A DNA stretch of 44,367 nucleotides from the NCBI GenBank assembly GCA_027858855.1, contig JAQIBV010000022.1, forward strand, positions 1-44,367, written 5' to 3'. This DNA comes from Spirochaetota bacterium (GTDB lineage: Bacteria; Spirochaetota; UBA4802; JAFGJZ01). Shown here piece by piece: positions 1 through 44,367 of this stretch. Position 1 is the stretch's first letter; each line of letters begins with the position of its first letter. The position numbers were made by a program, and so were the translations under genes. A model generated the notes under the pieces. It was not told the origin of the DNA. It ran no database searches and saw nothing but the letters and a program-made list of their open reading frames with translations.

Positions 1-1
1 T

Positions 2-241
2 GTTGATGGGGAGTACACTACTTTTGAGTTTAATACCAAGACTTATGATTACCGGATTGATGACACTCTTCTTACTTCTATACCAAAGAAGTTCAATACT
101 CCTGATGAACCCATGAATATGGGTACTTTTACCCCGGAACTTCGCTATGTCGGATATGAGGGCGGAAACAAGATCAGGTGTATTCGCTATCTTAATGATA
201 TTGAAGAACCCCTGGGAGAGTTTGTGTTTGAGAAAAAGTAG
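2..241 (+). CDS. 3' end of an unrecognised protein, cut by the window edge
   Basis: An open frame runs from the first bases to a TAG at 239-241, giving the last 79 residues of a protein. The frame has no obvious start and enters from outside. The fragment is rich in Tyr, Thr, Glu and Lys and soluble-looking, with no motif I recognise. It is followed by a palindrome and a strong promoter, so it is probably the last gene of its transcript. If the molecule is circular it could belong with the replication region at the far end, but joining the two window ends does not produce an obvious start codon, so some sequence is probably missing. Confidence 0.55.
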   Translation, partial: VDGEYTTFEFNTKTYDYRIDDTLLTSIPKKFNTPDEPMNMGTFTPELRYVGYEGGNKIRCIRYLNDIEEPLGEFVFEKK

Positions 242-259
242 CTTAACGGTTGTGTAGTG

Positions 260-276
260 TTTCCAACGGTTGGAAA
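260..276. promoter_or_regulatory. 17-bp perfect palindrome upstream of the small-RNA promoter
   Basis: TTTCCAAC-G-GTTGGAAA is an 8+1+8 perfect inverted repeat ending 10 bp before the -35 box at 287. Size and position suit a dimeric regulator of the downstream RNA. I did not see another copy in the window, so the cognate protein is unknown. Confidence 0.6.
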
Positions 277-286
277 CTATAAATTG

Positions 287-315
287 TTGACAATCTAAAG
301 ATATATTAGTATATT
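287..315 (+). promoter_or_regulatory. Consensus sigma-70 promoter for the small RNA
   Basis: TTGACA (287-292), a 17-bp spacer and TATATT (310-315) form a near-perfect housekeeping promoter. No protein start follows, only an RNA hairpin and a terminator. Transcription should start near 321-323. Confidence 0.75.
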
Positions 316-321
316 GTTGAA

Positions 322-407
322 GCGATTACAGATCGGTCCATCATCGATCGTTCCTTCGGGAGTGATCGCTCCGATAAAAAGCTCTGCCATTTGGCGGGGC
401 TTTTTTT
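322..407 (+). ncRNA. Small structured RNA (about 85 nt) with a UUCG-capped hairpin
   Basis: The segment between the promoter and the terminator at 380-407 has no usable ORF. It folds into an outer helix ATCGG (332-336) with CCGAT (371-375) and an inner 10-bp helix 345-354 with 359-368, including two G-U pairs, closed by the extra-stable loop C(UUCG)G at 354-359. A terminator hairpin follows. Its own strong promoter, palindromic site, stable fold and terminator argue for an independent regulatory RNA. It converges on the end of the DUF3800 gene, so it would be antisense to any read-through of that transcript. No known family recognised. Confidence 0.65.
380..407. terminator. Intrinsic terminator, probably bidirectional
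   Basis: AGCTCTGCC (380-388), loop ATTT, GGCGGGGCT (393-401) form a 9-bp stem with three G-U pairs, followed by seven T on the + strand. Read on the minus strand the stem is followed by TTTTT, so it can also end the DUF3800 transcript, whose stop codon is at 406. Confidence 0.85.
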
Positions 408-1122
408 ATGGCCAGTGTTTGATGAAAAAATCAGTAGATTGAAGTTTATTCCATATCTTGAGTAATTCTTTATCATGCCATTTGCTTGGGGCGTGGTTAT
501 TTCCAAAACGTCCGGCCATATAGACAATCATGTCTGCTGCTTGAAGAAACCTGCTGTGGTGAGACTGGGTGAAGTAAATAGTGTCTTTGATTTGACCAAG
601 AGGTCTGCCAAAGGCCATTGGTGTTCTCCCATAGTGTTTGAATTGGGAGAAGTCCCGTATTGATCTTGTAATTTCATCTTTTTCATAATCACCGAAAACA
701 AGCCCACAAGACTTATGCTCTCCATTGATTTCTATAAAATTACAAAACTGTTCGAGAATAAGGGTTAAGCCTAACCTATACTCTGGTTCTGGGTATAGGT
801 ATTTTCTGTTATGTTCAACAGCATTTATCGAAACCAGCCTGATTGCTACTTTGCAGTTGATAATGTTAGTAACCACGTCATTGAATAGTTGGATTCTGTC
901 TTTAATACTCCGTGATTTGAAAACACCTTTGCCGTGAAAGATGTGGTTCCCGTGCAGTTCCGTAGAGTTTTGTAAGATATTGCTTCCAAAGAAATTATAC
1001 TGGATTTGCATCATGTTGTTTTCAAAGTCAGTTATATTATCTCTATTGAGAATAATCCCGCCAATATGAAAGATAGGGTTTTCTTTAGATATTTTGTTTT
1101 CATCAAAGTATAGGAAATACAT
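406..1122 (-). CDS. DUF3800 family protein
   Basis: This 238-aa protein starts with the YFLYFDE motif typical of DUF3800, in which an early Asp/Glu is thought to be part of an RNase H-like active site. It keeps later family signatures (ELHGNHI near residue 57 and QAADMIVY near residue 195). DUF3800 proteins are common in phages, plasmids and defence islands; their biochemistry is poorly settled and a nuclease role is inferred from the fold. The start lies 1 nt after the stop of the Xre repressor, so the two form one minus-strand operon under the repressor promoter. As a gene expressed with the repressor it is a candidate lysogenic-conversion or superinfection-related gene, which is inference. 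Confidence 0.8.
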   Translation of the reverse strand: MYFLYFDENKISKENPIFHIGGIILNRDNITDFENNMMQIQYNFFGSNILQNSTELHGNHIFHGKGVFKSRSIKDRIQLFNDVVTNIINCKVAIRLVSINAVEHNRKYLYPEPEYRLGLTLILEQFCNFIEINGEHKSCGLVFGDYEKDEITRSIRDFSQFKHYGRTPMAFGRPLGQIKDTIYFTQSHHSRFLQAADMIVYMAGRFGNNHAPSKWHDKELLKIWNKLQSTDFFIKHWP

Positions 1123-1123
1123 C

Positions 1124-1447
1124 TCACATCTTCCCCGCCGCTTTAAGATAAGTTGCTATCATATCAGAACAGTGCTTTAGTACGTCAATTTGTATCTCGT
1201 CCGGGAGTAGTTGTAACGCTTCTATTAGATGGCGGTATTCTAAAGGGATACCGTCTTTTCCCGTTGCGAAAAAATCAGACAATGATACCTCATAAATATT
1301 ACAGCATTTTTCAATAGCTTCGAGAGGCGGGTATTTAGATTTCTCCCACCTTGAAACATTTACATCACTTGTAGAAAGTTTTTCGGCTATGTCTTTTAAT
1401 TTTAAGTTTTTACTCTTCCTTATATCACGCAGTCTTTGTCCGTACAT
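1124..1447 (-). CDS. Xre-family (CI-like) phage repressor
   Basis: A 107-aa protein with an N-terminal helix-turn-helix of the Xre/Cro type (LRDIRKSKNLKLKDIAEKL, then VNVSRWEKSKYPPL, residues about 6-45) and a short helical C-terminus with no peptidase domain. It is divergent from the early rightward genes and sits beside two matching operators, one over its own promoter region and one over the rightward -10 box, as expected for the lysogeny repressor. The lack of a LexA-like cleavage domain means induction would not be by RecA-stimulated self-cleavage. It could instead need an antirepressor or protease; none was identified with certainty. Confidence 0.85.
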   Translation of the reverse strand: MYGQRLRDIRKSKNLKLKDIAEKLSTSDVNVSRWEKSKYPPLEAIEKCCNIYEVSLSDFFATGKDGIPLEYRHLIEALQLLPDEIQIDVLKHCSDMIATYLKAAGKM

Positions 1448-1468
1448 TACATCCTCTATATCACATTT

Positions 1469-1487
1469 TTGTTATTAATAATAACAA
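1469..1487. promoter_or_regulatory. Repressor operator, 19-bp perfect palindrome
   Basis: TTGTTATTA-A-TAATAACAA is a perfect 9+1+9 inverted repeat 22 bp upstream of the repressor start. It shares the core GTTATTA-N-TAATAA with the site at 1554-1568, marking both as binding sites of one dimeric repressor, most simply the adjacent Xre protein. Confidence 0.75.
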
Positions 1488-1533
1488 AATATGTAAAAAA
1501 TCAAGAATTTATTAAAAAATTCGTAAGAAAAGG

Positions 1534-1568
1534 TTGACAAAATTACAAATAATGTTATTATTAATAAA
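1534..1568 (+). promoter_or_regulatory. Rightward early promoter with overlapping repressor operator
   Basis: TTGACA (1534-1539), 16-bp spacer and TATTAT (1556-1561) form a good promoter firing toward the recombination genes. The second operator GTTATTA-T-TAATAAA (1554-1568, one mismatch) lies across the -10 box, so bound repressor would block it. This is the PR-like promoter of the lysogeny switch. Confidence 0.75.
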
Positions 1569-1598
1569 GAACTTACAAAATATGTTAGTGAGGTACAG

Positions 1599-1820
1599 AT
1601 GGCTTATATAATGAATATATCAACAAGAGAAAAGGAGAAAATGGACATTATCGAAGAGTTTATTTCCTATAAGAATAAAAGCGATATGTCTATTGTCAAG
1701 TCTCGGATTTTAACCGATTTGTTGATTGATGGTGTTAGGTATCAATCACAGACAGATAAGAAATTGGCAAAAACAATGGAGAAATGTTTCAGTAAGCTAA
1801 AACAACGTGCACAAAATTAA
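1599..1820 (+). CDS. Small hypothetical early protein
   Basis: A 73-aa, highly charged, mostly helical protein and the first gene after the rightward early promoter. A GAGG ribosome site 8-9 nt upstream supports ATG 1599; ATG 1611 is possible. I recognise no family. In this place phages often encode Cro-like or antirepressor proteins, but no clear helix-turn-helix is visible, so no function is assigned. It is followed by an 8-bp inverted repeat before the annealing-protein gene. Confidence 0.65.
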   Translation: MAYIMNISTREKEKMDIIEEFISYKNKSDMSIVKSRILTDLLIDGVRYQSQTDKKLAKTMEKCFSKLKQRAQN

Positions 1821-1822
1821 AA

Positions 1823-1860
1823 AGGAACGGCCACACGCTACCAACGATATAACCGTTCCT
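1823..1860 (+). repeat. 8-bp inverted repeat in the bet leader
   Basis: AGGAACGG (1823-1830) and CCGTTCCT (1853-1860) are perfect reverse complements around a 22-nt loop, without a following T-run. A stable leader hairpin just after the first early gene and 21 nt before the annealing-protein start; perhaps an RNA stability or attenuation element. Confidence 0.45.
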
Positions 1861-1881
1861 CAATAATACGAGGTATATAGT

Positions 1882-2787
1882 ATGGAAAAATCCCTACAAA
1901 CAGTCAACTCAAAAACAGAGCTACAGACTGAAATCACAACAGAAAAGCTGATTGAGTATCTTGATGTTGTCGGTTTGAGTTCAGAGCTTAAGCCACAAGA
2001 GAAAACTCAATTTATCGAGATTGCAAGAGCTTATCAGCTTAATCCTTTCAAGCGAGAGGTCTATTGTGTTGCATACGGTCAAGGACAGTACAGGAAACTA
2101 TCAATCATAACCGGTTATGAAGTCTATCTTAAGAGAGCTGAAAGAACCGGTTTACTTAATGGCTGGAAAATCAGAACCGAAGGTCAAATCCGAGACAGTA
2201 GCTTAAAAGCTATTATTGAAGTATACCGTAAAGACTGGACTCAACCGTTTGTACATGAAGTTTATTACCGTGAATACGTACAGAAAGACAAGAATGGAAA
2301 GGTGAATCGTTTCTGGTCAGAAAAGCCGGTTACTATGCTTAAGAAAGTTGTTATTGCGCAGGCATTTCGACTTTGTTTTCCTGATGAAATCGGCGGTATG
2401 CCATACACTAGCGATGAATTACCGGAAAACATGACTACTGGTAACACCGATACTGGTAAGACAGATACTGGTAAGACCGGTACAGGTAAGACCGATACTG
2501 GTAAGACCGAAAACAAAAAACCAGAGTCAAAAACAAAACCTAAGACCGAGTACATACCTCCGGAAAAACAGACTGAACGTCCGAAAGAGATAACTAAGAC
2601 TGAATACGAAACTGCTAAACGGACAATTGGTAAGCTCAATACAGTTAAAGCTCTAAACGACTATTACCGAGATACAATCTTTCCACGCTTCACTGGTAAC
2701 ATGCATGATGAGCTTGTCGAGCTATGCAGTATAAGAAAAGACGAGCTTAAGATGTTATCGGACTATGAATCACAGGAGGCCGTGTAA
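1882..2787 (+). CDS. bet: Single-strand annealing recombinase, Bet/RecT family
   Basis: The N-terminal 180 residues match the lambda Bet (Red-beta) group of phage annealing proteins, with the characteristic block YRKLSIITGYEVYLKRAERTG (residues about 71-91, quoted with a break after 20: G) and a Trp/Phe-rich core through KKVVIAQAFRLCFPDEIGGMP. Such proteins form rings and filaments that anneal complementary strands during phage recombination and replication. The nuclease at 3013-3831 is the expected partner. At residues about 184-208 the protein carries a low-complexity linker built from a TGKTD repeat, leading to a Lys/Glu/Pro-rich stretch and a helical C-terminal domain. Length 301 aa. The next gene starts on the last base of its stop codon. 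Confidence 0.85.
   Translation: MEKSLQTVNSKTELQTEITTEKLIEYLDVVGLSSELKPQEKTQFIEIARAYQLNPFKREVYCVAYGQGQYRKLSIITGYEVYLKRAERTGLLNGWKIRTEGQIRDSSLKAIIEVYRKDWTQPFVHEVYYREYVQKDKNGKVNRFWSEKPVTMLKKVVIAQAFRLCFPDEIGGMPYTSDELPENMTTGNTDTGKTDTGKTGTGKTDTGKTENKKPESKTKPKTEYIPPEKQTERPKEITKTEYETAKRTIGKLNTVKALNDYYRDTIFPRFTGNMHDELVELCSIRKDELKMLSDYESQEAV
2431..2505 (+). repeat. 15-bp tandem repeat inside bet
   Basis: Four head-to-tail copies of a 15-bp unit close to ACCGATACTGGTAAG (2446-2505), preceded by a degenerate copy (2431-2445), encode repeated TDTGK units. Because the unit is a multiple of three, copy-number changes keep the frame and only alter linker length. Confidence 0.85.
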
Positions 2788-3035
2788 TGACAGCTTTTGA
2801 AAAATTGGTTCGTTACGAGTTACGAAGGTGCGGTCTTACGTCTGAAAAGGATGTGCAGGACTATCTATATGTATTAGAATACAGTGTTGACGAAGATCTG
2901 GGTGAAAAGGAGTTGAGAGACTTCAACGAGATTAGAAAAGCAGTCATTACTACAACTCAAAAGTTCGCTCATCAGATCGATATGGAAAAAATGAAAAAAA
3001 GGAGCAGAAGCCATGAGACAGCTATCGTTTTCTAA
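2787..3035 (+). CDS. Small hypothetical protein between bet and the nuclease
   Basis: An 82-aa acidic, helical protein. Its ATG overlaps the bet stop codon by 1 nt and its 3' end overlaps the nuclease gene by 23 nt, so the three genes are translationally coupled. No known domain recognised. Its place suggests a recombination accessory role, which is only inference from context. Confidence 0.65.
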   Translation: MTAFEKLVRYELRRCGLTSEKDVQDYLYVLEYSVDEDLGEKELRDFNEIRKAVITTTQKFAHQIDMEKMKKRSRSHETAIVF

Positions 3036-3831
3036 AATAAATTATTTCAAAAAATGCGGAGCAAAGTATCGACTTCGATATATCGAAAAAATTAAGCCTG
3101 AAACCACACCTGATTATATGAGTGTTGGTAGAATGGTTGATAACGCTCTTGTATTAGCAAATGAAAAAAACGCAAGTTTTGACGATGTAATCCGAAACGG
3201 TGAAATAACGTTTGATGATCAGAAATGGTATTACTACTGCAAAGGTATTTATGATAATAGAAAAGAGCTTTATAAGAAAGTTTTTGGTGATGACCAAGTA
3301 AAGCTACAACAAAAAATATCTATGCCTATTATCGATCCTGAAACCGGTGAAACCATTGATGCTGAAATGATAGGTTATCTTGACGGTGAAAGCAAAGTCA
3401 AAGCTAAAATCTATGAGATAAAAACCGCAAGTCAGGTTAGCGAAAACACTCTCCAAGAATATGAGTTCGGCGGTCAGACTCAACTCTATTCTTTCGCAAA
3501 AAAAGAAGAATTCGGCATGTATCCAGAAGTAGAGTATGTTTTTGTTAAAAAGCCTATGATAAGACTCAAAAAAAGCGAAACACAAGAGGAGTTTTATCAA
3601 AGGATGTATGAGTGCGGTTTTGAGCAAGAGGTACAGACGTTTACTGTTCATTATAGTGAAGCTCAAATTCTGGAAACTGTAGACTACTTTTTTAAGTCTA
3701 TCAAGGATTTAGAAGTAGCTGAAAAAAACAACCACTTCTATCTAAACAGAAATGAATGTTTTCAGTACGGTAACAAGTGCGAATACTTTGATATGTGTTG
3801 GAAAAACGCAGTAGAAACGGAATCCGCATAA
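3013..3831 (+). CDS. PD-(D/E)XK exonuclease, Cas4/RecB-like, with FeS-cluster cysteines
   Basis: This 272-aa protein has the RecB/Cas4 nuclease signature: Asp124 in GYLDG and the E-x-K core Glu135-Ile-Lys137 (EIKTAS), followed by the QxxxY motif at about 155-159 (QTQLY). One cysteine near the N-terminus (Cys15) and three near the C-terminus (Cys249, Cys256, Cys262) are placed as in the 4Fe-4S clusters of Cas4 and AddB. It likely resects double-strand ends to give the single strands used by Bet, making a Red-like pair. AAAGGAG lies 9 nt upstream of the start. A small inverted repeat follows the stop. Confidence 0.8.
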   Translation: MRQLSFSKINYFKKCGAKYRLRYIEKIKPETTPDYMSVGRMVDNALVLANEKNASFDDVIRNGEITFDDQKWYYYCKGIYDNRKELYKKVFGDDQVKLQQKISMPIIDPETGETIDAEMIGYLDGESKVKAKIYEIKTASQVSENTLQEYEFGGQTQLYSFAKKEEFGMYPEVEYVFVKKPMIRLKKSETQEEFYQRMYECGFEQEVQTFTVHYSEAQILETVDYFFKSIKDLEVAEKNNHFYLNRNECFQYGNKCEYFDMCWKNAVETESA

Positions 3832-3836
3832 TCAAA

Positions 3837-3860
3837 AAAGATAGTTACCGGTCTATCTTT
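3837..3860 (+). terminator. Hairpin after the nuclease gene, weak terminator
   Basis: AAAGATAG (3837-3844) and CTATCTTT (3853-3860) pair perfectly around an 8-nt loop. The tail is AAATAAAA rather than a U-tract, so it may stabilise or process the mRNA rather than terminate it. Confidence 0.45.
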
Positions 3861-3894
3861 AAATAAAACCGGAATCAATCATAAGGAAAATACT

Positions 3895-5109
3895 ATGAAA
3901 ATATTAGGTTTGAAAATAAAATCGCTTCGTAAAATTAAAGCGGCTGAATTAAGTTTTGACGGAAAAAACCTAGTGCAAATTCGAGGCAAGAACGAAGCCG
4001 GTAAAAGCACAATTATTGACGCTTTGTCAATTCTACTTAATGGTAAATCAGGAACACCAGAAGGAGTTATTTCTAAAGGTGAAAGCAAAGCTGAAATAAT
4101 TGGTACTATTGATAATTACACTGTTAAGCGTGTAATCAAGGATGGCTCACAAACTCTTGAAATAAGAGATGAAAATAATGCAGTTATGCAACGGCCACAA
4201 GAGTTTTTAAATAAAATTTCTGGAAAGTTCATAGATCCGTTTCATTTTTCAGAACTTGAAAGCAAAGAGAAAAGAGCGTTCTTGATGAAACATGCCGGTC
4301 TTGATTTTTCCATTATTGACGAACAGATCAGTAGTACAGAGCAAGATAGATTGCTTGTAGGTCGAGAAGTTAAGGCAATTGGAGAGGTGAAACCTGTTAA
4401 ACCTGTAGAAGAGAAATCTATTTCAGACCTATTACAAAAAAGAGGTGAACTTGTCAGCTTTAACGAAAAACAGGAACAGCTTAATCGTCAAAAAGCAGAT
4501 GCGAAAAACAAGCTCACTAATCTGGAAGTTGAAAAAGAAGAGCTTATCAGGAAACTTAATGAGTTGGAATCAAAAATTGAAGCGGTAAGTGTAGATTATT
4601 ACAACATGCCTGAACCGGAACCAGTTAAAGATGTAACGGCAATAGATACAGAAATTGCTAATCTTGAAGAGAACAATAAACTGGCAATTGCTTATAAACA
4701 ATATCTGGAAAAGAGAGAAGCAAAAAAACAGAAAGAAGATGAATATGCTACTCTTACAGAAAAAATCAAAACGTTTCGAGATGAAAAGGACTCACTACTT
4801 AAAAATGTAAAGTTACCAATGGATGGACTTGTTATTACAGATGCTGGTTTAGAGTACAATGGAATATCTGATAACAACTGGTCAACTTCTCAAAGTATAA
4901 AGATATCCGCTTCTATATCAGCAGCATATGGAAGCGACCTCAAAGTGATGTATGTTAAAAGAGGTGAAAGTCTTGATAGTGAAAGTCTTGTAGAATTGTC
5001 TGCCTTTGCTGAAACGAATGATTATCAGATAGTAATTGAGATAGTTGATAACGAATCTGGAAGTAGTGCGGATGGTATTTTCTACATTGAAGAAGGCGAG
5101 GTGCTATAA
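3895..5109 (+). CDS. SbcC/RecF-like AAA ATPase with coiled coil
   Basis: A 404-aa SMC-type ATPase. The Walker A motif is RGKNEAGKST (residues about 30-39), after an N-terminal strand typical of RecF/SbcC proteins. Residues about 165-310 are a Lys/Glu-rich coiled coil with a short break, and the C-terminal head holds a degenerate signature region (WSTSQSIKISAS) and a VMYV/E-type Walker B-like strand. It is shorter than bacterial SbcC and resembles the AAA_23-type ATPases found beside RecT/exonuclease pairs in phages. It probably acts with the nuclease in DNA end processing or replication. The following gene overlaps by 1 nt. Confidence 0.75.
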   Translation: MKILGLKIKSLRKIKAAELSFDGKNLVQIRGKNEAGKSTIIDALSILLNGKSGTPEGVISKGESKAEIIGTIDNYTVKRVIKDGSQTLEIRDENNAVMQRPQEFLNKISGKFIDPFHFSELESKEKRAFLMKHAGLDFSIIDEQISSTEQDRLLVGREVKAIGEVKPVKPVEEKSISDLLQKRGELVSFNEKQEQLNRQKADAKNKLTNLEVEKEELIRKLNELESKIEAVSVDYYNMPEPEPVKDVTAIDTEIANLEENNKLAIAYKQYLEKREAKKQKEDEYATLTEKIKTFRDEKDSLLKNVKLPMDGLVITDAGLEYNGISDNNWSTSQSIKISASISAAYGSDLKVMYVKRGESLDSESLVELSAFAETNDYQIVIEIVDNESGSSADGIFYIEEGEVL

Positions 5110-5423
5110 TGATACGAAAACGAATCCTACTACAAGAAATCAAGAATGGAATAGTTGTCGAAGAAATGAATACTGCAATCAATACGATTGCAGAGAATTT
5201 AAGTGATGATAAAACCGACCAGTTTAAGCCAAGAAGCATAATTTTAAAGCTGAATTTTCAGAGGTCACAAAATGCAGAGGACTTGATCGGTGTTTCGTAT
5301 TCTGTTGAAAAAAAACTTGTATCACGAACAGAAGATTTAGGAATCTTCGCTCTTGATTGCACAAATGAATATGGAGAACCAATGATTGTAGAGCAGTTAA
5401 GTCTGTTTGACTCGGAGGTGTAG
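5109..5423 (+). CDS. Hypothetical protein, resembles phage 'replication terminator protein' group
   Basis: 104 aa. The centre (a helical AINTIAENL segment, then RSIILKLNFQRS and a strand-rich SVEKKLVS region) has the pattern of small phage proteins that databases call replication terminator protein, a name without experimental support here. It sits between an SbcC-like ATPase and an exonuclease, so a DNA-metabolism role is plausible. TAATG overlap with the gene before it. Confidence 0.6.
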   Translation: MIRKRILLQEIKNGIVVEEMNTAINTIAENLSDDKTDQFKPRSIILKLNFQRSQNAEDLIGVSYSVEKKLVSRTEDLGIFALDCTNEYGEPMIVEQLSLFDSEV

Positions 5424-5425
5424 CT

Positions 5426-6004
5426 ATGAAATTGCTATATTTTGATACTGAAACAACCGGACTTGATCCGGTTGTAAACTCAATAATCCAGATATCTGGC
5501 ATTATCGAGATCAATGGTATACTGGTAGAAGAGTTTAATTTCATGGTCAAGCCGGTAGAACCAAGAGAAATGATGTCAGATCAGGCTTTGCAGACTCACG
5601 GATATGAAGGCTATTATTTTACCAAGTTTCCAGAACCGGCAGAAGTAAAGAGAAACCTTGAAAAGATATTCTCTCGATACGTGGATAAGTTTAACAAACA
5701 TGACAAGTTTATACCGGTTGGTCAGAACATAAGTTTTGATATTAACTTTCTTAAAAACTTCTGGGAGAGGGAAGGGGACAAGTATCTTTTCAGCTATGTC
5801 AATGTAGCAAGCCAGGTTGATACTCTTGCAACGTTCAGGATGTTACGGCATTTAGGCCTGATTGAATCACCGGACTTAAAACTTGAAACACTTTGCAGAT
5901 ATTACGACATCGAGCTTAACGCTCATGACGCTATTTCTGATATAAACGCAACAAGAGAACTGTATCAGATAATCAAAACTAAATTAAAATGGAGCGAGCA
6001 ATGA
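5426..6004 (+). CDS. DEDDh 3'-5' exonuclease, DNA polymerase III epsilon-like
   Basis: 192 aa with all five DEDDh residues: Asp7 and Glu9 in FDTETTG, Asp105 in NISFDINFL, and His167 plus Asp172 in HDAISDINAT. This fold removes nucleotides from 3' ends using two metal ions and usually serves proofreading or end trimming. It stands alone with no polymerase domain, as in many phage recombination operons. GGAGGTG lies 9 nt before the ATG, and the SSB start overlaps its stop codon. Confidence 0.85.
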   Translation: MKLLYFDTETTGLDPVVNSIIQISGIIEINGILVEEFNFMVKPVEPREMMSDQALQTHGYEGYYFTKFPEPAEVKRNLEKIFSRYVDKFNKHDKFIPVGQNISFDINFLKNFWEREGDKYLFSYVNVASQVDTLATFRMLRHLGLIESPDLKLETLCRYYDIELNAHDAISDINATRELYQIIKTKLKWSEQ

Positions 6005-6432
6005 CAGATATAAACAGAGTAAATATAATTGGCCGGTGTACAAGAGAACCAGAGCTTAAGACGATAGGTAGCGGAGCATCTGTCTGTACTGTCTCAATAG
6101 CAGTAAACCGCAGTTATGGCGTGAACGGTGAGAAGAGAGAAGAGGTGTCTTTTTTCAATGTTGTGATTTGGGGGAAGGCGGGGGAAGCCTTTGCTAAATA
6201 CGGTTTTAAAGGTCAGAGAGTAAGTGTAGACGGTAGACTTCAACAGAGACGTTGGCAAGATAACGATGGAAACAGTCGCTCTGTAATTGAGATTGTAAGC
6301 GATAACTTTCAATTTCTTTCTTTCAAAGACGATAACCATCAACAGAAAGAGCAAGCGGACGACAATATCAATTATGCACCTACATATCCGGCAGAGCCTG
6401 AGCTTGTTAGTAATGACGATCTTCCGTTTTGA
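6001..6432 (+). CDS. ssb: Single-stranded DNA-binding protein
   Basis: An OB-fold SSB of 143 aa. The N-terminus (INRVNIIGRCTREPELK) and the middle (FFNVVIWGKAGE, RVSVDGRLQQR) are typical of bacterial SSB. A Gln/Asp-rich tail ends in DDLPF, the acidic tip that binds partner enzymes. I prefer ATG 6001 over ATG 5989 because GGAG at 5991-5994 is well spaced from 6001 and gives an ATGA overlap with the exonuclease stop, a pattern common across this operon. It protects single strands during replication and Bet-mediated annealing. Confidence 0.92.
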   Translation: MTDINRVNIIGRCTREPELKTIGSGASVCTVSIAVNRSYGVNGEKREEVSFFNVVIWGKAGEAFAKYGFKGQRVSVDGRLQQRRWQDNDGNSRSVIEIVSDNFQFLSFKDDNHQQKEQADDNINYAPTYPAEPELVSNDDLPF

Positions 6433-6439
6433 GGTGCTG

Positions 6440-6935
6440 ATGGAAAAAAAATGCTTTAAATGTGGTAATATAAAATTGTTGTCTGAGTTTTACAAGCACC
6501 CTGGAATGAAAGATGGACATCTAAATAAATGTAAAGAATGTGCAACCAAAGATCAACAAAAGATTTATCGTAAAAACATAAATCATTATAAAGAGTATGA
6601 TTTTAAGCGAAATTCTTTACCTCGGAGACGAGATGAAAGAAAACAACATAGTCGGTGGCTTAGAAGAAATAAACCCGAAAAGGTTAAAGAATACAATTAC
6701 CGCTATAATAAAAAACAAAAGAAAGCCTCCGAGACCTTGAATAATTATTTAAGATTCCATAAAGACTTAAAGCAATCGTGCATAATTTGGTGGATCTGTG
6801 AAGGCGGAAGCTCATCATGAAGATTATGATAAACCTTTAGAAGTGATTTGGCTTTGTCGAGAACATCATGTATTGATACATGCTGCTAAAAATTATGTAA
6901 GATGGTATAATAATAACAAACACAAGGTAGGATGA
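6440..6935 (+). pseudogene. HNH endonuclease broken by a one-base frameshift
   Basis: The frame from ATG 6440 (GAGGTG ribosome site) gives a zinc-ribbon start CFKCGN...CKECA typical of phage HNH proteins, then a basic linker, and stops early at about 6820. From about 6789 the +1-related frame continues with the missing HNH core, AEAHHEDYDKPLEVIWLC followed by EHH, to a TGA at 6933-6935. Adding one base near 6789 would restore CIICGGS into EAHHEDY, so a single-base deletion (or a sequencing error) splits the gene. HNH proteins of this kind are usually homing endonucleases. It lies immediately upstream of a tRNA-like sequence with an insert. Confidence 0.75.
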
Positions 6936-6957
6936 TCTACAAAGGAGGTAAACGCCC

Positions 6958-6974
6958 GCCGGAGCGCATCCGGC
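6958..6974 (+). repeat. GC-rich hairpin just before the tRNA-like element
   Basis: GCCGGA (6958-6963), loop GCGCA, TCCGGC (6969-6974) is a perfect 6-bp GC-rich hairpin ending 5 nt before the tRNA-like 5' end. A strong AAGGAGG lies at 6942-6948 with no start codon at a usable distance. Could be a processing element of the RNA region 6936-7264. Confidence 0.5.
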
Positions 6975-6979
6975 ACAAC

Positions 6980-7113
6980 GACGGGATGGTGGAATTGGTA
7001 GACTCAGTATCGGCGCGACATGGGATATAAATGCAATAGAGATGTGCTATTGTATCCGCCCCCACGATACTTGTTTCACAAACAATTTGGAGGTTCGAAT
7101 CCTTCACCTGTCA
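6980..7113 (+). tRNA. tRNA-Leu-like class II structure with a 54-nt anticodon-loop insert
   Basis: Leu-type tRNA parts are in order. Acceptor GACGGGA (6980-6986) pairs with ACCTGTC (7106-7112) at six of seven positions. The D-arm region GGTGGAATTGGTAGAC is nearly identical to bacterial tRNA-Leu. The anticodon stem GTATC (7007-7011) pairs perfectly with GATAC (7066-7070). A variable arm TTGTTT-CAC-AAACAA (7071-7085) and a T arm GGAGG-TTCGAAT-CCTTC (7089-7105) follow. In place of a 7-nt anticodon loop there are 54 nt (7012-7065) that fold further: GGCG/CGCC, GATA/TATC, CAATAG/CTATTG. Removing 47 nt would give an 87-nt body, the usual tRNA-Leu size. Odd points: a U-U mismatch in the D stem, an A-A mismatch in the acceptor, no encoded CCA, and no choice of loop ends supplies U33. 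A normal elongator tRNA is therefore unlikely. Confidence 0.6.
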
Positions 7114-7134
7114 ATGCCCCTTAGCTAACGAAGC

Positions 7135-7239
7135 GGAGAGATATAGAAAGGCTCTCTCAGAATGTAGGCTGGTATTATCCGGCACGGATTAAACCTACTT
7201 AGTGCATCAGCCGTGAGTAGTGCAGAAGCTACTCGCGGC
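7135..7239 (+). ncRNA. Structured leader with three stem-loops
   Basis: Downstream of the tRNA-like element, three helices follow in order. GAGAG (7136-7140) pairs with CTCTC near 7152. GTAGG (7164-7168) pairs with CCTAC (7194-7198), enclosing ATCCG-GCA-CGGAT (7177-7189). An 11-bp stem (7210-7220 with 7229-7239, one G-U pair) has an 8-nt loop. No U-tract follows; the ribosome site of the 7265 gene begins 13 nt later. It may be a cis-regulatory leader or part of one RNA with the tRNA-like segment. The whole 6936-7264 interval holds no credible protein gene. Confidence 0.5.
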
Positions 7240-7264
7240 AACCTAAAGAAACAGGAGGTTTGTC

Positions 7265-7423
7265 ATGGCAGATTATGACCGTTGGTTAGATAAAGAGATA
7301 GATTTTCACATGGATAAAGTTGAGGGAGAAGAGAAGGGCGAAGAGGAGAAAGAAAACGAAGATTTGGGGTATATAGAATATGACAGCGAGTATATGTCCG
7401 ATATGTGGTTTGGGAAACAATGA
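7265..7423 (+). CDS. Small acidic hypothetical protein (52 aa)
   Basis: Preceded by CAGGAGG 8 nt upstream of the ATG, an excellent ribosome site. The product is extremely Glu/Asp-rich in its centre (EGEEKGEEEKENED) and ends with an aromatic tail. The next gene starts on its stop codon (ATGA), so they are translationally coupled. Highly acidic small phage proteins can be DNA mimics or inhibitors, but there is no direct evidence for that here. Confidence 0.7.
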   Translation: MADYDRWLDKEIDFHMDKVEGEEKGEEEKENEDLGYIEYDSEYMSDMWFGKQ

Positions 7424-7908
7424 AAACATCTGAAATTGAAATGGCAATGGTAAGGCATCTTGATGCCAGAAAGAATTTGATTGTTCCAAATGTTTATTGG
7501 GGAATGTTTGATCACGAGCTTGATCTTTGTGTGGTCTCAAAAGCTGGATACATAACAGAGATAGAAATTAAAGTCAGTCTATCAGATCTGAAAAAGGATA
7601 GAGCAAAAAAGCATCTGCACTATGACAAGAAAGACCGGATCAAGTACCTATATTTCGCTATCCCAGCAAAACTGGCAAAACACATTGAACATATACCAAA
7701 AAATGCCGGTGTATATGTTGTTACCACTAAAGGTCGAGTCGTTAAAATAGCGAGCTCGAAACCATGGCCTAAAGCAAGAGCCCTAACCATTGAAGAGCGG
7801 TATATCGTAGCAAGGTTAGGAGCACTAAGAATCTGGAACCTTAAAGAGAGAATAACAGAAAAGGAAGTGTGGTTACAGAAGTTGGCAAAAGATAGTAGAG
7901 GAGCGTAA
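7420..7908 (+). CDS. PD-(D/E)XK-like nuclease, MmcB-type
   Basis: 162 aa from ATG 7420, which overlaps the previous stop as ATGA; a GTG at 7405 in the same frame is less likely. The sequence VPNVYWGMFDHELDL leads into a strand with Asp and then TEIEIKVSLSDLKKD, giving the D...E-x-K arrangement of PD-(D/E)XK nucleases, and the start MxxHLDxRxNLIVPNV resembles MmcB/DUF-type DNA-repair nucleases of phages and bacteria. It probably cuts or binds DNA during phage replication. The basic C-terminal third (PWPKARALT onward) could hold DNA. Confidence 0.65.
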   Translation: MKTSEIEMAMVRHLDARKNLIVPNVYWGMFDHELDLCVVSKAGYITEIEIKVSLSDLKKDRAKKHLHYDKKDRIKYLYFAIPAKLAKHIEHIPKNAGVYVVTTKGRVVKIASSKPWPKARALTIEERYIVARLGALRIWNLKERITEKEVWLQKLAKDSRGA

Positions 7909-7910
7909 GA

Positions 7911-8141
7911 ATGTCTGTTCGGGAAATAAAGTATAATGTTAGAAAATGTGATTTTTGTGGTAAAGAGATAAAAGATACCGCCCATTGCCACGAAGGTTTT
8001 AGATATGCACTTCAAGGCCTCAAGTATGAGGTATGGTACAGTGGAGTATGTGAATGTTCTGATATTTGTGTGGAGTGTAACCAAAAGATTTGTACTTTCC
8101 TTTATGATAATGGATTTTTCGATCATGGAGTGAAATCATGA
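7911..8141 (+). CDS. Small cysteine-rich, probably zinc-binding protein
   Basis: 76 aa with CDFCGK near residue 13 and a run of cysteines and a histidine (AHCHEG, CECSDICVEC, KIC) suggesting one or two zinc sites. GAGGAGCG lies 7 nt upstream. No family recognised. It is in a string of short early genes with overlapping ends, and its stop overlaps the next start (ATGA). Confidence 0.65.
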   Translation: MSVREIKYNVRKCDFCGKEIKDTAHCHEGFRYALQGLKYEVWYSGVCECSDICVECNQKICTFLYDNGFFDHGVKS

Positions 8142-8335
8142 AATGCACCTGGAAAGGATGTGATAATCAAGCAGATATCAAGCTCTACAATAAATTAGGG
8201 TTTGAGTGGGCAAACCTCTGTAATATGCATAATCAAGAACTTGAAAAAGCAATACAGGATAAGGACGTACGAAGAATAATGAGGTCTTGGGTTTTGGCTA
8301 ATGGTGGTGCTTCAGAACTGGCTAAAAAAATATAG
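8138..8335 (+). CDS. Small zinc-ribbon-like hypothetical protein
   Basis: 65 aa. CTWKGCDNQAD at the N-terminus and LCNMHNQEL at about residue 27 give a C-x4-C...C-x2-H pattern that would hold one zinc, a layout seen in several tiny phage proteins of unknown role. The C-terminal half is a helix. It overlaps the gene before it by 4 nt. Confidence 0.65.
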   Translation: MKCTWKGCDNQADIKLYNKLGFEWANLCNMHNQELEKAIQDKDVRRIMRSWVLANGGASELAKKI

Positions 8336-8347
8336 AGGTCAAAAATA

Positions 8348-8788
8348 ATGACTAAGAATGAAGAAATGAAAAAGTTAATTGAATATGAAACACGGAAACA
8401 AACTGTCTCTTTTTGGGGAGAAGAATATACCATCCAGCCTGTTCTCTCTAAAACCAAACTTGGAGATGGTTTGCAGTTGATTTATGTAGGCACTACAGAT
8501 CAAAGACCCCACTTTTGGCTTATTCGTATTGATAGCCATACGGATGTTCTCAACGATGATTTTAATATTTATGAGATCGTGGACATTTTGGAAGAGGAAT
8601 TTGGAAGACACCCTTATCGCTATGTCGATAAAGAAGACTTTTATAAAAATGATGATCTTGTCGAACAATATGGGACTTATGAAGAATACGATTCTGCGTG
8701 TAATTATCCAGCTGTTTGGTGGGGAGAAGGACACTGGGGAGTAGTAGAAAATTTGATGTTAAGTAGCAGAGCAAGGTTATTTGTTTGA
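8348..8788 (+). CDS. Hypothetical protein (146 aa)
   Basis: A soluble alpha/beta protein rich in aromatic residues and acidic patches, ending with an Asp/Tyr-rich stretch and a WWGEGHWG segment. AGAGGT lies 9 nt upstream of the ATG. I recognise no domain. It is the last small accessory gene before the replication initiator. Confidence 0.6.
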   Translation: MTKNEEMKKLIEYETRKQTVSFWGEEYTIQPVLSKTKLGDGLQLIYVGTTDQRPHFWLIRIDSHTDVLNDDFNIYEIVDILEEEFGRHPYRYVDKEDFYKNDDLVEQYGTYEEYDSACNYPAVWWGEGHWGVVENLMLSSRARLFV

Positions 8789-8822
8789 AGTTTAAAGACT
8801 TTCAATAGCCAGGGAGATGGAA

Positions 8823-9557
8823 ATGAACCACAGCTTTAACGTAGAAATAGCAAAGAATTATGGTATCGAGGAAGCAGTTATTCTTGAAAACCTCTATTTC
8901 TGGATATCAAAAAACAAAGCTAATGATACAAACAAATATGATGGCCATTACTGGACATATAACAGTATTAACGCTTTTCAAGAGCTATTCCCATATATGT
9001 CTGTATCCAAAATTAGAAGGGTACTGGAAAAGTTAGAAAATGAAGGTTTGGTCATAACCGGAAACTACAACAAAATAGCGTATGATCGAACAAAGTGGTA
9101 TGCCTTAACGACAAAAGCACTTTCCATTTATGACAATTCCATTTGTCAAAATGAACAAATCGAAAAGCCGAAATCGACAAATCAATTTGCTGTAGGTGAC
9201 GAACCTATACCAGATATAAACACAGATATAAACACAGATATAAACCAGATAAGAGAGGCGCCCCCGAAAAAGAAATTCGTTCCTCCTAAACAACACGAAG
9301 TTGATGAATACATCAGAGAGTTAAAAAACAACGGTCATGTAGTAACCTTTACTGCAGAAACCTTTATTAATTCGTATGAGTCAAAAGGATGGATGGTCGG
9401 GAAAAACAAAATGAAGAATTGGAAAGCTGCAATTCGAACATGGCTCAATAGACAGGATTATTTTTCTGGGAATTCGGCTATACCTCAACAAAGACAGTTA
9501 CAAAGTTTTGAGGAAAAAGCAGCTGAATTTCACAAACTTTACGGAGGTATAAAATGA
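8823..9557 (+). CDS. Phage replication initiator-like protein (winged helix, DnaD-like group)
   Basis: The N-terminal about 105 residues (NHSFNVEIAKNYGIEEAVIL, then a FWISKNKAN segment and the wing region SVSKIRRVLEKLENEGLV) match the winged-helix domain of phage replisome-organiser proteins. A linker with DINT repeats follows, then a C-terminal helical domain with a YESKGWMVGK/NWKAAIRTW pattern resembling the DnaD C-terminal motif. Such proteins bind the phage origin, often inside their own gene, and recruit the helicase loader. ATG 8823 is preferred to ATG 8817 because AGGGAG (8811-8816) is correctly spaced only from 8823. The following gene overlaps its stop (ATGA) and may be the loader. 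Confidence 0.75.
   Translation: MNHSFNVEIAKNYGIEEAVILENLYFWISKNKANDTNKYDGHYWTYNSINAFQELFPYMSVSKIRRVLEKLENEGLVITGNYNKIAYDRTKWYALTTKALSIYDNSICQNEQIEKPKSTNQFAVGDEPIPDINTDINTDINQIREAPPKKKFVPPKQHEVDEYIRELKNNGHVVTFTAETFINSYESKGWMVGKNKMKNWKAAIRTWLNRQDYFSGNSAIPQQRQLQSFEEKAAEFHKLYGGIK
9211..9246 (+). repeat. Three 12-bp direct repeats inside the initiator gene (possible origin)
   Basis: CAGATATAAACA is repeated at 9211, 9223 and 9235 (last base of the third differs), directly head to tail, encoding DINT units. Lambda O and related initiators bind iterons inside their own genes, so this is a candidate phage replication origin. The repeats could equally just encode a flexible linker. Confidence 0.5.
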
Positions 9558-10150
9558 CGGCAGAGCAAGCAGTGCTTTTACTATGTGAGGAGTATAATGC
9601 CTCCCCTACAGACGGAGCAGGAAACCCTAAAATAGGCATACAGTACAGGATTAAGTGGATCCGGGATCACATCACACAAGATAGAATCGAATGGTTTGTT
9701 CAACAAGTTCTTCTTACTTGCAAAAGCGAGTATTTAAAAGCCGGGATGCTTCCTTCTTTGGCTGCCATGGCCGAAATAATAGAGCCTAAACTTGATGAGT
9801 TGTTGATAGAGGGTGCGGAGGCGTTTAACACGATATTGAAAAAGCTGGATCGTTATAAAGATTTCGCTACAGATAATAAAAGACTTCAAGCCGGTCTTAT
9901 TTCTGTTGGAGGTTGGAAGAGCTTGTGTGCAAGTCAAAAAACCGATCAGAAATATCTGCGTGAAAGATTCGCCAATGCTTACGCAAAATGCAATCTGGAG
10001 AAAATAGAGTTAAGGCGTGAAAGCGGAATCGGTAGTAGTGGAAAACTCGTTTTTATCGGGACCGAGACGGGACGGCAGATGTTAGAGGAGAAGCCACAGG
10101 ATATAGTTCTGGAAAAGATAGCAAAAATTGCAGCCTCCAAAGGAGTGTGA
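9554..10150 (+). CDS. Hypothetical protein, possible helicase-loading partner
   Basis: 198 aa, mainly helical, with no Walker motif. The N-terminal helix bundle (residues 1-80) is followed by a LISVGGWKSLCASQKTDQKY segment and a helical tail. Its place directly after the initiator, with a 4-nt overlap, is where phages commonly encode a helicase loader or replicative accessory protein. I cannot assign a family, so that role is inference from context. Confidence 0.6.
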   Translation: MTAEQAVLLLCEEYNASPTDGAGNPKIGIQYRIKWIRDHITQDRIEWFVQQVLLTCKSEYLKAGMLPSLAAMAEIIEPKLDELLIEGAEAFNTILKKLDRYKDFATDNKRLQAGLISVGGWKSLCASQKTDQKYLRERFANAYAKCNLEKIELRRESGIGSSGKLVFIGTETGRQMLEEKPQDIVLEKIAKIAASKGV

Positions 10151-10151
10151 T

Positions 10152-10532
10152 ATGAATCCTGAACAATTAGTAATAAAGCATGTGAAAACCTCGGGTCTTG
10201 AGATCGAGGATATTTACAAGAAAATGAAGCAGATTTGCCGTAAAAGCAATCAAGTACAGATTAATACTGAAGAGATGGTTTACCTGTATGTATTTGAAAG
10301 GCTTATCTATAACATTGATAACAGATATCAAAGAGGAATTGATGCGAAGCTCAATCGAGAGCAGTCTATGAAGGAGTTTCGAATTATTCTTTCTGGAGGG
10401 AAAATCTGTTATGAAAATGAAATAGTTCCGGAGGCGGTTTATAACCAAGAGAAATATAGTGAAGGTCAATCAACTGATGATCTGACAAAACAGATATTTA
10501 AAACAAATAGAGTTATGGGGGTGTTGATCTGA
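10152..10532 (+). CDS. Hypothetical protein (126 aa)
   Basis: ATG 10152 has AGGAG 6 nt upstream; the open frame extends back to 10128 but inside the previous gene. The protein is helical and charged, with a middle region YLYVFERLIYNIDNRYQRG. No domain recognised. Part of the tightly packed replication operon. Confidence 0.6.
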   Translation: MNPEQLVIKHVKTSGLEIEDIYKKMKQICRKSNQVQINTEEMVYLYVFERLIYNIDNRYQRGIDAKLNREQSMKEFRIILSGGKICYENEIVPEAVYNQEKYSEGQSTDDLTKQIFKTNRVMGVLI

Positions 10533-10533
10533 C

Positions 10534-11046
10534 ATGGATATGGGATTATGTGCTGTTGAAATAACTCCGGAGTTCATAAGATCACTTCAAGACAAGATCG
10601 GTCAGAAACTCTTGTTTCCGATTGATACATCCGGAGAGGCCTTTGTAAGCCGTCTTGAAACCGGAGAAATCTTCAACTGCAACTGTACAGAGATTAAACC
10701 AGAGCAGTACCGGAGCTATGAGCAATTAGGTCTGTACTGGGCTTCTTGCAAAATGGTTGCCGATAACACCGAGGATAATAACTGGATAACTCCAGTCAAA
10801 GTTGATTTACAATGTAAGATCGGAGCAAGGCTTGTTGAAGGTTGGTTGTTCTATCAAAACGAGAAAACCGGAGAGCAGAGTCTTCAACTCATACCCGGCT
10901 CAATCTCGTTTAAGAACCTCAAACACCTTGATGCTTGTGATTATTTCACCCAGGCGTTTCAGATGATGGCCGAGAAGCTGTCTCTGTCGGTTGAGGATTT
11001 TGAGTATGAGGTGAAGCGAGTGATGAAAGGAGCGGCACGGGTATGA
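10534..11046 (+). CDS. Phage recombination-type hypothetical protein (DUF1367-like)
   Basis: 170 aa. The central block QYRSYEQLGLYWASCKMVAD followed by NNWITPVKVDLQCKI resembles DUF1367-type phage proteins, which lie near Holliday-junction resolvase genes in lambdoid genomes. A RusA-like gene is indeed found 0.5 kb downstream. ATG 10540 is an alternative start. The HNH gene overlaps the 3' end. The assignment is a weak motif call. Confidence 0.5.
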   Translation: MDMGLCAVEITPEFIRSLQDKIGQKLLFPIDTSGEAFVSRLETGEIFNCNCTEIKPEQYRSYEQLGLYWASCKMVADNTEDNNWITPVKVDLQCKIGARLVEGWLFYQNEKTGEQSLQLIPGSISFKNLKHLDACDYFTQAFQMMAEKLSLSVEDFEYEVKRVMKGAARV

Positions 11047-11378
11047 ACATGATGAAAGTACATGATACTAAAATGAAGGTATTCACCAGAGACGGTTTCA
11101 CCTGTCAAAAATGCAAAAAAATGTTTGAGTTCAGTGATCTTGAACTTGCTCATCGGATCATGAAAGGGAAGGCCGCACGTCGATATATCCGGAGCTGGTA
11201 TCAGGAAAGGTTTTTCGAAGTTTTAAGTGAGGCCGATATTGACAGGATTATCCATCATCCTTTGAATCTTGTGACTTCTTGCAAAAAGTGTAATTCTAGC
11301 TTTAACTGTTTCAACAATTATTGTGAGACTGAAATATTACTTACCAAGATAATAAGAGCGGAGGGATTAGGACTATGA
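11043..11378 (+). CDS. HNH endonuclease
   Basis: 111 aa with the full HNH layout: zinc ribbon CQKCKK, the first catalytic His in LELAHRI, Asn in HHPLNLVTSC, and the final CKKCNSSFN. In contrast to the gene at 6440 it is intact. It starts inside the previous stop (ATGA) and ends on the start of the small HTH gene. In phages, HNH enzymes of this size act in DNA packaging, recombination or homing. Since it is far from the terminase and fused into the replication operon, a replication/recombination or homing role is more likely. Confidence 0.8.
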   Translation: MNMMKVHDTKMKVFTRDGFTCQKCKKMFEFSDLELAHRIMKGKAARRYIRSWYQERFFEVLSEADIDRIIHHPLNLVTSCKKCNSSFNCFNNYCETEILLTKIIRAEGLGL

Positions 11379-11569
11379 CCGTTACGGAAGCTGCTGATTA
11401 TTTAGGTGTGAGTTATGGGTATATGTATTACCTGATTTGTAAGAAAAAGATTAAGACCAATAAAATACATGGCAAACATGAAATTGACAAGCTTGCATTG
11501 GAGCAGTTCCTTAAAATCCGGAAATTCGATAATTTATCGAAAAAACATAAATACAGAGTAACGGGGTAG
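11375..11569 (+). CDS. Excisionase-type helix-turn-helix protein
   Basis: 64 aa opening with TVTEAADYLGVSYGYMYYLI, the HTH_17 (excisionase/MerR-like winged helix) signature that normally binds DNA or primes recombination. With no integrase seen, it is more likely a transcription or replication regulator than an excisionase. ATGA overlap with the HNH gene. Confidence 0.75.
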   Translation: MTVTEAADYLGVSYGYMYYLICKKKIKTNKIHGKHEIDKLALEQFLKIRKFDNLSKKHKYRVTG

Positions 11570-11573
11570 GGGA

Positions 11574-11948
11574 GTGATAAAAGTAATTGATATTGATAAC
11601 ATTAAATTAGGCCGAGTAAATCAGAAGTTTGGGAAAAACTGGAAAACCAACAAGCTCTATCTTCTGGACGAGTATCGGAAATTTAAGGATTTAATACAGC
11701 TTATAACCAGAAAGGTTAAGATAGATCCACCGTATGCTGTCAAAATTGAGGTAGAAACCTATGCTGATATTGACTCATTTATTAAACCGCTTCTGGATGG
11801 CATTCAGACCGCAGGAACCATAACAACAGATAAAGAGGTCAGGCATCTGGTAGTGCTAAAAACACCGGGAAAAAAAGGGAGGCCAAGTTCGTTGAAAGTT
11901 TATGTAGGATCCCTGGCCGAAAATATAGAAAAGGAGGTGTGTGTTTAG
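11574..11948 (+). CDS. RusA-like Holliday junction resolvase
   Basis: 124 aa from GTG 11574, with GGGGAG directly upstream. The motif ADIDSFIKPLLDGIQTAG followed by TTDKEVRHL matches the RusA core, in which spaced Asp residues bind metal to cut four-way DNA junctions. The usual second Asp pair is DD in RusA and here reads TDKE, a mild variation. It would resolve junctions made by Bet recombination or packaging concatemers. Confidence 0.75.
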   Translation: MIKVIDIDNIKLGRVNQKFGKNWKTNKLYLLDEYRKFKDLIQLITRKVKIDPPYAVKIEVETYADIDSFIKPLLDGIQTAGTITTDKEVRHLVVLKTPGKKGRPSSLKVYVGSLAENIEKEVCV

Positions 11949-12003
11949 ACTTGTCGAATTGTTAAAAAGTAGTTATATTCACATAATCGCGGAGGAAAAG
12001 AAA

Positions 12004-12147
12004 ATGAGTATTGAAGTAAAAATTAGCTTGATTATAGTAGCAGTCATGGTAATAGTCTGTGTCGTCTCTATTGTCAGGGATAACTGGTTTAGAATTCACC
12101 CTCATAAGAAAAATCATATTGATTACATGAGGGGACAGCTTAAATGA
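12004..12147 (+). CDS. Single-span membrane peptide (47 aa)
   Basis: ATG 12004 is preceded by GCGGAGG. Residues about 6-25 (VKISLIIVAVMVIVCVVSIV) form one clear transmembrane helix followed by a basic, His-rich tail, so the C-terminus probably faces the cytoplasm. Small single-span phage proteins can act on the cell envelope or exclude superinfection. No family recognised. It overlaps the next ORF by ATGA. Confidence 0.65.
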   Translation: MSIEVKISLIIVAVMVIVCVVSIVRDNWFRIHPHKKNHIDYMRGQLK

Positions 12148-12308
12148 AAGGTGTGCCGACAGAAGTGTATTCGCGAGTTGTTGGATATTACCGGCCTGTG
12201 AATCAGTGGAATAAGGGCAAGCAGTCAGAATTTGCTGCTAGGAAAAATTATGATGTCAGGAATATTGGACCATTGCTAGAAGTAGACAAAACAAACAGAC
12301 AGGGGTAA
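12144..12308 (+). CDS. 54-aa stand-alone peptide matching the NrdD glycyl-radical loop
   Basis: The ORF starts on the previous stop (ATGA). Its N-terminal half reads EVYSRVVGYYRPVNQWNKGK then QSEFAARK, which is the C-terminal loop of class III (anaerobic) ribonucleotide reductase NrdD around the radical-bearing glycine (here Gly14 in RVVGY). The catalytic barrel and the C-terminal zinc cysteines of NrdD are absent. An established parallel is GrcA (YfiD), a small autonomous glycyl-radical protein that replaces the damaged C-terminus of pyruvate formate-lyase. This may be a similar spare part for host NrdD, or a remnant or mimic; both readings are inference. It also hints that the host lives without oxygen. 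Confidence 0.6.
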   Translation: MKGVPTEVYSRVVGYYRPVNQWNKGKQSEFAARKNYDVRNIGPLLEVDKTNRQG

Positions 12309-12310
12309 AT

Positions 12311-12460
12311 ATGGCCGAGCCAGATATAAAGATCAAAACCAGTGAACTGATAAAAATATTTTTAGATGTCGAAAGACAAGGAAAAGAATACTTGACGATT
12401 ACGGAACTTCATTCTATTATAGATGAGATAGGTAAATCAATGTCAGGACAAGTCCAGTGA
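12311..12460 (+). CDS. Small hypothetical protein (49 aa)
   Basis: ATG 12311 lies 2 nt after the previous stop, with GGGG upstream as a ribosome site. The product is a small acidic helical protein with no recognised motif. Its last codons overlap the GTG start of the HTH gene (GTGA). Confidence 0.5.
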   Translation: MAEPDIKIKTSELIKIFLDVERQGKEYLTITELHSIIDEIGKSMSGQVQ

Positions 12461-12657
12461 AAACAATTAAGGAATACGAAAAAGCAAGAGACGCCGTTAT
12501 TGAAGAAGCTATTGAAATTCTTAATACCGGCACTCTTAAAGAAGTAGCGGAAAAGGTTGGCTTGTCTTTCCAGCAGGTCGATTTTCTCCGGAAAGGAAAA
12601 CGTAAACTCACAGGAGAAAAGGCCGTTGATATTATAAAAAAATTCAACAAAATGTAG
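12457..12657 (+). CDS. Small helix-turn-helix regulator
   Basis: 66 aa from GTG 12457. After a leading helix it shows TLKEVAEKVGLSFQQVDFLR followed by KGKRKLTGEKAVDIIKKF, a helix-turn-helix of the Cro/Xre or sigma-region type. Its stop codon falls inside the first of two 18-bp direct repeats that flank the ArdC promoter, so it may control that promoter and be autoregulatory. ATG 12463 does not exist in frame; the GTG is the only suitable start. Confidence 0.7.
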   Translation: MKTIKEYEKARDAVIEEAIEILNTGTLKEVAEKVGLSFQQVDFLRKGKRKLTGEKAVDIIKKFNKM

Positions 12658-12693
12658 AATTATCCTTGACTATATTTCAACAGGATGTAGAAT
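12643..12693 (+). promoter_or_regulatory. Promoter of the ArdC gene flanked by 18-bp direct repeats
   Basis: TTCAACAAAATGTAGAAT (12643-12660) and TTCAACAGGATGTAGAAT (12676-12693) are direct repeats with 16 of 18 matches, 33 bp apart (about three helical turns). TTGACT (12666-12671) with a 16-bp spacer to TAGAAT (12688-12693) forms a promoter whose -10 lies in the second repeat. A regulator binding both repeats would cover the promoter. Confidence 0.65.
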
Positions 12694-12723
12694 ATAACCA
12701 TACTTAAGAAAAGGATGGTTGTT

Positions 12724-13509
12724 ATGAAAAAGTCAAATAAGGACATTACAAAAGAAAATCTTAAAAAAGTTGATGATCTTTTAAAAAACGTTAAGAACAT
12801 GAGTGATGATGATTATCAAGAATTTTTAAAAACGTGTTCTTTGTTCTATGAGTATTCGTTCTTCAATCAGGTTATTCTTTATTTTGCTGGTGCTACGAAT
12901 GTTAAAGGATTTCAGTCCTGGAAGAAAATCGGACGTACTGTTAAAAAAGGTGCAAAAGCGATATGGATATTAGCACCTGTTACATATACAGTTAAAGACG
13001 AAGCAACAGAAGAAGAAGAAAGACGAATAAGCCGCTTTAAATCTGTACCAGTCTTTGACATTGCCGATACAGAAGGTGAAGAATTACCATCACTTATGAC
13101 AGGTAAGACAGATATAAAACTTGAAACCGTTATTGATCTTGCCAAATGCTTAGGTCATGAAGTAGAAACACAAAATTTAAAATATGCGCTTGGTGGATAC
13201 ATTGATAAGACTGGAAGGATAGTGATAAATACTGTAAGACCAGAATGTGATCAGGTCGGAACTTTAATTCACGAATTAAGCCACGGCCTACTTAAACACC
13301 ATGAGCAAGAAGAGTTTAACCGCTCACTATGTGAACAAGAAGCAGAAACCTTAACATATCTTATATCACAGGCTTTAGGAATAGAGAGAAAATCAGAAGG
13401 TTATCTGAAAAACTGGACGATGACAGAATCAATAAAAAAGTCCATGAAGTCTATTAACACCGCTTACAAAACATTTATGAATAAATACGAACAGGTCAGC
13501 CGGATATAA
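12724..13509 (+). CDS. ardC: ArdC-like antirestriction protein with zinc-peptidase motif
   Basis: 261 aa from ATG 12724, chosen because AAAAGG at 12709-12714 is too close to ATG 12715. The N-terminal domain (NQVILYFAGATNVKGFQSWK, then GRTVKKGAKAIWILAP) matches the ArdC ssDNA-binding domain. The C-terminal half carries HELSH (183-187) and downstream EQEAE (about 204-208), an HExxH zincin site as in ArdC/ImmA-type proteins. ArdC of plasmid pSa protects incoming single-stranded DNA from restriction, so this gene fits a plasmid-like mobile life. It has its own promoter, so it may be expressed early on entry. Confidence 0.8.
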   Translation: MKKSNKDITKENLKKVDDLLKNVKNMSDDDYQEFLKTCSLFYEYSFFNQVILYFAGATNVKGFQSWKKIGRTVKKGAKAIWILAPVTYTVKDEATEEEERRISRFKSVPVFDIADTEGEELPSLMTGKTDIKLETVIDLAKCLGHEVETQNLKYALGGYIDKTGRIVINTVRPECDQVGTLIHELSHGLLKHHEQEEFNRSLCEQEAETLTYLISQALGIERKSEGYLKNWTMTESIKKSMKSINTAYKTFMNKYEQVSRI

Positions 13510-13534
13510 CCGGCTTGACCTTGAAAAGGTTAAA

Positions 13535-14107
13535 ATGAAAGTCAAATGTCTATCCGTTAAAAATCCTATCTCATATTTAATTTGTGCAGGAATCAAAGAC
13601 GTTGAGAACAGATCATGGAATACTGAATATAGAGGTACTGTTTTTATCCATAGTTCCGGAGCTGACGCTTTCCATATAAATATACCGGAATGGTATGAAA
13701 TTTTACCACTACAGAAAGAATTAAACTCAATTCAATTCGATGACAATGACAACCTTATTTCAGAGTCTCATTATATAGGTTATGATAAGAATAATGACCG
13801 GCTGTTTTTGACTGCTGAAGGTGAGAAGCACAGAGCAGAATATGAGCTTTCAAAACTTTATCAGGCCGGTCTTGATACAGATCAACCATATTTTAAAGCA
13901 CAGGCAATAATCGGAACCGTTGATATTACAGATGTAGTTAAGGATAGCAGTTCAAAATTTGCAGAGCCAGGCGCTTATCATTGGATCCTGTCTAAACCAC
14001 GGCTTTTCGAAAAACCTATACTCCATGTAAAAGGACGGCTTCGCTTTTTCGATTATACTATTTCTGACAATCCGATTACGGTAATAAAAACGACCGGTAC
14101 AGCTTAA
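13535..14107 (+). CDS. ASCH domain protein
   Basis: 190 aa. The start CLSVKNPISYLICAGIKDVE with a following NRSW and RGTVFIHSS, and the end AIIGTVDITDVV then AYHWIL and KGRLRFFDY, match ASCH proteins, a beta-barrel fold related to PUA that binds RNA and in some members hydrolyses modified nucleosides. An about 60-residue Asp/Tyr-rich insert separates the two halves. The gene is between ArdC and the PAPS-reductase/ParB pair, so it may act in nucleic-acid modification or defence evasion. AAAAGG precedes the ATG. Confidence 0.75.
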   Translation: MKVKCLSVKNPISYLICAGIKDVENRSWNTEYRGTVFIHSSGADAFHINIPEWYEILPLQKELNSIQFDDNDNLISESHYIGYDKNNDRLFLTAEGEKHRAEYELSKLYQAGLDTDQPYFKAQAIIGTVDITDVVKDSSSKFAEPGAYHWILSKPRLFEKPILHVKGRLRFFDYTISDNPITVIKTTGTA

Positions 14108-14111
14108 TAAA

Positions 14112-14171
14112 ATGAAAGCTCCGATTTATCTTCAAATAGACTCATTTAATCTTATCAAAACAAGGAGGTGA
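14112..14171 (+). CDS. Possible 19-aa leader peptide
   Basis: ATG 14112 to TGA 14171. The TGA overlaps an ATG at 14171 just before the next gene, and its last codons contain the AAGGAGG ribosome site of that gene. It could be a coupling peptide or mere chance; no clear ribosome site of its own. Confidence 0.25.
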   Translation: MKAPIYLQIDSFNLIKTRR

Positions 14172-14176
14172 TGACC

Positions 14177-14296
14177 ATGGCGAATGATCCAGGAGGTTCC
14201 GGAGCTTTTTCCCCTACAGGGAAATTCCGTAAAAGAAATGCTCCGAGGGCGCTGGTAACCAATAAGTCAACCGGCAGAGGGAAGAGATTATACTAA
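14177..14296 (+). CDS. Small basic Gly-rich protein (39 aa)
   Basis: AAGGAGG (14162-14168) gives a strong ribosome site for ATG 14177 (an in-frame ATG at 14171 is too close). The peptide is basic (GKFRKRNAPRALV, GRGKRLY) and Gly/Ser-rich at its start. No known family. Basic 40-residue phage peptides can bind nucleic acid; that is not shown here. Confidence 0.5.
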   Translation: MANDPGGSGAFSPTGKFRKRNAPRALVTNKSTGRGKRLY

Positions 14297-14299
14297 TCA

Positions 14300-14980
14300 A
14301 TGGTTGATTTATTTAAAGTTATCAAAAATATAGCAAATCAGACTGATGAGGCTATAATCATGTTTTCAGGAGGGAAGGATAGCATTGCTACTCTTGATCT
14401 CTGTATGTCATATCTAAATCCTAAGAAGTGCCGGATAGTTTACTGGTATTTTGTTAAAGGTCTACGCGTTAAAGAACAGTTCTTCAGGCATTACGAAAAA
14501 AGGTATGGCATTACAATAGAACAGGAGGCTCACCCTTCCCTCTCAGAGATGATGGCTAAAAACGTGTTTATGCATACTCAAAAAACGGTACCGATAGTAA
14601 GCATTGGCGATGGTGAAAACTATCTGCGGAAAAAATATGATATCTCATATTTGGCCTATGGATTCCGGAAAAATGAATCGTTACAAAGAAGAGGCCAGAT
14701 TTCCCAATGTAAAGGCTTTGACAAAGTACATAAGAAAATCTACCCGATAGGGGACTGGAATCATAATCATGTATTGAAGTACTTAAATCATCGAAAGCTG
14801 CCATTACCGGTTGAGTATTCTTACGGTTTTCGTGATATCAACTTTATATCTGGTGAGCCATTAATATGGTTGAAGCAGAATTACCCAGATGATTACGACC
14901 GGGTTAAAGAAGTATTCCCACTTATAGACGTGGAGTTAATGAGGGCATATGAGCAACAAAACACAAAAGTCAGTAATTGA
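14300..14980 (+). CDS. PAPS reductase-like ATP pyrophosphatase (IbrA-like)
   Basis: 226 aa with the PP-loop SGGKDS at residues 23-28, which binds the phosphates of ATP or PAPS in PAPS reductases, tRNA thiolases and DndC. It lacks the CxxC-type cysteine clusters of DndC; only isolated cysteines occur (about positions 35, 44 and 138). The partner gene at 14949 overlaps by 32 nt and encodes a ParB/Srx-fold protein. This pair is known in phages and as IbrA/IbrB of Escherichia coli prophages, where it changes gene expression by an unclear mechanism. Its role beside the terminase is unknown. Confidence 0.75.
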   Translation: MVDLFKVIKNIANQTDEAIIMFSGGKDSIATLDLCMSYLNPKKCRIVYWYFVKGLRVKEQFFRHYEKRYGITIEQEAHPSLSEMMAKNVFMHTQKTVPIVSIGDGENYLRKKYDISYLAYGFRKNESLQRRGQISQCKGFDKVHKKIYPIGDWNHNHVLKYLNHRKLPLPVEYSYGFRDINFISGEPLIWLKQNYPDDYDRVKEVFPLIDVELMRAYEQQNTKVSN

Positions 14981-15719
14981 TAAGAAGCTGAGAACAGCCA
15001 ATAAACTTGAAAATTACGAGATTGTAACTGTAGACAGATCTGCAGTTACCGGAGCCGAATACAACCCAAGAAAGATTACAGAATCGGCAAGAAAGAAACT
15101 TAAAAAAATTATCCGGAAGTTTGGTCTACTTGCACCAATCACCTGGAATGAAATTACCGGGAATGTAGTAGGCGGCCACCAACGACTATCCGTCCTTGAC
15201 GATTATCACAAGGGTAAAGACTACCAAATACAGGTGGCTCGAGTATATCTCTCTGAACGTGACGAGATCGAGGCCAACATATTACTAAACAACCCATCAG
15301 CACAAGGGGAGTGGGACAACGATCTTCTGGTAGATATCAAGAGTGTTTATTCAGACCAAGACTTTGAAAAGGATTTACTATTTGATAGAGAAGATATAGA
15401 CATGATACTTACAAGTACCGGGAATTTTGAGGAAGTCGGGCATATCTTTCAAGAGGTGGAAGAACAGCAAACAACCATAGCAGACATTGAAGCGATAAAG
15501 AAGGCTAAGAAAGAACATCGGGAGAAGGCTAAATTTGAAAATCAGCAAGGCACGTCTCACAATATAGAGAATGATGATTATTACGTTACAGTGGTTTTCA
15601 ACAACAACTCTGAAAAGCATAATTTTCTTGAGGACATTGGGGTTAAGAGAACTGATAAGACAATTAAGGGCTCAAAGATTCAGGAACTTGCAGCAGGGAA
15701 ATATAAGCTGAGGGCATAA
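14949..15719 (+). CDS. ParB/sulfiredoxin-fold protein (IbrB-like)
   Basis: 256 aa. The ParB-like domain spans residues about 30-120 with EYNPRKITESARKKLKK, then FGLLAPITWN, and GNVVGGHQRLSVL, the GGHQR box being the nucleotide-binding motif of this fold in phage members (GERR in chromosomal ParB). A Lys/Glu-rich helical section and a small C-terminal beta domain follow. Unlike true partition ParB it has no clear central HTH. It pairs with the PAPS-reductase-like gene upstream, so it should be read as an IbrB-type effector and not as part of the partition system at 40-43 kb. Confidence 0.75.
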   Translation: MSNKTQKSVIDKKLRTANKLENYEIVTVDRSAVTGAEYNPRKITESARKKLKKIIRKFGLLAPITWNEITGNVVGGHQRLSVLDDYHKGKDYQIQVARVYLSERDEIEANILLNNPSAQGEWDNDLLVDIKSVYSDQDFEKDLLFDREDIDMILTSTGNFEEVGHIFQEVEEQQTTIADIEAIKKAKKEHREKAKFENQQGTSHNIENDDYYVTVVFNNNSEKHNFLEDIGVKRTDKTIKGSKIQELAAGKYKLRA

Positions 15720-15745
15720 AAGGTAGCCGTGTGATGCATATTTAT

Positions 15746-15770
15746 AACAAATTTTAACAAAGTTGAACAA
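15746..15770 (+). promoter_or_regulatory. Helically phased AACAA repeats before the terminase
   Basis: AACAA occurs at 15746, 15756 and 15766, exactly 10 bp apart, in an AT-rich 65-bp gap, followed by a run of A and GAGACAT. This could bend the DNA or be a binding site for late control or small terminase (pac). No clear sigma-70 promoter seen. Confidence 0.4.
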
Positions 15771-15784
15771 AAAAGAGACATTTA

Positions 15785-16198
15785 ATGAAACTGGACATTT
15801 ACAGCAACTTAGACGATACAGATAAGGATATTCTTAAGCACAAGATCCAGTTTCCCTCTATATCTAATACTGATTTATGTACTCGCGTTGGTATAAGCAG
15901 AACAACTTTGATTGCTCGCCTTAAAAAAGAGTCGGTCAGGGCTGCAATATGCGAATCACAGAAAGAAGCCATCGAAATATTGATTGATTTGCAGACAAAG
16001 GCGGCACGTACACTTGGAACACTTCTTAAAAGTGGTGACGAGACTATTCAGTTGGCGGTTGCCAGAGAAATACTTAAAAGTGTAAATCCTGATACTCTTG
16101 ATTTAAAGCTGAGAAAAGAGGATCCTGATGAAACTATGAAAAGAGTTTATGACAAAATAAATGCTGTGCCTGAAAAGGATAATGAGTTTGCTCAATGA
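15785..16198 (+). CDS. terS: Small terminase subunit (probable)
   Basis: 137 aa. The N-terminal region has a helix-turn-helix (SISNTDLCTRVGISRTTLIA, residues about 26-45) followed by a long helical region, the usual makeup of small terminase subunits that recognise the packaging site. It lies immediately upstream of the large terminase and overlaps it by 17 nt. Assignment rests on domain layout and position rather than a family signature. Confidence 0.7.
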   Translation: MKLDIYSNLDDTDKDILKHKIQFPSISNTDLCTRVGISRTTLIARLKKESVRAAICESQKEAIEILIDLQTKAARTLGTLLKSGDETIQLAVAREILKSVNPDTLDLKLRKEDPDETMKRVYDKINAVPEKDNEFAQ

Positions 16199-17744
16199 AA
16201 TTAATGATCATAAATTGTTTACCCTGGCACAAACGGCATGTGAGGAATTAAAAGCTCACTGCAAAGGCGATATTTCTCTTTCAGATGAGATCGTCACCGA
16301 TTTTAAACAAGTAATCATACTTGCCAGTGAAATCTCTTTTTACTTCTTTTGTAAATGCGTTCTTGGCTTTACTAAGCTTACTCCCCAAACTCATAAACGG
16401 TGGTGTGTGGATCTTCAAGCCGCCTTTTTTAAGCACGATTATTTGATGAGACTAAAACCGCGTGGAACGTTCAAGACAACGATATATGGAGAGTCGTTTA
16501 TTCTCTGGGCGTGGGCCATAATTAGTCCAGAAATTCGCTTCTGCTACACATCGGCCAACCAGTCGCTTTTGACAGAAGTATCAGCTCACTTAGATTACTT
16601 TATTGCAGACGATTCCGAGTCATTATACTCTTTTGTTTTTGAAATTAAGCGTGATAAGAGCTTAAGGCCAAATACCGGTGATGTTTTTAACATAGTAGGG
16701 AAGCCGAGCAGCCAAAAGGGAAGTTCTTTAATTTTCCGGACAGCTGGAGGTAGTACAAACGGTCTGCATCCACACGTAATAATAATAGACGACCCGATGG
16801 ATAGGAACGACCGAGAGTCCGCTACTATCCGAGAAAAGAAGAAAAGATGGTATGAGTCGTTAGAGCCGTTGCTTACTCCCTACAACCTCACAGAAGAGCA
16901 GAAAAAAAGGTTAGGGATAGACCGAATTGAAAAAACCATGTTTATTGCCACTCGTTGGCACATGCAGGATTTAGTCAGTTATGTTATTGAGCTAAACAAC
17001 GGAGCAGCTGATTCGGATAAGTACGACATTGAATCCGAATCTATCTATGACAGTGAGGGCAACCCCGCATATCCAGAGTTCTTTGGAGAGGGACGGATAA
17101 ACAAAATAAAATCCAAAATGAATGATGTTTTCTTTGCCTGTCAGTATAAGAATAATCCTCTTCCGGAAAACCTACAGCTTTTTGATATTGAGAAGTTTCA
17201 TTTTTTTGATATAGATATGCTTGATATCACAAAAGGAGAGAACATCTGTGTCTTTGATCCGTCCCGGGGAAAAAGTACGAGTGATTACCCTGCTGTTGTC
17301 TGGGCAAATTTTCAATCCGGATCAATACGCATATTTACGGCAATAGATAAGAAGATCGATCTCGAATCTTTGATATCGAGAATAGCACAGATAAACATAG
17401 AGCTGAAAATCAGAAAGATGAGGTATGAAGGGAACGGTACCACGCTTCTTGACAAGAATCTGAAAGAGGCTCATCAGAAGATTGATCCCAATTACAAAAT
17501 TTGTATCGAAGAGAATTGGACTACTAACAATAAAGAGGAACGAATCCGAGCGATGCAGCCTAATATTCATTCCGGTTACGTCCAGTTTAGAAGAGATTAC
17601 AAGACCGCATATCCGGAGCTTATAAATCAGGTGCAGTACTTCCCTGCATGGGGGAATGATGACTTTCCCGATGTTATAGAGAAGGTGGTGCAGTACTTCG
17701 ATAAACCAGTGTATAAGCCAGTTATAGTTACAGGAGGACATTAA
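16182..17744 (+). CDS. terL: Large terminase subunit
   Basis: 520 aa from ATG 16182 (AAAGG upstream). The ATPase has a Walker A-like motif LKPRGTFKTT (about 91-100) and Walker B VIIIDDP (about 199-205), plus the ATRWH coupling motif near 256-260. The nuclease domain begins with VFDPSRG (Asp359) in the RNase H-like fold. It pumps DNA into procapsids and cuts concatemers. The Walker A with RGTFKT is the form seen in P22/Mu-like and DUF-type terminases. Next gene starts 2 nt after its stop. Confidence 0.9.
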   Translation: MSLLNEINDHKLFTLAQTACEELKAHCKGDISLSDEIVTDFKQVIILASEISFYFFCKCVLGFTKLTPQTHKRWCVDLQAAFFKHDYLMRLKPRGTFKTTIYGESFILWAWAIISPEIRFCYTSANQSLLTEVSAHLDYFIADDSESLYSFVFEIKRDKSLRPNTGDVFNIVGKPSSQKGSSLIFRTAGGSTNGLHPHVIIIDDPMDRNDRESATIREKKKRWYESLEPLLTPYNLTEEQKKRLGIDRIEKTMFIATRWHMQDLVSYVIELNNGAADSDKYDIESESIYDSEGNPAYPEFFGEGRINKIKSKMNDVFFACQYKNNPLPENLQLFDIEKFHFFDIDMLDITKGENICVFDPSRGKSTSDYPAVVWANFQSGSIRIFTAIDKKIDLESLISRIAQINIELKIRKMRYEGNGTTLLDKNLKEAHQKIDPNYKICIEENWTTNNKEERIRAMQPNIHSGYVQFRRDYKTAYPELINQVQYFPAWGNDDFPDVIEKVVQYFDKPVYKPVIVTGGH

Positions 17745-17746
17745 AT

Positions 17747-18175
17747 TTGAAGCAAGTTCGACAGAAAATTGTTCCGCTATTGCCAACAGACTCAAATCTT
17801 TACATCTACAAGTGTGATAATCGCTCTCGATTAAAAAAAGCTATTAAAAAAGAATTCAATTTTGAAATTGATATGGATAGCTTAATAGGTTGTGTCTATA
17901 ATCTGACTAGAGTTGTAAAGGGAAAAGGTGAGTTTGTAACACTCATGATTCTGCTAGATGATTCTCCGGCTATTGTTGCACATGAGGCTGTTCATGTCGT
18001 TCATAATATGAATAGTAACTTCTCATTAGAAACCAGTTCAGAAGCTACAGAGTGGTGTGCGTATATGATAGAGTATATAGTCCAGAACGTCCTAGATAAG
18101 AAAGGGTATAAACTTCTCAAAAATTCAAAAAAATCAGGAAATCAATTGACAAAATTTTATAAACAACTACATTAA
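17747..18175 (+). CDS. HExxH metallopeptidase-like protein between terminase and portal
   Basis: 142 aa from TTG 17747 with AGGAGG 11 nt upstream. Residues about 79-84 read HEAVHV, an HExxH zinc site, and a Glu-rich segment (ETSSEATEWCAY) follows about 20 residues later and could give the third ligand. The protein is small and lacks a signal peptide. Proteases near portal and scaffold genes usually process head proteins, but those are serine-type; a zinc peptidase here is less usual. It may act on scaffold or on a host protein. This is inference from motif and location. Confidence 0.65.
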   Translation: MKQVRQKIVPLLPTDSNLYIYKCDNRSRLKKAIKKEFNFEIDMDSLIGCVYNLTRVVKGKGEFVTLMILLDDSPAIVAHEAVHVVHNMNSNFSLETSSEATEWCAYMIEYIVQNVLDKKGYKLLKNSKKSGNQLTKFYKQLH

Positions 18176-18203
18176 TGTTTAGTATTTCCCTGTGATCATT
18201 TTT

Positions 18204-18276
18204 CGGTGTTTTTATCAAAACACTGCCGCGATTCATTGGCGTAACCAATGTTCCGCTTGCCCGCGTTAAGGGCAAG
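18204..18276 (+). promoter_or_regulatory. Three consecutive hairpins in the portal leader
   Basis: Stem 1: 18204-18212 with 18217-18225 (GTGTTTT/AAAACAC core plus a C-G pair and a G-T pair). Stem 2: CATTGG 18234-18239 with CCAATG 18245-18250. Stem 3: CTTGCCC 18256-18262 with GGGCAAG 18270-18276. None is followed by a U-tract. This 120-nt gap is the largest in the morphogenesis operon and may set portal expression or mRNA processing. Confidence 0.55.
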
Positions 18277-18296
18277 TCCACACCTTTGAGGTTAGT

Positions 18297-19661
18297 TTGG
18301 GTTCTGATGTTATTAAGATTAGGCGATCTGCGGAGCTAAACTCCAAAGAGCAGATCTACAAATTGATTGAGGACATCTATGTCGGTGGTGATACCTTCCG
18401 TACAAAGGGCTATCTCTACAAAAGCAGCAGAGAATCACAAGAGAGCTTTGATAAGCGTAAAGATCGAACTGTCTATATCAATCACATTGCGCCAATAGTT
18501 GAGAAATTAACTGGTTTCATTTATGCAGAAGAGGTGAAACGAAAGGGGATAGACTCGGTTTCGTTTCTTCTGGAAAAATGCAGTCGTGGCAAGAGCTTTG
18601 AGCAGTTCATCATGTATGTGGCGAGGCGGATGTTTTTGTATACCGGCGCTATACTTGTTGATACTCCTCAATTCGATCCCGCTCTTTATCCAACAGAGCA
18701 ACACAGAAAAGCTGCAGGCCTGAATCCGTACTGCGTGTTTTACCCGCCTTACGAGATCAGAGATTTTTATATTGATGACCACGGTGTGTTGCAATGGATA
18801 TTACTTGATGACTCAAAAACAGAGAAGTCAGATCCGTTCAAAGAAGCCGAAAAGAAGAAAATATACACGCTTTGGACGAATCACTATTTCGAGAAGTTTG
18901 ATATTGCAGAAAAAGAAGTTCATAGTCTTGGTCGAATAGAACACGGTCTGGGGGAGATACCGGTAAGGATTATAAACTATCAGGATGAAGATGCAGACGG
19001 AGTAACAGACTCATATTTTGAGGATGTGGCAAAGGCCAGTCAGGCCATTTATAACTACATGAGTTATCTTGATGAAATGCTTGCCAATGGAACCTTTAAG
19101 GTGCTGTTTTTCCCTGGGTATGATGAAGCCAACAAAAAGCCTGTCTCGGAGTGGAGTGTTGTAGGTACTGATCCGAATATAAGTACCTTGCCAGAGTTTA
19201 AGGGATCCTCTTTGTCTGACCTTACACCGTTTCTACAGGCCATAGAGTTTTTTGAGACAAAAATTTTGTCAAAGTTCGGAATGGATACGGATAAAGACAA
19301 AGCTTATGTGCAGTCCGGAATTGCGAAGGGAATCGATTTTGAGAAGGTGAAGACTTTGCTTCTTAAGGGCGTGGTAGAGCTAGAAGGCATAGAAAAGTGG
19401 GTATTTGCTACTGCCGGTCTCTGGATAAAAAGAAAGGTCAAGCCAGTCATTAAGTACAACAACAAGTTCGATAAAGAAGCGGTTACGACAAAGCTTGAAC
19501 GATTGCGGGAGTTGTTGTTATCAAGTAGTAAAACAGTCCGTCAAAGAGCAGAGGCTATTATTGTACAGGAAACATTCAAAGACGATGTAAACGGACAGGA
19601 AATAGACAAGATGGTTAATGAAATTACTGGGGATTTACCCAAACAGGGAGAAGAGGAATGA
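18297..19661 (+). CDS. Portal protein (DUF4055-like)
   Basis: 454 aa from TTG 18297, with GAGGT 4 nt upstream. The N-terminal region (YVGGDTFRTKGYLYKSSRES, RTVYINHIAPIVEKLTGFIY) matches DUF4055 phage portal proteins, and the helical stem with FFETKILSKFGMD is in the expected place. Portal forms the dodecameric ring at one capsid vertex through which DNA enters. Location directly after the terminase and before the scaffold supports the call. Confidence 0.8.
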   Translation: MGSDVIKIRRSAELNSKEQIYKLIEDIYVGGDTFRTKGYLYKSSRESQESFDKRKDRTVYINHIAPIVEKLTGFIYAEEVKRKGIDSVSFLLEKCSRGKSFEQFIMYVARRMFLYTGAILVDTPQFDPALYPTEQHRKAAGLNPYCVFYPPYEIRDFYIDDHGVLQWILLDDSKTEKSDPFKEAEKKKIYTLWTNHYFEKFDIAEKEVHSLGRIEHGLGEIPVRIINYQDEDADGVTDSYFEDVAKASQAIYNYMSYLDEMLANGTFKVLFFPGYDEANKKPVSEWSVVGTDPNISTLPEFKGSSLSDLTPFLQAIEFFETKILSKFGMDTDKDKAYVQSGIAKGIDFEKVKTLLLKGVVELEGIEKWVFATAGLWIKRKVKPVIKYNNKFDKEAVTTKLERLRELLLSSSKTVRQRAEAIIVQETFKDDVNGQEIDKMVNEITGDLPKQGEEE

Positions 19662-20542
19662 GGAATAATCTATTTGAAGATTTTTTAAGAATTGTAATGG
19701 CACCAGACGGAGTTGGCGGTGGTGGTTCATCAGCAGAGGCGCCATCAGGAGAAGCCGAAGGCAGTTCCGGTGGTAAAGGCGAGGCTCCGAAGTCCTTTGA
19801 AGACGTACTTGGAAAACTGGGGGAGACCGAAAGAAACATGTTTAACACTTTCCTAGGCTCTAAACTATCGGCAGAGCGCAAGAAATACAAAGAGCATGAA
19901 GAGGAACTCCTCACCAAAATTGCAAAAGCAGAGAACACAACAGGTGCTCTTTCTCAAAAACTGCAAGAGATAGAAGATGCAAAGCTAACGGACATCGAGA
20001 AAATCCAGAAGCAGGTCAAATCTTTAGCAATAGAGAAAGAGAGTTTTTTAGAAGAGCGAAAACAATTAGCAGAAAAAAGTGGCGAGTGGGAAAAACGCTA
20101 CAAAAACACGCTTGTTCGAAATGACGTTTATTCGGCGTTTAAGAATCACGAGTTGTTTAATCCGCGACAAACTGCGGAGCTGTTTATTGCAGCAGGGAAT
20201 ACGGTTGTAGAATCTGTTACAGACGAAAACGATAAGGAGACTGGAGAGTTCCGTACTGTAATGGAAGTTGCTGTTAAGGATCACGAAGGGAAAAGTAAAA
20301 CATTAAGAGGAACACCGGCGGAAGTATTCGAGAAGTGGATCGAACAGGATGAAAATCTGTATCTGCTTAGAAACTCTATGAATTCTGGAAGCGGCGCATC
20401 TTCCGGACAGAGACGAGCAGGGAAAGAGTTTTATACGTTACCGGATTGGCAAAGAAAAGTTAGTACTGCCACACCGGACGAGAGAAAACGACTCATTACC
20501 GAAAAGAAAGCCGGAAACATAATTGTAGAAGAAAAGGAGTAA
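19658..20542 (+). CDS. Scaffolding protein
   Basis: 294 aa. A Gly/Ser-rich N-terminus leads to a long coiled coil (about residues 65-150, rich in KEHEEELLTKIAKAEN-type heptads), then a folded region and a basic C-terminus (GQRRAGKEFY, ERKRLITEKK). This layout and the place between portal and major capsid protein fit a scaffold that directs coat assembly, with the basic end binding coat. ATGA overlap with the portal gene. Confidence 0.75.
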   Translation: MRNNLFEDFLRIVMAPDGVGGGGSSAEAPSGEAEGSSGGKGEAPKSFEDVLGKLGETERNMFNTFLGSKLSAERKKYKEHEEELLTKIAKAENTTGALSQKLQEIEDAKLTDIEKIQKQVKSLAIEKESFLEERKQLAEKSGEWEKRYKNTLVRNDVYSAFKNHELFNPRQTAELFIAAGNTVVESVTDENDKETGEFRTVMEVAVKDHEGKSKTLRGTPAEVFEKWIEQDENLYLLRNSMNSGSGASSGQRRAGKEFYTLPDWQRKVSTATPDERKRLITEKKAGNIIVEEKE

Positions 20543-20545
20543 TAA

Positions 20546-21682
20546 GTGAACAAATTAGAAAACTTAATCAAAACAGTTATTTTGCCTTTGGCCTTGCCTG
20601 TTTTGCGTGAAAGCGTACATATGCCGCACCTTGTTAATACTAGTTATGGAGAGGAAGCGGCTAAGCGTGGGGCAGTAATCACCGTGCCATTACCACAGGA
20701 TCTTGGAGATGCTGAAGATGTGGATACCATAAACGGTAACCCGCCCAGAGATTTAAGAGATGACACCGTGGAAATCAAGCTGGATAAGTGGAAGCAGAAA
20801 ACCTTTAAGATGAACGACAAAGAGCTATGGGAAGCCGAGCAAAACGCTGTTCTTCCTTCTGCGCTTGAGTCTTCAATTAAGGCTTTGGCTAACTCTATCG
20901 ATAAAGACCTGTTGTCTCTTCATCGAGACATCCCATTCTGGGCTGGAAAGCCAGGTGTAACACCGGCTGAAAAAACGTCCTTGATTGACGTTCGAAAGAT
21001 TCTCCAGAAGAATCTTGTTCCTATGTCAGATCGGAGTCTAGTTCTTGACGTAGAGGCGGAGGCAGAGCTGTTGGATCTGTTGTCAGATGCTCAGAAAAAT
21101 GGCGACAATATAACTGCCGGGGCATTGCGTGAAGCATTTCTTGGTCGACTCTTCGGATTTGACAACTTTGTTGATCAGAACATAGTTCCACATATTGCCG
21201 GCACATTAACAACTGGTACAACTCGAATTCTTGCTGTTGAAGCAGGGCGAACACGAGTTAGTGTAGATGGTGGAGCCGGAGCCGAAACAATCAAAAAAGG
21301 TGATCGATTCAGTATTGCCGGAGTGGATGGCTATTTCGTATTTACGGAAGATGCTACAGCCGTTGGTGGAGCAGTGAGTAGTGTGGGTGTATATCCTGCA
21401 ATACCTGCTGGTGTTGGTCCTAACACAAGTATCCAAATTGTATCTGATCATACGCCAAATCTTGCATTCCATAAAAATGCTTTTGCTCTTGCTGTTCGAA
21501 CTTTGGATGACAGTGAGTCCGAGAGCTCAACCATCGCTACTGCTGTGGATTCGGTTTCCGGCCTTCCTCTTCGTATTGAGACTTGGCGAGATTCTAAGCT
21601 TAAATGCAGACTTTGGAGTGTGGATGTTCTGTATGGAGTAAAAACAATTCGACCTGAACTTGCAGCTATTCTGGCCGGATAA
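20546..21682 (+). CDS. Major capsid protein, P22 gp5-like
   Basis: 378 aa from GTG 20546 with AAGGAG upstream. The start (LPLALPVLRESVHMPHLVNT), the spine segment WKQKTFKMNDKELW and the region GRLFGFDNFVDQNIVPH are typical of P22-type coat proteins with an HK97 fold. It builds the icosahedral shell on the scaffold. It is shorter than P22 gp5 (430 aa) and resembles coats in temperate phages of anaerobes. Confidence 0.85.
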   Translation: MNKLENLIKTVILPLALPVLRESVHMPHLVNTSYGEEAAKRGAVITVPLPQDLGDAEDVDTINGNPPRDLRDDTVEIKLDKWKQKTFKMNDKELWEAEQNAVLPSALESSIKALANSIDKDLLSLHRDIPFWAGKPGVTPAEKTSLIDVRKILQKNLVPMSDRSLVLDVEAEAELLDLLSDAQKNGDNITAGALREAFLGRLFGFDNFVDQNIVPHIAGTLTTGTTRILAVEAGRTRVSVDGGAGAETIKKGDRFSIAGVDGYFVFTEDATAVGGAVSSVGVYPAIPAGVGPNTSIQIVSDHTPNLAFHKNAFALAVRTLDDSESESSTIATAVDSVSGLPLRIETWRDSKLKCRLWSVDVLYGVKTIRPELAAILAG

Positions 21683-21692
21683 GGAGGAGTTT

Positions 21693-21956
21693 GTGACTGT
21701 AAAATTAGTAAAAGACAAAGACTATGTTATTGTAGAAACCGGAAGTGTCGGTGAAAAACGCTGGAAAGCGAAAGGCTATAAGCCCGAAAAAAGCGAAGGC
21801 GACAATGGGAAACCTGAATCAGACAAAACCGGCACTGGAAACAAATCAGGAAAGGATGAAGGAAAACCTGATACTGGACAAGAGGGATTAGAGCAAACCG
21901 GCTCTGAAAACAACAAATCAGGATCAAAAGCTACTGACGGCAACGACACGAAATAA
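21693..21956 (+). CDS. Low-complexity Gly/Lys/Glu-rich small head protein
   Basis: 87 aa from GTG 21693, with AAGGAGGAG just upstream; the open frame from 21660 overlaps the coat gene and is not used. The first 35 residues look folded (VKLVKDKDYVIVET), and the rest is a hydrophilic, repetitive tail (GTGNKSGKDEG-type). Possible capsid decoration or hypothetical protein. A GC hairpin follows the stop. Confidence 0.6.
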   Translation: MTVKLVKDKDYVIVETGSVGEKRWKAKGYKPEKSEGDNGKPESDKTGTGNKSGKDEGKPDTGQEGLEQTGSENNKSGSKATDGNDTK

Positions 21957-21985
21957 AACGAAGGTTGCAAATGTAGCTTTTATCA

Positions 21986-22007
21986 CTCCCCCGTTAATTC
22001 GGGGGAG
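21986..22007 (+). repeat. Strong GC hairpin after the coat genes
   Basis: CTCCCCCG (21986-21993), loop TTAATT, CGGGGGAG (22000-22007) is a perfect 8-bp stem. No U-tract follows on either strand, so it is probably an mRNA-stability or partial attenuation element protecting the abundant coat message rather than a full terminator. Confidence 0.65.
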
Positions 22008-22029
22008 CTTATAAAGGAGAATCAAATAA

Positions 22030-22581
22030 ATGCTTGGATTAGACACTCTTGCAGATCTTGTAAACTCAGTGGGTTTTAATAATGCCGTAACTCTTTCAAC
22101 TTTAACTCTACTGGGGTTCTCTTTGTCTATGCTTTCAAAGAGAATGAATACATTGAGTGGATCCATAAACATCTTAGCCGAAAAAGTTAGTACTCCATAC
22201 CTCCCTGCTGCTGAATCTGCCTGGTTGTTTTCGAGTGTTCTTCAGAACGACATGGAAGATAAAACCAATTTTATTGCGGGAGTATTACGGAATAACAATC
22301 TCAAAGTTAGAGGTGTACAGATAAGACGGAATATTGCGACTGAATTCCGGTCTATCTCAAATAAAAATGCAAGTATGCTCAGTCATTACAAGAGTTGTAG
22401 TGGTGACATGGGCTTAATATTTCGTGAGAACCTCAAATGGTCGGAATTATTGGAAGAGGTTTTCGCTGTAGTGTTTTCTGATCAAAACGACCACTCAAAA
22501 CTTCTGGATTTACGACAGCTTCTTAAGAGCCACAAAGAGGAGCTTGTTAAAATAATTGAAGAGAGGGGGGTAGCAAATTGA
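22030..22581 (+). CDS. Hypothetical head-region protein
   Basis: 183 aa. A hydrophobic segment at residues 18-34 (AVTLSTLTLLGFSLSML) could be a membrane or amphipathic helix; the rest is helical and soluble. No family recognised. It has AAAGGAG 10 nt upstream of the ATG and follows the coat hairpin. Confidence 0.6.
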   Translation: MLGLDTLADLVNSVGFNNAVTLSTLTLLGFSLSMLSKRMNTLSGSINILAEKVSTPYLPAAESAWLFSSVLQNDMEDKTNFIAGVLRNNNLKVRGVQIRRNIATEFRSISNKNASMLSHYKSCSGDMGLIFRENLKWSELLEEVFAVVFSDQNDHSKLLDLRQLLKSHKEELVKIIEERGVAN

Positions 22582-22691
22582 GCAAGAAAAGGAAGTGCGG
22601 AATATCCGTACTAAACCGGGTTGTAAAGCCTACTCGCATACAAGCTAAAAAGTATGCAACGGCTTTTTCTGTGGCATCGGCGCGCGGTTAA
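22578..22691 (+). CDS. Possible 37-aa basic peptide
   Basis: TTG 22578 overlaps the previous stop, with AGAGGGGGG 8 nt upstream, and its TAA overlaps the next ATG (TAATG). Very basic (KKRKCG, KPTRIQAKK). Perfect coupling to both neighbours supports translation; function unknown. Contains a 6-bp inverted repeat GCATAC/GTATGC. Confidence 0.4.
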   Translation: MSKKRKCGISVLNRVVKPTRIQAKKYATAFSVASARG

Positions 22692-23677
22692 TGTTTGAAA
22701 GCGCGCGAAAGATTAGGAATTTCCCGTCAGGTTTTCAAAACAAGTACGAAATATCCGACCAAGAACTTGATGCTTTATTAAAAGCCCTCTTCGAGAGTGG
22801 AGAGGGGGAAAGTCTTGATGAGGTTATTGCACAATATCTTGTTGAGCCATCAGTTGAAGTCGAGACGTATTTACGCAGATATTTGAAAACAGCAGAAGAG
22901 GGTGTGGTTGAGGATAGGAAGAGTTTAGAAAAGAATGTGGTTTCTGCTTGCCTTGCATTGTCTCTTGTCCAACGAAAAAACTTCCCTAAAATAGCAAGGG
23001 TGTATTCACGGGTTCGATATCAGGAGAACGGACTAAGAAAAGCATTGTTGAAGCAGACTATTCTGGAAAACACGATTCAGACCTTTAATGACTTAACCAT
23101 ATCGGCTATGAGCCAGACACAGCAATCTCTTTTATCATCTATCAGGCGATTGCAAAAGGATTTGATCCTTGAAAGTCAGGCCTTGGCTAAATACACGAAT
23201 GTTGACGGCCTTCTCGATATGAGGGTAAGGGAGTTTAGACAGGCGTTGCAGATGAAATACCCGAAAGTTTATAAAGCTATTGAAGGCGGTGGTCTGATTT
23301 CCAGTAGTGGCAAAGTATATAAGGCGGATCAGTATATCGACAGTGCAGCAAGAAGTATACTCTTAAATGCCGATCGCGACAGTGTTGAGGCGGTTGCAAG
23401 GGTTAAACAACACTCTGTATTGGACTATTATTTACGGGATAACAGACCGGTTAAAACCGGAAAAGAACGAAAGATATGTAAAGACGTGTTGGTACGAAAA
23501 ATCATGGGTTATTCTCTTGTAGCTCTTACTCGAGCAGAAGCTGATCGATTAGGTATTTATACCCTGGATGAAGTTAAAGAGCGGGGTGGACTTGGGTATA
23601 ATTGCAGGCACTCAATTCGAAGTCTACCGGCACCAGTTTTAAAAGAGATAATGGCAGTATTGAAAGAGGCGATATAA
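22691..23677 (+). CDS. Minor head protein (Phage_min_cap2-like)
   Basis: 328 aa. The C-terminal segment GGLGYNCRHSIRSLPAPV carries the NCRHS-type signature of minor capsid protein 2/MuF-like head morphogenesis proteins, and the long helical N-terminal region matches the rest of the family. It lies a few genes after the coat, as these often do. TAATG overlaps at both ends. Confidence 0.7.
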   Translation: MFESARKIRNFPSGFQNKYEISDQELDALLKALFESGEGESLDEVIAQYLVEPSVEVETYLRRYLKTAEEGVVEDRKSLEKNVVSACLALSLVQRKNFPKIARVYSRVRYQENGLRKALLKQTILENTIQTFNDLTISAMSQTQQSLLSSIRRLQKDLILESQALAKYTNVDGLLDMRVREFRQALQMKYPKVYKAIEGGGLISSSGKVYKADQYIDSAARSILLNADRDSVEAVARVKQHSVLDYYLRDNRPVKTGKERKICKDVLVRKIMGYSLVALTRAEADRLGIYTLDEVKERGGLGYNCRHSIRSLPAPVLKEIMAVLKEAI

Positions 23678-24102
23678 TGTTGTCAATGACACATAGTGTA
23701 AATGATCTTAAATTTGAGCTTATTGACGAGCTTGAATACTTTGAACCCGAACATCTTGAAGCTGTAATATCCAGATGTTTTGAAGAGGCAAGATGCAATT
23801 ACATTCTGCAGCATATCAATGAAAGCAGATACAACAGTATTGCTGCTCTTGATAAAGACGGCATTACCAGTAAAGAGGATATGCAGATTTATTATGCGGA
23901 GATTAACTACGCCTGTCACAGACTTATAACAAGATCGATTCGGACTGAACTGAATGGAATCAGTTCTTTATCTGTAGAGGGTTATTCAGTGAGCAAGGAG
24001 TTATCGTCAATAAAATCAAAGAGTACGGAATTCTATAATGAAGCAAAGCGAATGCTTGAGTTGGCGGGAATAACAACAACCTGTAGGTTTGGAAGATTAT
24101 GA
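23677..24102 (+). CDS. Hypothetical head-tail connector-region protein
   Basis: 141 aa from ATG 23677 (TAATG overlap; the longer frame from 23602 lies in the previous gene). Entirely helical, with a DELEYFEPEHLEAVISRCF start. The position after the minor head protein suggests a head-completion or adaptor protein; no signature seen. Confidence 0.6.
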   Translation: MLSMTHSVNDLKFELIDELEYFEPEHLEAVISRCFEEARCNYILQHINESRYNSIAALDKDGITSKEDMQIYYAEINYACHRLITRSIRTELNGISSLSVEGYSVSKELSSIKSKSTEFYNEAKRMLELAGITTTCRFGRL

Positions 24103-24470
24103 TAAGTAAGAGAGTAGTTTATCAGGCGAAAAAGCACGCCTCAATGTTTTGCAAGAATGGGTTGAAGGTTAGGCTGGTTAAAATCAAGGATAACGAACCA
24201 GTCGAGGAAAAGTTCGGTGGCACTCCTGCACGGAATCAATCTTCTCCACGATTAAGAGCAAATAGAGCGGGTTGGGTTGAAAATTGTGATATCGTCATAT
24301 ACATAGCAAAGCTCGATGTTGATAAACGTAATCTTACATTTTCACATCTTAAGACTTTTGAGCGGATGTATGTAGGGAAACGGATCTATGACATTGAGCA
24401 TGTGAACTACCACATGAATATTGGAGACGATTACCTGTATTATATTATTGGTGGCAGAAATGAGCGGTAG
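24099..24470 (+). CDS. Hypothetical neck protein
   Basis: 123 aa, mostly beta, basic N-terminal half. By gene order it is a candidate head-closure (stopper) protein, between the connector-region gene and the gp10-like gene. No motif that I recognise. ATGA overlap with its upstream neighbour. Confidence 0.55.
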   Translation: MISKRVVYQAKKHASMFCKNGLKVRLVKIKDNEPVEEKFGGTPARNQSSPRLRANRAGWVENCDIVIYIAKLDVDKRNLTFSHLKTFERMYVGKRIYDIEHVNYHMNIGDDYLYYIIGGRNER

Positions 24471-25008
24471 CATTGAGGGATTAGATGCTGTTGTTAAAGC
24501 ACTAACAGGTTTAAAATCAATTCCGGCGGGTAGGATTAATAAGTACCGGTCAAAGGCTTTTATGGACTTCATGGAGAAAAAAGCCAGATCAGGATCATTA
24601 GCGTTAAGGAGTGTATCTGAAGCTACAAAGAAGATACACGGGAAAGATCATAAGCCTCTATACAATAAGGGCGAGATGTTAAGGGTCGTTAAAGCCAGGC
24701 ATGGCAAACACGTTTCTATAGCCGGTTGGCTAAAAGAATCGGGAACACCTAAAGGATCAAAGATTGATTGGCGATCTATTGTAGGCTTACACATGACAGG
24801 ATACAGAGTTCCGCTATTCGGAGAGAAGGGAAGGAAAGTCCGGGGCTTTTTAGCCTCTAAAGGCATATTTCCGAGAAAAGAGAAAAGGTATATTGTCGTT
24901 ACTTCCAGAGACATTCTAGGAATTGCGTATAGACAATACGAGATTACAAACAGAGATATTGATATTGCAAAGAAAGGATTTGCCGCCGAAATTGAGAGGT
25001 TGTTTTGA
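24460..25008 (+). CDS. Tail completion/neck protein (HK97 gp10-like)
   Basis: 182 aa from ATG 24460, inside the end of the previous gene. The start GSIEGLDAVVKALTGL followed by a helical section and a C-terminal RDILGIAYRQYEI resembles the HK97 gp10/minor tail completion group. Assignment is by pattern and location between head and sheath genes. Confidence 0.5.
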   Translation: MSGSIEGLDAVVKALTGLKSIPAGRINKYRSKAFMDFMEKKARSGSLALRSVSEATKKIHGKDHKPLYNKGEMLRVVKARHGKHVSIAGWLKESGTPKGSKIDWRSIVGLHMTGYRVPLFGEKGRKVRGFLASKGIFPRKEKRYIVVTSRDILGIAYRQYEITNRDIDIAKKGFAAEIERLF

Positions 25009-26039
25009 TACATAAACCAGAAATAACATTTAGTCCTGAATCCGTCATAGTTTCCGAGCAACCATTGATTCTTGGATTTGAAGCTGTTGGTGATGAGGTT
25101 AGGCTTTCCTTTCCGGAGATAGAAGGATATGAAGAGCTTTTCATTGAGTACGAGATATCTTCTCGCTTTAGATCAGCAGATCCTGTTTTCGAAATAGAAT
25201 ATGATGGCAAGGCCTTTCCCTTTTCTTTCTATTCGAGAGGTCGGCAGTCCATGGTGTTTGATTGTGAGGGCATGGAAATCTCTGGATTAAAGATCAAGGC
25301 TTTAACCGAAGATTTACAGATTAAAATCAATGGTTTTGTGTTTAGGAAAACAGAGTATGGCAGTATTGATTATGATATTACAGCTGCAGTTATTGAAGCA
25401 ATCCAAAGCACGGGAATCGGTTACGGAGTTAAAACGGCATTAGCACAACCGGCAGTGTCCGGAGATGACAGACTATATCTTGAATCTATTGACAGCATCC
25501 CTGAATACGCAGTCCTGAAAATAGGTGAGAATGAGTACGAGGTTTCGGATTGTGTGGACATCTTTGACCGGAGCGTGACTTTAACCGAACCAATTGATAT
25601 TGATATCGAGCCGGGAGAAGAGGTTATAGTTGTAGTGCCGGTTTGTTCGGAAGATTATCACGGCATTGAAAATGATCCGGTTATTGGAGTCTCACTATCT
25701 AAAATAGAGAATGGTAGTGAGATTAGAAAGGTTTGCCTTGAGAATGCAGTTGTTTCAAAGGTTTTTTTCTCTGATATCTTTGTTACGGTTTACATTGATA
25801 CAAAGTATAAAGACCGGCTTTTGTATATGGCCAGACAGTATGAAAAGCATTTTACCGAGTGTATTACAATAGAGCTTGAGGGCGAAAGTGTTGTTCTGGA
25901 AGCAGTTTCCGATGGCAGTTCAGATGAAACCGATATGGGTAATAATCCAAGAGTAGTATTCACTTATCAAATACAGCCTCAACCAATAAGAATTAAAAAA
26001 GAGGGTCGAGATATCGATCTGATAATGGAGAGCATATGA
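25005..26039 (+). CDS. Tail-region hypothetical protein, beta-rich
   Basis: 344 aa from TTG 25005 overlapping the previous stop. Repeated acidic beta strands (SIDSIPEYAVLKIGENEYEV, EPGEEVIVVVPV) suggest a virion structural protein. Directly precedes the short gene and the sheath, so it is likely a tail terminator or neck collar component. No family recognised. Confidence 0.55.
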   Translation: MIHKPEITFSPESVIVSEQPLILGFEAVGDEVRLSFPEIEGYEELFIEYEISSRFRSADPVFEIEYDGKAFPFSFYSRGRQSMVFDCEGMEISGLKIKALTEDLQIKINGFVFRKTEYGSIDYDITAAVIEAIQSTGIGYGVKTALAQPAVSGDDRLYLESIDSIPEYAVLKIGENEYEVSDCVDIFDRSVTLTEPIDIDIEPGEEVIVVVPVCSEDYHGIENDPVIGVSLSKIENGSEIRKVCLENAVVSKVFFSDIFVTVYIDTKYKDRLLYMARQYEKHFTECITIELEGESVVLEAVSDGSSDETDMGNNPRVVFTYQIQPQPIRIKKEGRDIDLIMESI

Positions 26040-26260
26040 TAATCAAAAATGTCAGTGATAAAGAGCAGGTCGTAAACCTTATTACCGGCAGTTTCCGGAT
26101 TTTAAAACCTAACGAGGAAATGTCGGCAAAGGATGTGTATCCGCATGAGATCGTAAGACTGGGGAAGGCCATACAAACAATAGAGCAGAATCAAAGCCCA
26201 CCACCGGCAAAGAAAAAACTTTTTGAAAGAAAAGAACAGGAGCAGGAGGAAGAGATATGA
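26036..26260 (+). CDS. Small hypothetical protein before the sheath
   Basis: 74 aa; a short folded N-terminus (IIKNVSDKEQVVNLITGSF) and a charged Lys/Glu tail. ATGA-type overlaps at both ends fix it within the tail operon. Function unknown. Confidence 0.55.
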   Translation: MIIKNVSDKEQVVNLITGSFRILKPNEEMSAKDVYPHEIVRLGKAIQTIEQNQSPPPAKKKLFERKEQEQEEEI

Positions 26261-28017
26261 GTTATGGAGCGCAAGCAAGAAGAGGTGAAGCCGTTGGTGG
26301 AGCTGTTTTAGCTGATACCGATATCTTCAATGTAGCGTACCTGATAAGGGCAAGACGTGGAGTTGAGGGAGTTCATTCGGTCAAATCCTTCACAGAGTAT
26401 AAAACCAAGCTGGGAGGACTAAGATCGGATAGTGTAGGTGCTTATGTTATTCAGAGCATGTACGATGCCTTTGATAATGGCGTTAATGTCGAGTCTGTTA
26501 TTGCAAACTATGTCGCAGATGATGCAGTACAGGCTGGTGTTGATATTGAGGACAGAGCTGATACCAGGCTTTTTACTCTGGGAGCCGGTTATAAAGGCAG
26601 ACCAGATCGTTCTTTTTTCGGAAATGATATTGGCTATAAAAGCAGGATTGTTCGTCAAATATCGTTCCTTTTAAGAGAGGATTTAACCGCAGGGGCTGAA
26701 TCAGCTATTCTTAACGGCTTCGATAATAAAATCAGTACAGGTACAGTTATTGAAATATCGGATGGTGTCAATACCGAGGCTGTTACTGTATTGTCTTCTG
26801 ATGCCGAGACAAACAGCATTACCTTCGCACCAATTACAAACGGTTTTGCAGCTTCGGAATCTGTTTTATATAGGATAGACTGGGAATTGCTTGTTGGTCT
26901 CAAAGAAAACGGTGTCTATGTCGAAAAAGAGGCGTGGATATTCCCCTATGTGAAAAGCTCTGATCATGGTATAGCAGGTGTTATAAACAACCAGCTTTCA
27001 GGATCACAATACATCACTCTTATTTATAACGGTGACAACACTACTTTGGGAGTAGATTCATACCCTAAAGAAGCGTTGGACTGGATGGCGCTATCGGGTG
27101 GAAGTGATGGACAGGCTCCTGATGATACGAAATGGAAACAGCTTATTTCTGCTCTCGATGATAGCACCGCCATATTTATGGCCGCACCTGAAAGCAGTAG
27201 TGTAGAGCATAATGTGAACATGGCAAATCACGCAACAAAGACAGTTGAATACATGTATTATGCTACGGCACCGCAGGGAGCGAATGCAGACAGTCTTAAG
27301 AACTTTGGCGCACACATGAGACGACCTGTTGTTATGGCTATGCTTCCGATGGATAAGTGGATTGAAGTTGACGATCCGTATTCCGCAAGTGGAAAGAGAA
27401 TGATTCCTCCGGTGGGAGTAGCAATTGCGCATTGGTATAACTCGTTTGTTCGATACGGAGAGGGAAGAGTTGCTGCAGGAAACCGCGTAACTCTTAATAT
27501 TAGTGGTGGTATCGATGAGTCAAACCAGCTCATTCACGACGATAAAGCCGGTGTTGGCGCAACCCTTATTAAGGAGTATTCAATCAATATCGCAAGATAT
27601 CAAAAAGGTAAGGGCGTAACAATCAATTCGGCTCGGACGTTTTCTACTGATAAGGGTTATATGTACCAAAATCAGATCATAATGTGGCTGATGTATAAAA
27701 AAGCCGGTCTTGAGTATCTAAGACAAATTGAACAAGATCCGGCTGGATCAGACGCCCAGGAAGATCATTACGTTGCGCTCTGGGGGTATTTCAAGAAGAA
27801 ATATGATGCCGGGTTCCTGTTCAAGGGGCAGAAAGAGGATGGATCGGCAACAAGTTTTGAGGACGTTGTGATTATTGCCAATGACATTAGCGTCAACTCC
27901 CTTGCTGATATCGCAAATGGGAAAGAGGTTAATTTCGCTCAATTCATCGCAAGACCGCCGATAGAAGAGCCTATTTTAGAGCTGGTGTCTGCACCAGTAA
28001 CTGCTGTAAGAGCGTAA
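26257..28017 (+). CDS. Contractile tail sheath protein
   Basis: 586 aa. The N-terminal RARRGVEGVHSVKSFTEYKT and VGAYVIQSMYDAFDNG, together with the C-terminal region around GKGVTINSARTFSTDKGYMY and LEYLRQIEQD, are typical of myovirus sheath proteins. Sheath contraction drives the tube through the envelope. Its presence with tube, gp25-like, J- and I-like baseplate genes shows a myovirus tail. Confidence 0.88.
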   Translation: MSYGAQARRGEAVGGAVLADTDIFNVAYLIRARRGVEGVHSVKSFTEYKTKLGGLRSDSVGAYVIQSMYDAFDNGVNVESVIANYVADDAVQAGVDIEDRADTRLFTLGAGYKGRPDRSFFGNDIGYKSRIVRQISFLLREDLTAGAESAILNGFDNKISTGTVIEISDGVNTEAVTVLSSDAETNSITFAPITNGFAASESVLYRIDWELLVGLKENGVYVEKEAWIFPYVKSSDHGIAGVINNQLSGSQYITLIYNGDNTTLGVDSYPKEALDWMALSGGSDGQAPDDTKWKQLISALDDSTAIFMAAPESSSVEHNVNMANHATKTVEYMYYATAPQGANADSLKNFGAHMRRPVVMAMLPMDKWIEVDDPYSASGKRMIPPVGVAIAHWYNSFVRYGEGRVAAGNRVTLNISGGIDESNQLIHDDKAGVGATLIKEYSINIARYQKGKGVTINSARTFSTDKGYMYQNQIIMWLMYKKAGLEYLRQIEQDPAGSDAQEDHYVALWGYFKKKYDAGFLFKGQKEDGSATSFEDVVIIANDISVNSLADIANGKEVNFAQFIARPPIEEPILELVSAPVTAVRA

Positions 28018-28026
28018 GGAGGAAAT

Positions 28027-28443
28027 ATGTCTAACCAAGGTCGTGGAATTGTTGTAAAGTGGGAATTGGTCCATAAGAGTAAAACCATTTATCCCGTAAC
28101 AAACGGTCGTCCAGGTGAGAAAGAAGATTTGTTATCTGTAGTTGATGGTGATTACAAATATCAGATTGCAACTTATCTGAAAGAGGTTAAAGAAGTTCCG
28201 TTCGAAATCAATATTACCGATAAAAAAGATCCTTACGAGTATGTAATGAAATTGGTTAAGAGTGGGGATGTTTCGGACTGGACTATTCGAGCGAGAAGGC
28301 GGGATAACTCTATTGCTCTGGAATGGCTGTGTTCTGATTGTGAGGTTATTGAGGACGAAAACGACGGCGGAGAGCGGGAGTCTCCAAAAGTCCTAAAGTC
28401 TAAATTCAAACTTCTTCCTAAACGATCAGAGCCTATAACATAA
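28027..28443 (+). CDS. Tail tube protein (probable)
   Basis: 138 aa with AAGGAGGAAAT before the ATG. A small beta-rich protein right after the sheath is the normal tail-tube gene. It contains one CSDC pair in the C-terminal half. No distinctive signature; position carries most of the weight. Confidence 0.65.
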   Translation: MSNQGRGIVVKWELVHKSKTIYPVTNGRPGEKEDLLSVVDGDYKYQIATYLKEVKEVPFEINITDKKDPYEYVMKLVKSGDVSDWTIRARRRDNSIALEWLCSDCEVIEDENDGGERESPKVLKSKFKLLPKRSEPIT

Positions 28444-28454
28444 GAGAGGTTGAT

Positions 28455-29363
28455 GTGGTAAGAACTAAATTAGATAATGGAGCTTTTCGTCTATATGCCG
28501 GTATTGAGATCGATGGAGACTGGTATAATTACGCTACTTTGAAAGACGAGATCGAGGGCGGTACGTTATCGCTTCTCGATAGCGAAGATCACAGCACTTC
28601 AAAGAAAATGAAGCTGATGATTGGAAAATCAGTTGATAAGCTCTATACTGAAAACGGTCAAGAAATTGAGATCAAGGAGAATCAGTTAGGGTATATCAAG
28701 CTGGTTGACGGCTGGAAGTTTGGCATGGAGATCAGGAAACTGGTTGAGAGAACAGATTACCCGACCTTTCAAGAGTCTTTTTTCTGTCAGAATTGTTCGC
28801 GACCGAAACGAGAAAGATATACCGTTGTTGAAGAAAGTTGGAATAGGTTGATAGAGGACGGCATATTATTTGAGCATTACCTTACCGATCCTTTACAAAT
28901 GCGATGGGAAACCGTGTTGCCACGTCCAGTTACCTTAAGCTCAAAGGGTGTAAGTGGAGGCAAGACTATTGAAGTTATAACCAGAGAGCTTCTTAATCTT
29001 GATGACTTGGCAAGAATAGAGGCTACTCCGGAACTGCTTGTTTCAGAGGCAAGCTATGTCTATGCAATCTGGGATTCAGAAATACAGTATATTGAGGGTT
29101 TTGAAAAAAGAGATATGAATGTCTATGTTAAAAACGATCTTACCAACTCTTTTTCACGCCGGTACATCACTAATGATGAGAATATCGATGCAATGTCAGA
29201 GCGTATAGAGATCGGCTTAGACGGAACATACAGAAATATCAAGTGTGAGGTTTGTGGGAAGTCAATTTCAGGAAAGGACATGGGAGGGTTGGTATTCACC
29301 AATTTTTTCGACTTTATCATGCGGAAGAAATCTCCACGTTTGTCGCGGGGGATGGGTATTTAG
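28455..29363 (+). CDS. Tail assembly chaperone, zero-frame product
   Basis: 302 aa from GTG 28455. It lies between tube and tape measure, where contractile phages encode chaperones that hold the tape measure before tail assembly. Two CxxC pairs (CQNC near 111-114, CEVC near 264-267) suggest a zinc ribbon. A slippery heptamer at 29303-29309 lets part of the ribosomes move to the -1 frame and make a 383-aa product; without slipping the protein ends at TAG 29361-29363 after 17 further residues. It is longer than most G-type chaperones (about 140 aa). Confidence 0.65.
   Translation: MVRTKLDNGAFRLYAGIEIDGDWYNYATLKDEIEGGTLSLLDSEDHSTSKKMKLMIGKSVDKLYTENGQEIEIKENQLGYIKLVDGWKFGMEIRKLVERTDYPTFQESFFCQNCSRPKRERYTVVEESWNRLIEDGILFEHYLTDPLQMRWETVLPRPVTLSSKGVSGGKTIEVITRELLNLDDLARIEATPELLVSEASYVYAIWDSEIQYIEGFEKRDMNVYVKNDLTNSFSRRYITNDENIDAMSERIEIGLDGTYRNIKCEVCGKSISGKDMGGLVFTNFFDFIMRKKSPRLSRGMGI
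29303..29309 (+). promoter_or_regulatory. -1 programmed ribosomal frameshift site T_TTT_TTC
   Basis: In the zero frame (codons starting at 28455 + 3n) the heptamer reads T TTT TTC, a textbook X_XXY_YYZ site. After a -1 slip the frame runs open to 29605. A 6-bp stem (29330-29335 with 29348-29353) lies 20 nt downstream, rather far for a stimulator. Confidence 0.75.
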
Positions 29364-29605
29364 TAGAGCCTCAAATTGGTGTCAGAAATTATCCATATCA
29401 CTCAAAGAATGAGTGGTGGTGTAAACACCCGTTTTTCGCATGGAAAGGCCTAAATTATTTAGGACAGCTACACAGAAGAATAGCAAGAGATTTACGGAAC
29501 ATTTATCATTGGTCTCCGGATAAGATTAAGAAAATACCTGTGTATGAGCTATTTGTCATAGCAGACGAAATACAAGAGGATCATAAAAAGGATGAAAGCA
29601 GCTAA
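29309..29605 (+). CDS. -1 frame C-terminal extension of the tail chaperone
   Basis: 98 further residues are read after slipping at 29303-29309, ending at TGA/TAA 29605, overlapping the tape measure start by 14 nt. The extension is aromatic and basic (YHSKNEWWCKHPFFAWKGLN). An ORF opens as early as 29252 in this frame but no convincing ribosome site precedes it, favouring frameshift expression over an independent gene. In lambda the G-T fusion binds the tape measure through T; this part would do the same. Confidence 0.65.
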   Translation, partial: RLYHAEEISTFVAGDGYLVEPQIGVRNYPYHSKNEWWCKHPFFAWKGLNYLGQLHRRIARDLRNIYHWSPDKIKKIPVYELFVIADEIQEDHKKDESS

Positions 29606-31466
29606 AGACGTTGTTGTCCGCTTCTTGATTGATTCAAAGACAGCGGAGAAGAATGTCGATTCCCTAAACAATCATCTTAAACAGGCAGAGCAGGCCGGTA
29701 ATAATAACAACACTGTTTTTGGCAAACTTCAGTCAATGATAGGTAGGTTTGGTGCGTCTGTTGGTCAGGTCAATCCTCAGCTCGGCAGTATGATCACGAA
29801 GTACGGTGCTACTGCAATAAAAGTAGTGGCTTTGACTGCCGCTATAGCAGGCCTTTCTGTGGCCATGAAAAGCATGGTTGCTGCCGGTATTGATGCTGAA
29901 ACGCAGTTTGTAAAGCTGGGTGTGGTTTTAGGTGATGCTGCTGCCGGTGTGCAGGCCTATGAAGACGCATTACAGTATTCTGTAAAAACTCCTTTCGATC
30001 CAAGAGCCGTTGCAGAAGCCACTGCTATTGCACAGGGATATCTGGGCGACATGGGAACGGCGTTTCAAGATCAGATCTTCGGTATAAACGGCGATATAAT
30101 GACACTTGCCGGGGACATGGCCGCTTTTTCCGGACAATCAATTCAAGAAGCAACAACAGCCTTGATGAGGGGAGACCTTGCTCTTCTTGATAAGTATGGT
30201 GCGGTAGGGCGTCGTGCTTATATGGATGCAAAGAAAGTTGCGGAACTCGGCACTCCTCAATTCATTGAGTCCTTTGTGCAAAATATGCGGGAGATTCCAC
30301 AACTTCAAGACATGGCGTTAAAACAGGCTACTACAATGGGCGGTCTGTTTTCAACCATTGCAGGTTATGCCGGTCTGTTCTGGACGTATATGTCTGGAGC
30401 CCTGGAAGATGCGAAGGGACAAAACACGTTCTGGACTAAAATGAAGGCTATAGTTGGATCAGTTGCGGAAAATCTCGGTATGTTTCTAAATTATGCCCGT
30501 CCGTTTCTGGTGGAGTTCGGGTCCTTGATTGGCAATGTTTTTGCAACAATCGTCAATATGCTAAAAGCAGTTGTGAATATCGCGAAACCAATACTTATTC
30601 CGGTTTTGAAGGTTATTGGAGCTTTGTTATATGCTGCAATTATCGGACTTAATAAAGTTTTTGAATTTATAACATGGATATTACAAAAAGCAACTGCTAT
30701 TGGTGAAGCGATTATGCGTTGGGTAGATGCAACCTATGGAATTAGCAAAGCCGTGGACGGGTTGTTTAATGTGTTTGAAAGATTATTTAACTGGTTTGAA
30801 AGAATGCATGGTTATCTCCAGACAATAGGTTTCTTTGAGAAAACACTCTGGGAGCAAATTAAAATTTTGGTCTTTGAAGTTGGTGACGGTATGCTTGAAA
30901 TGGGTGAAGGCATGGCTAACCATTTCATGTCCGGTATTAATCAGGCAATTGATAAAATCATGTGGTTTTTTAATGAGACAATACCGGGAAAGATTCTCAA
31001 AAGACTTGCTTCAGATGGATTAGATCTTCTAAAAGCCGGTGGTCAGAAAACTGCAGATTTTGCGAAATGGTATGATGATAAAACCGGATTGTATACTGAA
31101 ACTTTAAGACCGGCTTATGATAAGGCCTCATCTGGTGCAGGGTTTATCAAAGAAAAAGTTGGAGAAGGTGCGGGACATCTTGGTGCATATTTAATTGGAG
31201 CAAAAGACAAGTCTTTTTCATCAGCAAAAGAACATTCGGTCTCTCTCGGAGAGTTTGGATCAGCCATGCTCGGAAAAGGTTCAAAGTCTCTTGGTGAAAC
31301 CTATGACAACACTAAACAACGGCTTGTTGACTATGCAGAGGGTACGAATAACTATAACAACGATAACCGGAAATCAGAGACAAATATAACTCAACACCAT
31401 TATTATGATTTTTTCAATAGAGATCCAAAGACTGATTTATCTGGAAATCCACAGGTGGGTTGGTAA
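29592..31466 (+). CDS. Tape measure protein
   Basis: 624 aa. The N-terminal RFLIDSKTAEKNVDSLNNHL and ensuing coiled coil, a hydrophobic run at about 76-95 (AIKVVALTAAIAGLSVAMKS) and a second at about 335-365 with another set of membrane-like helices are typical of tape measures, which fix tail length and may form a channel in the host membrane. At about 0.15 nm per residue the tail should be near 94 nm. GAGGATC lies 11 nt upstream of the ATG. Confidence 0.85.
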   Translation: MKAAKDVVVRFLIDSKTAEKNVDSLNNHLKQAEQAGNNNNTVFGKLQSMIGRFGASVGQVNPQLGSMITKYGATAIKVVALTAAIAGLSVAMKSMVAAGIDAETQFVKLGVVLGDAAAGVQAYEDALQYSVKTPFDPRAVAEATAIAQGYLGDMGTAFQDQIFGINGDIMTLAGDMAAFSGQSIQEATTALMRGDLALLDKYGAVGRRAYMDAKKVAELGTPQFIESFVQNMREIPQLQDMALKQATTMGGLFSTIAGYAGLFWTYMSGALEDAKGQNTFWTKMKAIVGSVAENLGMFLNYARPFLVEFGSLIGNVFATIVNMLKAVVNIAKPILIPVLKVIGALLYAAIIGLNKVFEFITWILQKATAIGEAIMRWVDATYGISKAVDGLFNVFERLFNWFERMHGYLQTIGFFEKTLWEQIKILVFEVGDGMLEMGEGMANHFMSGINQAIDKIMWFFNETIPGKILKRLASDGLDLLKAGGQKTADFAKWYDDKTGLYTETLRPAYDKASSGAGFIKEKVGEGAGHLGAYLIGAKDKSFSSAKEHSVSLGEFGSAMLGKGSKSLGETYDNTKQRLVDYAEGTNNYNNDNRKSETNITQHHYYDFFNRDPKTDLSGNPQVGW

Positions 31467-32083
31467 TGCAAGGGTACGGAGTAATAACAAATCTTGATAC
31501 AAAGATCGGCATGGCGTTTCAGTTCAATCCGGATTCGGTATCAGACGCTAAAAAGATTAACTATATTGAGGTGCCGAATATTGGCGGTAGTTCAAGGGAA
31601 AAACTTTTTACCGGATTCGAGAACAACACTATATCTTTCAAAACTAAATTTATAGAAAAGAACAGTCCAATAGGGGTAACTCCGGAACTTGATTTTATGA
31701 AGAGTTTGAGAGAACCTTCAGCCGGACTGTTTGGGATTGCCGGTAGTTTTTTCGGAAATGAGAACTACCCTCCTCCAAAAGTACTGTATGGCTGGGGAAC
31801 TGGAAACCTTATGCCTCTTGTATGGGATGTGGATGATGTTACTATTGATAATAAACATTTTAAGCATCACGATATCCAGGGTGTAATCGGTGTGGTTTGG
31901 TATGCAGAGGTTTCGGTTACTCTTAGTCTTGATGAGGATAGTATTTTTAACAAGGCTAATCAGATGAGCAAGAAAGCAAATCAGATTGTTGGATCGATAA
32001 ACAGTATAGGCCGTCAAATAACGGCATACACTAATCCTCATGCACGCAGAGAGAGAAACCGGATGTTTGGAGGATCAAGTTGA
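31466..32083 (+). CDS. Baseplate/tube-initiator protein, CIS tube N-terminal domain type
   Basis: 205 aa from ATG 31466 (TAATG overlap). GMAFQFNPDSVSDAKKINYI followed by EVPNIGGSSREKLFTG and NTISFKTKF matches the N-terminal domain of contractile injection system tube/LysM-type baseplate proteins. It probably joins tape measure, tube and hub. The C-terminal end is basic and Arg-rich (HARRERNR). Confidence 0.65.
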   Translation: MQGYGVITNLDTKIGMAFQFNPDSVSDAKKINYIEVPNIGGSSREKLFTGFENNTISFKTKFIEKNSPIGVTPELDFMKSLREPSAGLFGIAGSFFGNENYPPPKVLYGWGTGNLMPLVWDVDDVTIDNKHFKHHDIQGVIGVVWYAEVSVTLSLDEDSIFNKANQMSKKANQIVGSINSIGRQITAYTNPHARRERNRMFGGSS

Positions 32084-32349
32084 ATAGGTGGGATAGAGTA
32101 AAACCAGTCGAAATAGACGGTAAAGAAGTAAAGCTGTATCGACCGCCGTTTGAGGCCGAGATGTCTATTACAATAGATGCTCCGGATATTGAGCTCGATC
32201 ATTTATCTCATATTCACTTGGGTACGTCTCAAGAGATGTATAAGATCATTGATGCTAATTTAGAATCGTTTATTGATAGTAGAGGCGAAGTCAAGCACAT
32301 GGGTAAAATCAATATTCCAGTAATTGAGAAGGTCTATATAGATGTATAA
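32080..32349 (+). CDS. Small baseplate protein
   Basis: 89 aa from TTG 32080 overlapping the previous stop. A compact beta protein with YRPPFEAEMSITIDAPDI. In other myoviruses a tail protein X/LysM-like gene lies here; this one lacks a recognisable LysM, so the exact role is open. Confidence 0.5.
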   Translation: MNRWDRVKPVEIDGKEVKLYRPPFEAEMSITIDAPDIELDHLSHIHLGTSQEMYKIIDANLESFIDSRGEVKHMGKINIPVIEKVYIDV

Positions 32350-33550
32350 TCGCAAGTCTAAAATGGCGTACTGGAAGCTGTTTATTGCTGGCGAGGAGGT
32401 TACTCGCCTTATCGGTAAATATATTACTGGTATCGATATCACATACGAATTGAAGCGTCCAACTGATTGCAGAGTAGGTATAAAAAGCCGGTCGTTCTTT
32501 GAGGACTTGTGTTCGGAAGGATTGGGAGTTGATGTTTTTTTTGGTGATTCCCCTGTTGCCTTGGTTAAAATGTTTAGTGGTAAAATATCGAAACGTCCGG
32601 AAGGATCAGCACAAGAGACTATTGATTATAATATTATGGCTGTTGAGAACACTGCAAAAATGGCAATGAAACAGAAGCGAAGGGTGTTTGCTAGTCCTAC
32701 AAAAGCAGGGATAATCCAGCAGATTGTAGCTGAAAACGGATATGTGGGTCAGATTACGATATCAGATTCAATGCCTATCGATGCGAAGGAAATGCCGGTG
32801 CAGAACAACCAGACCGATCTTGCCTTTTTATACGAATGTGCGGACAAGTGGGATTGCCTGATGTGGACTGTTGGTGAGAAACTATATTTTGTAGATAGCT
32901 CTAAGGCCTTTCTTTACGGTAATACTGACAGGATAAGATCAGTACAGGACTATCGAAACGAGTACTTGCTTGGATATAGAACCGATGCCTGGAACAATAA
33001 CGTACAGTCCGTAACATATAAGCATAAAATTTCTAAGGGTGGTGGTGCCGGTAGTCCAGGTGCAAGTGGTGGATCAGAGAGAAAGGCCGTTACTAACAAA
33101 CCGGAAGATTTCGAGATCACATATATGGGCGGAGTATATAAACTAAAGCCTAGTGTTGTAAATGCGATCAAGAACAATTCGGAAGAGGCGAGAAAGATTT
33201 ATGCCATTATTTCAAAAGCTGGTGCAAAGAATTTTGAGGAGCATACGTTAAGAGAGTATTACTACCCTGTAACTGCGGAGAGTAGAACCAACAAGGGCGG
33301 GAAAATGGGAAGTCACAGCAGTGGCTACGCAAAGCATGGTAACACTCTGAATATAAAGTTAAACACTTGGGATGTGAGATTACGTCCACCGCGCGAAGCC
33401 CTTTTCAAATCTGGGTCAAATGATCCAAAAGCTGATAGTGCGGATTTACCGGCTTACTTGTTTAAGACTAATCCTCAAAAATATAGTATTACGAAAGTAA
33501 AGACTGGTCTTGGCAGTACTCCATATACAGAAATTGAGGCGGTGATGTAG
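32342..33550 (+). CDS. Baseplate hub protein (gpD/gp27-like)
   Basis: 402 aa; ATG 32363 is an alternative start. A strand-rich N-terminal domain, then PTKAGIIQQIVAENGYVG and QNNQTDLAFLYECADKWDCL match the late control gene D/T4 gp27 hub family. A Gly/Ser/Ala-rich insert (GGGAGSPGASGGSE) at about 235 and a region with SHSSGYAKHGN follow. Forms the hub at the tip of the tube together with the spike gene next to it. Confidence 0.78.
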   Translation: MYNRKSKMAYWKLFIAGEEVTRLIGKYITGIDITYELKRPTDCRVGIKSRSFFEDLCSEGLGVDVFFGDSPVALVKMFSGKISKRPEGSAQETIDYNIMAVENTAKMAMKQKRRVFASPTKAGIIQQIVAENGYVGQITISDSMPIDAKEMPVQNNQTDLAFLYECADKWDCLMWTVGEKLYFVDSSKAFLYGNTDRIRSVQDYRNEYLLGYRTDAWNNNVQSVTYKHKISKGGGAGSPGASGGSERKAVTNKPEDFEITYMGGVYKLKPSVVNAIKNNSEEARKIYAIISKAGAKNFEEHTLREYYYPVTAESRTNKGGKMGSHSSGYAKHGNTLNIKLNTWDVRLRPPREALFKSGSNDPKADSADLPAYLFKTNPQKYSITKVKTGLGSTPYTEIEAVM

Positions 33551-34101
33551 TGAAATTTTATGCGATAGCAGAAGTTGTTGAGCCAGTACAGGTGAAAGCA
33601 AAGATGGGTGGGCGAAGGGTTGAAGCCGGAGCAATACTTGTTTCATGTCCGGAAAAAGGCTATGACGGCATGAATCTTTTGTATTGCAGATACGGCCTGT
33701 CTGTACCTTATCAGAAGATCAGAAAGGGAACTGCGTTATGGATTGAAAGCCGATTACAAAACGGTGAGCAGTTTGTTTATACCGGTTTTGCCGATAGTTC
33801 GGAGCCTATTAGTGGTGATGATGAATATATCCAGTATTACGGATCAAAAGAGATTTATGGTGGAAGTACTCTTCATCTGGGAGATAGAAACTGTACTGAA
33901 CCTTTGGTATTAGGGAATAAGTTTTTAACAGAACTGCAAAAACACGCATCGACATTACAGCTATTACAAACTGCTTTTAATAGTTGGGTTGTGAGTCCGG
34001 AAGATGGCGGGGCAAAACTAAAGGCTGCTGCTTCTGCTTTTATAGCTGCACCAACGCCTGATTATAGCGAGATACTAAGTGATGAGGTCTTTACAAAGTG
34101 A
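33550..34101 (+). CDS. Baseplate spike (gpV-like)
   Basis: 183 aa from GTG 33550, sharing one base with the previous stop. The N-terminal half is an OB-like domain (EKGYDGMNLLYCRYGLSVP, ALWIESRLQNGEQFVYTGF) followed by Gly-rich strands and a helical tail. It is in the V position of P2/Mu-like tails, and would puncture the outer membrane. Confidence 0.65.
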   Translation: MKFYAIAEVVEPVQVKAKMGGRRVEAGAILVSCPEKGYDGMNLLYCRYGLSVPYQKIRKGTALWIESRLQNGEQFVYTGFADSSEPISGDDEYIQYYGSKEIYGGSTLHLGDRNCTEPLVLGNKFLTELQKHASTLQLLQTAFNSWVVSPEDGGAKLKAAASAFIAAPTPDYSEILSDEVFTK

Positions 34102-34478
34102 GTATAGAGCAATTAGCCAGCTTAGGTCAATACACATCCCAAAAGACAGGTCGAACAAAAAAAGAGATCGAGGCTAGTCTGTACTCACTTTTTATGCAGA
34201 CAAAGGGATTGAGCCATTATGCACGAGAAGATGGTGGTAGCTTCAGTCTTATTGAAAATGATAATGACACCATAATAGCCAGAGATCTTTGCATTAAAAA
34301 CTTCATAGAGTCGGTGTTCAGACTTAATCAGAGAAGAAACATGCAACCCTTTATAGTGATAGGGTATCAGGATGTAGAAATATATGAGGATAAAGGCCGG
34401 ACTGTTTTTTCAATTAATTGGCGGCTTCTTGACGATTTGTCAGTATCAGGATCAGTAACTGGAGATTTATATGAGTAA
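34098..34478 (+). CDS. Baseplate wedge, gp25/gpW-like
   Basis: 126 aa from GTG 34098. Compact protein with INWRLLDDLSVSG at the end and a helical middle; its order (V, then W, then J, then I) and size fit the gp25-like wedge protein. The classic gp25 core is only partly visible, so this rests mainly on order. Confidence 0.55.
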   Translation: MSIEQLASLGQYTSQKTGRTKKEIEASLYSLFMQTKGLSHYAREDGGSFSLIENDNDTIIARDLCIKNFIESVFRLNQRRNMQPFIVIGYQDVEIYEDKGRTVFSINWRLLDDLSVSGSVTGDLYE

Positions 34479-35976
34479 TAGCAATTTCAAATACACGTCC
34501 AGGTCATATCAGGACATTTATTTCAGATTAAAGGAGAAGTATCCGCATTATGACGATTCCATGTTTAGTGAGATAGCCGGAATGTTTGATACCTTCTCTG
34601 AAGTGATGAATGCCGTTGTAAGTGATTTAATGGATCCTAAAACCAGAGAATCCGCATATTTTCGAGCGGCATTTATGGGCTATGACCCTGTAGAGTCAGA
34701 ACCTGCAACAACTGTCTTGACTGTTAAACTCAGACAGGAAATGACTAAGACTTTTCAGAAAGGCGAGCAGTTTTCAGGGATATCTTCTATTAGCGGTGAT
34801 TACATATATTACGAAGTACCGGATCAAGTTGTTGTAACTGGTGAAACCGTAGCGGTTCCAGTCAAACAGCAACGCACATATACAGGTGTAGAGATAGGAA
34901 AGATTCAGAGAAGCACAGAGTTTGCAGAAATCCATGTCCGCTCTGAAAAATATAGAGGATTGGTTAAATCAAGTCTTGAAGTATTTATCGAAGGTGAGAA
35001 GTGGAATAGGGTTACAAATTTCGATAAATCCGGAGTTGACGACAAAGACTATGTCGTTTGCTATAAAAATACTGGTGAGTGGTTTATCAGTTTTGGTGAT
35101 GGTGTAAAAGGGAAGTTGCCGAACTTAAGTGATGTCGTGACCGCTAATTTCGCAGTTACAAAAGGCTTGGCCGGGCGGATGAAAGCCGGGGAAATCAATC
35201 AATCTGTTTCCAATGATCCGGATATTGAAGTTGTTACTAATATTGAGGATGTTGTAAACGGCAATGATCCGGAGACGGTATCCAGTATTTTGAGAAACGC
35301 AGCAGCAACAACACGGCTTCGAGACGCTATTTTTTATGATGAGGACTTGGAAATAGCGGCAATGAAATCTTCATCTTCTGTAGTTAAGGCGAAGGGGAAA
35401 GGCGAAAGCGGGATCGGTTCTATTTATATCGTTCCAGCCGGTGGTGGCATACCAACAGTACAACTCAAAGAGCAGGTCTTTACATTTGTTCAGAAATTAA
35501 CTGCATTTGAAAACCAGCCTTTGAATGTTCTTGATCCTCCATATGTGCAGCCCGTTATTCAGGCTCAAATATCGTTTCGAAAGAATGTCCTTGAAGAGAA
35601 AAAGGATGTAGTTAGGGCAATATGTAGGTTTGCATTGATTTTATGTAGTTCGGCTGTCGATATTCAAGTTCTGGAAAGTTTTGCAGATAACGGAATTGAT
35701 GTCACGAGACGGCTGATAATTAACCCGATATGGGGCATTGATTTCACGGCAGAAGAAAACGGCGCACTTGCTTTTATTGTTCGGCAATGGGAGCAGTTAT
35801 TAGGTGCGAGAAAATACCGTGATTTCGGTCAAAGTCTGGAGCTTGGTGACCTCTATATTATGGGTAACGGATTGTACGATTACGGAGTGGATGAGTTTCA
35901 TCTTATTTCTCCAACGGCAATTACCGTAATTGGTGAACTTGAAATAGTAAACAGTGCTATTGTCGAGGTATTATGA
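34471..35976 (+). CDS. Baseplate J-like protein
   Basis: 501 aa. Opening segment YTSRSYQDIYFRLKEKYPHY and the central FISFGDGVKGKLPNLSDVVT, GLAGRMKAGEINQSV and LRNAAATTRLRDAIFYDEDL blocks are diagnostic of the baseplate J family, the wedge component that holds the fibre network. ATGA-type overlaps both sides. Confidence 0.85.
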   Translation: MSNSNFKYTSRSYQDIYFRLKEKYPHYDDSMFSEIAGMFDTFSEVMNAVVSDLMDPKTRESAYFRAAFMGYDPVESEPATTVLTVKLRQEMTKTFQKGEQFSGISSISGDYIYYEVPDQVVVTGETVAVPVKQQRTYTGVEIGKIQRSTEFAEIHVRSEKYRGLVKSSLEVFIEGEKWNRVTNFDKSGVDDKDYVVCYKNTGEWFISFGDGVKGKLPNLSDVVTANFAVTKGLAGRMKAGEINQSVSNDPDIEVVTNIEDVVNGNDPETVSSILRNAAATTRLRDAIFYDEDLEIAAMKSSSSVVKAKGKGESGIGSIYIVPAGGGIPTVQLKEQVFTFVQKLTAFENQPLNVLDPPYVQPVIQAQISFRKNVLEEKKDVVRAICRFALILCSSAVDIQVLESFADNGIDVTRRLIINPIWGIDFTAEENGALAFIVRQWEQLLGARKYRDFGQSLELGDLYIMGNGLYDYGVDEFHLISPTAITVIGELEIVNSAIVEVL

Positions 35977-36551
35977 ACAATACCTATAATTTCAGAATAC
36001 CGGAGTTTTGTGCAAAGTACGGTCTGGACTGGGAAGACTTCTGCGCTATTATGGAAGAGTGCGGTGATTACTACGTTGATAAAATCTGGGGCATTAGACA
36101 TTTATTTGATCTTAATAGAATGGATGGCAGATCTGTTAATTCTTGGTTGTCCTTTCTTAAGATCGCATACAAGAGCCTTGATGATCTTGGATACAGAAAA
36201 TTCCAGATCAGAATTAATAACAGTCTGGGGAGAAAGAAAAGCCTAACCGATCCATATAAAACGGTTTGCGAATACATTACAGGCAACGTTCCGGATTTTT
36301 ACAGTTCAGAGTCTTTCGGCAGTTGGGTATGGGGAGATTCTGCTTGGTTTACTCCTCAAGCCGTTTCAAGTAATGCAATGCGGTGGGGTGCCGGTGGATC
36401 ACAGAAAGAGATTATGATTAATCCACATACAACAGACGATAGTCTGCTTGATGCCTTAGTTGAGGCTTTGAGTAGAAAGAATATTAAACCCGCATTTTAT
36501 GTTTTGCTGTTGGTTGATGACAATTTACAGGTTTTAAGGAGAATAGGATGA
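35973..36551 (+). CDS. Tail protein I-like wedge component
   Basis: 192 aa. Following J is tail protein I in P2-like phages. The protein begins with a helical region (GLDWEDFCAIMEECGDYYVD) and includes a basic middle (KFQIRINNSLGRKKSL). The fit is by order and size; no strong motif. Confidence 0.55.
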   Translation: MNNTYNFRIPEFCAKYGLDWEDFCAIMEECGDYYVDKIWGIRHLFDLNRMDGRSVNSWLSFLKIAYKSLDDLGYRKFQIRINNSLGRKKSLTDPYKTVCEYITGNVPDFYSSESFGSWVWGDSAWFTPQAVSSNAMRWGAGGSQKEIMINPHTTDDSLLDALVEALSRKNIKPAFYVLLLVDDNLQVLRRIG

Positions 36552-38185
36552 GATTTGAGTTAAGTAATACCAGAAAGAGCGGAGAGATCAATTCCGGATT
36601 TGAAGATTGTAAAGGCGATTACTACCTTCCTGAAGATAATAACAGAGATTTCGAGTATCATAAAAAGAGATTGGCAGAGGCTTTTCGTGTACTATCCAGC
36701 AGTAAAAAGAAAGCGCAGGTATTGACCGAGGGCAGGGTAAGTGCAGGTTCTTTGCCTAATACCGTAAATATTCCGGAAATATATTGTATAGGCCGGGATG
36801 AAAACGATAATGACTCGTTTTTCTATATTCCGGAGATGACTGACATTCCTTTGCCTTCGGGGTGGAACGACGGTCGGCAGATATGGATACAGGCTGTTCA
36901 CCGGTATTCTTATTCTGATAAAACCAGACTGCACCGCGCCTCACCTATCAGCTATCATCATGTTTTAAAGGACGGCTATGTCGGTGACGATAACAGCAAT
37001 GATCTTTTTGTCGATAGTGAGCCGTCAGAAGAAACAGCCGTAATTGATAGTTTTAATATTGATAATTCCGGAGTTCTTACCCTTATGTCAGGTCAAAGTG
37101 AGGTTTTAGCAATTGATAAAGCCAGTCAGCTTTATGTTCATGGAGAGAACGCTACATTAAGCTTTGATCCTGTATCCGAATACTGGCGAGGTGGTAAAGC
37201 CGGAAATATCAGGTCTTTACTCTATGCATCTGGCAATCAGGTCTATTCGGGAAACCTGACTATCAGTAACAACTTATTTGTAGAAGAATCTGCACGTATT
37301 AAAGGGAGTCTATATTTCGGTGAAACCGAATCGAATTATATAAGAACAGAAAATAACGAACTACAGTTAAGAAGTGAAGACGCAATACGATTTATGATTG
37401 GTGGTGCGAATACAAGATTAGTTATCAATGCAGATGGGAGTATCTCTGGAATTAAAGCTGGGGACGTACCGAACTTACCAGCTGATAAGATTACGAGTGG
37501 GACAATGAGCGGAACGAGGATAAGTGGTGGTACACCTACTGTTTGTTCTATTAATGGTGCTGATGGTAGAATGGAAATGAGGATTGATGGAGTAACTGTT
37601 GCCAGTACAGACTCTGCTGGTTTAGAATTACACGGAAATTATATACAAGGTGTGGAAAGAATTAAGATGACAGGAGGAACGTCTGCAATATATTTTTCGC
37701 CCAATGATACTGGTACTTTTGACTGTCTTGGATATAATGATATCTATAATGAATATCGATTTTTTGCGGATGGCCTGGAGAGTTTAGCTAAGGTTTGGGG
37801 GGGCCAATTTATTGAAATGTCCTCTAAACAATATAAAAAAGATATAGAAGATGTAGAAGACCAATATTCTTCGATTATTTATAAAATGCGTCCGATTTGG
37901 TATAGAAATAAATATACCAAAGAAGGAAAACCAGAACTATCTCATTATGGTTTTGTAGCTGAAGAATTGGCAGACCTTGATCCTCGATACGTAGGATTTG
38001 GGTTAAACGAGGAGGAGAATAAACTTGTAGAAGTAGGCAAAAAGAAAATTGAAGACTGCACTATTGTCCCGAAAGGAATAAATTATAGTCGGTTAATTGT
38101 TCCTGTAATTGCAGAAATGCAAAAACATGAAGATAAAATAAATTCCCTTTTTGAAAGGGTAGATAAATTGGAGAAAAAGAAATGA
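36548..38185 (+). CDS. Tail fibre with C-terminal S74 intramolecular chaperone
   Basis: 545 aa. The N-terminal about 240 residues form an attachment domain, then a repetitive beta region with ADKITSGTMSGTRISGG typical of phage fibres. The last about 120 residues form the peptidase S74 chaperone: SSKQYKKDIEDVED (Ser425/Ser426 and Lys427 region), IWYRNKYTKEGKPELSHYGF, VAEELADLD and GINYSRLIVPVIAEMQ. S74 domains trimerise the fibre then cut themselves off in an N-terminal Ser/Lys-dependent reaction. The 3' part looks more AT-rich than the N-terminal part, which suggests a mosaic exchange of the receptor end. Confidence 0.85.
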   Translation: MRFELSNTRKSGEINSGFEDCKGDYYLPEDNNRDFEYHKKRLAEAFRVLSSSKKKAQVLTEGRVSAGSLPNTVNIPEIYCIGRDENDNDSFFYIPEMTDIPLPSGWNDGRQIWIQAVHRYSYSDKTRLHRASPISYHHVLKDGYVGDDNSNDLFVDSEPSEETAVIDSFNIDNSGVLTLMSGQSEVLAIDKASQLYVHGENATLSFDPVSEYWRGGKAGNIRSLLYASGNQVYSGNLTISNNLFVEESARIKGSLYFGETESNYIRTENNELQLRSEDAIRFMIGGANTRLVINADGSISGIKAGDVPNLPADKITSGTMSGTRISGGTPTVCSINGADGRMEMRIDGVTVASTDSAGLELHGNYIQGVERIKMTGGTSAIYFSPNDTGTFDCLGYNDIYNEYRFFADGLESLAKVWGGQFIEMSSKQYKKDIEDVEDQYSSIIYKMRPIWYRNKYTKEGKPELSHYGFVAEELADLDPRYVGFGLNEEENKLVEVGKKKIEDCTIVPKGINYSRLIVPVIAEMQKHEDKINSLFERVDKLEKKK

Positions 38186-38475
38186 AAGCAAATTTTAACA
38201 CAGTAATCCTTGACCTTGACGGCACACCTATTAAGGAGGGGGGGAAGCCGGTAATACTTAAGAGTGCAGTAGTAAATATTCTAATGCTTACCGATCCGAA
38301 AGCAGAGGAGACGGGAGAGCAAAAGCTGAAATTGTTTAACTTGGCAAACAAAGTGATGCAAAGTGATGCAGAAGAGGATTATTCTGCAGAAGATCTGGCA
38401 TTGATAAAAGAGCGTGTGGGCAAATACGGCACCTCTCTTGTAGTCGGTCGTGTTTACGCAGCAATAGGAGGTTGA
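38182..38475 (+). CDS. Small hypothetical protein after the fibre
   Basis: 97 aa; NFNTVILDLDGTPIKEGGKP then a helical, acidic part. Proteins starting with FDTVILDLDGKPIK-type text are common in phages just before lysis genes and are of unknown role. It is not an HAD phosphatase, since the second DxD-like motif and the rest of that fold are missing. ATGA overlap with the fibre. Confidence 0.6.
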   Translation: MKANFNTVILDLDGTPIKEGGKPVILKSAVVNILMLTDPKAEETGEQKLKLFNLANKVMQSDAEEDYSAEDLALIKERVGKYGTSLVVGRVYAAIGG

Positions 38476-38476
38476 T

Positions 38477-39025
38477 TTGACAATACTATTATCTCTAATA
38501 TTCCAGCTCTATTTGCTGTGGGGGCGGATATACCGGTTCTTTCGTCCGAAACCAGAATATCGGTTACAGCAATATAACGAGTTTTTCACGTTCCAGGCTT
38601 TTTTCTCATACATCAAAAACAGCGGTATCAAGAAGTATGCAAGGGACAGTTTGTATCAGCTTGGAGACGTTATCTCTCACCCTCTGGATACTTTAAAGCG
38701 AGGATACGGAGATTGTGATGATTACGCCGCTACTATGAGTTATTTACTTCCAGATCGGTTTAGTTTTGAAAACAAAAATTTTACATTCTTCGGGATGTTC
38801 GCCTTGGTCTATTCTAAACGACCTCACCATATCATAGCGGTTTGGATTGGTGACAACGGGTATTACGTGGTATCAACAACAACACTACTTCACTTTAAGA
38901 ATTGGAACGATTTGATTCTGCACTTCGACTCTAAGGATCGAAAAGTCAGGTATTACGGCTGGTTTAATACCACGCATTATCCTAAGAAATTTAAGGTACG
39001 ACTTCACATGGTACGAGGGAGGTAA
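38477..39025 (+). CDS. Membrane-anchored transglutaminase-like cysteine protein
   Basis: 182 aa from TTG 38477. A hydrophobic N-terminal segment (ILLSLIFQLYLLWG, residues 3-16) precedes a domain with RGYGDCDDYAAT (Cys80) and HHIIAVWIGD (His117/118), the Cys and His of transglutaminase-like or papain-like cysteine peptidases. The expected third residue is replaced by VVST, so the triad is unproven. Directly before the lysis genes; it could act on cell wall peptides or on the virion. Inference from motif and neighbourhood. Confidence 0.6.
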   Translation: MTILLSLIFQLYLLWGRIYRFFRPKPEYRLQQYNEFFTFQAFFSYIKNSGIKKYARDSLYQLGDVISHPLDTLKRGYGDCDDYAATMSYLLPDRFSFENKNFTFFGMFALVYSKRPHHIIAVWIGDNGYYVVSTTTLLHFKNWNDLILHFDSKDRKVRYYGWFNTTHYPKKFKVRLHMVRGR

Positions 39026-39028
39026 ACC

Positions 39029-39481
39029 ATGACATTAACAGTAAAACGTAAAACAGAGAGCAAAGAAAGTACAATTGGTGAGCTCTATATTGATGGAAAG
39101 TTTGAGTGCTATACTCTGGAAGATATAGGCCGTCCGAAAAAGATATGGGGTAAAACCCGTATCCAAGCCGGATCGTATCGGATTAAATTCCGGAAGATCG
39201 GTCGCTTCCATAACCGCTACAAAGTACGGTTTAAATCCATATATAAAGGCATGCTTCACATTCTAAACATCCCGTTGTTTCAGTACGTTCTGATTCATTG
39301 TGGGAACACGGCAAAACATACAGCTGGTTGTTTACTCGTGGGTAAAAGTTACACAAGCGATAGGCTTATTGATTCGACAACTGCATACAAACAGATGTAT
39401 GTAAAGGTTGCTGCTGCTCTGGAAAGAGGAGAGGCCGTTTATATTAACTTCGATGATACTGGGATCGAAAAGGTGGGCTGA
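39029..39481 (+). CDS. DUF5675 protein, L,D-transpeptidase-like, candidate endolysin
   Basis: 150 aa. KTRIQAGSYRIKF and the core HCGNTAKHTAGCLLVG (His90, Cys101) match DUF5675, whose H-G-N...GC signature resembles the active site of YkuD-type L,D-transpeptidases. No other endolysin was found in the window, so this or the cysteine protein before it may be the cell-wall enzyme of the lysis set. GAGGGAGG stands upstream. Followed by a holin-like gene. Confidence 0.65.
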   Translation: MTLTVKRKTESKESTIGELYIDGKFECYTLEDIGRPKKIWGKTRIQAGSYRIKFRKIGRFHNRYKVRFKSIYKGMLHILNIPLFQYVLIHCGNTAKHTAGCLLVGKSYTSDRLIDSTTAYKQMYVKVAAALERGEAVYINFDDTGIEKVG

Positions 39482-39482
39482 T

Positions 39483-39695
39483 ATGAAGATATTAGGAAAC
39501 CGAAAGCTGGTAATCGCTTTTGTATCTATTGCTGTTCTTTGTAGCATGGCAGTAGTACTGATAAATGCACCAAAGATATATTCAGAGCTGGTTCTTGGTG
39601 TGGTATTCATTACTGGTGAATTAATGGCTGCCAATGCCGGAGTACATTTTGCAAAGTTTTTTAGAAAAGGGCGTATTGGAAGGGAGGAAGAATGA
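39483..39695 (+). CDS. Holin-like protein, two membrane helices
   Basis: 70 aa from ATG 39483. Helix 1 at about 8-26 (LVIAFVSIAVLCSMAVVLI) and helix 2 at about 31-53 (IYSELVLGVVFITGELMAAN), then a basic and acidic tail (RKGRIGREEE). Size and two-helix layout with a charged end are typical of class II holins. It would form pores releasing the endolysin. Overlaps the next start (ATGA). Confidence 0.65.
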   Translation: MKILGNRKLVIAFVSIAVLCSMAVVLINAPKIYSELVLGVVFITGELMAANAGVHFAKFFRKGRIGREEE

Positions 39696-40177
39696 AGTAT
39701 CTATTGTTACCAGTATTGATTTTGATGGTTGCATGTGGAACTAACCAGATCCGGGAGGGAGTGGTTGACATCGATGCCAAAGACACGGAGTGGAGGTCGG
39801 GAGTTGTCAGCAAAAACCTTTCTTCTGTTCCTGTTGGGGAATTAAGATCAGAATTAGAGATGTATTATGAAGGCGAGCCCTATATAAATATTGTCAGTCT
39901 TGGTAGTAACAGCTACATGGTCCATGCTGGTCTGGGTGAGCGTAAATGGTCAAAACAATTCGATGTTGAAATGAAGGATACCAGTATTCGGTATGATAAA
40001 GTCGGGAGCAATAATTATAGAGTAGTCGCTTCTGTTTCCGGTTATGAATGGGAAAAAATTATTACATTAAAGTTGTCATGGAAAGACAAAGCCTTTTGGT
40101 TCGGCCTTGGCTGTATTTTCCTTATTATTGTATATTTCACAGTACCAATAGTTATTCGGCTAATTCGGCCTGTATAA
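39692..40177 (+). CDS. Probable unimolecular spanin (u-spanin)
   Basis: 161 aa with an N-terminal lipoprotein signal (MKYLLLPVLILMVAC; lipidated Cys15, lipobox MVAC) and a C-terminal transmembrane helix (about residues 134-156, AFWFGLGCIFLIIVYFTVP) with a short basic cytoplasmic end. An outer-membrane lipid anchor and an inner-membrane anchor in one protein is the topology of T1 gp11-type u-spanins, which fuse the two membranes in the last lysis step. The periplasmic part (about 16-133) is beta/helical. The gene lies at the end of the lysis cassette. This implies a two-membrane host. Confidence 0.75.
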   Translation: MKYLLLPVLILMVACGTNQIREGVVDIDAKDTEWRSGVVSKNLSSVPVGELRSELEMYYEGEPYINIVSLGSNSYMVHAGLGERKWSKQFDVEMKDTSIRYDKVGSNNYRVVASVSGYEWEKIITLKLSWKDKAFWFGLGCIFLIIVYFTVPIVIRLIRPV

Positions 40178-40193
40178 CCTCCTAATTATCTCT

Positions 40194-40220
40194 AATCTCT
40201 CTTGGTTGAGAGATTTTTTT
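40194..40220 (+). terminator. Terminator of the late operon
   Basis: AATCTCTC (40194-40201), loop TTGGTT, GAGAGATT (40208-40215), then a run of seven T. A strong intrinsic terminator ending the transcript that begins at the terminase genes. The minus-strand ParB-like gene ends shortly after (40250). Confidence 0.9.
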
Positions 40221-40249
40221 ATAATTAAAACAATAGAAGAAGAGACCGG

Positions 40250-41146
40250 CTATTTGGGATCGTTAATATCGTATTCGTGCCTAATATAATCGAGATATTT
40301 TATAATGATTTTATAATACTTCTGTCTTTGTTTGGGTGTTGCGCTTTCAAATAAAGCCTTCATTACAACAGTTAGTTCGTAAACAGCCTTTTCTCTGGTT
40401 TTCTTGACAACACTGTTTTTTTCGTAGTTTTCGACAAAGGCCGCTTTATTCAGAAGATCAAAAGTGCAAATATCCGGTTGTTCTATGTGTTGGAAAGTAT
40501 TTCTGAATCTAGCCTTAATTGAATCACTTGCAAGATCATATTGTTCTTTCATTGTTAAAGCAAGTTCTTCAAGTTCTGTGTCAGAATATTTCGTGGCTTT
40601 CTTTTGAGGTTGTTTATCTGGTATGGGCTTAATTTGTCGAGTTTTCCCATCTTTTCCGGTTCGTTTGGCTGAACTGTCCAGTTTGGACAGTTGCTGTAAT
40701 CCTTTCCTTTTAGTGCCGACTGTTGTAGGACTTGCACTGAATTTTTCTGCAATTGCTCGATCTGATCGTGTAGGATTTTTTTCAAGCTCTCTTTCTATCA
40801 ATTTAGATTTTTGAGCCCGAGTAAGGTGTCTGCGATTGAGATTATCGTCAATGCAGAACTGCTCTCGTAAATTCATGGCAAGATCATCGAGCAATTCCAC
40901 TTTAACTTTCTTTATCCCTAATTCTTTGGCAATATTGAGTCTATTCGCTCCGGCAAGGATATAAACGGCTTTACTAATACTATAACCTTTAAGTGGTTCT
41001 CGGATTCCATGCTTTTTAATATCTAATTTGAGATTATAATAATCGGTATCACCCATGGGCATCATGCCCTGGACGTTTTGTAGTTCTTCTGATATTCGTA
41101 TTTTTTCAACCGGTAGTTCAATTATTTGTCCGGTTCTGTCACTCAT
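40250..41146 (-). CDS. ParB-like partition/regulator protein
   Basis: 298 aa on the minus strand. The N-terminal part (IELPVEKIRISEELQ, then AVYILAGANRLNIAKELGIK) is a ParB/Srx nucleotide-binding domain with the usual GERR box changed to GANR. The middle has an HTH (SDRAIAEKFSASPTTVGTKR at about 130) as in true ParB. The C-terminal about 90 residues are helical and could dimerise. It is divergent from parA, 257 bp away, an unusual arrangement since parA-parB are normally one operon. It may act as a centromere-binding protein or as a regulator of the divergent region. Confidence 0.7.
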   Translation of the reverse strand: MSDRTGQIIELPVEKIRISEELQNVQGMMPMGDTDYYNLKLDIKKHGIREPLKGYSISKAVYILAGANRLNIAKELGIKKVKVELLDDLAMNLREQFCIDDNLNRRHLTRAQKSKLIERELEKNPTRSDRAIAEKFSASPTTVGTKRKGLQQLSKLDSSAKRTGKDGKTRQIKPIPDKQPQKKATKYSDTELEELALTMKEQYDLASDSIKARFRNTFQHIEQPDICTFDLLNKAAFVENYEKNSVVKKTREKAVYELTVVMKALFESATPKQRQKYYKIIIKYLDYIRHEYDINDPK

Positions 41147-41182
41147 TGTTTAGCCCCTTTGTCTTTAAAAGCATTATTCCTT

Positions 41183-41210
41183 TCTTTATATGAATTGGAG
41201 AGATTGTCAA
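41183..41210 (-). promoter_or_regulatory. Minus-strand promoter of the ParB-like gene
   Basis: Read on the minus strand, TTGACA (41210-41205), a 16-bp spacer and TAAAGA (41188-41183) lie about 37 bp upstream of the start codon; the leader contains an AAAGGGG ribosome site. Confidence 0.55.
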
Positions 41211-41258
41211 ACCTTTATCTGTGCAGGGAAGGGGTACTTACAAAATCAGGTATCCGCT

Positions 41259-41269
41259 AATGAGACATA
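41259..41269 (+). repeat. AATGAGACATA repeat, copy 1 (parA-parB gap)
   Basis: First of four exact 11-bp copies in the partition/replication region (others at 41353, 42990, 43406). Here and at 42990 the context also agrees: GTATMC...CTAATGAGACATA and a nearby AATTAATATT. Located between the divergent parB-like and parA genes. Candidate centromere, iteron or operator. Confidence 0.7.
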
Positions 41270-41352
41270 ATTAATATTATCGGAAGTCATTTTTCTAAGG
41301 CTGATATTGATATACAGATTCTCAATATTTTGTAAAGAATTAAATAGTTGAC

Positions 41353-41363
41353 AATGAGACATA
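41353..41363 (+). repeat. AATGAGACATA repeat, copy 2 (parA upstream)
   Basis: Exact copy whose first base overlaps a TTGACA box (41348-41353) 51 bp upstream of the parA start. No convincing -10 is spaced to that box, so it may not be a promoter. A protein bound here would lie across the parA control region. Confidence 0.7.
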
Positions 41364-41403
41364 TTAGTTTAGGTCTTAAGAAAAAGCTCAAAAGAGAAAA
41401 TAT

Positions 41404-42153
41404 ATGTCACCACGAGTTATCTGTGTCTCCAATTTCAAAGGTGGTATTGGTAAGACAACGACATCGATCCACTTGGCTGAAATCATGAGCCAGAATTACA
41501 AGGTGCTGTTGATTGATACAGACCCTCAGGCCAACCTCACATCTTTTTACGATGTAGATTTTGAGGGATTGAAAAAGAACAATCTACTAACTGCACTTGA
41601 TAACGGTAATGTAAAGAAATCGATTTGGAAATTGTCAGATAGCCTTGATATCCTTCCTGCTACGATTCATCTTGCGGACTTCGAAAGCCGATTTGCAAAT
41701 GAGGCTGGAAAAGAACTTATAATGAAGGATTTGATCGAAAAACTGAAGTATGATCGAATTATAATCGATTGCCCTCCATCTATGGGTATTATTACTCGTA
41801 ATGTGATCTTTGCATCAGATACTATAGTAATTCCGGTGGATCCAGAAAGCTGGTCTGTAGAAGCTGCGCTTACCCTGGTAAGCAATATCGAGAACTTCAA
41901 AACTTCACGGTTAAAGCGGGAACTGTCGTTGGATCGAATATGTATTTTACCTGTAAAAATAGGTTCTTTAAGCATATATGATAAGAAATTTAAAGCTGTG
42001 ATCAATGAATATTTTGGCAACTACCCTATCCTACCCGCTATATCAACTCATGCACCGTTGAAAAAACAGTTAAATGATAAGATTGTCAAACGCTCTGGCA
42101 AAGTCTGGAATGAGTATAAACATGTTTGTGAGGTTATAAATGAAAATTCGTAA
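41404..42153 (+). CDS. parA: ParA partition ATPase
   Basis: 249 aa with the deviant Walker A KGGIGKTTT (residues 12-20), Asp38/Asp40 in LLIDTDPQAN, and IIIDCPPSMG near 116-125. This is a type I ParA without an N-terminal HTH (Ib-like), which moves plasmid copies with a DNA-bound partner. It overlaps the following gene by 14 nt, so that gene is the prime partner candidate. Together with the absence of an integrase it supports maintenance as a plasmid prophage. Confidence 0.92.
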   Translation: MSPRVICVSNFKGGIGKTTTSIHLAEIMSQNYKVLLIDTDPQANLTSFYDVDFEGLKKNNLLTALDNGNVKKSIWKLSDSLDILPATIHLADFESRFANEAGKELIMKDLIEKLKYDRIIIDCPPSMGIITRNVIFASDTIVIPVDPESWSVEAALTLVSNIENFKTSRLKRELSLDRICILPVKIGSLSIYDKKFKAVINEYFGNYPILPAISTHAPLKKQLNDKIVKRSGKVWNEYKHVCEVINENS

Positions 42154-42916
42154 ACAGACGGAATTGCTGGATATTTCGAAACTTTCTCCGGAAGAGAAGA
42201 TTGACTACATATCAGAAGTAGCAAATACAAGAGCCGATAATTTTGAAGATAATGACATCCAAATAAAGGTAGCAATAGACTCCCTGTATAATGATTTTTC
42301 CGGTCATTTTGAAGAAGCAACTGCAGATCAACAGATAATGATCTTGTCTAAGCTCCATTATATACAGGAGTTTTCAGCGTGGTTGATTGGTGAGTTCCTA
42401 ATGCGAATTAAAAACCAGATTGACGATCCGAATGACTCTCGAAAGTCCGATTATACGAGTATAAATGATTGGTTTAGGAAGAATGTGGAGTATATTCCTT
42501 TCTCTCATAGCCAAATGTATAACTACATCTCTATTCGAGAAAAAGCCGGACTTGAAAATTTTCTCAAATTAGGAGTACGAAAGACCATAGAGGTAATCAA
42601 AATCAGAGACGCAGCTTTAAGAGCCGAGGCCATACAACAGATATCTGAAAAAAACTATACTGCAATAGAAGCAAAAGAGTTGGTTTCTGAATTTCAAAAC
42701 AGAGAATATGAAGCAAAGTTAAGTGAAAAAGAAAAATTAAGACTTAAAAAAAGCAAAGACCGACAAAAAGTAAATTTTGATATTACCATGAGAAGTAATA
42801 AAATTGTAATAACTGCATCGGATAAACATGCTGCCGAATGTATAAACAACGCGATTCTTGATCTTGAACCCGCCATAAAAGACAGAGTTTTAAAACAACT
42901 CGAACAAAACCTATAA
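42140..42916 (+). CDS. ParA-linked DNA-binding protein (candidate partition partner)
   Basis: 258 aa, starting within parA. N-terminal acidic helical part, a middle part with FSHSQMYNYISIREKAGLEN then FLKLGVRKTIEVIKI that reads like an HTH, and a Lys/Glu-rich coiled coil before a small C-terminal domain. I cannot place it in the ParB family. It resembles in layout the ParA-linked plasmid proteins of spirochaetes (Borrelia PF49/PF50 type), only a loose likeness. By position it is the best candidate for the centromere-binding partner of ParA. Confidence 0.6.
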   Translation: MKIRKQTELLDISKLSPEEKIDYISEVANTRADNFEDNDIQIKVAIDSLYNDFSGHFEEATADQQIMILSKLHYIQEFSAWLIGEFLMRIKNQIDDPNDSRKSDYTSINDWFRKNVEYIPFSHSQMYNYISIREKAGLENFLKLGVRKTIEVIKIRDAALRAEAIQQISEKNYTAIEAKELVSEFQNREYEAKLSEKEKLRLKKSKDRQKVNFDITMRSNKIVITASDKHAAECINNAILDLEPAIKDRVLKQLEQNL

Positions 42917-42936
42917 TAAATTAAATATGCATAAAT

Positions 42937-42973
42937 CTGATAATGATATATAAAAATATATTATCATTATCAG
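42937..42973. repeat. 12-bp perfect inverted repeat after the parA operon
   Basis: CTGATAATGATA (42937-42948) and TATCATTATCAG (42962-42973) are perfect complements around a 13-bp all-AT spacer; no U-tract follows. Large, symmetric and directly after the parA-partner operon and 17 bp before a copy of the AATGAGACATA repeat: a candidate parS centromere or transcript-end hairpin. Confidence 0.65.
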
Positions 42974-42989
42974 TAAAGTGTATACCTCT

Positions 42990-43000
42990 AATGAGACATA
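42990..43000 (+). repeat. AATGAGACATA repeat, copy 3 (before the RHH promoter)
   Basis: Exact copy 17 bp upstream of the -35 box at 43017. Context CTCTAATGAGACATATTTT... then AATTAATATT agrees with copy 1 except for an about 8-base T insertion. Confidence 0.7.
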
Positions 43001-43016
43001 TTTTTTTTAATTAATA

Positions 43017-43043
43017 TTGACATTAATAAGACGGTAGTATTAC
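43017..43043 (+). promoter_or_regulatory. Promoter of the RHH gene
   Basis: TTGACA (43017-43022) and TATTAC (43038-43043) with a 15-bp spacer, 38 bp upstream of the ATG. Spacer is short, so strength is doubtful. GAGGGGT at 43057 lies too far for a normal ribosome site; the effective one may be ACAGGCG. Confidence 0.5.
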
Positions 43044-43080
43044 TCTGGTCTTACTTGAGGGGTACAGGCGACATATTAAT

Positions 43081-43260
43081 ATGAAGAAAATTACAGTCAC
43101 GATCAAAGACTCACATAAAGACTATCTCGATCACATGAAAGAAGTCGATCCTGATTATAATGTTTCGGAATATTTCCGCCGGTTCCTTGACGAGCAATTA
43201 TCCGGAGACGAATGGTATAATGATTACTTAAAAAAGCGAAAAGATACTCTTTTAGAGTAA
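43081..43260 (+). CDS. CopG-like ribbon-helix-helix protein
   Basis: 59 aa. The start KKITVTIKDS is a single strand of the type that inserts into the major groove, then a helix (HKDYLDHMKEV) and NVSEYFRRFLDEQL form helix-turn-helix B of an RHH fold. Acidic tail. Its position before a minus-strand RNA and a large gene resembles copG of pMV158-type plasmids, where CopG represses the copG-rep promoter to fix copy number. That role is inferred from gene order. Confidence 0.75.
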   Translation: MKKITVTIKDSHKDYLDHMKEVDPDYNVSEYFRRFLDEQLSGDEWYNDYLKKRKDTLLE

Positions 43261-43262
43261 GT

Positions 43263-43343
43263 AATAAAAAACCCCAAAGCTGGTAACTTTGAGGTTTTAT
43301 TCTGGTGCTGGTAACACCAAAGATTGACAAAATTTGTTTTGGT
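43263..43343 (-). ncRNA. Minus-strand antisense RNA candidate (about 80 nt)
   Basis: From a TSS near 43343 the minus strand makes two hairpins with the same 7-nt loop UUACCAG: 43319-43303 (TGGTG/CACCA) and 43298-43268. The second forms CCTCAAAG/CTTTGGGG fully paired with one U-G, followed by TTTTTTATT, a proper intrinsic terminator. On the + strand this stem has a C-A mismatch, so the terminator works best for the minus RNA. It is antisense to the leader between the RHH and rep-like genes, as RNA II is in pMV158. The sense loops CUGGUAA hold the U-turn pattern YUNR (CUGG) known from antisense recognition loops. Confidence 0.7.
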
Positions 43344-43349
43344 AAAATT

Positions 43350-43378
43350 AATGTACCGAAGTGGTATCGGTGCGTCAA
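43350..43378 (-). promoter_or_regulatory. Promoter of the minus-strand RNA
   Basis: Read on the minus strand, TTGACG (43378-43373), exactly 17 bp, then TACATT (43355-43350): a strong sigma-70-like promoter with no ORF downstream. The spacer contains a 5-bp inverted repeat (ACCGA 43355-43359 / TCGGT 43367-43371). Confidence 0.75.
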
Positions 43379-43405
43379 CTAATATTTTTTATTTTTCTAT
43401 GTTTT

Positions 43406-43416
43406 AATGAGACATA
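43406..43416 (+). repeat. AATGAGACATA repeat, copy 4 (before the rep-like gene)
   Basis: Exact copy between the minus-strand promoter and the rep-like gene, 53 bp upstream of its start. Repeats around both the control genes and the rep gene fit iterons or operators. Confidence 0.7.
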
Positions 43417-43446
43417 AGAAAAGTGTCATCTTGCCGTGTGATCCAG

Positions 43447-43463
43447 CACCTGTAAATCAGGTG
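43447..43463 (+). promoter_or_regulatory. Hairpin hiding the ribosome site of the rep-like gene
   Basis: CACCTG (43447-43452), loop TAAAT, CAGGTG (43458-43463). The 3' arm contains AGGTG, the only ribosome site at proper distance (5 nt) from GTG 43469, so the folded leader should lower translation. Confidence 0.6.
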
Positions 43464-43468
43464 TTAGG

Positions 43469-44347
43469 GTGCGATACAACAAACAAATAATTCGCCATCT
43501 CCTAAAAACTTCGGGCAAGAAGTCTATCAAGATCGATTACTTCTTGTATTGTGTGTGCAGACTTGAGTTTGCCAAACGTTCCGGATTGTTTAATATTGAT
43601 GATTTGGTTACTGTACTTCATGAAAAGTATGGTTTCAAGTCATTACATAATCGTCCAGGCAACGCCAAGGCCTGTTATAGGGAGAAGTATCTTAACCGTT
43701 TACGAAAATCCGTTTTGTTTACCGCAATAAACGAATCAACTTTCCGCTTTAACTCACAGAAAAAAATATTACGCCTTATCAACAAGCATTTTTGTACTGA
43801 AGGTATAGAGATTGATCCCGTTACACTCCAGAATCGAAAAGATTTCGTGAATATAGTATTAGGTCAGTACATGGATGGTAGCAGGTTTAAAGGTTATAAG
43901 AAGATGTCGGAAGAGACCGGCTTCTCTATGACTCGAATATTTGATGCAGCAAAGTCTAACCATGAAAACGGCTATGTCCAAAAACAAAATAATTTCATCC
44001 TGTACACTACAGAATCATTCCGAACTAAGAAGCTGGCCGACTGGGTTAGGGCGGAGTTCTGGAAGTACCATCGCATATTTACACCTGAACCGGTTAGAAT
44101 CGGTCGGGAATTTTATATATTGCTTTACGCACCCAATTCTTATTGCTCAAAAAACGTTGATCAAAGGCTAAACAGGCGACCGAATCAACCAATCTTTGAT
44201 AATAATAAGAGCTGGCTTAAGAATATAGACTCAAAATTCCGTAATTCCTATCGTATTCCTGATAATATCTATATGGTGAATGATTCCGTATTTTCGTTAT
44301 CAGACTATTTCAGCAACTACGGGGAGGCTAACTATAAGGCTTGTTAA
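43469..44347 (+). CDS. Unrecognised 292-aa protein, candidate plasmid replication initiator
   Basis: From GTG 43469 to TAA 44347. Basic, aromatic protein with helical N-terminal region (KTSGKKSIKIDYFLYCVCRL), a likely HTH at about residues 141-165 (GYKKMSEETGFSMTRIFDAA), and a C-terminal basic domain (RLNRRPNQP). It shows neither the HUH tyrosine motifs of rolling-circle Reps nor a clear RepA winged-helix pair, so it does not fit a known Rep family by eye. Evidence for a Rep role is context: CopG-like gene, antisense RNA, sequestered ribosome site, repeats and partition genes. The window ends 20 nt after the stop. Confidence 0.55.
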   Translation: MRYNKQIIRHLLKTSGKKSIKIDYFLYCVCRLEFAKRSGLFNIDDLVTVLHEKYGFKSLHNRPGNAKACYREKYLNRLRKSVLFTAINESTFRFNSQKKILRLINKHFCTEGIEIDPVTLQNRKDFVNIVLGQYMDGSRFKGYKKMSEETGFSMTRIFDAAKSNHENGYVQKQNNFILYTTESFRTKKLADWVRAEFWKYHRIFTPEPVRIGREFYILLYAPNSYCSKNVDQRLNRRPNQPIFDNNKSWLKNIDSKFRNSYRIPDNIYMVNDSVFSLSDYFSNYGEANYKAC

Positions 44348-44367
44348 GTTATAATAAAAAAGAAATT

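Follow-up and report, generated by a model that had tools for sequence, protein, structure and literature searches.

A candidate maintenance replicon of a spirochaete phage-plasmid with a predicted antisense RNA opposite the rep leader

In plasmid ColIb-P9, a leader pseudoknot frees the ribosome site of rep, an antisense RNA competes with this pairing, and the leader encodes a translated peptide, repY. Plasmids pT181 and pIP501 are controlled by antisense RNA through transcription attenuation in a long leader. In the I-complex plasmids, the bases of the loop decide specificity, as for IncK1 and IncK2 (PMC10724649). Plasmid pMV158 carries copG, the terminator-bearing antisense RNAII and repB in this order (PMC4485353, PMC5717011), and in R1/IncFII the repressor gene copB is cotranscribed with repA, with the antisense RNA CopA lying between them (PMC5717011). 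Among spirochaetes, the contractile-tailed phages LE1, LE3 and LE4 and related circular prophage plasmids have been described (PMC6078989), and Leptospira replicons with the order parA-parB-rep have been experimentally tested (PMC4338851). Our literature search found nothing on plasmid replication in the spirochaete order considered here. The locus analysed below had originally been predicted to hold a pMV158-like double brake, consisting of a ribbon-helix-helix (RHH) protein and an antisense RNA, which would limit a Rep belonging to no known family in a phage-plasmid.

A phage contig with partition genes and a rep candidate

The window, 44,367 bp in length, is the whole of one contig (G000:C48) of a MAG from an order of Spirochaetota; its relatives that bear names are Spirochaetae bacterium HGW-Spirochaetae-5 and a 'Spirochaetia bacterium'. 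The window encodes a RecT/exonuclease module as well as terminase, portal, head, tape-measure and baseplate proteins, and no integrase was present among the about 40 phage proteins scanned. In its uncultured spirochaete host, the phage seems to be maintained as a plasmid, and the contig is likely a circle. Against this counts the absence of a terminal overlap and the position of the left end, which cuts an ORF of 79 aa, so that the contig lacks one gene at least in part. The DnaD/O-like gene represents a second initiator, suggesting that the lytic and plasmid initiators are separate in this phage, with the DnaD/O-like protein probably serving lytic growth. The features of the window are listed in Table 1.

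Table 1. Features of the window, their positions and strands, and the match or source on which each call is based
Feature	Position	Strand	Match, source or remark
79-aa ORF	2-241		cut by contig start
DnaD/O-like initiator	8817-9557		phrog_11233, 2.5e-41
ArdC-like anti-restriction gene	12715-13509		early region
PAPS-reductase-like gene	14300-14980		early region
ParB-N protein	40250-41146
Motif AATGAGACATA, four copies	41259-41269, 41353-41363, 42990..43000, 43406-43416	+
parA, 249 aa	41404..42153	+	AAA_31, 1.5e-44; phrog_164 ParA, 2.9e-51
ParB-like partner gene, 258 aa	42140..42916	+	overlaps parA
Possible sense promoter TTGACA ... TATTAC, 15-nt spacer	43017..43043	+	for 59-aa gene and rep; read from sequence
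59-aa ORF	43081..43260	+	ribbon-helix-helix-like by eye
Predicted antisense RNA, ~80 nt, two hairpins	43264..43343	-	z -4.26; covariance-model match 67 bits
Antisense RNA terminator hairpin, 14-pair stem, loop UUACCAG	43268..43298	-	terminator scan
Hairpin 1, GGTG-CTGGTAA-CACC on +	43304..43318		contains predicted activating segment A, GGTGCTGG (43304-43311)
Antisense promoter TTGACG-17-TACATT	43350..43378	-	promoter scan
Ribosome-site hairpin, CACCTG/CAGGTG	43443..43471	+	5' arm CCAGCACC (43443-43450); GTG start at 43469
292-aa Rep candidate, GTG start	43469..44347	+	homologs on plasmid-like contigs

The window ParA is 36% identical to the ParA of a plasmid contig from another MAG of the order (C112 of G039). 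Its ParB-like partner belongs to no Pfam family but is akin to the gene beside ParA on that same contig (E 2e-7), and an IMG/VR scan with ParB returned no relative. Downstream of these genes, the 59-aa ORF lies where it had been predicted. As for its putative RHH identity, a strand-helix-helix pattern can be seen by eye, but no family matched (Pfam RHH and PHROGs included), no homolog was found in 58 related genomes, and the ORF is absent from every relative of the rep gene. The RHH assignment is thus the weakest part of the original prediction, and the postulated double brake falls outside the conserved core. In the window, the 59-aa protein may act as an added transcriptional repressor. The promoter scan missed the possible sense promoter owing to its short spacer.

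The antisense cassette and the relatives of rep

The other parts named in the original prediction, the minus-strand promoter, RNA and terminator and the 292-aa gene, also lie in their described places. The promoter that had been called strong is present as a motif, but its score (9/12) is not above chance, with six such sites found by score and 2.7 expected. The fold of the 80-nt RNA, at -24.6 kcal/mol (z -4.26), is above chance, and two terminator-like sites were found in the scan, compared with 0.2 expected in shuffles; a minus-strand RNA of about 80 nt ending in a proper terminator is therefore borne out as a sequence feature. The shared loop was likewise recovered: UUACCAG is present in both hairpins of the antisense RNA, and CUGGUAA occurs twice on the sense strand (GCTGGTAAC at 43279 and 43307). 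An Rfam search gave nothing near gathering scores. What lifts the cassette above chance is its conservation: in four relatives, promoter, hairpin and terminator recur ahead of the homolog of the 292-aa gene.

The rep gene was detected in 4 of 393 whole genomes of the phylum, all from the same order. Its relatives are located on three small par-bearing contigs of 17.7, 30.4 and 42 kb, of which one is circular-like, and also occur as chromosomal relics. In G039, the 42-kb contig C238 carries rep with ParA and a partition-like gene, the 30.4-kb contig C112 combines rep, ParA and a ParB-like gene, and C248 carries a truncated copy beside flagellar genes. On the 17.7-kb contig C46 of G009, rep is accompanied by a ParB-like gene which shares 39% identity with the ParB-N gene of the window across 154 residues. 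Both ends of C112 fall inside rep, and relative to C238 about 110 bp are absent, as would result from breaking a circle at a repeat. This likely circular plasmid of 30.5 kb (L021, L009) also carries copper-resistance and helicase/nuclease defence-like genes.

The rep genes of C238 and C112 differ synonymously at 28 codons and non-synonymously at 2 (dN 0.009, dS 0.30), and the dN/dS of about 0.03 between these two plasmid copies indicates strong purifying selection. Taken with the par-bearing contigs and the circle signature of C112, this constraint makes a plasmid initiator the natural reading of the 292-aa protein, which would initiate replication.

Consistent with a Rep outside the known families, the 292-aa protein matched nothing in Pfam or PDB and nothing significant in PHROGs (best E 0.007), while tblastn searches of phage and plasmid collections with the Rep members and an IMG/VR scan with Rep gave no relative. 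It has no RepB match and no H-x-H (HUH) motif, and its invariant His 51, 60 and 201 are not in a HUH arrangement. The structure search proposed with the original prediction yielded a weak winged-helix signal and no match in PDB or Foldseek (at E 0.001 or better). The AlphaFold models were of low confidence (pLDDT 45 with the window sequence first and 54 with the G039 member first), which counts against our model. In the better one, the N-terminal half is helical and winged-helix-like, and VIA-align of residues 13-131 gave middling Z values (5-6) to MukE, the DnaD N-terminal domain and forkhead winged helices, a likeness that is no more than a hint and proves nothing.

A DNA-binding regulator of plasmid or phage, or a transposition protein, limited by the antisense RNA, rather than an initiator, would also match no known Rep, would fit a winged-helix signal that is common to many regulators, and, as a mobile protein, might leave the truncated copy and other relics in chromosomes. 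The intact copies, however, lie on par-bearing contigs, the copies showed no flanking repeat ends, and the window gene directly follows parAB, like the tested Leptospira rep genes (PMC4338851), so that we regard this possibility as very improbable. A transposon protein, raised by the dispersed copies in G039, was dropped in view of the par genes on two contigs and the circular-like ends of one.

The cassette and the gene occur together in all four leader-bearing relatives (C238, C112 and C248 of G039 and C46 of G009). Read in the window orientation, each leader contains a minus-strand promoter-like site, hairpin 1 and the terminator hairpin with its trailing U residues. Pairing of the stems is kept despite their different sequences (95.7% of cells paired), and sliding the alignment register destroys this pairing. 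Compensatory changes have altered 4 of 14 stem pairs on both sides, a value reached in none of 500 shuffles; this covariation, drawn from five sequences of which three are close, is supportive of the cassette, short of conclusive. With a covariance model, all cassettes found lay before rep genes except for two weaker sites. One of these two, at G011:C45:24822-24894 (L265 1500-1620; E 2.6e-4), is an orphan cassette with the same layout and no adjoining rep gene, and is probably a relic.

These conserved leaders also bear on a reading without any antisense RNA, in which the hairpins would be a two-way terminator and leader structure. Such a reading would accommodate a minus promoter that alone is no better than chance and the imperfect minus-strand -10 spacing of the G039 copies. 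It is scarcely credible given the near-consensus promoter in G009 (TTGACA-18-TATATT, 11/12) and the retention of the minus-strand hairpin/terminator cassette, with its U-run, in three lineages. The antisense RNA is presumably made. The recurrence of rep with the antisense cassette on several spirochaete plasmids points to a Rep family that is probably new and is controlled in a familiar manner.

Leader folding and the predicted control of rep

On balance, and with modest confidence, we favour a maintenance replicon of a phage-plasmid in which a counter-transcribed antisense RNA, acting on a segment-A switch, limits the expression of rep. The replicon would comprise parA, the parB-like gene, the small ORF and the antisense-limited rep gene. 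Upon folding of the rep leader, segment A (GGUGCUGG, lying within the sense copy of antisense hairpin 1) would pair with the 5' arm of the ribosome-site hairpin, freeing the ribosome site and allowing Rep to be made. The output of antisense RNA would be proportional to copy number, and its loops would bind segment A (UUACCAG on CUGGUAA); with segment A occupied, the ribosome hairpin would close and Rep synthesis would stop.

Folding of the window leader is consistent with such a switch. The ribosome site of the 292-aa gene indeed lies in a hairpin, as had been noted from the sequence. Segment A is perfectly complementary over 8 nt to the 5' arm of this hairpin (-14.4 kcal/mol; equalled in 5 of 500 shuffles), and TAACACC (43312-43318) is complementary to GGTGTTA (43460-43466) in the other arm. 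Since both halves of hairpin 1 match the ribosome-site arms, the 15-nt GGTGTTACCAGCACC is present there in permuted halves. The leader has alternative folds, in which the mean unpaired probability of the ribosome site decreases from 0.56 with the target free to 0.27 with the target occupied, and none of 200 shuffled targets produced a drop as large. When the target is occupied, the ribosome site is thus predicted to be locked in its hairpin, because the 8-nt leader segment otherwise frees it. Two results argue against the switch operating as we propose. In a longer transcript starting at the upstream promoter, the ribosome site is mostly hidden even with the target free, with A:B pairing at about 0.16. 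In addition, a switch of the window type was sought in the relatives and was absent, the accessibility of their ribosome sites being unchanged on target occupancy.

The leaders of the relatives bring in transcription attenuation following the logic of pT181/pIP501, in which antisense binding would let a leader terminator form before rep. Downstream of its target, the G009 leader contains AACACC...GGUGUU and then a U run, a canonical transcription attenuator; the 5' arm of this structure is able to pair with the GGGUGUU of the target. A long TTGAC/GTCAA stem is common to all leaders, and in the window GTCAAC is followed near 43380 by the T-rich tract AATATTTTTTATTTTT. However, the scan called no plus-strand intrinsic terminator in the window leader, and in the G039 leaders no run of T follows the corresponding hairpin; attenuation is, in our estimation, rather unlikely. 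The absence of the switch in the relatives and the terminator in G009 suggest that the family may use both attenuation and translational control.

The region also contains a repeated motif. All four copies of AATGAGACATA in the window lie on one strand between 41259 and 43416, where 0.14 would be expected, and AATGAGACATA / AATGNGACATAAAAAA occurs upstream of the rep leader in every relative. A scan of viral contigs for AATGNGACATAAAAAA gave matches that were mostly unrelated and due to chance. TAATGNGACATAA, noted at the same four window positions, was observed in 46 of 46 genomes of the order and is strongly enriched, with 324 copies compared with 41 for the reversed control. In the sampled loci it repeatedly lies before ftsZ, and also before rsmH, flgB, fliF, cheW, parA and other genes (named by eye from translations). 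TAATGNGACATAA resembles an operator of the host that the replicon has reused, possibly one of cell division and motility. A more far-reaching proposal would combine a new winged-helix initiator family, an antisense hairpin permuted at the ribosome site (CCAGCACC...GGTGTTA versus GGTGTTACCAGCACC) and a tie to the cell cycle through the operator TAATGNGACATAA; taken as a whole, we consider it unlikely.

The locus offers an unassigned Rep family and a testable RNA switch, and the minimal replicon, at about 41.2-44.4 kb, is a possible base for a shuttle vector in such bacteria. The locus also suggests how a phage-plasmid could hold a low, stable copy number and keep a second initiator for lytic growth. 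In addition, the terminator loops of the two plasmids within the single MAG G039 differ (CUGGACA versus CUGGUAA), which would fit a role of the loop in deciding compatibility like that in IncK1/IncK2, and makes this pair a ready test of loop-based compatibility.

Comparison with described replicons

In gene order (parA-parB-rep) and as a contractile-tailed spirochaete phage-plasmid, the window resembles the Leptospira elements LE1, LE4-like and lcp3. The original prediction had known of no such system in a phage with a contractile tail; contractile-tailed spirochaete phages living as plasmids are in fact described (LE1, LE4-like; PMC6078989). The 302-aa ORF of Leptospira LE4 and the Rep of lcp3 were rejected as homologs of the window Rep (hhalign probability 0.2% in each case), the parB-rep gap of lcp3 showed neither an antisense promoter nor a terminator, and the paper on the Leptospira replicons mentions no antisense control (PMC4338851).

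As in pMV158, a small gene is followed by a terminator-ended antisense RNA and then by rep, with the same strand logic, and this order is what speaks for a strict double brake (PMC4485353, PMC5717011), in which a CopG-like RHH protein would repress the copG-rep promoter and the RNA would directly block rep translation. In contrast to pMV158, however, the Rep is unrelated to RepB and lacks the HUH motif, and the 59-aa gene, RHH-like by eye only, is not conserved, no copG being present in any relative. Moreover, the window RNA has about 80 nt and two hairpins, whereas RNAII has 48 nt and one. About 125 nt separate the end of the window RNA's target from the rep start; the RNAII target, by contrast, directly precedes the initiation signals of repB. 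We therefore consider the strict pMV158 scheme improbable. What survives of the original prediction is a predicted antisense RNA opposite the leader of a rep gene outside the known families on a plasmid-like phage; the replicon would work similarly to pMV158 but is not a member of that family.

The position of the antisense RNA between a small gene and rep is also shared with copB-CopA-repA of R1/IncFII, with an unrelated Rep. With pT181/pIP501 the locus shares a long leader with mutually exclusive folds and, in G009, a terminator in the expected place; it differs from them in its unrelated Rep and in the lack of a called terminator in the window leader. In the I-complex plasmids (ColIb-P9, IncK, IncB/O), where the partners are RNAI/Inc and the rep mRNA, leader pairing frees the ribosome site and the antisense RNA competes, as is predicted here for the window only. 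The window differs from ColIb-P9 in that its Rep is unrelated and in that a one-step pairing is predicted rather than a proven pseudoknot. Based on the modelled folds, the RNA logic of the window would resemble that of ColIb-P9/IncI more closely than that of pMV158.
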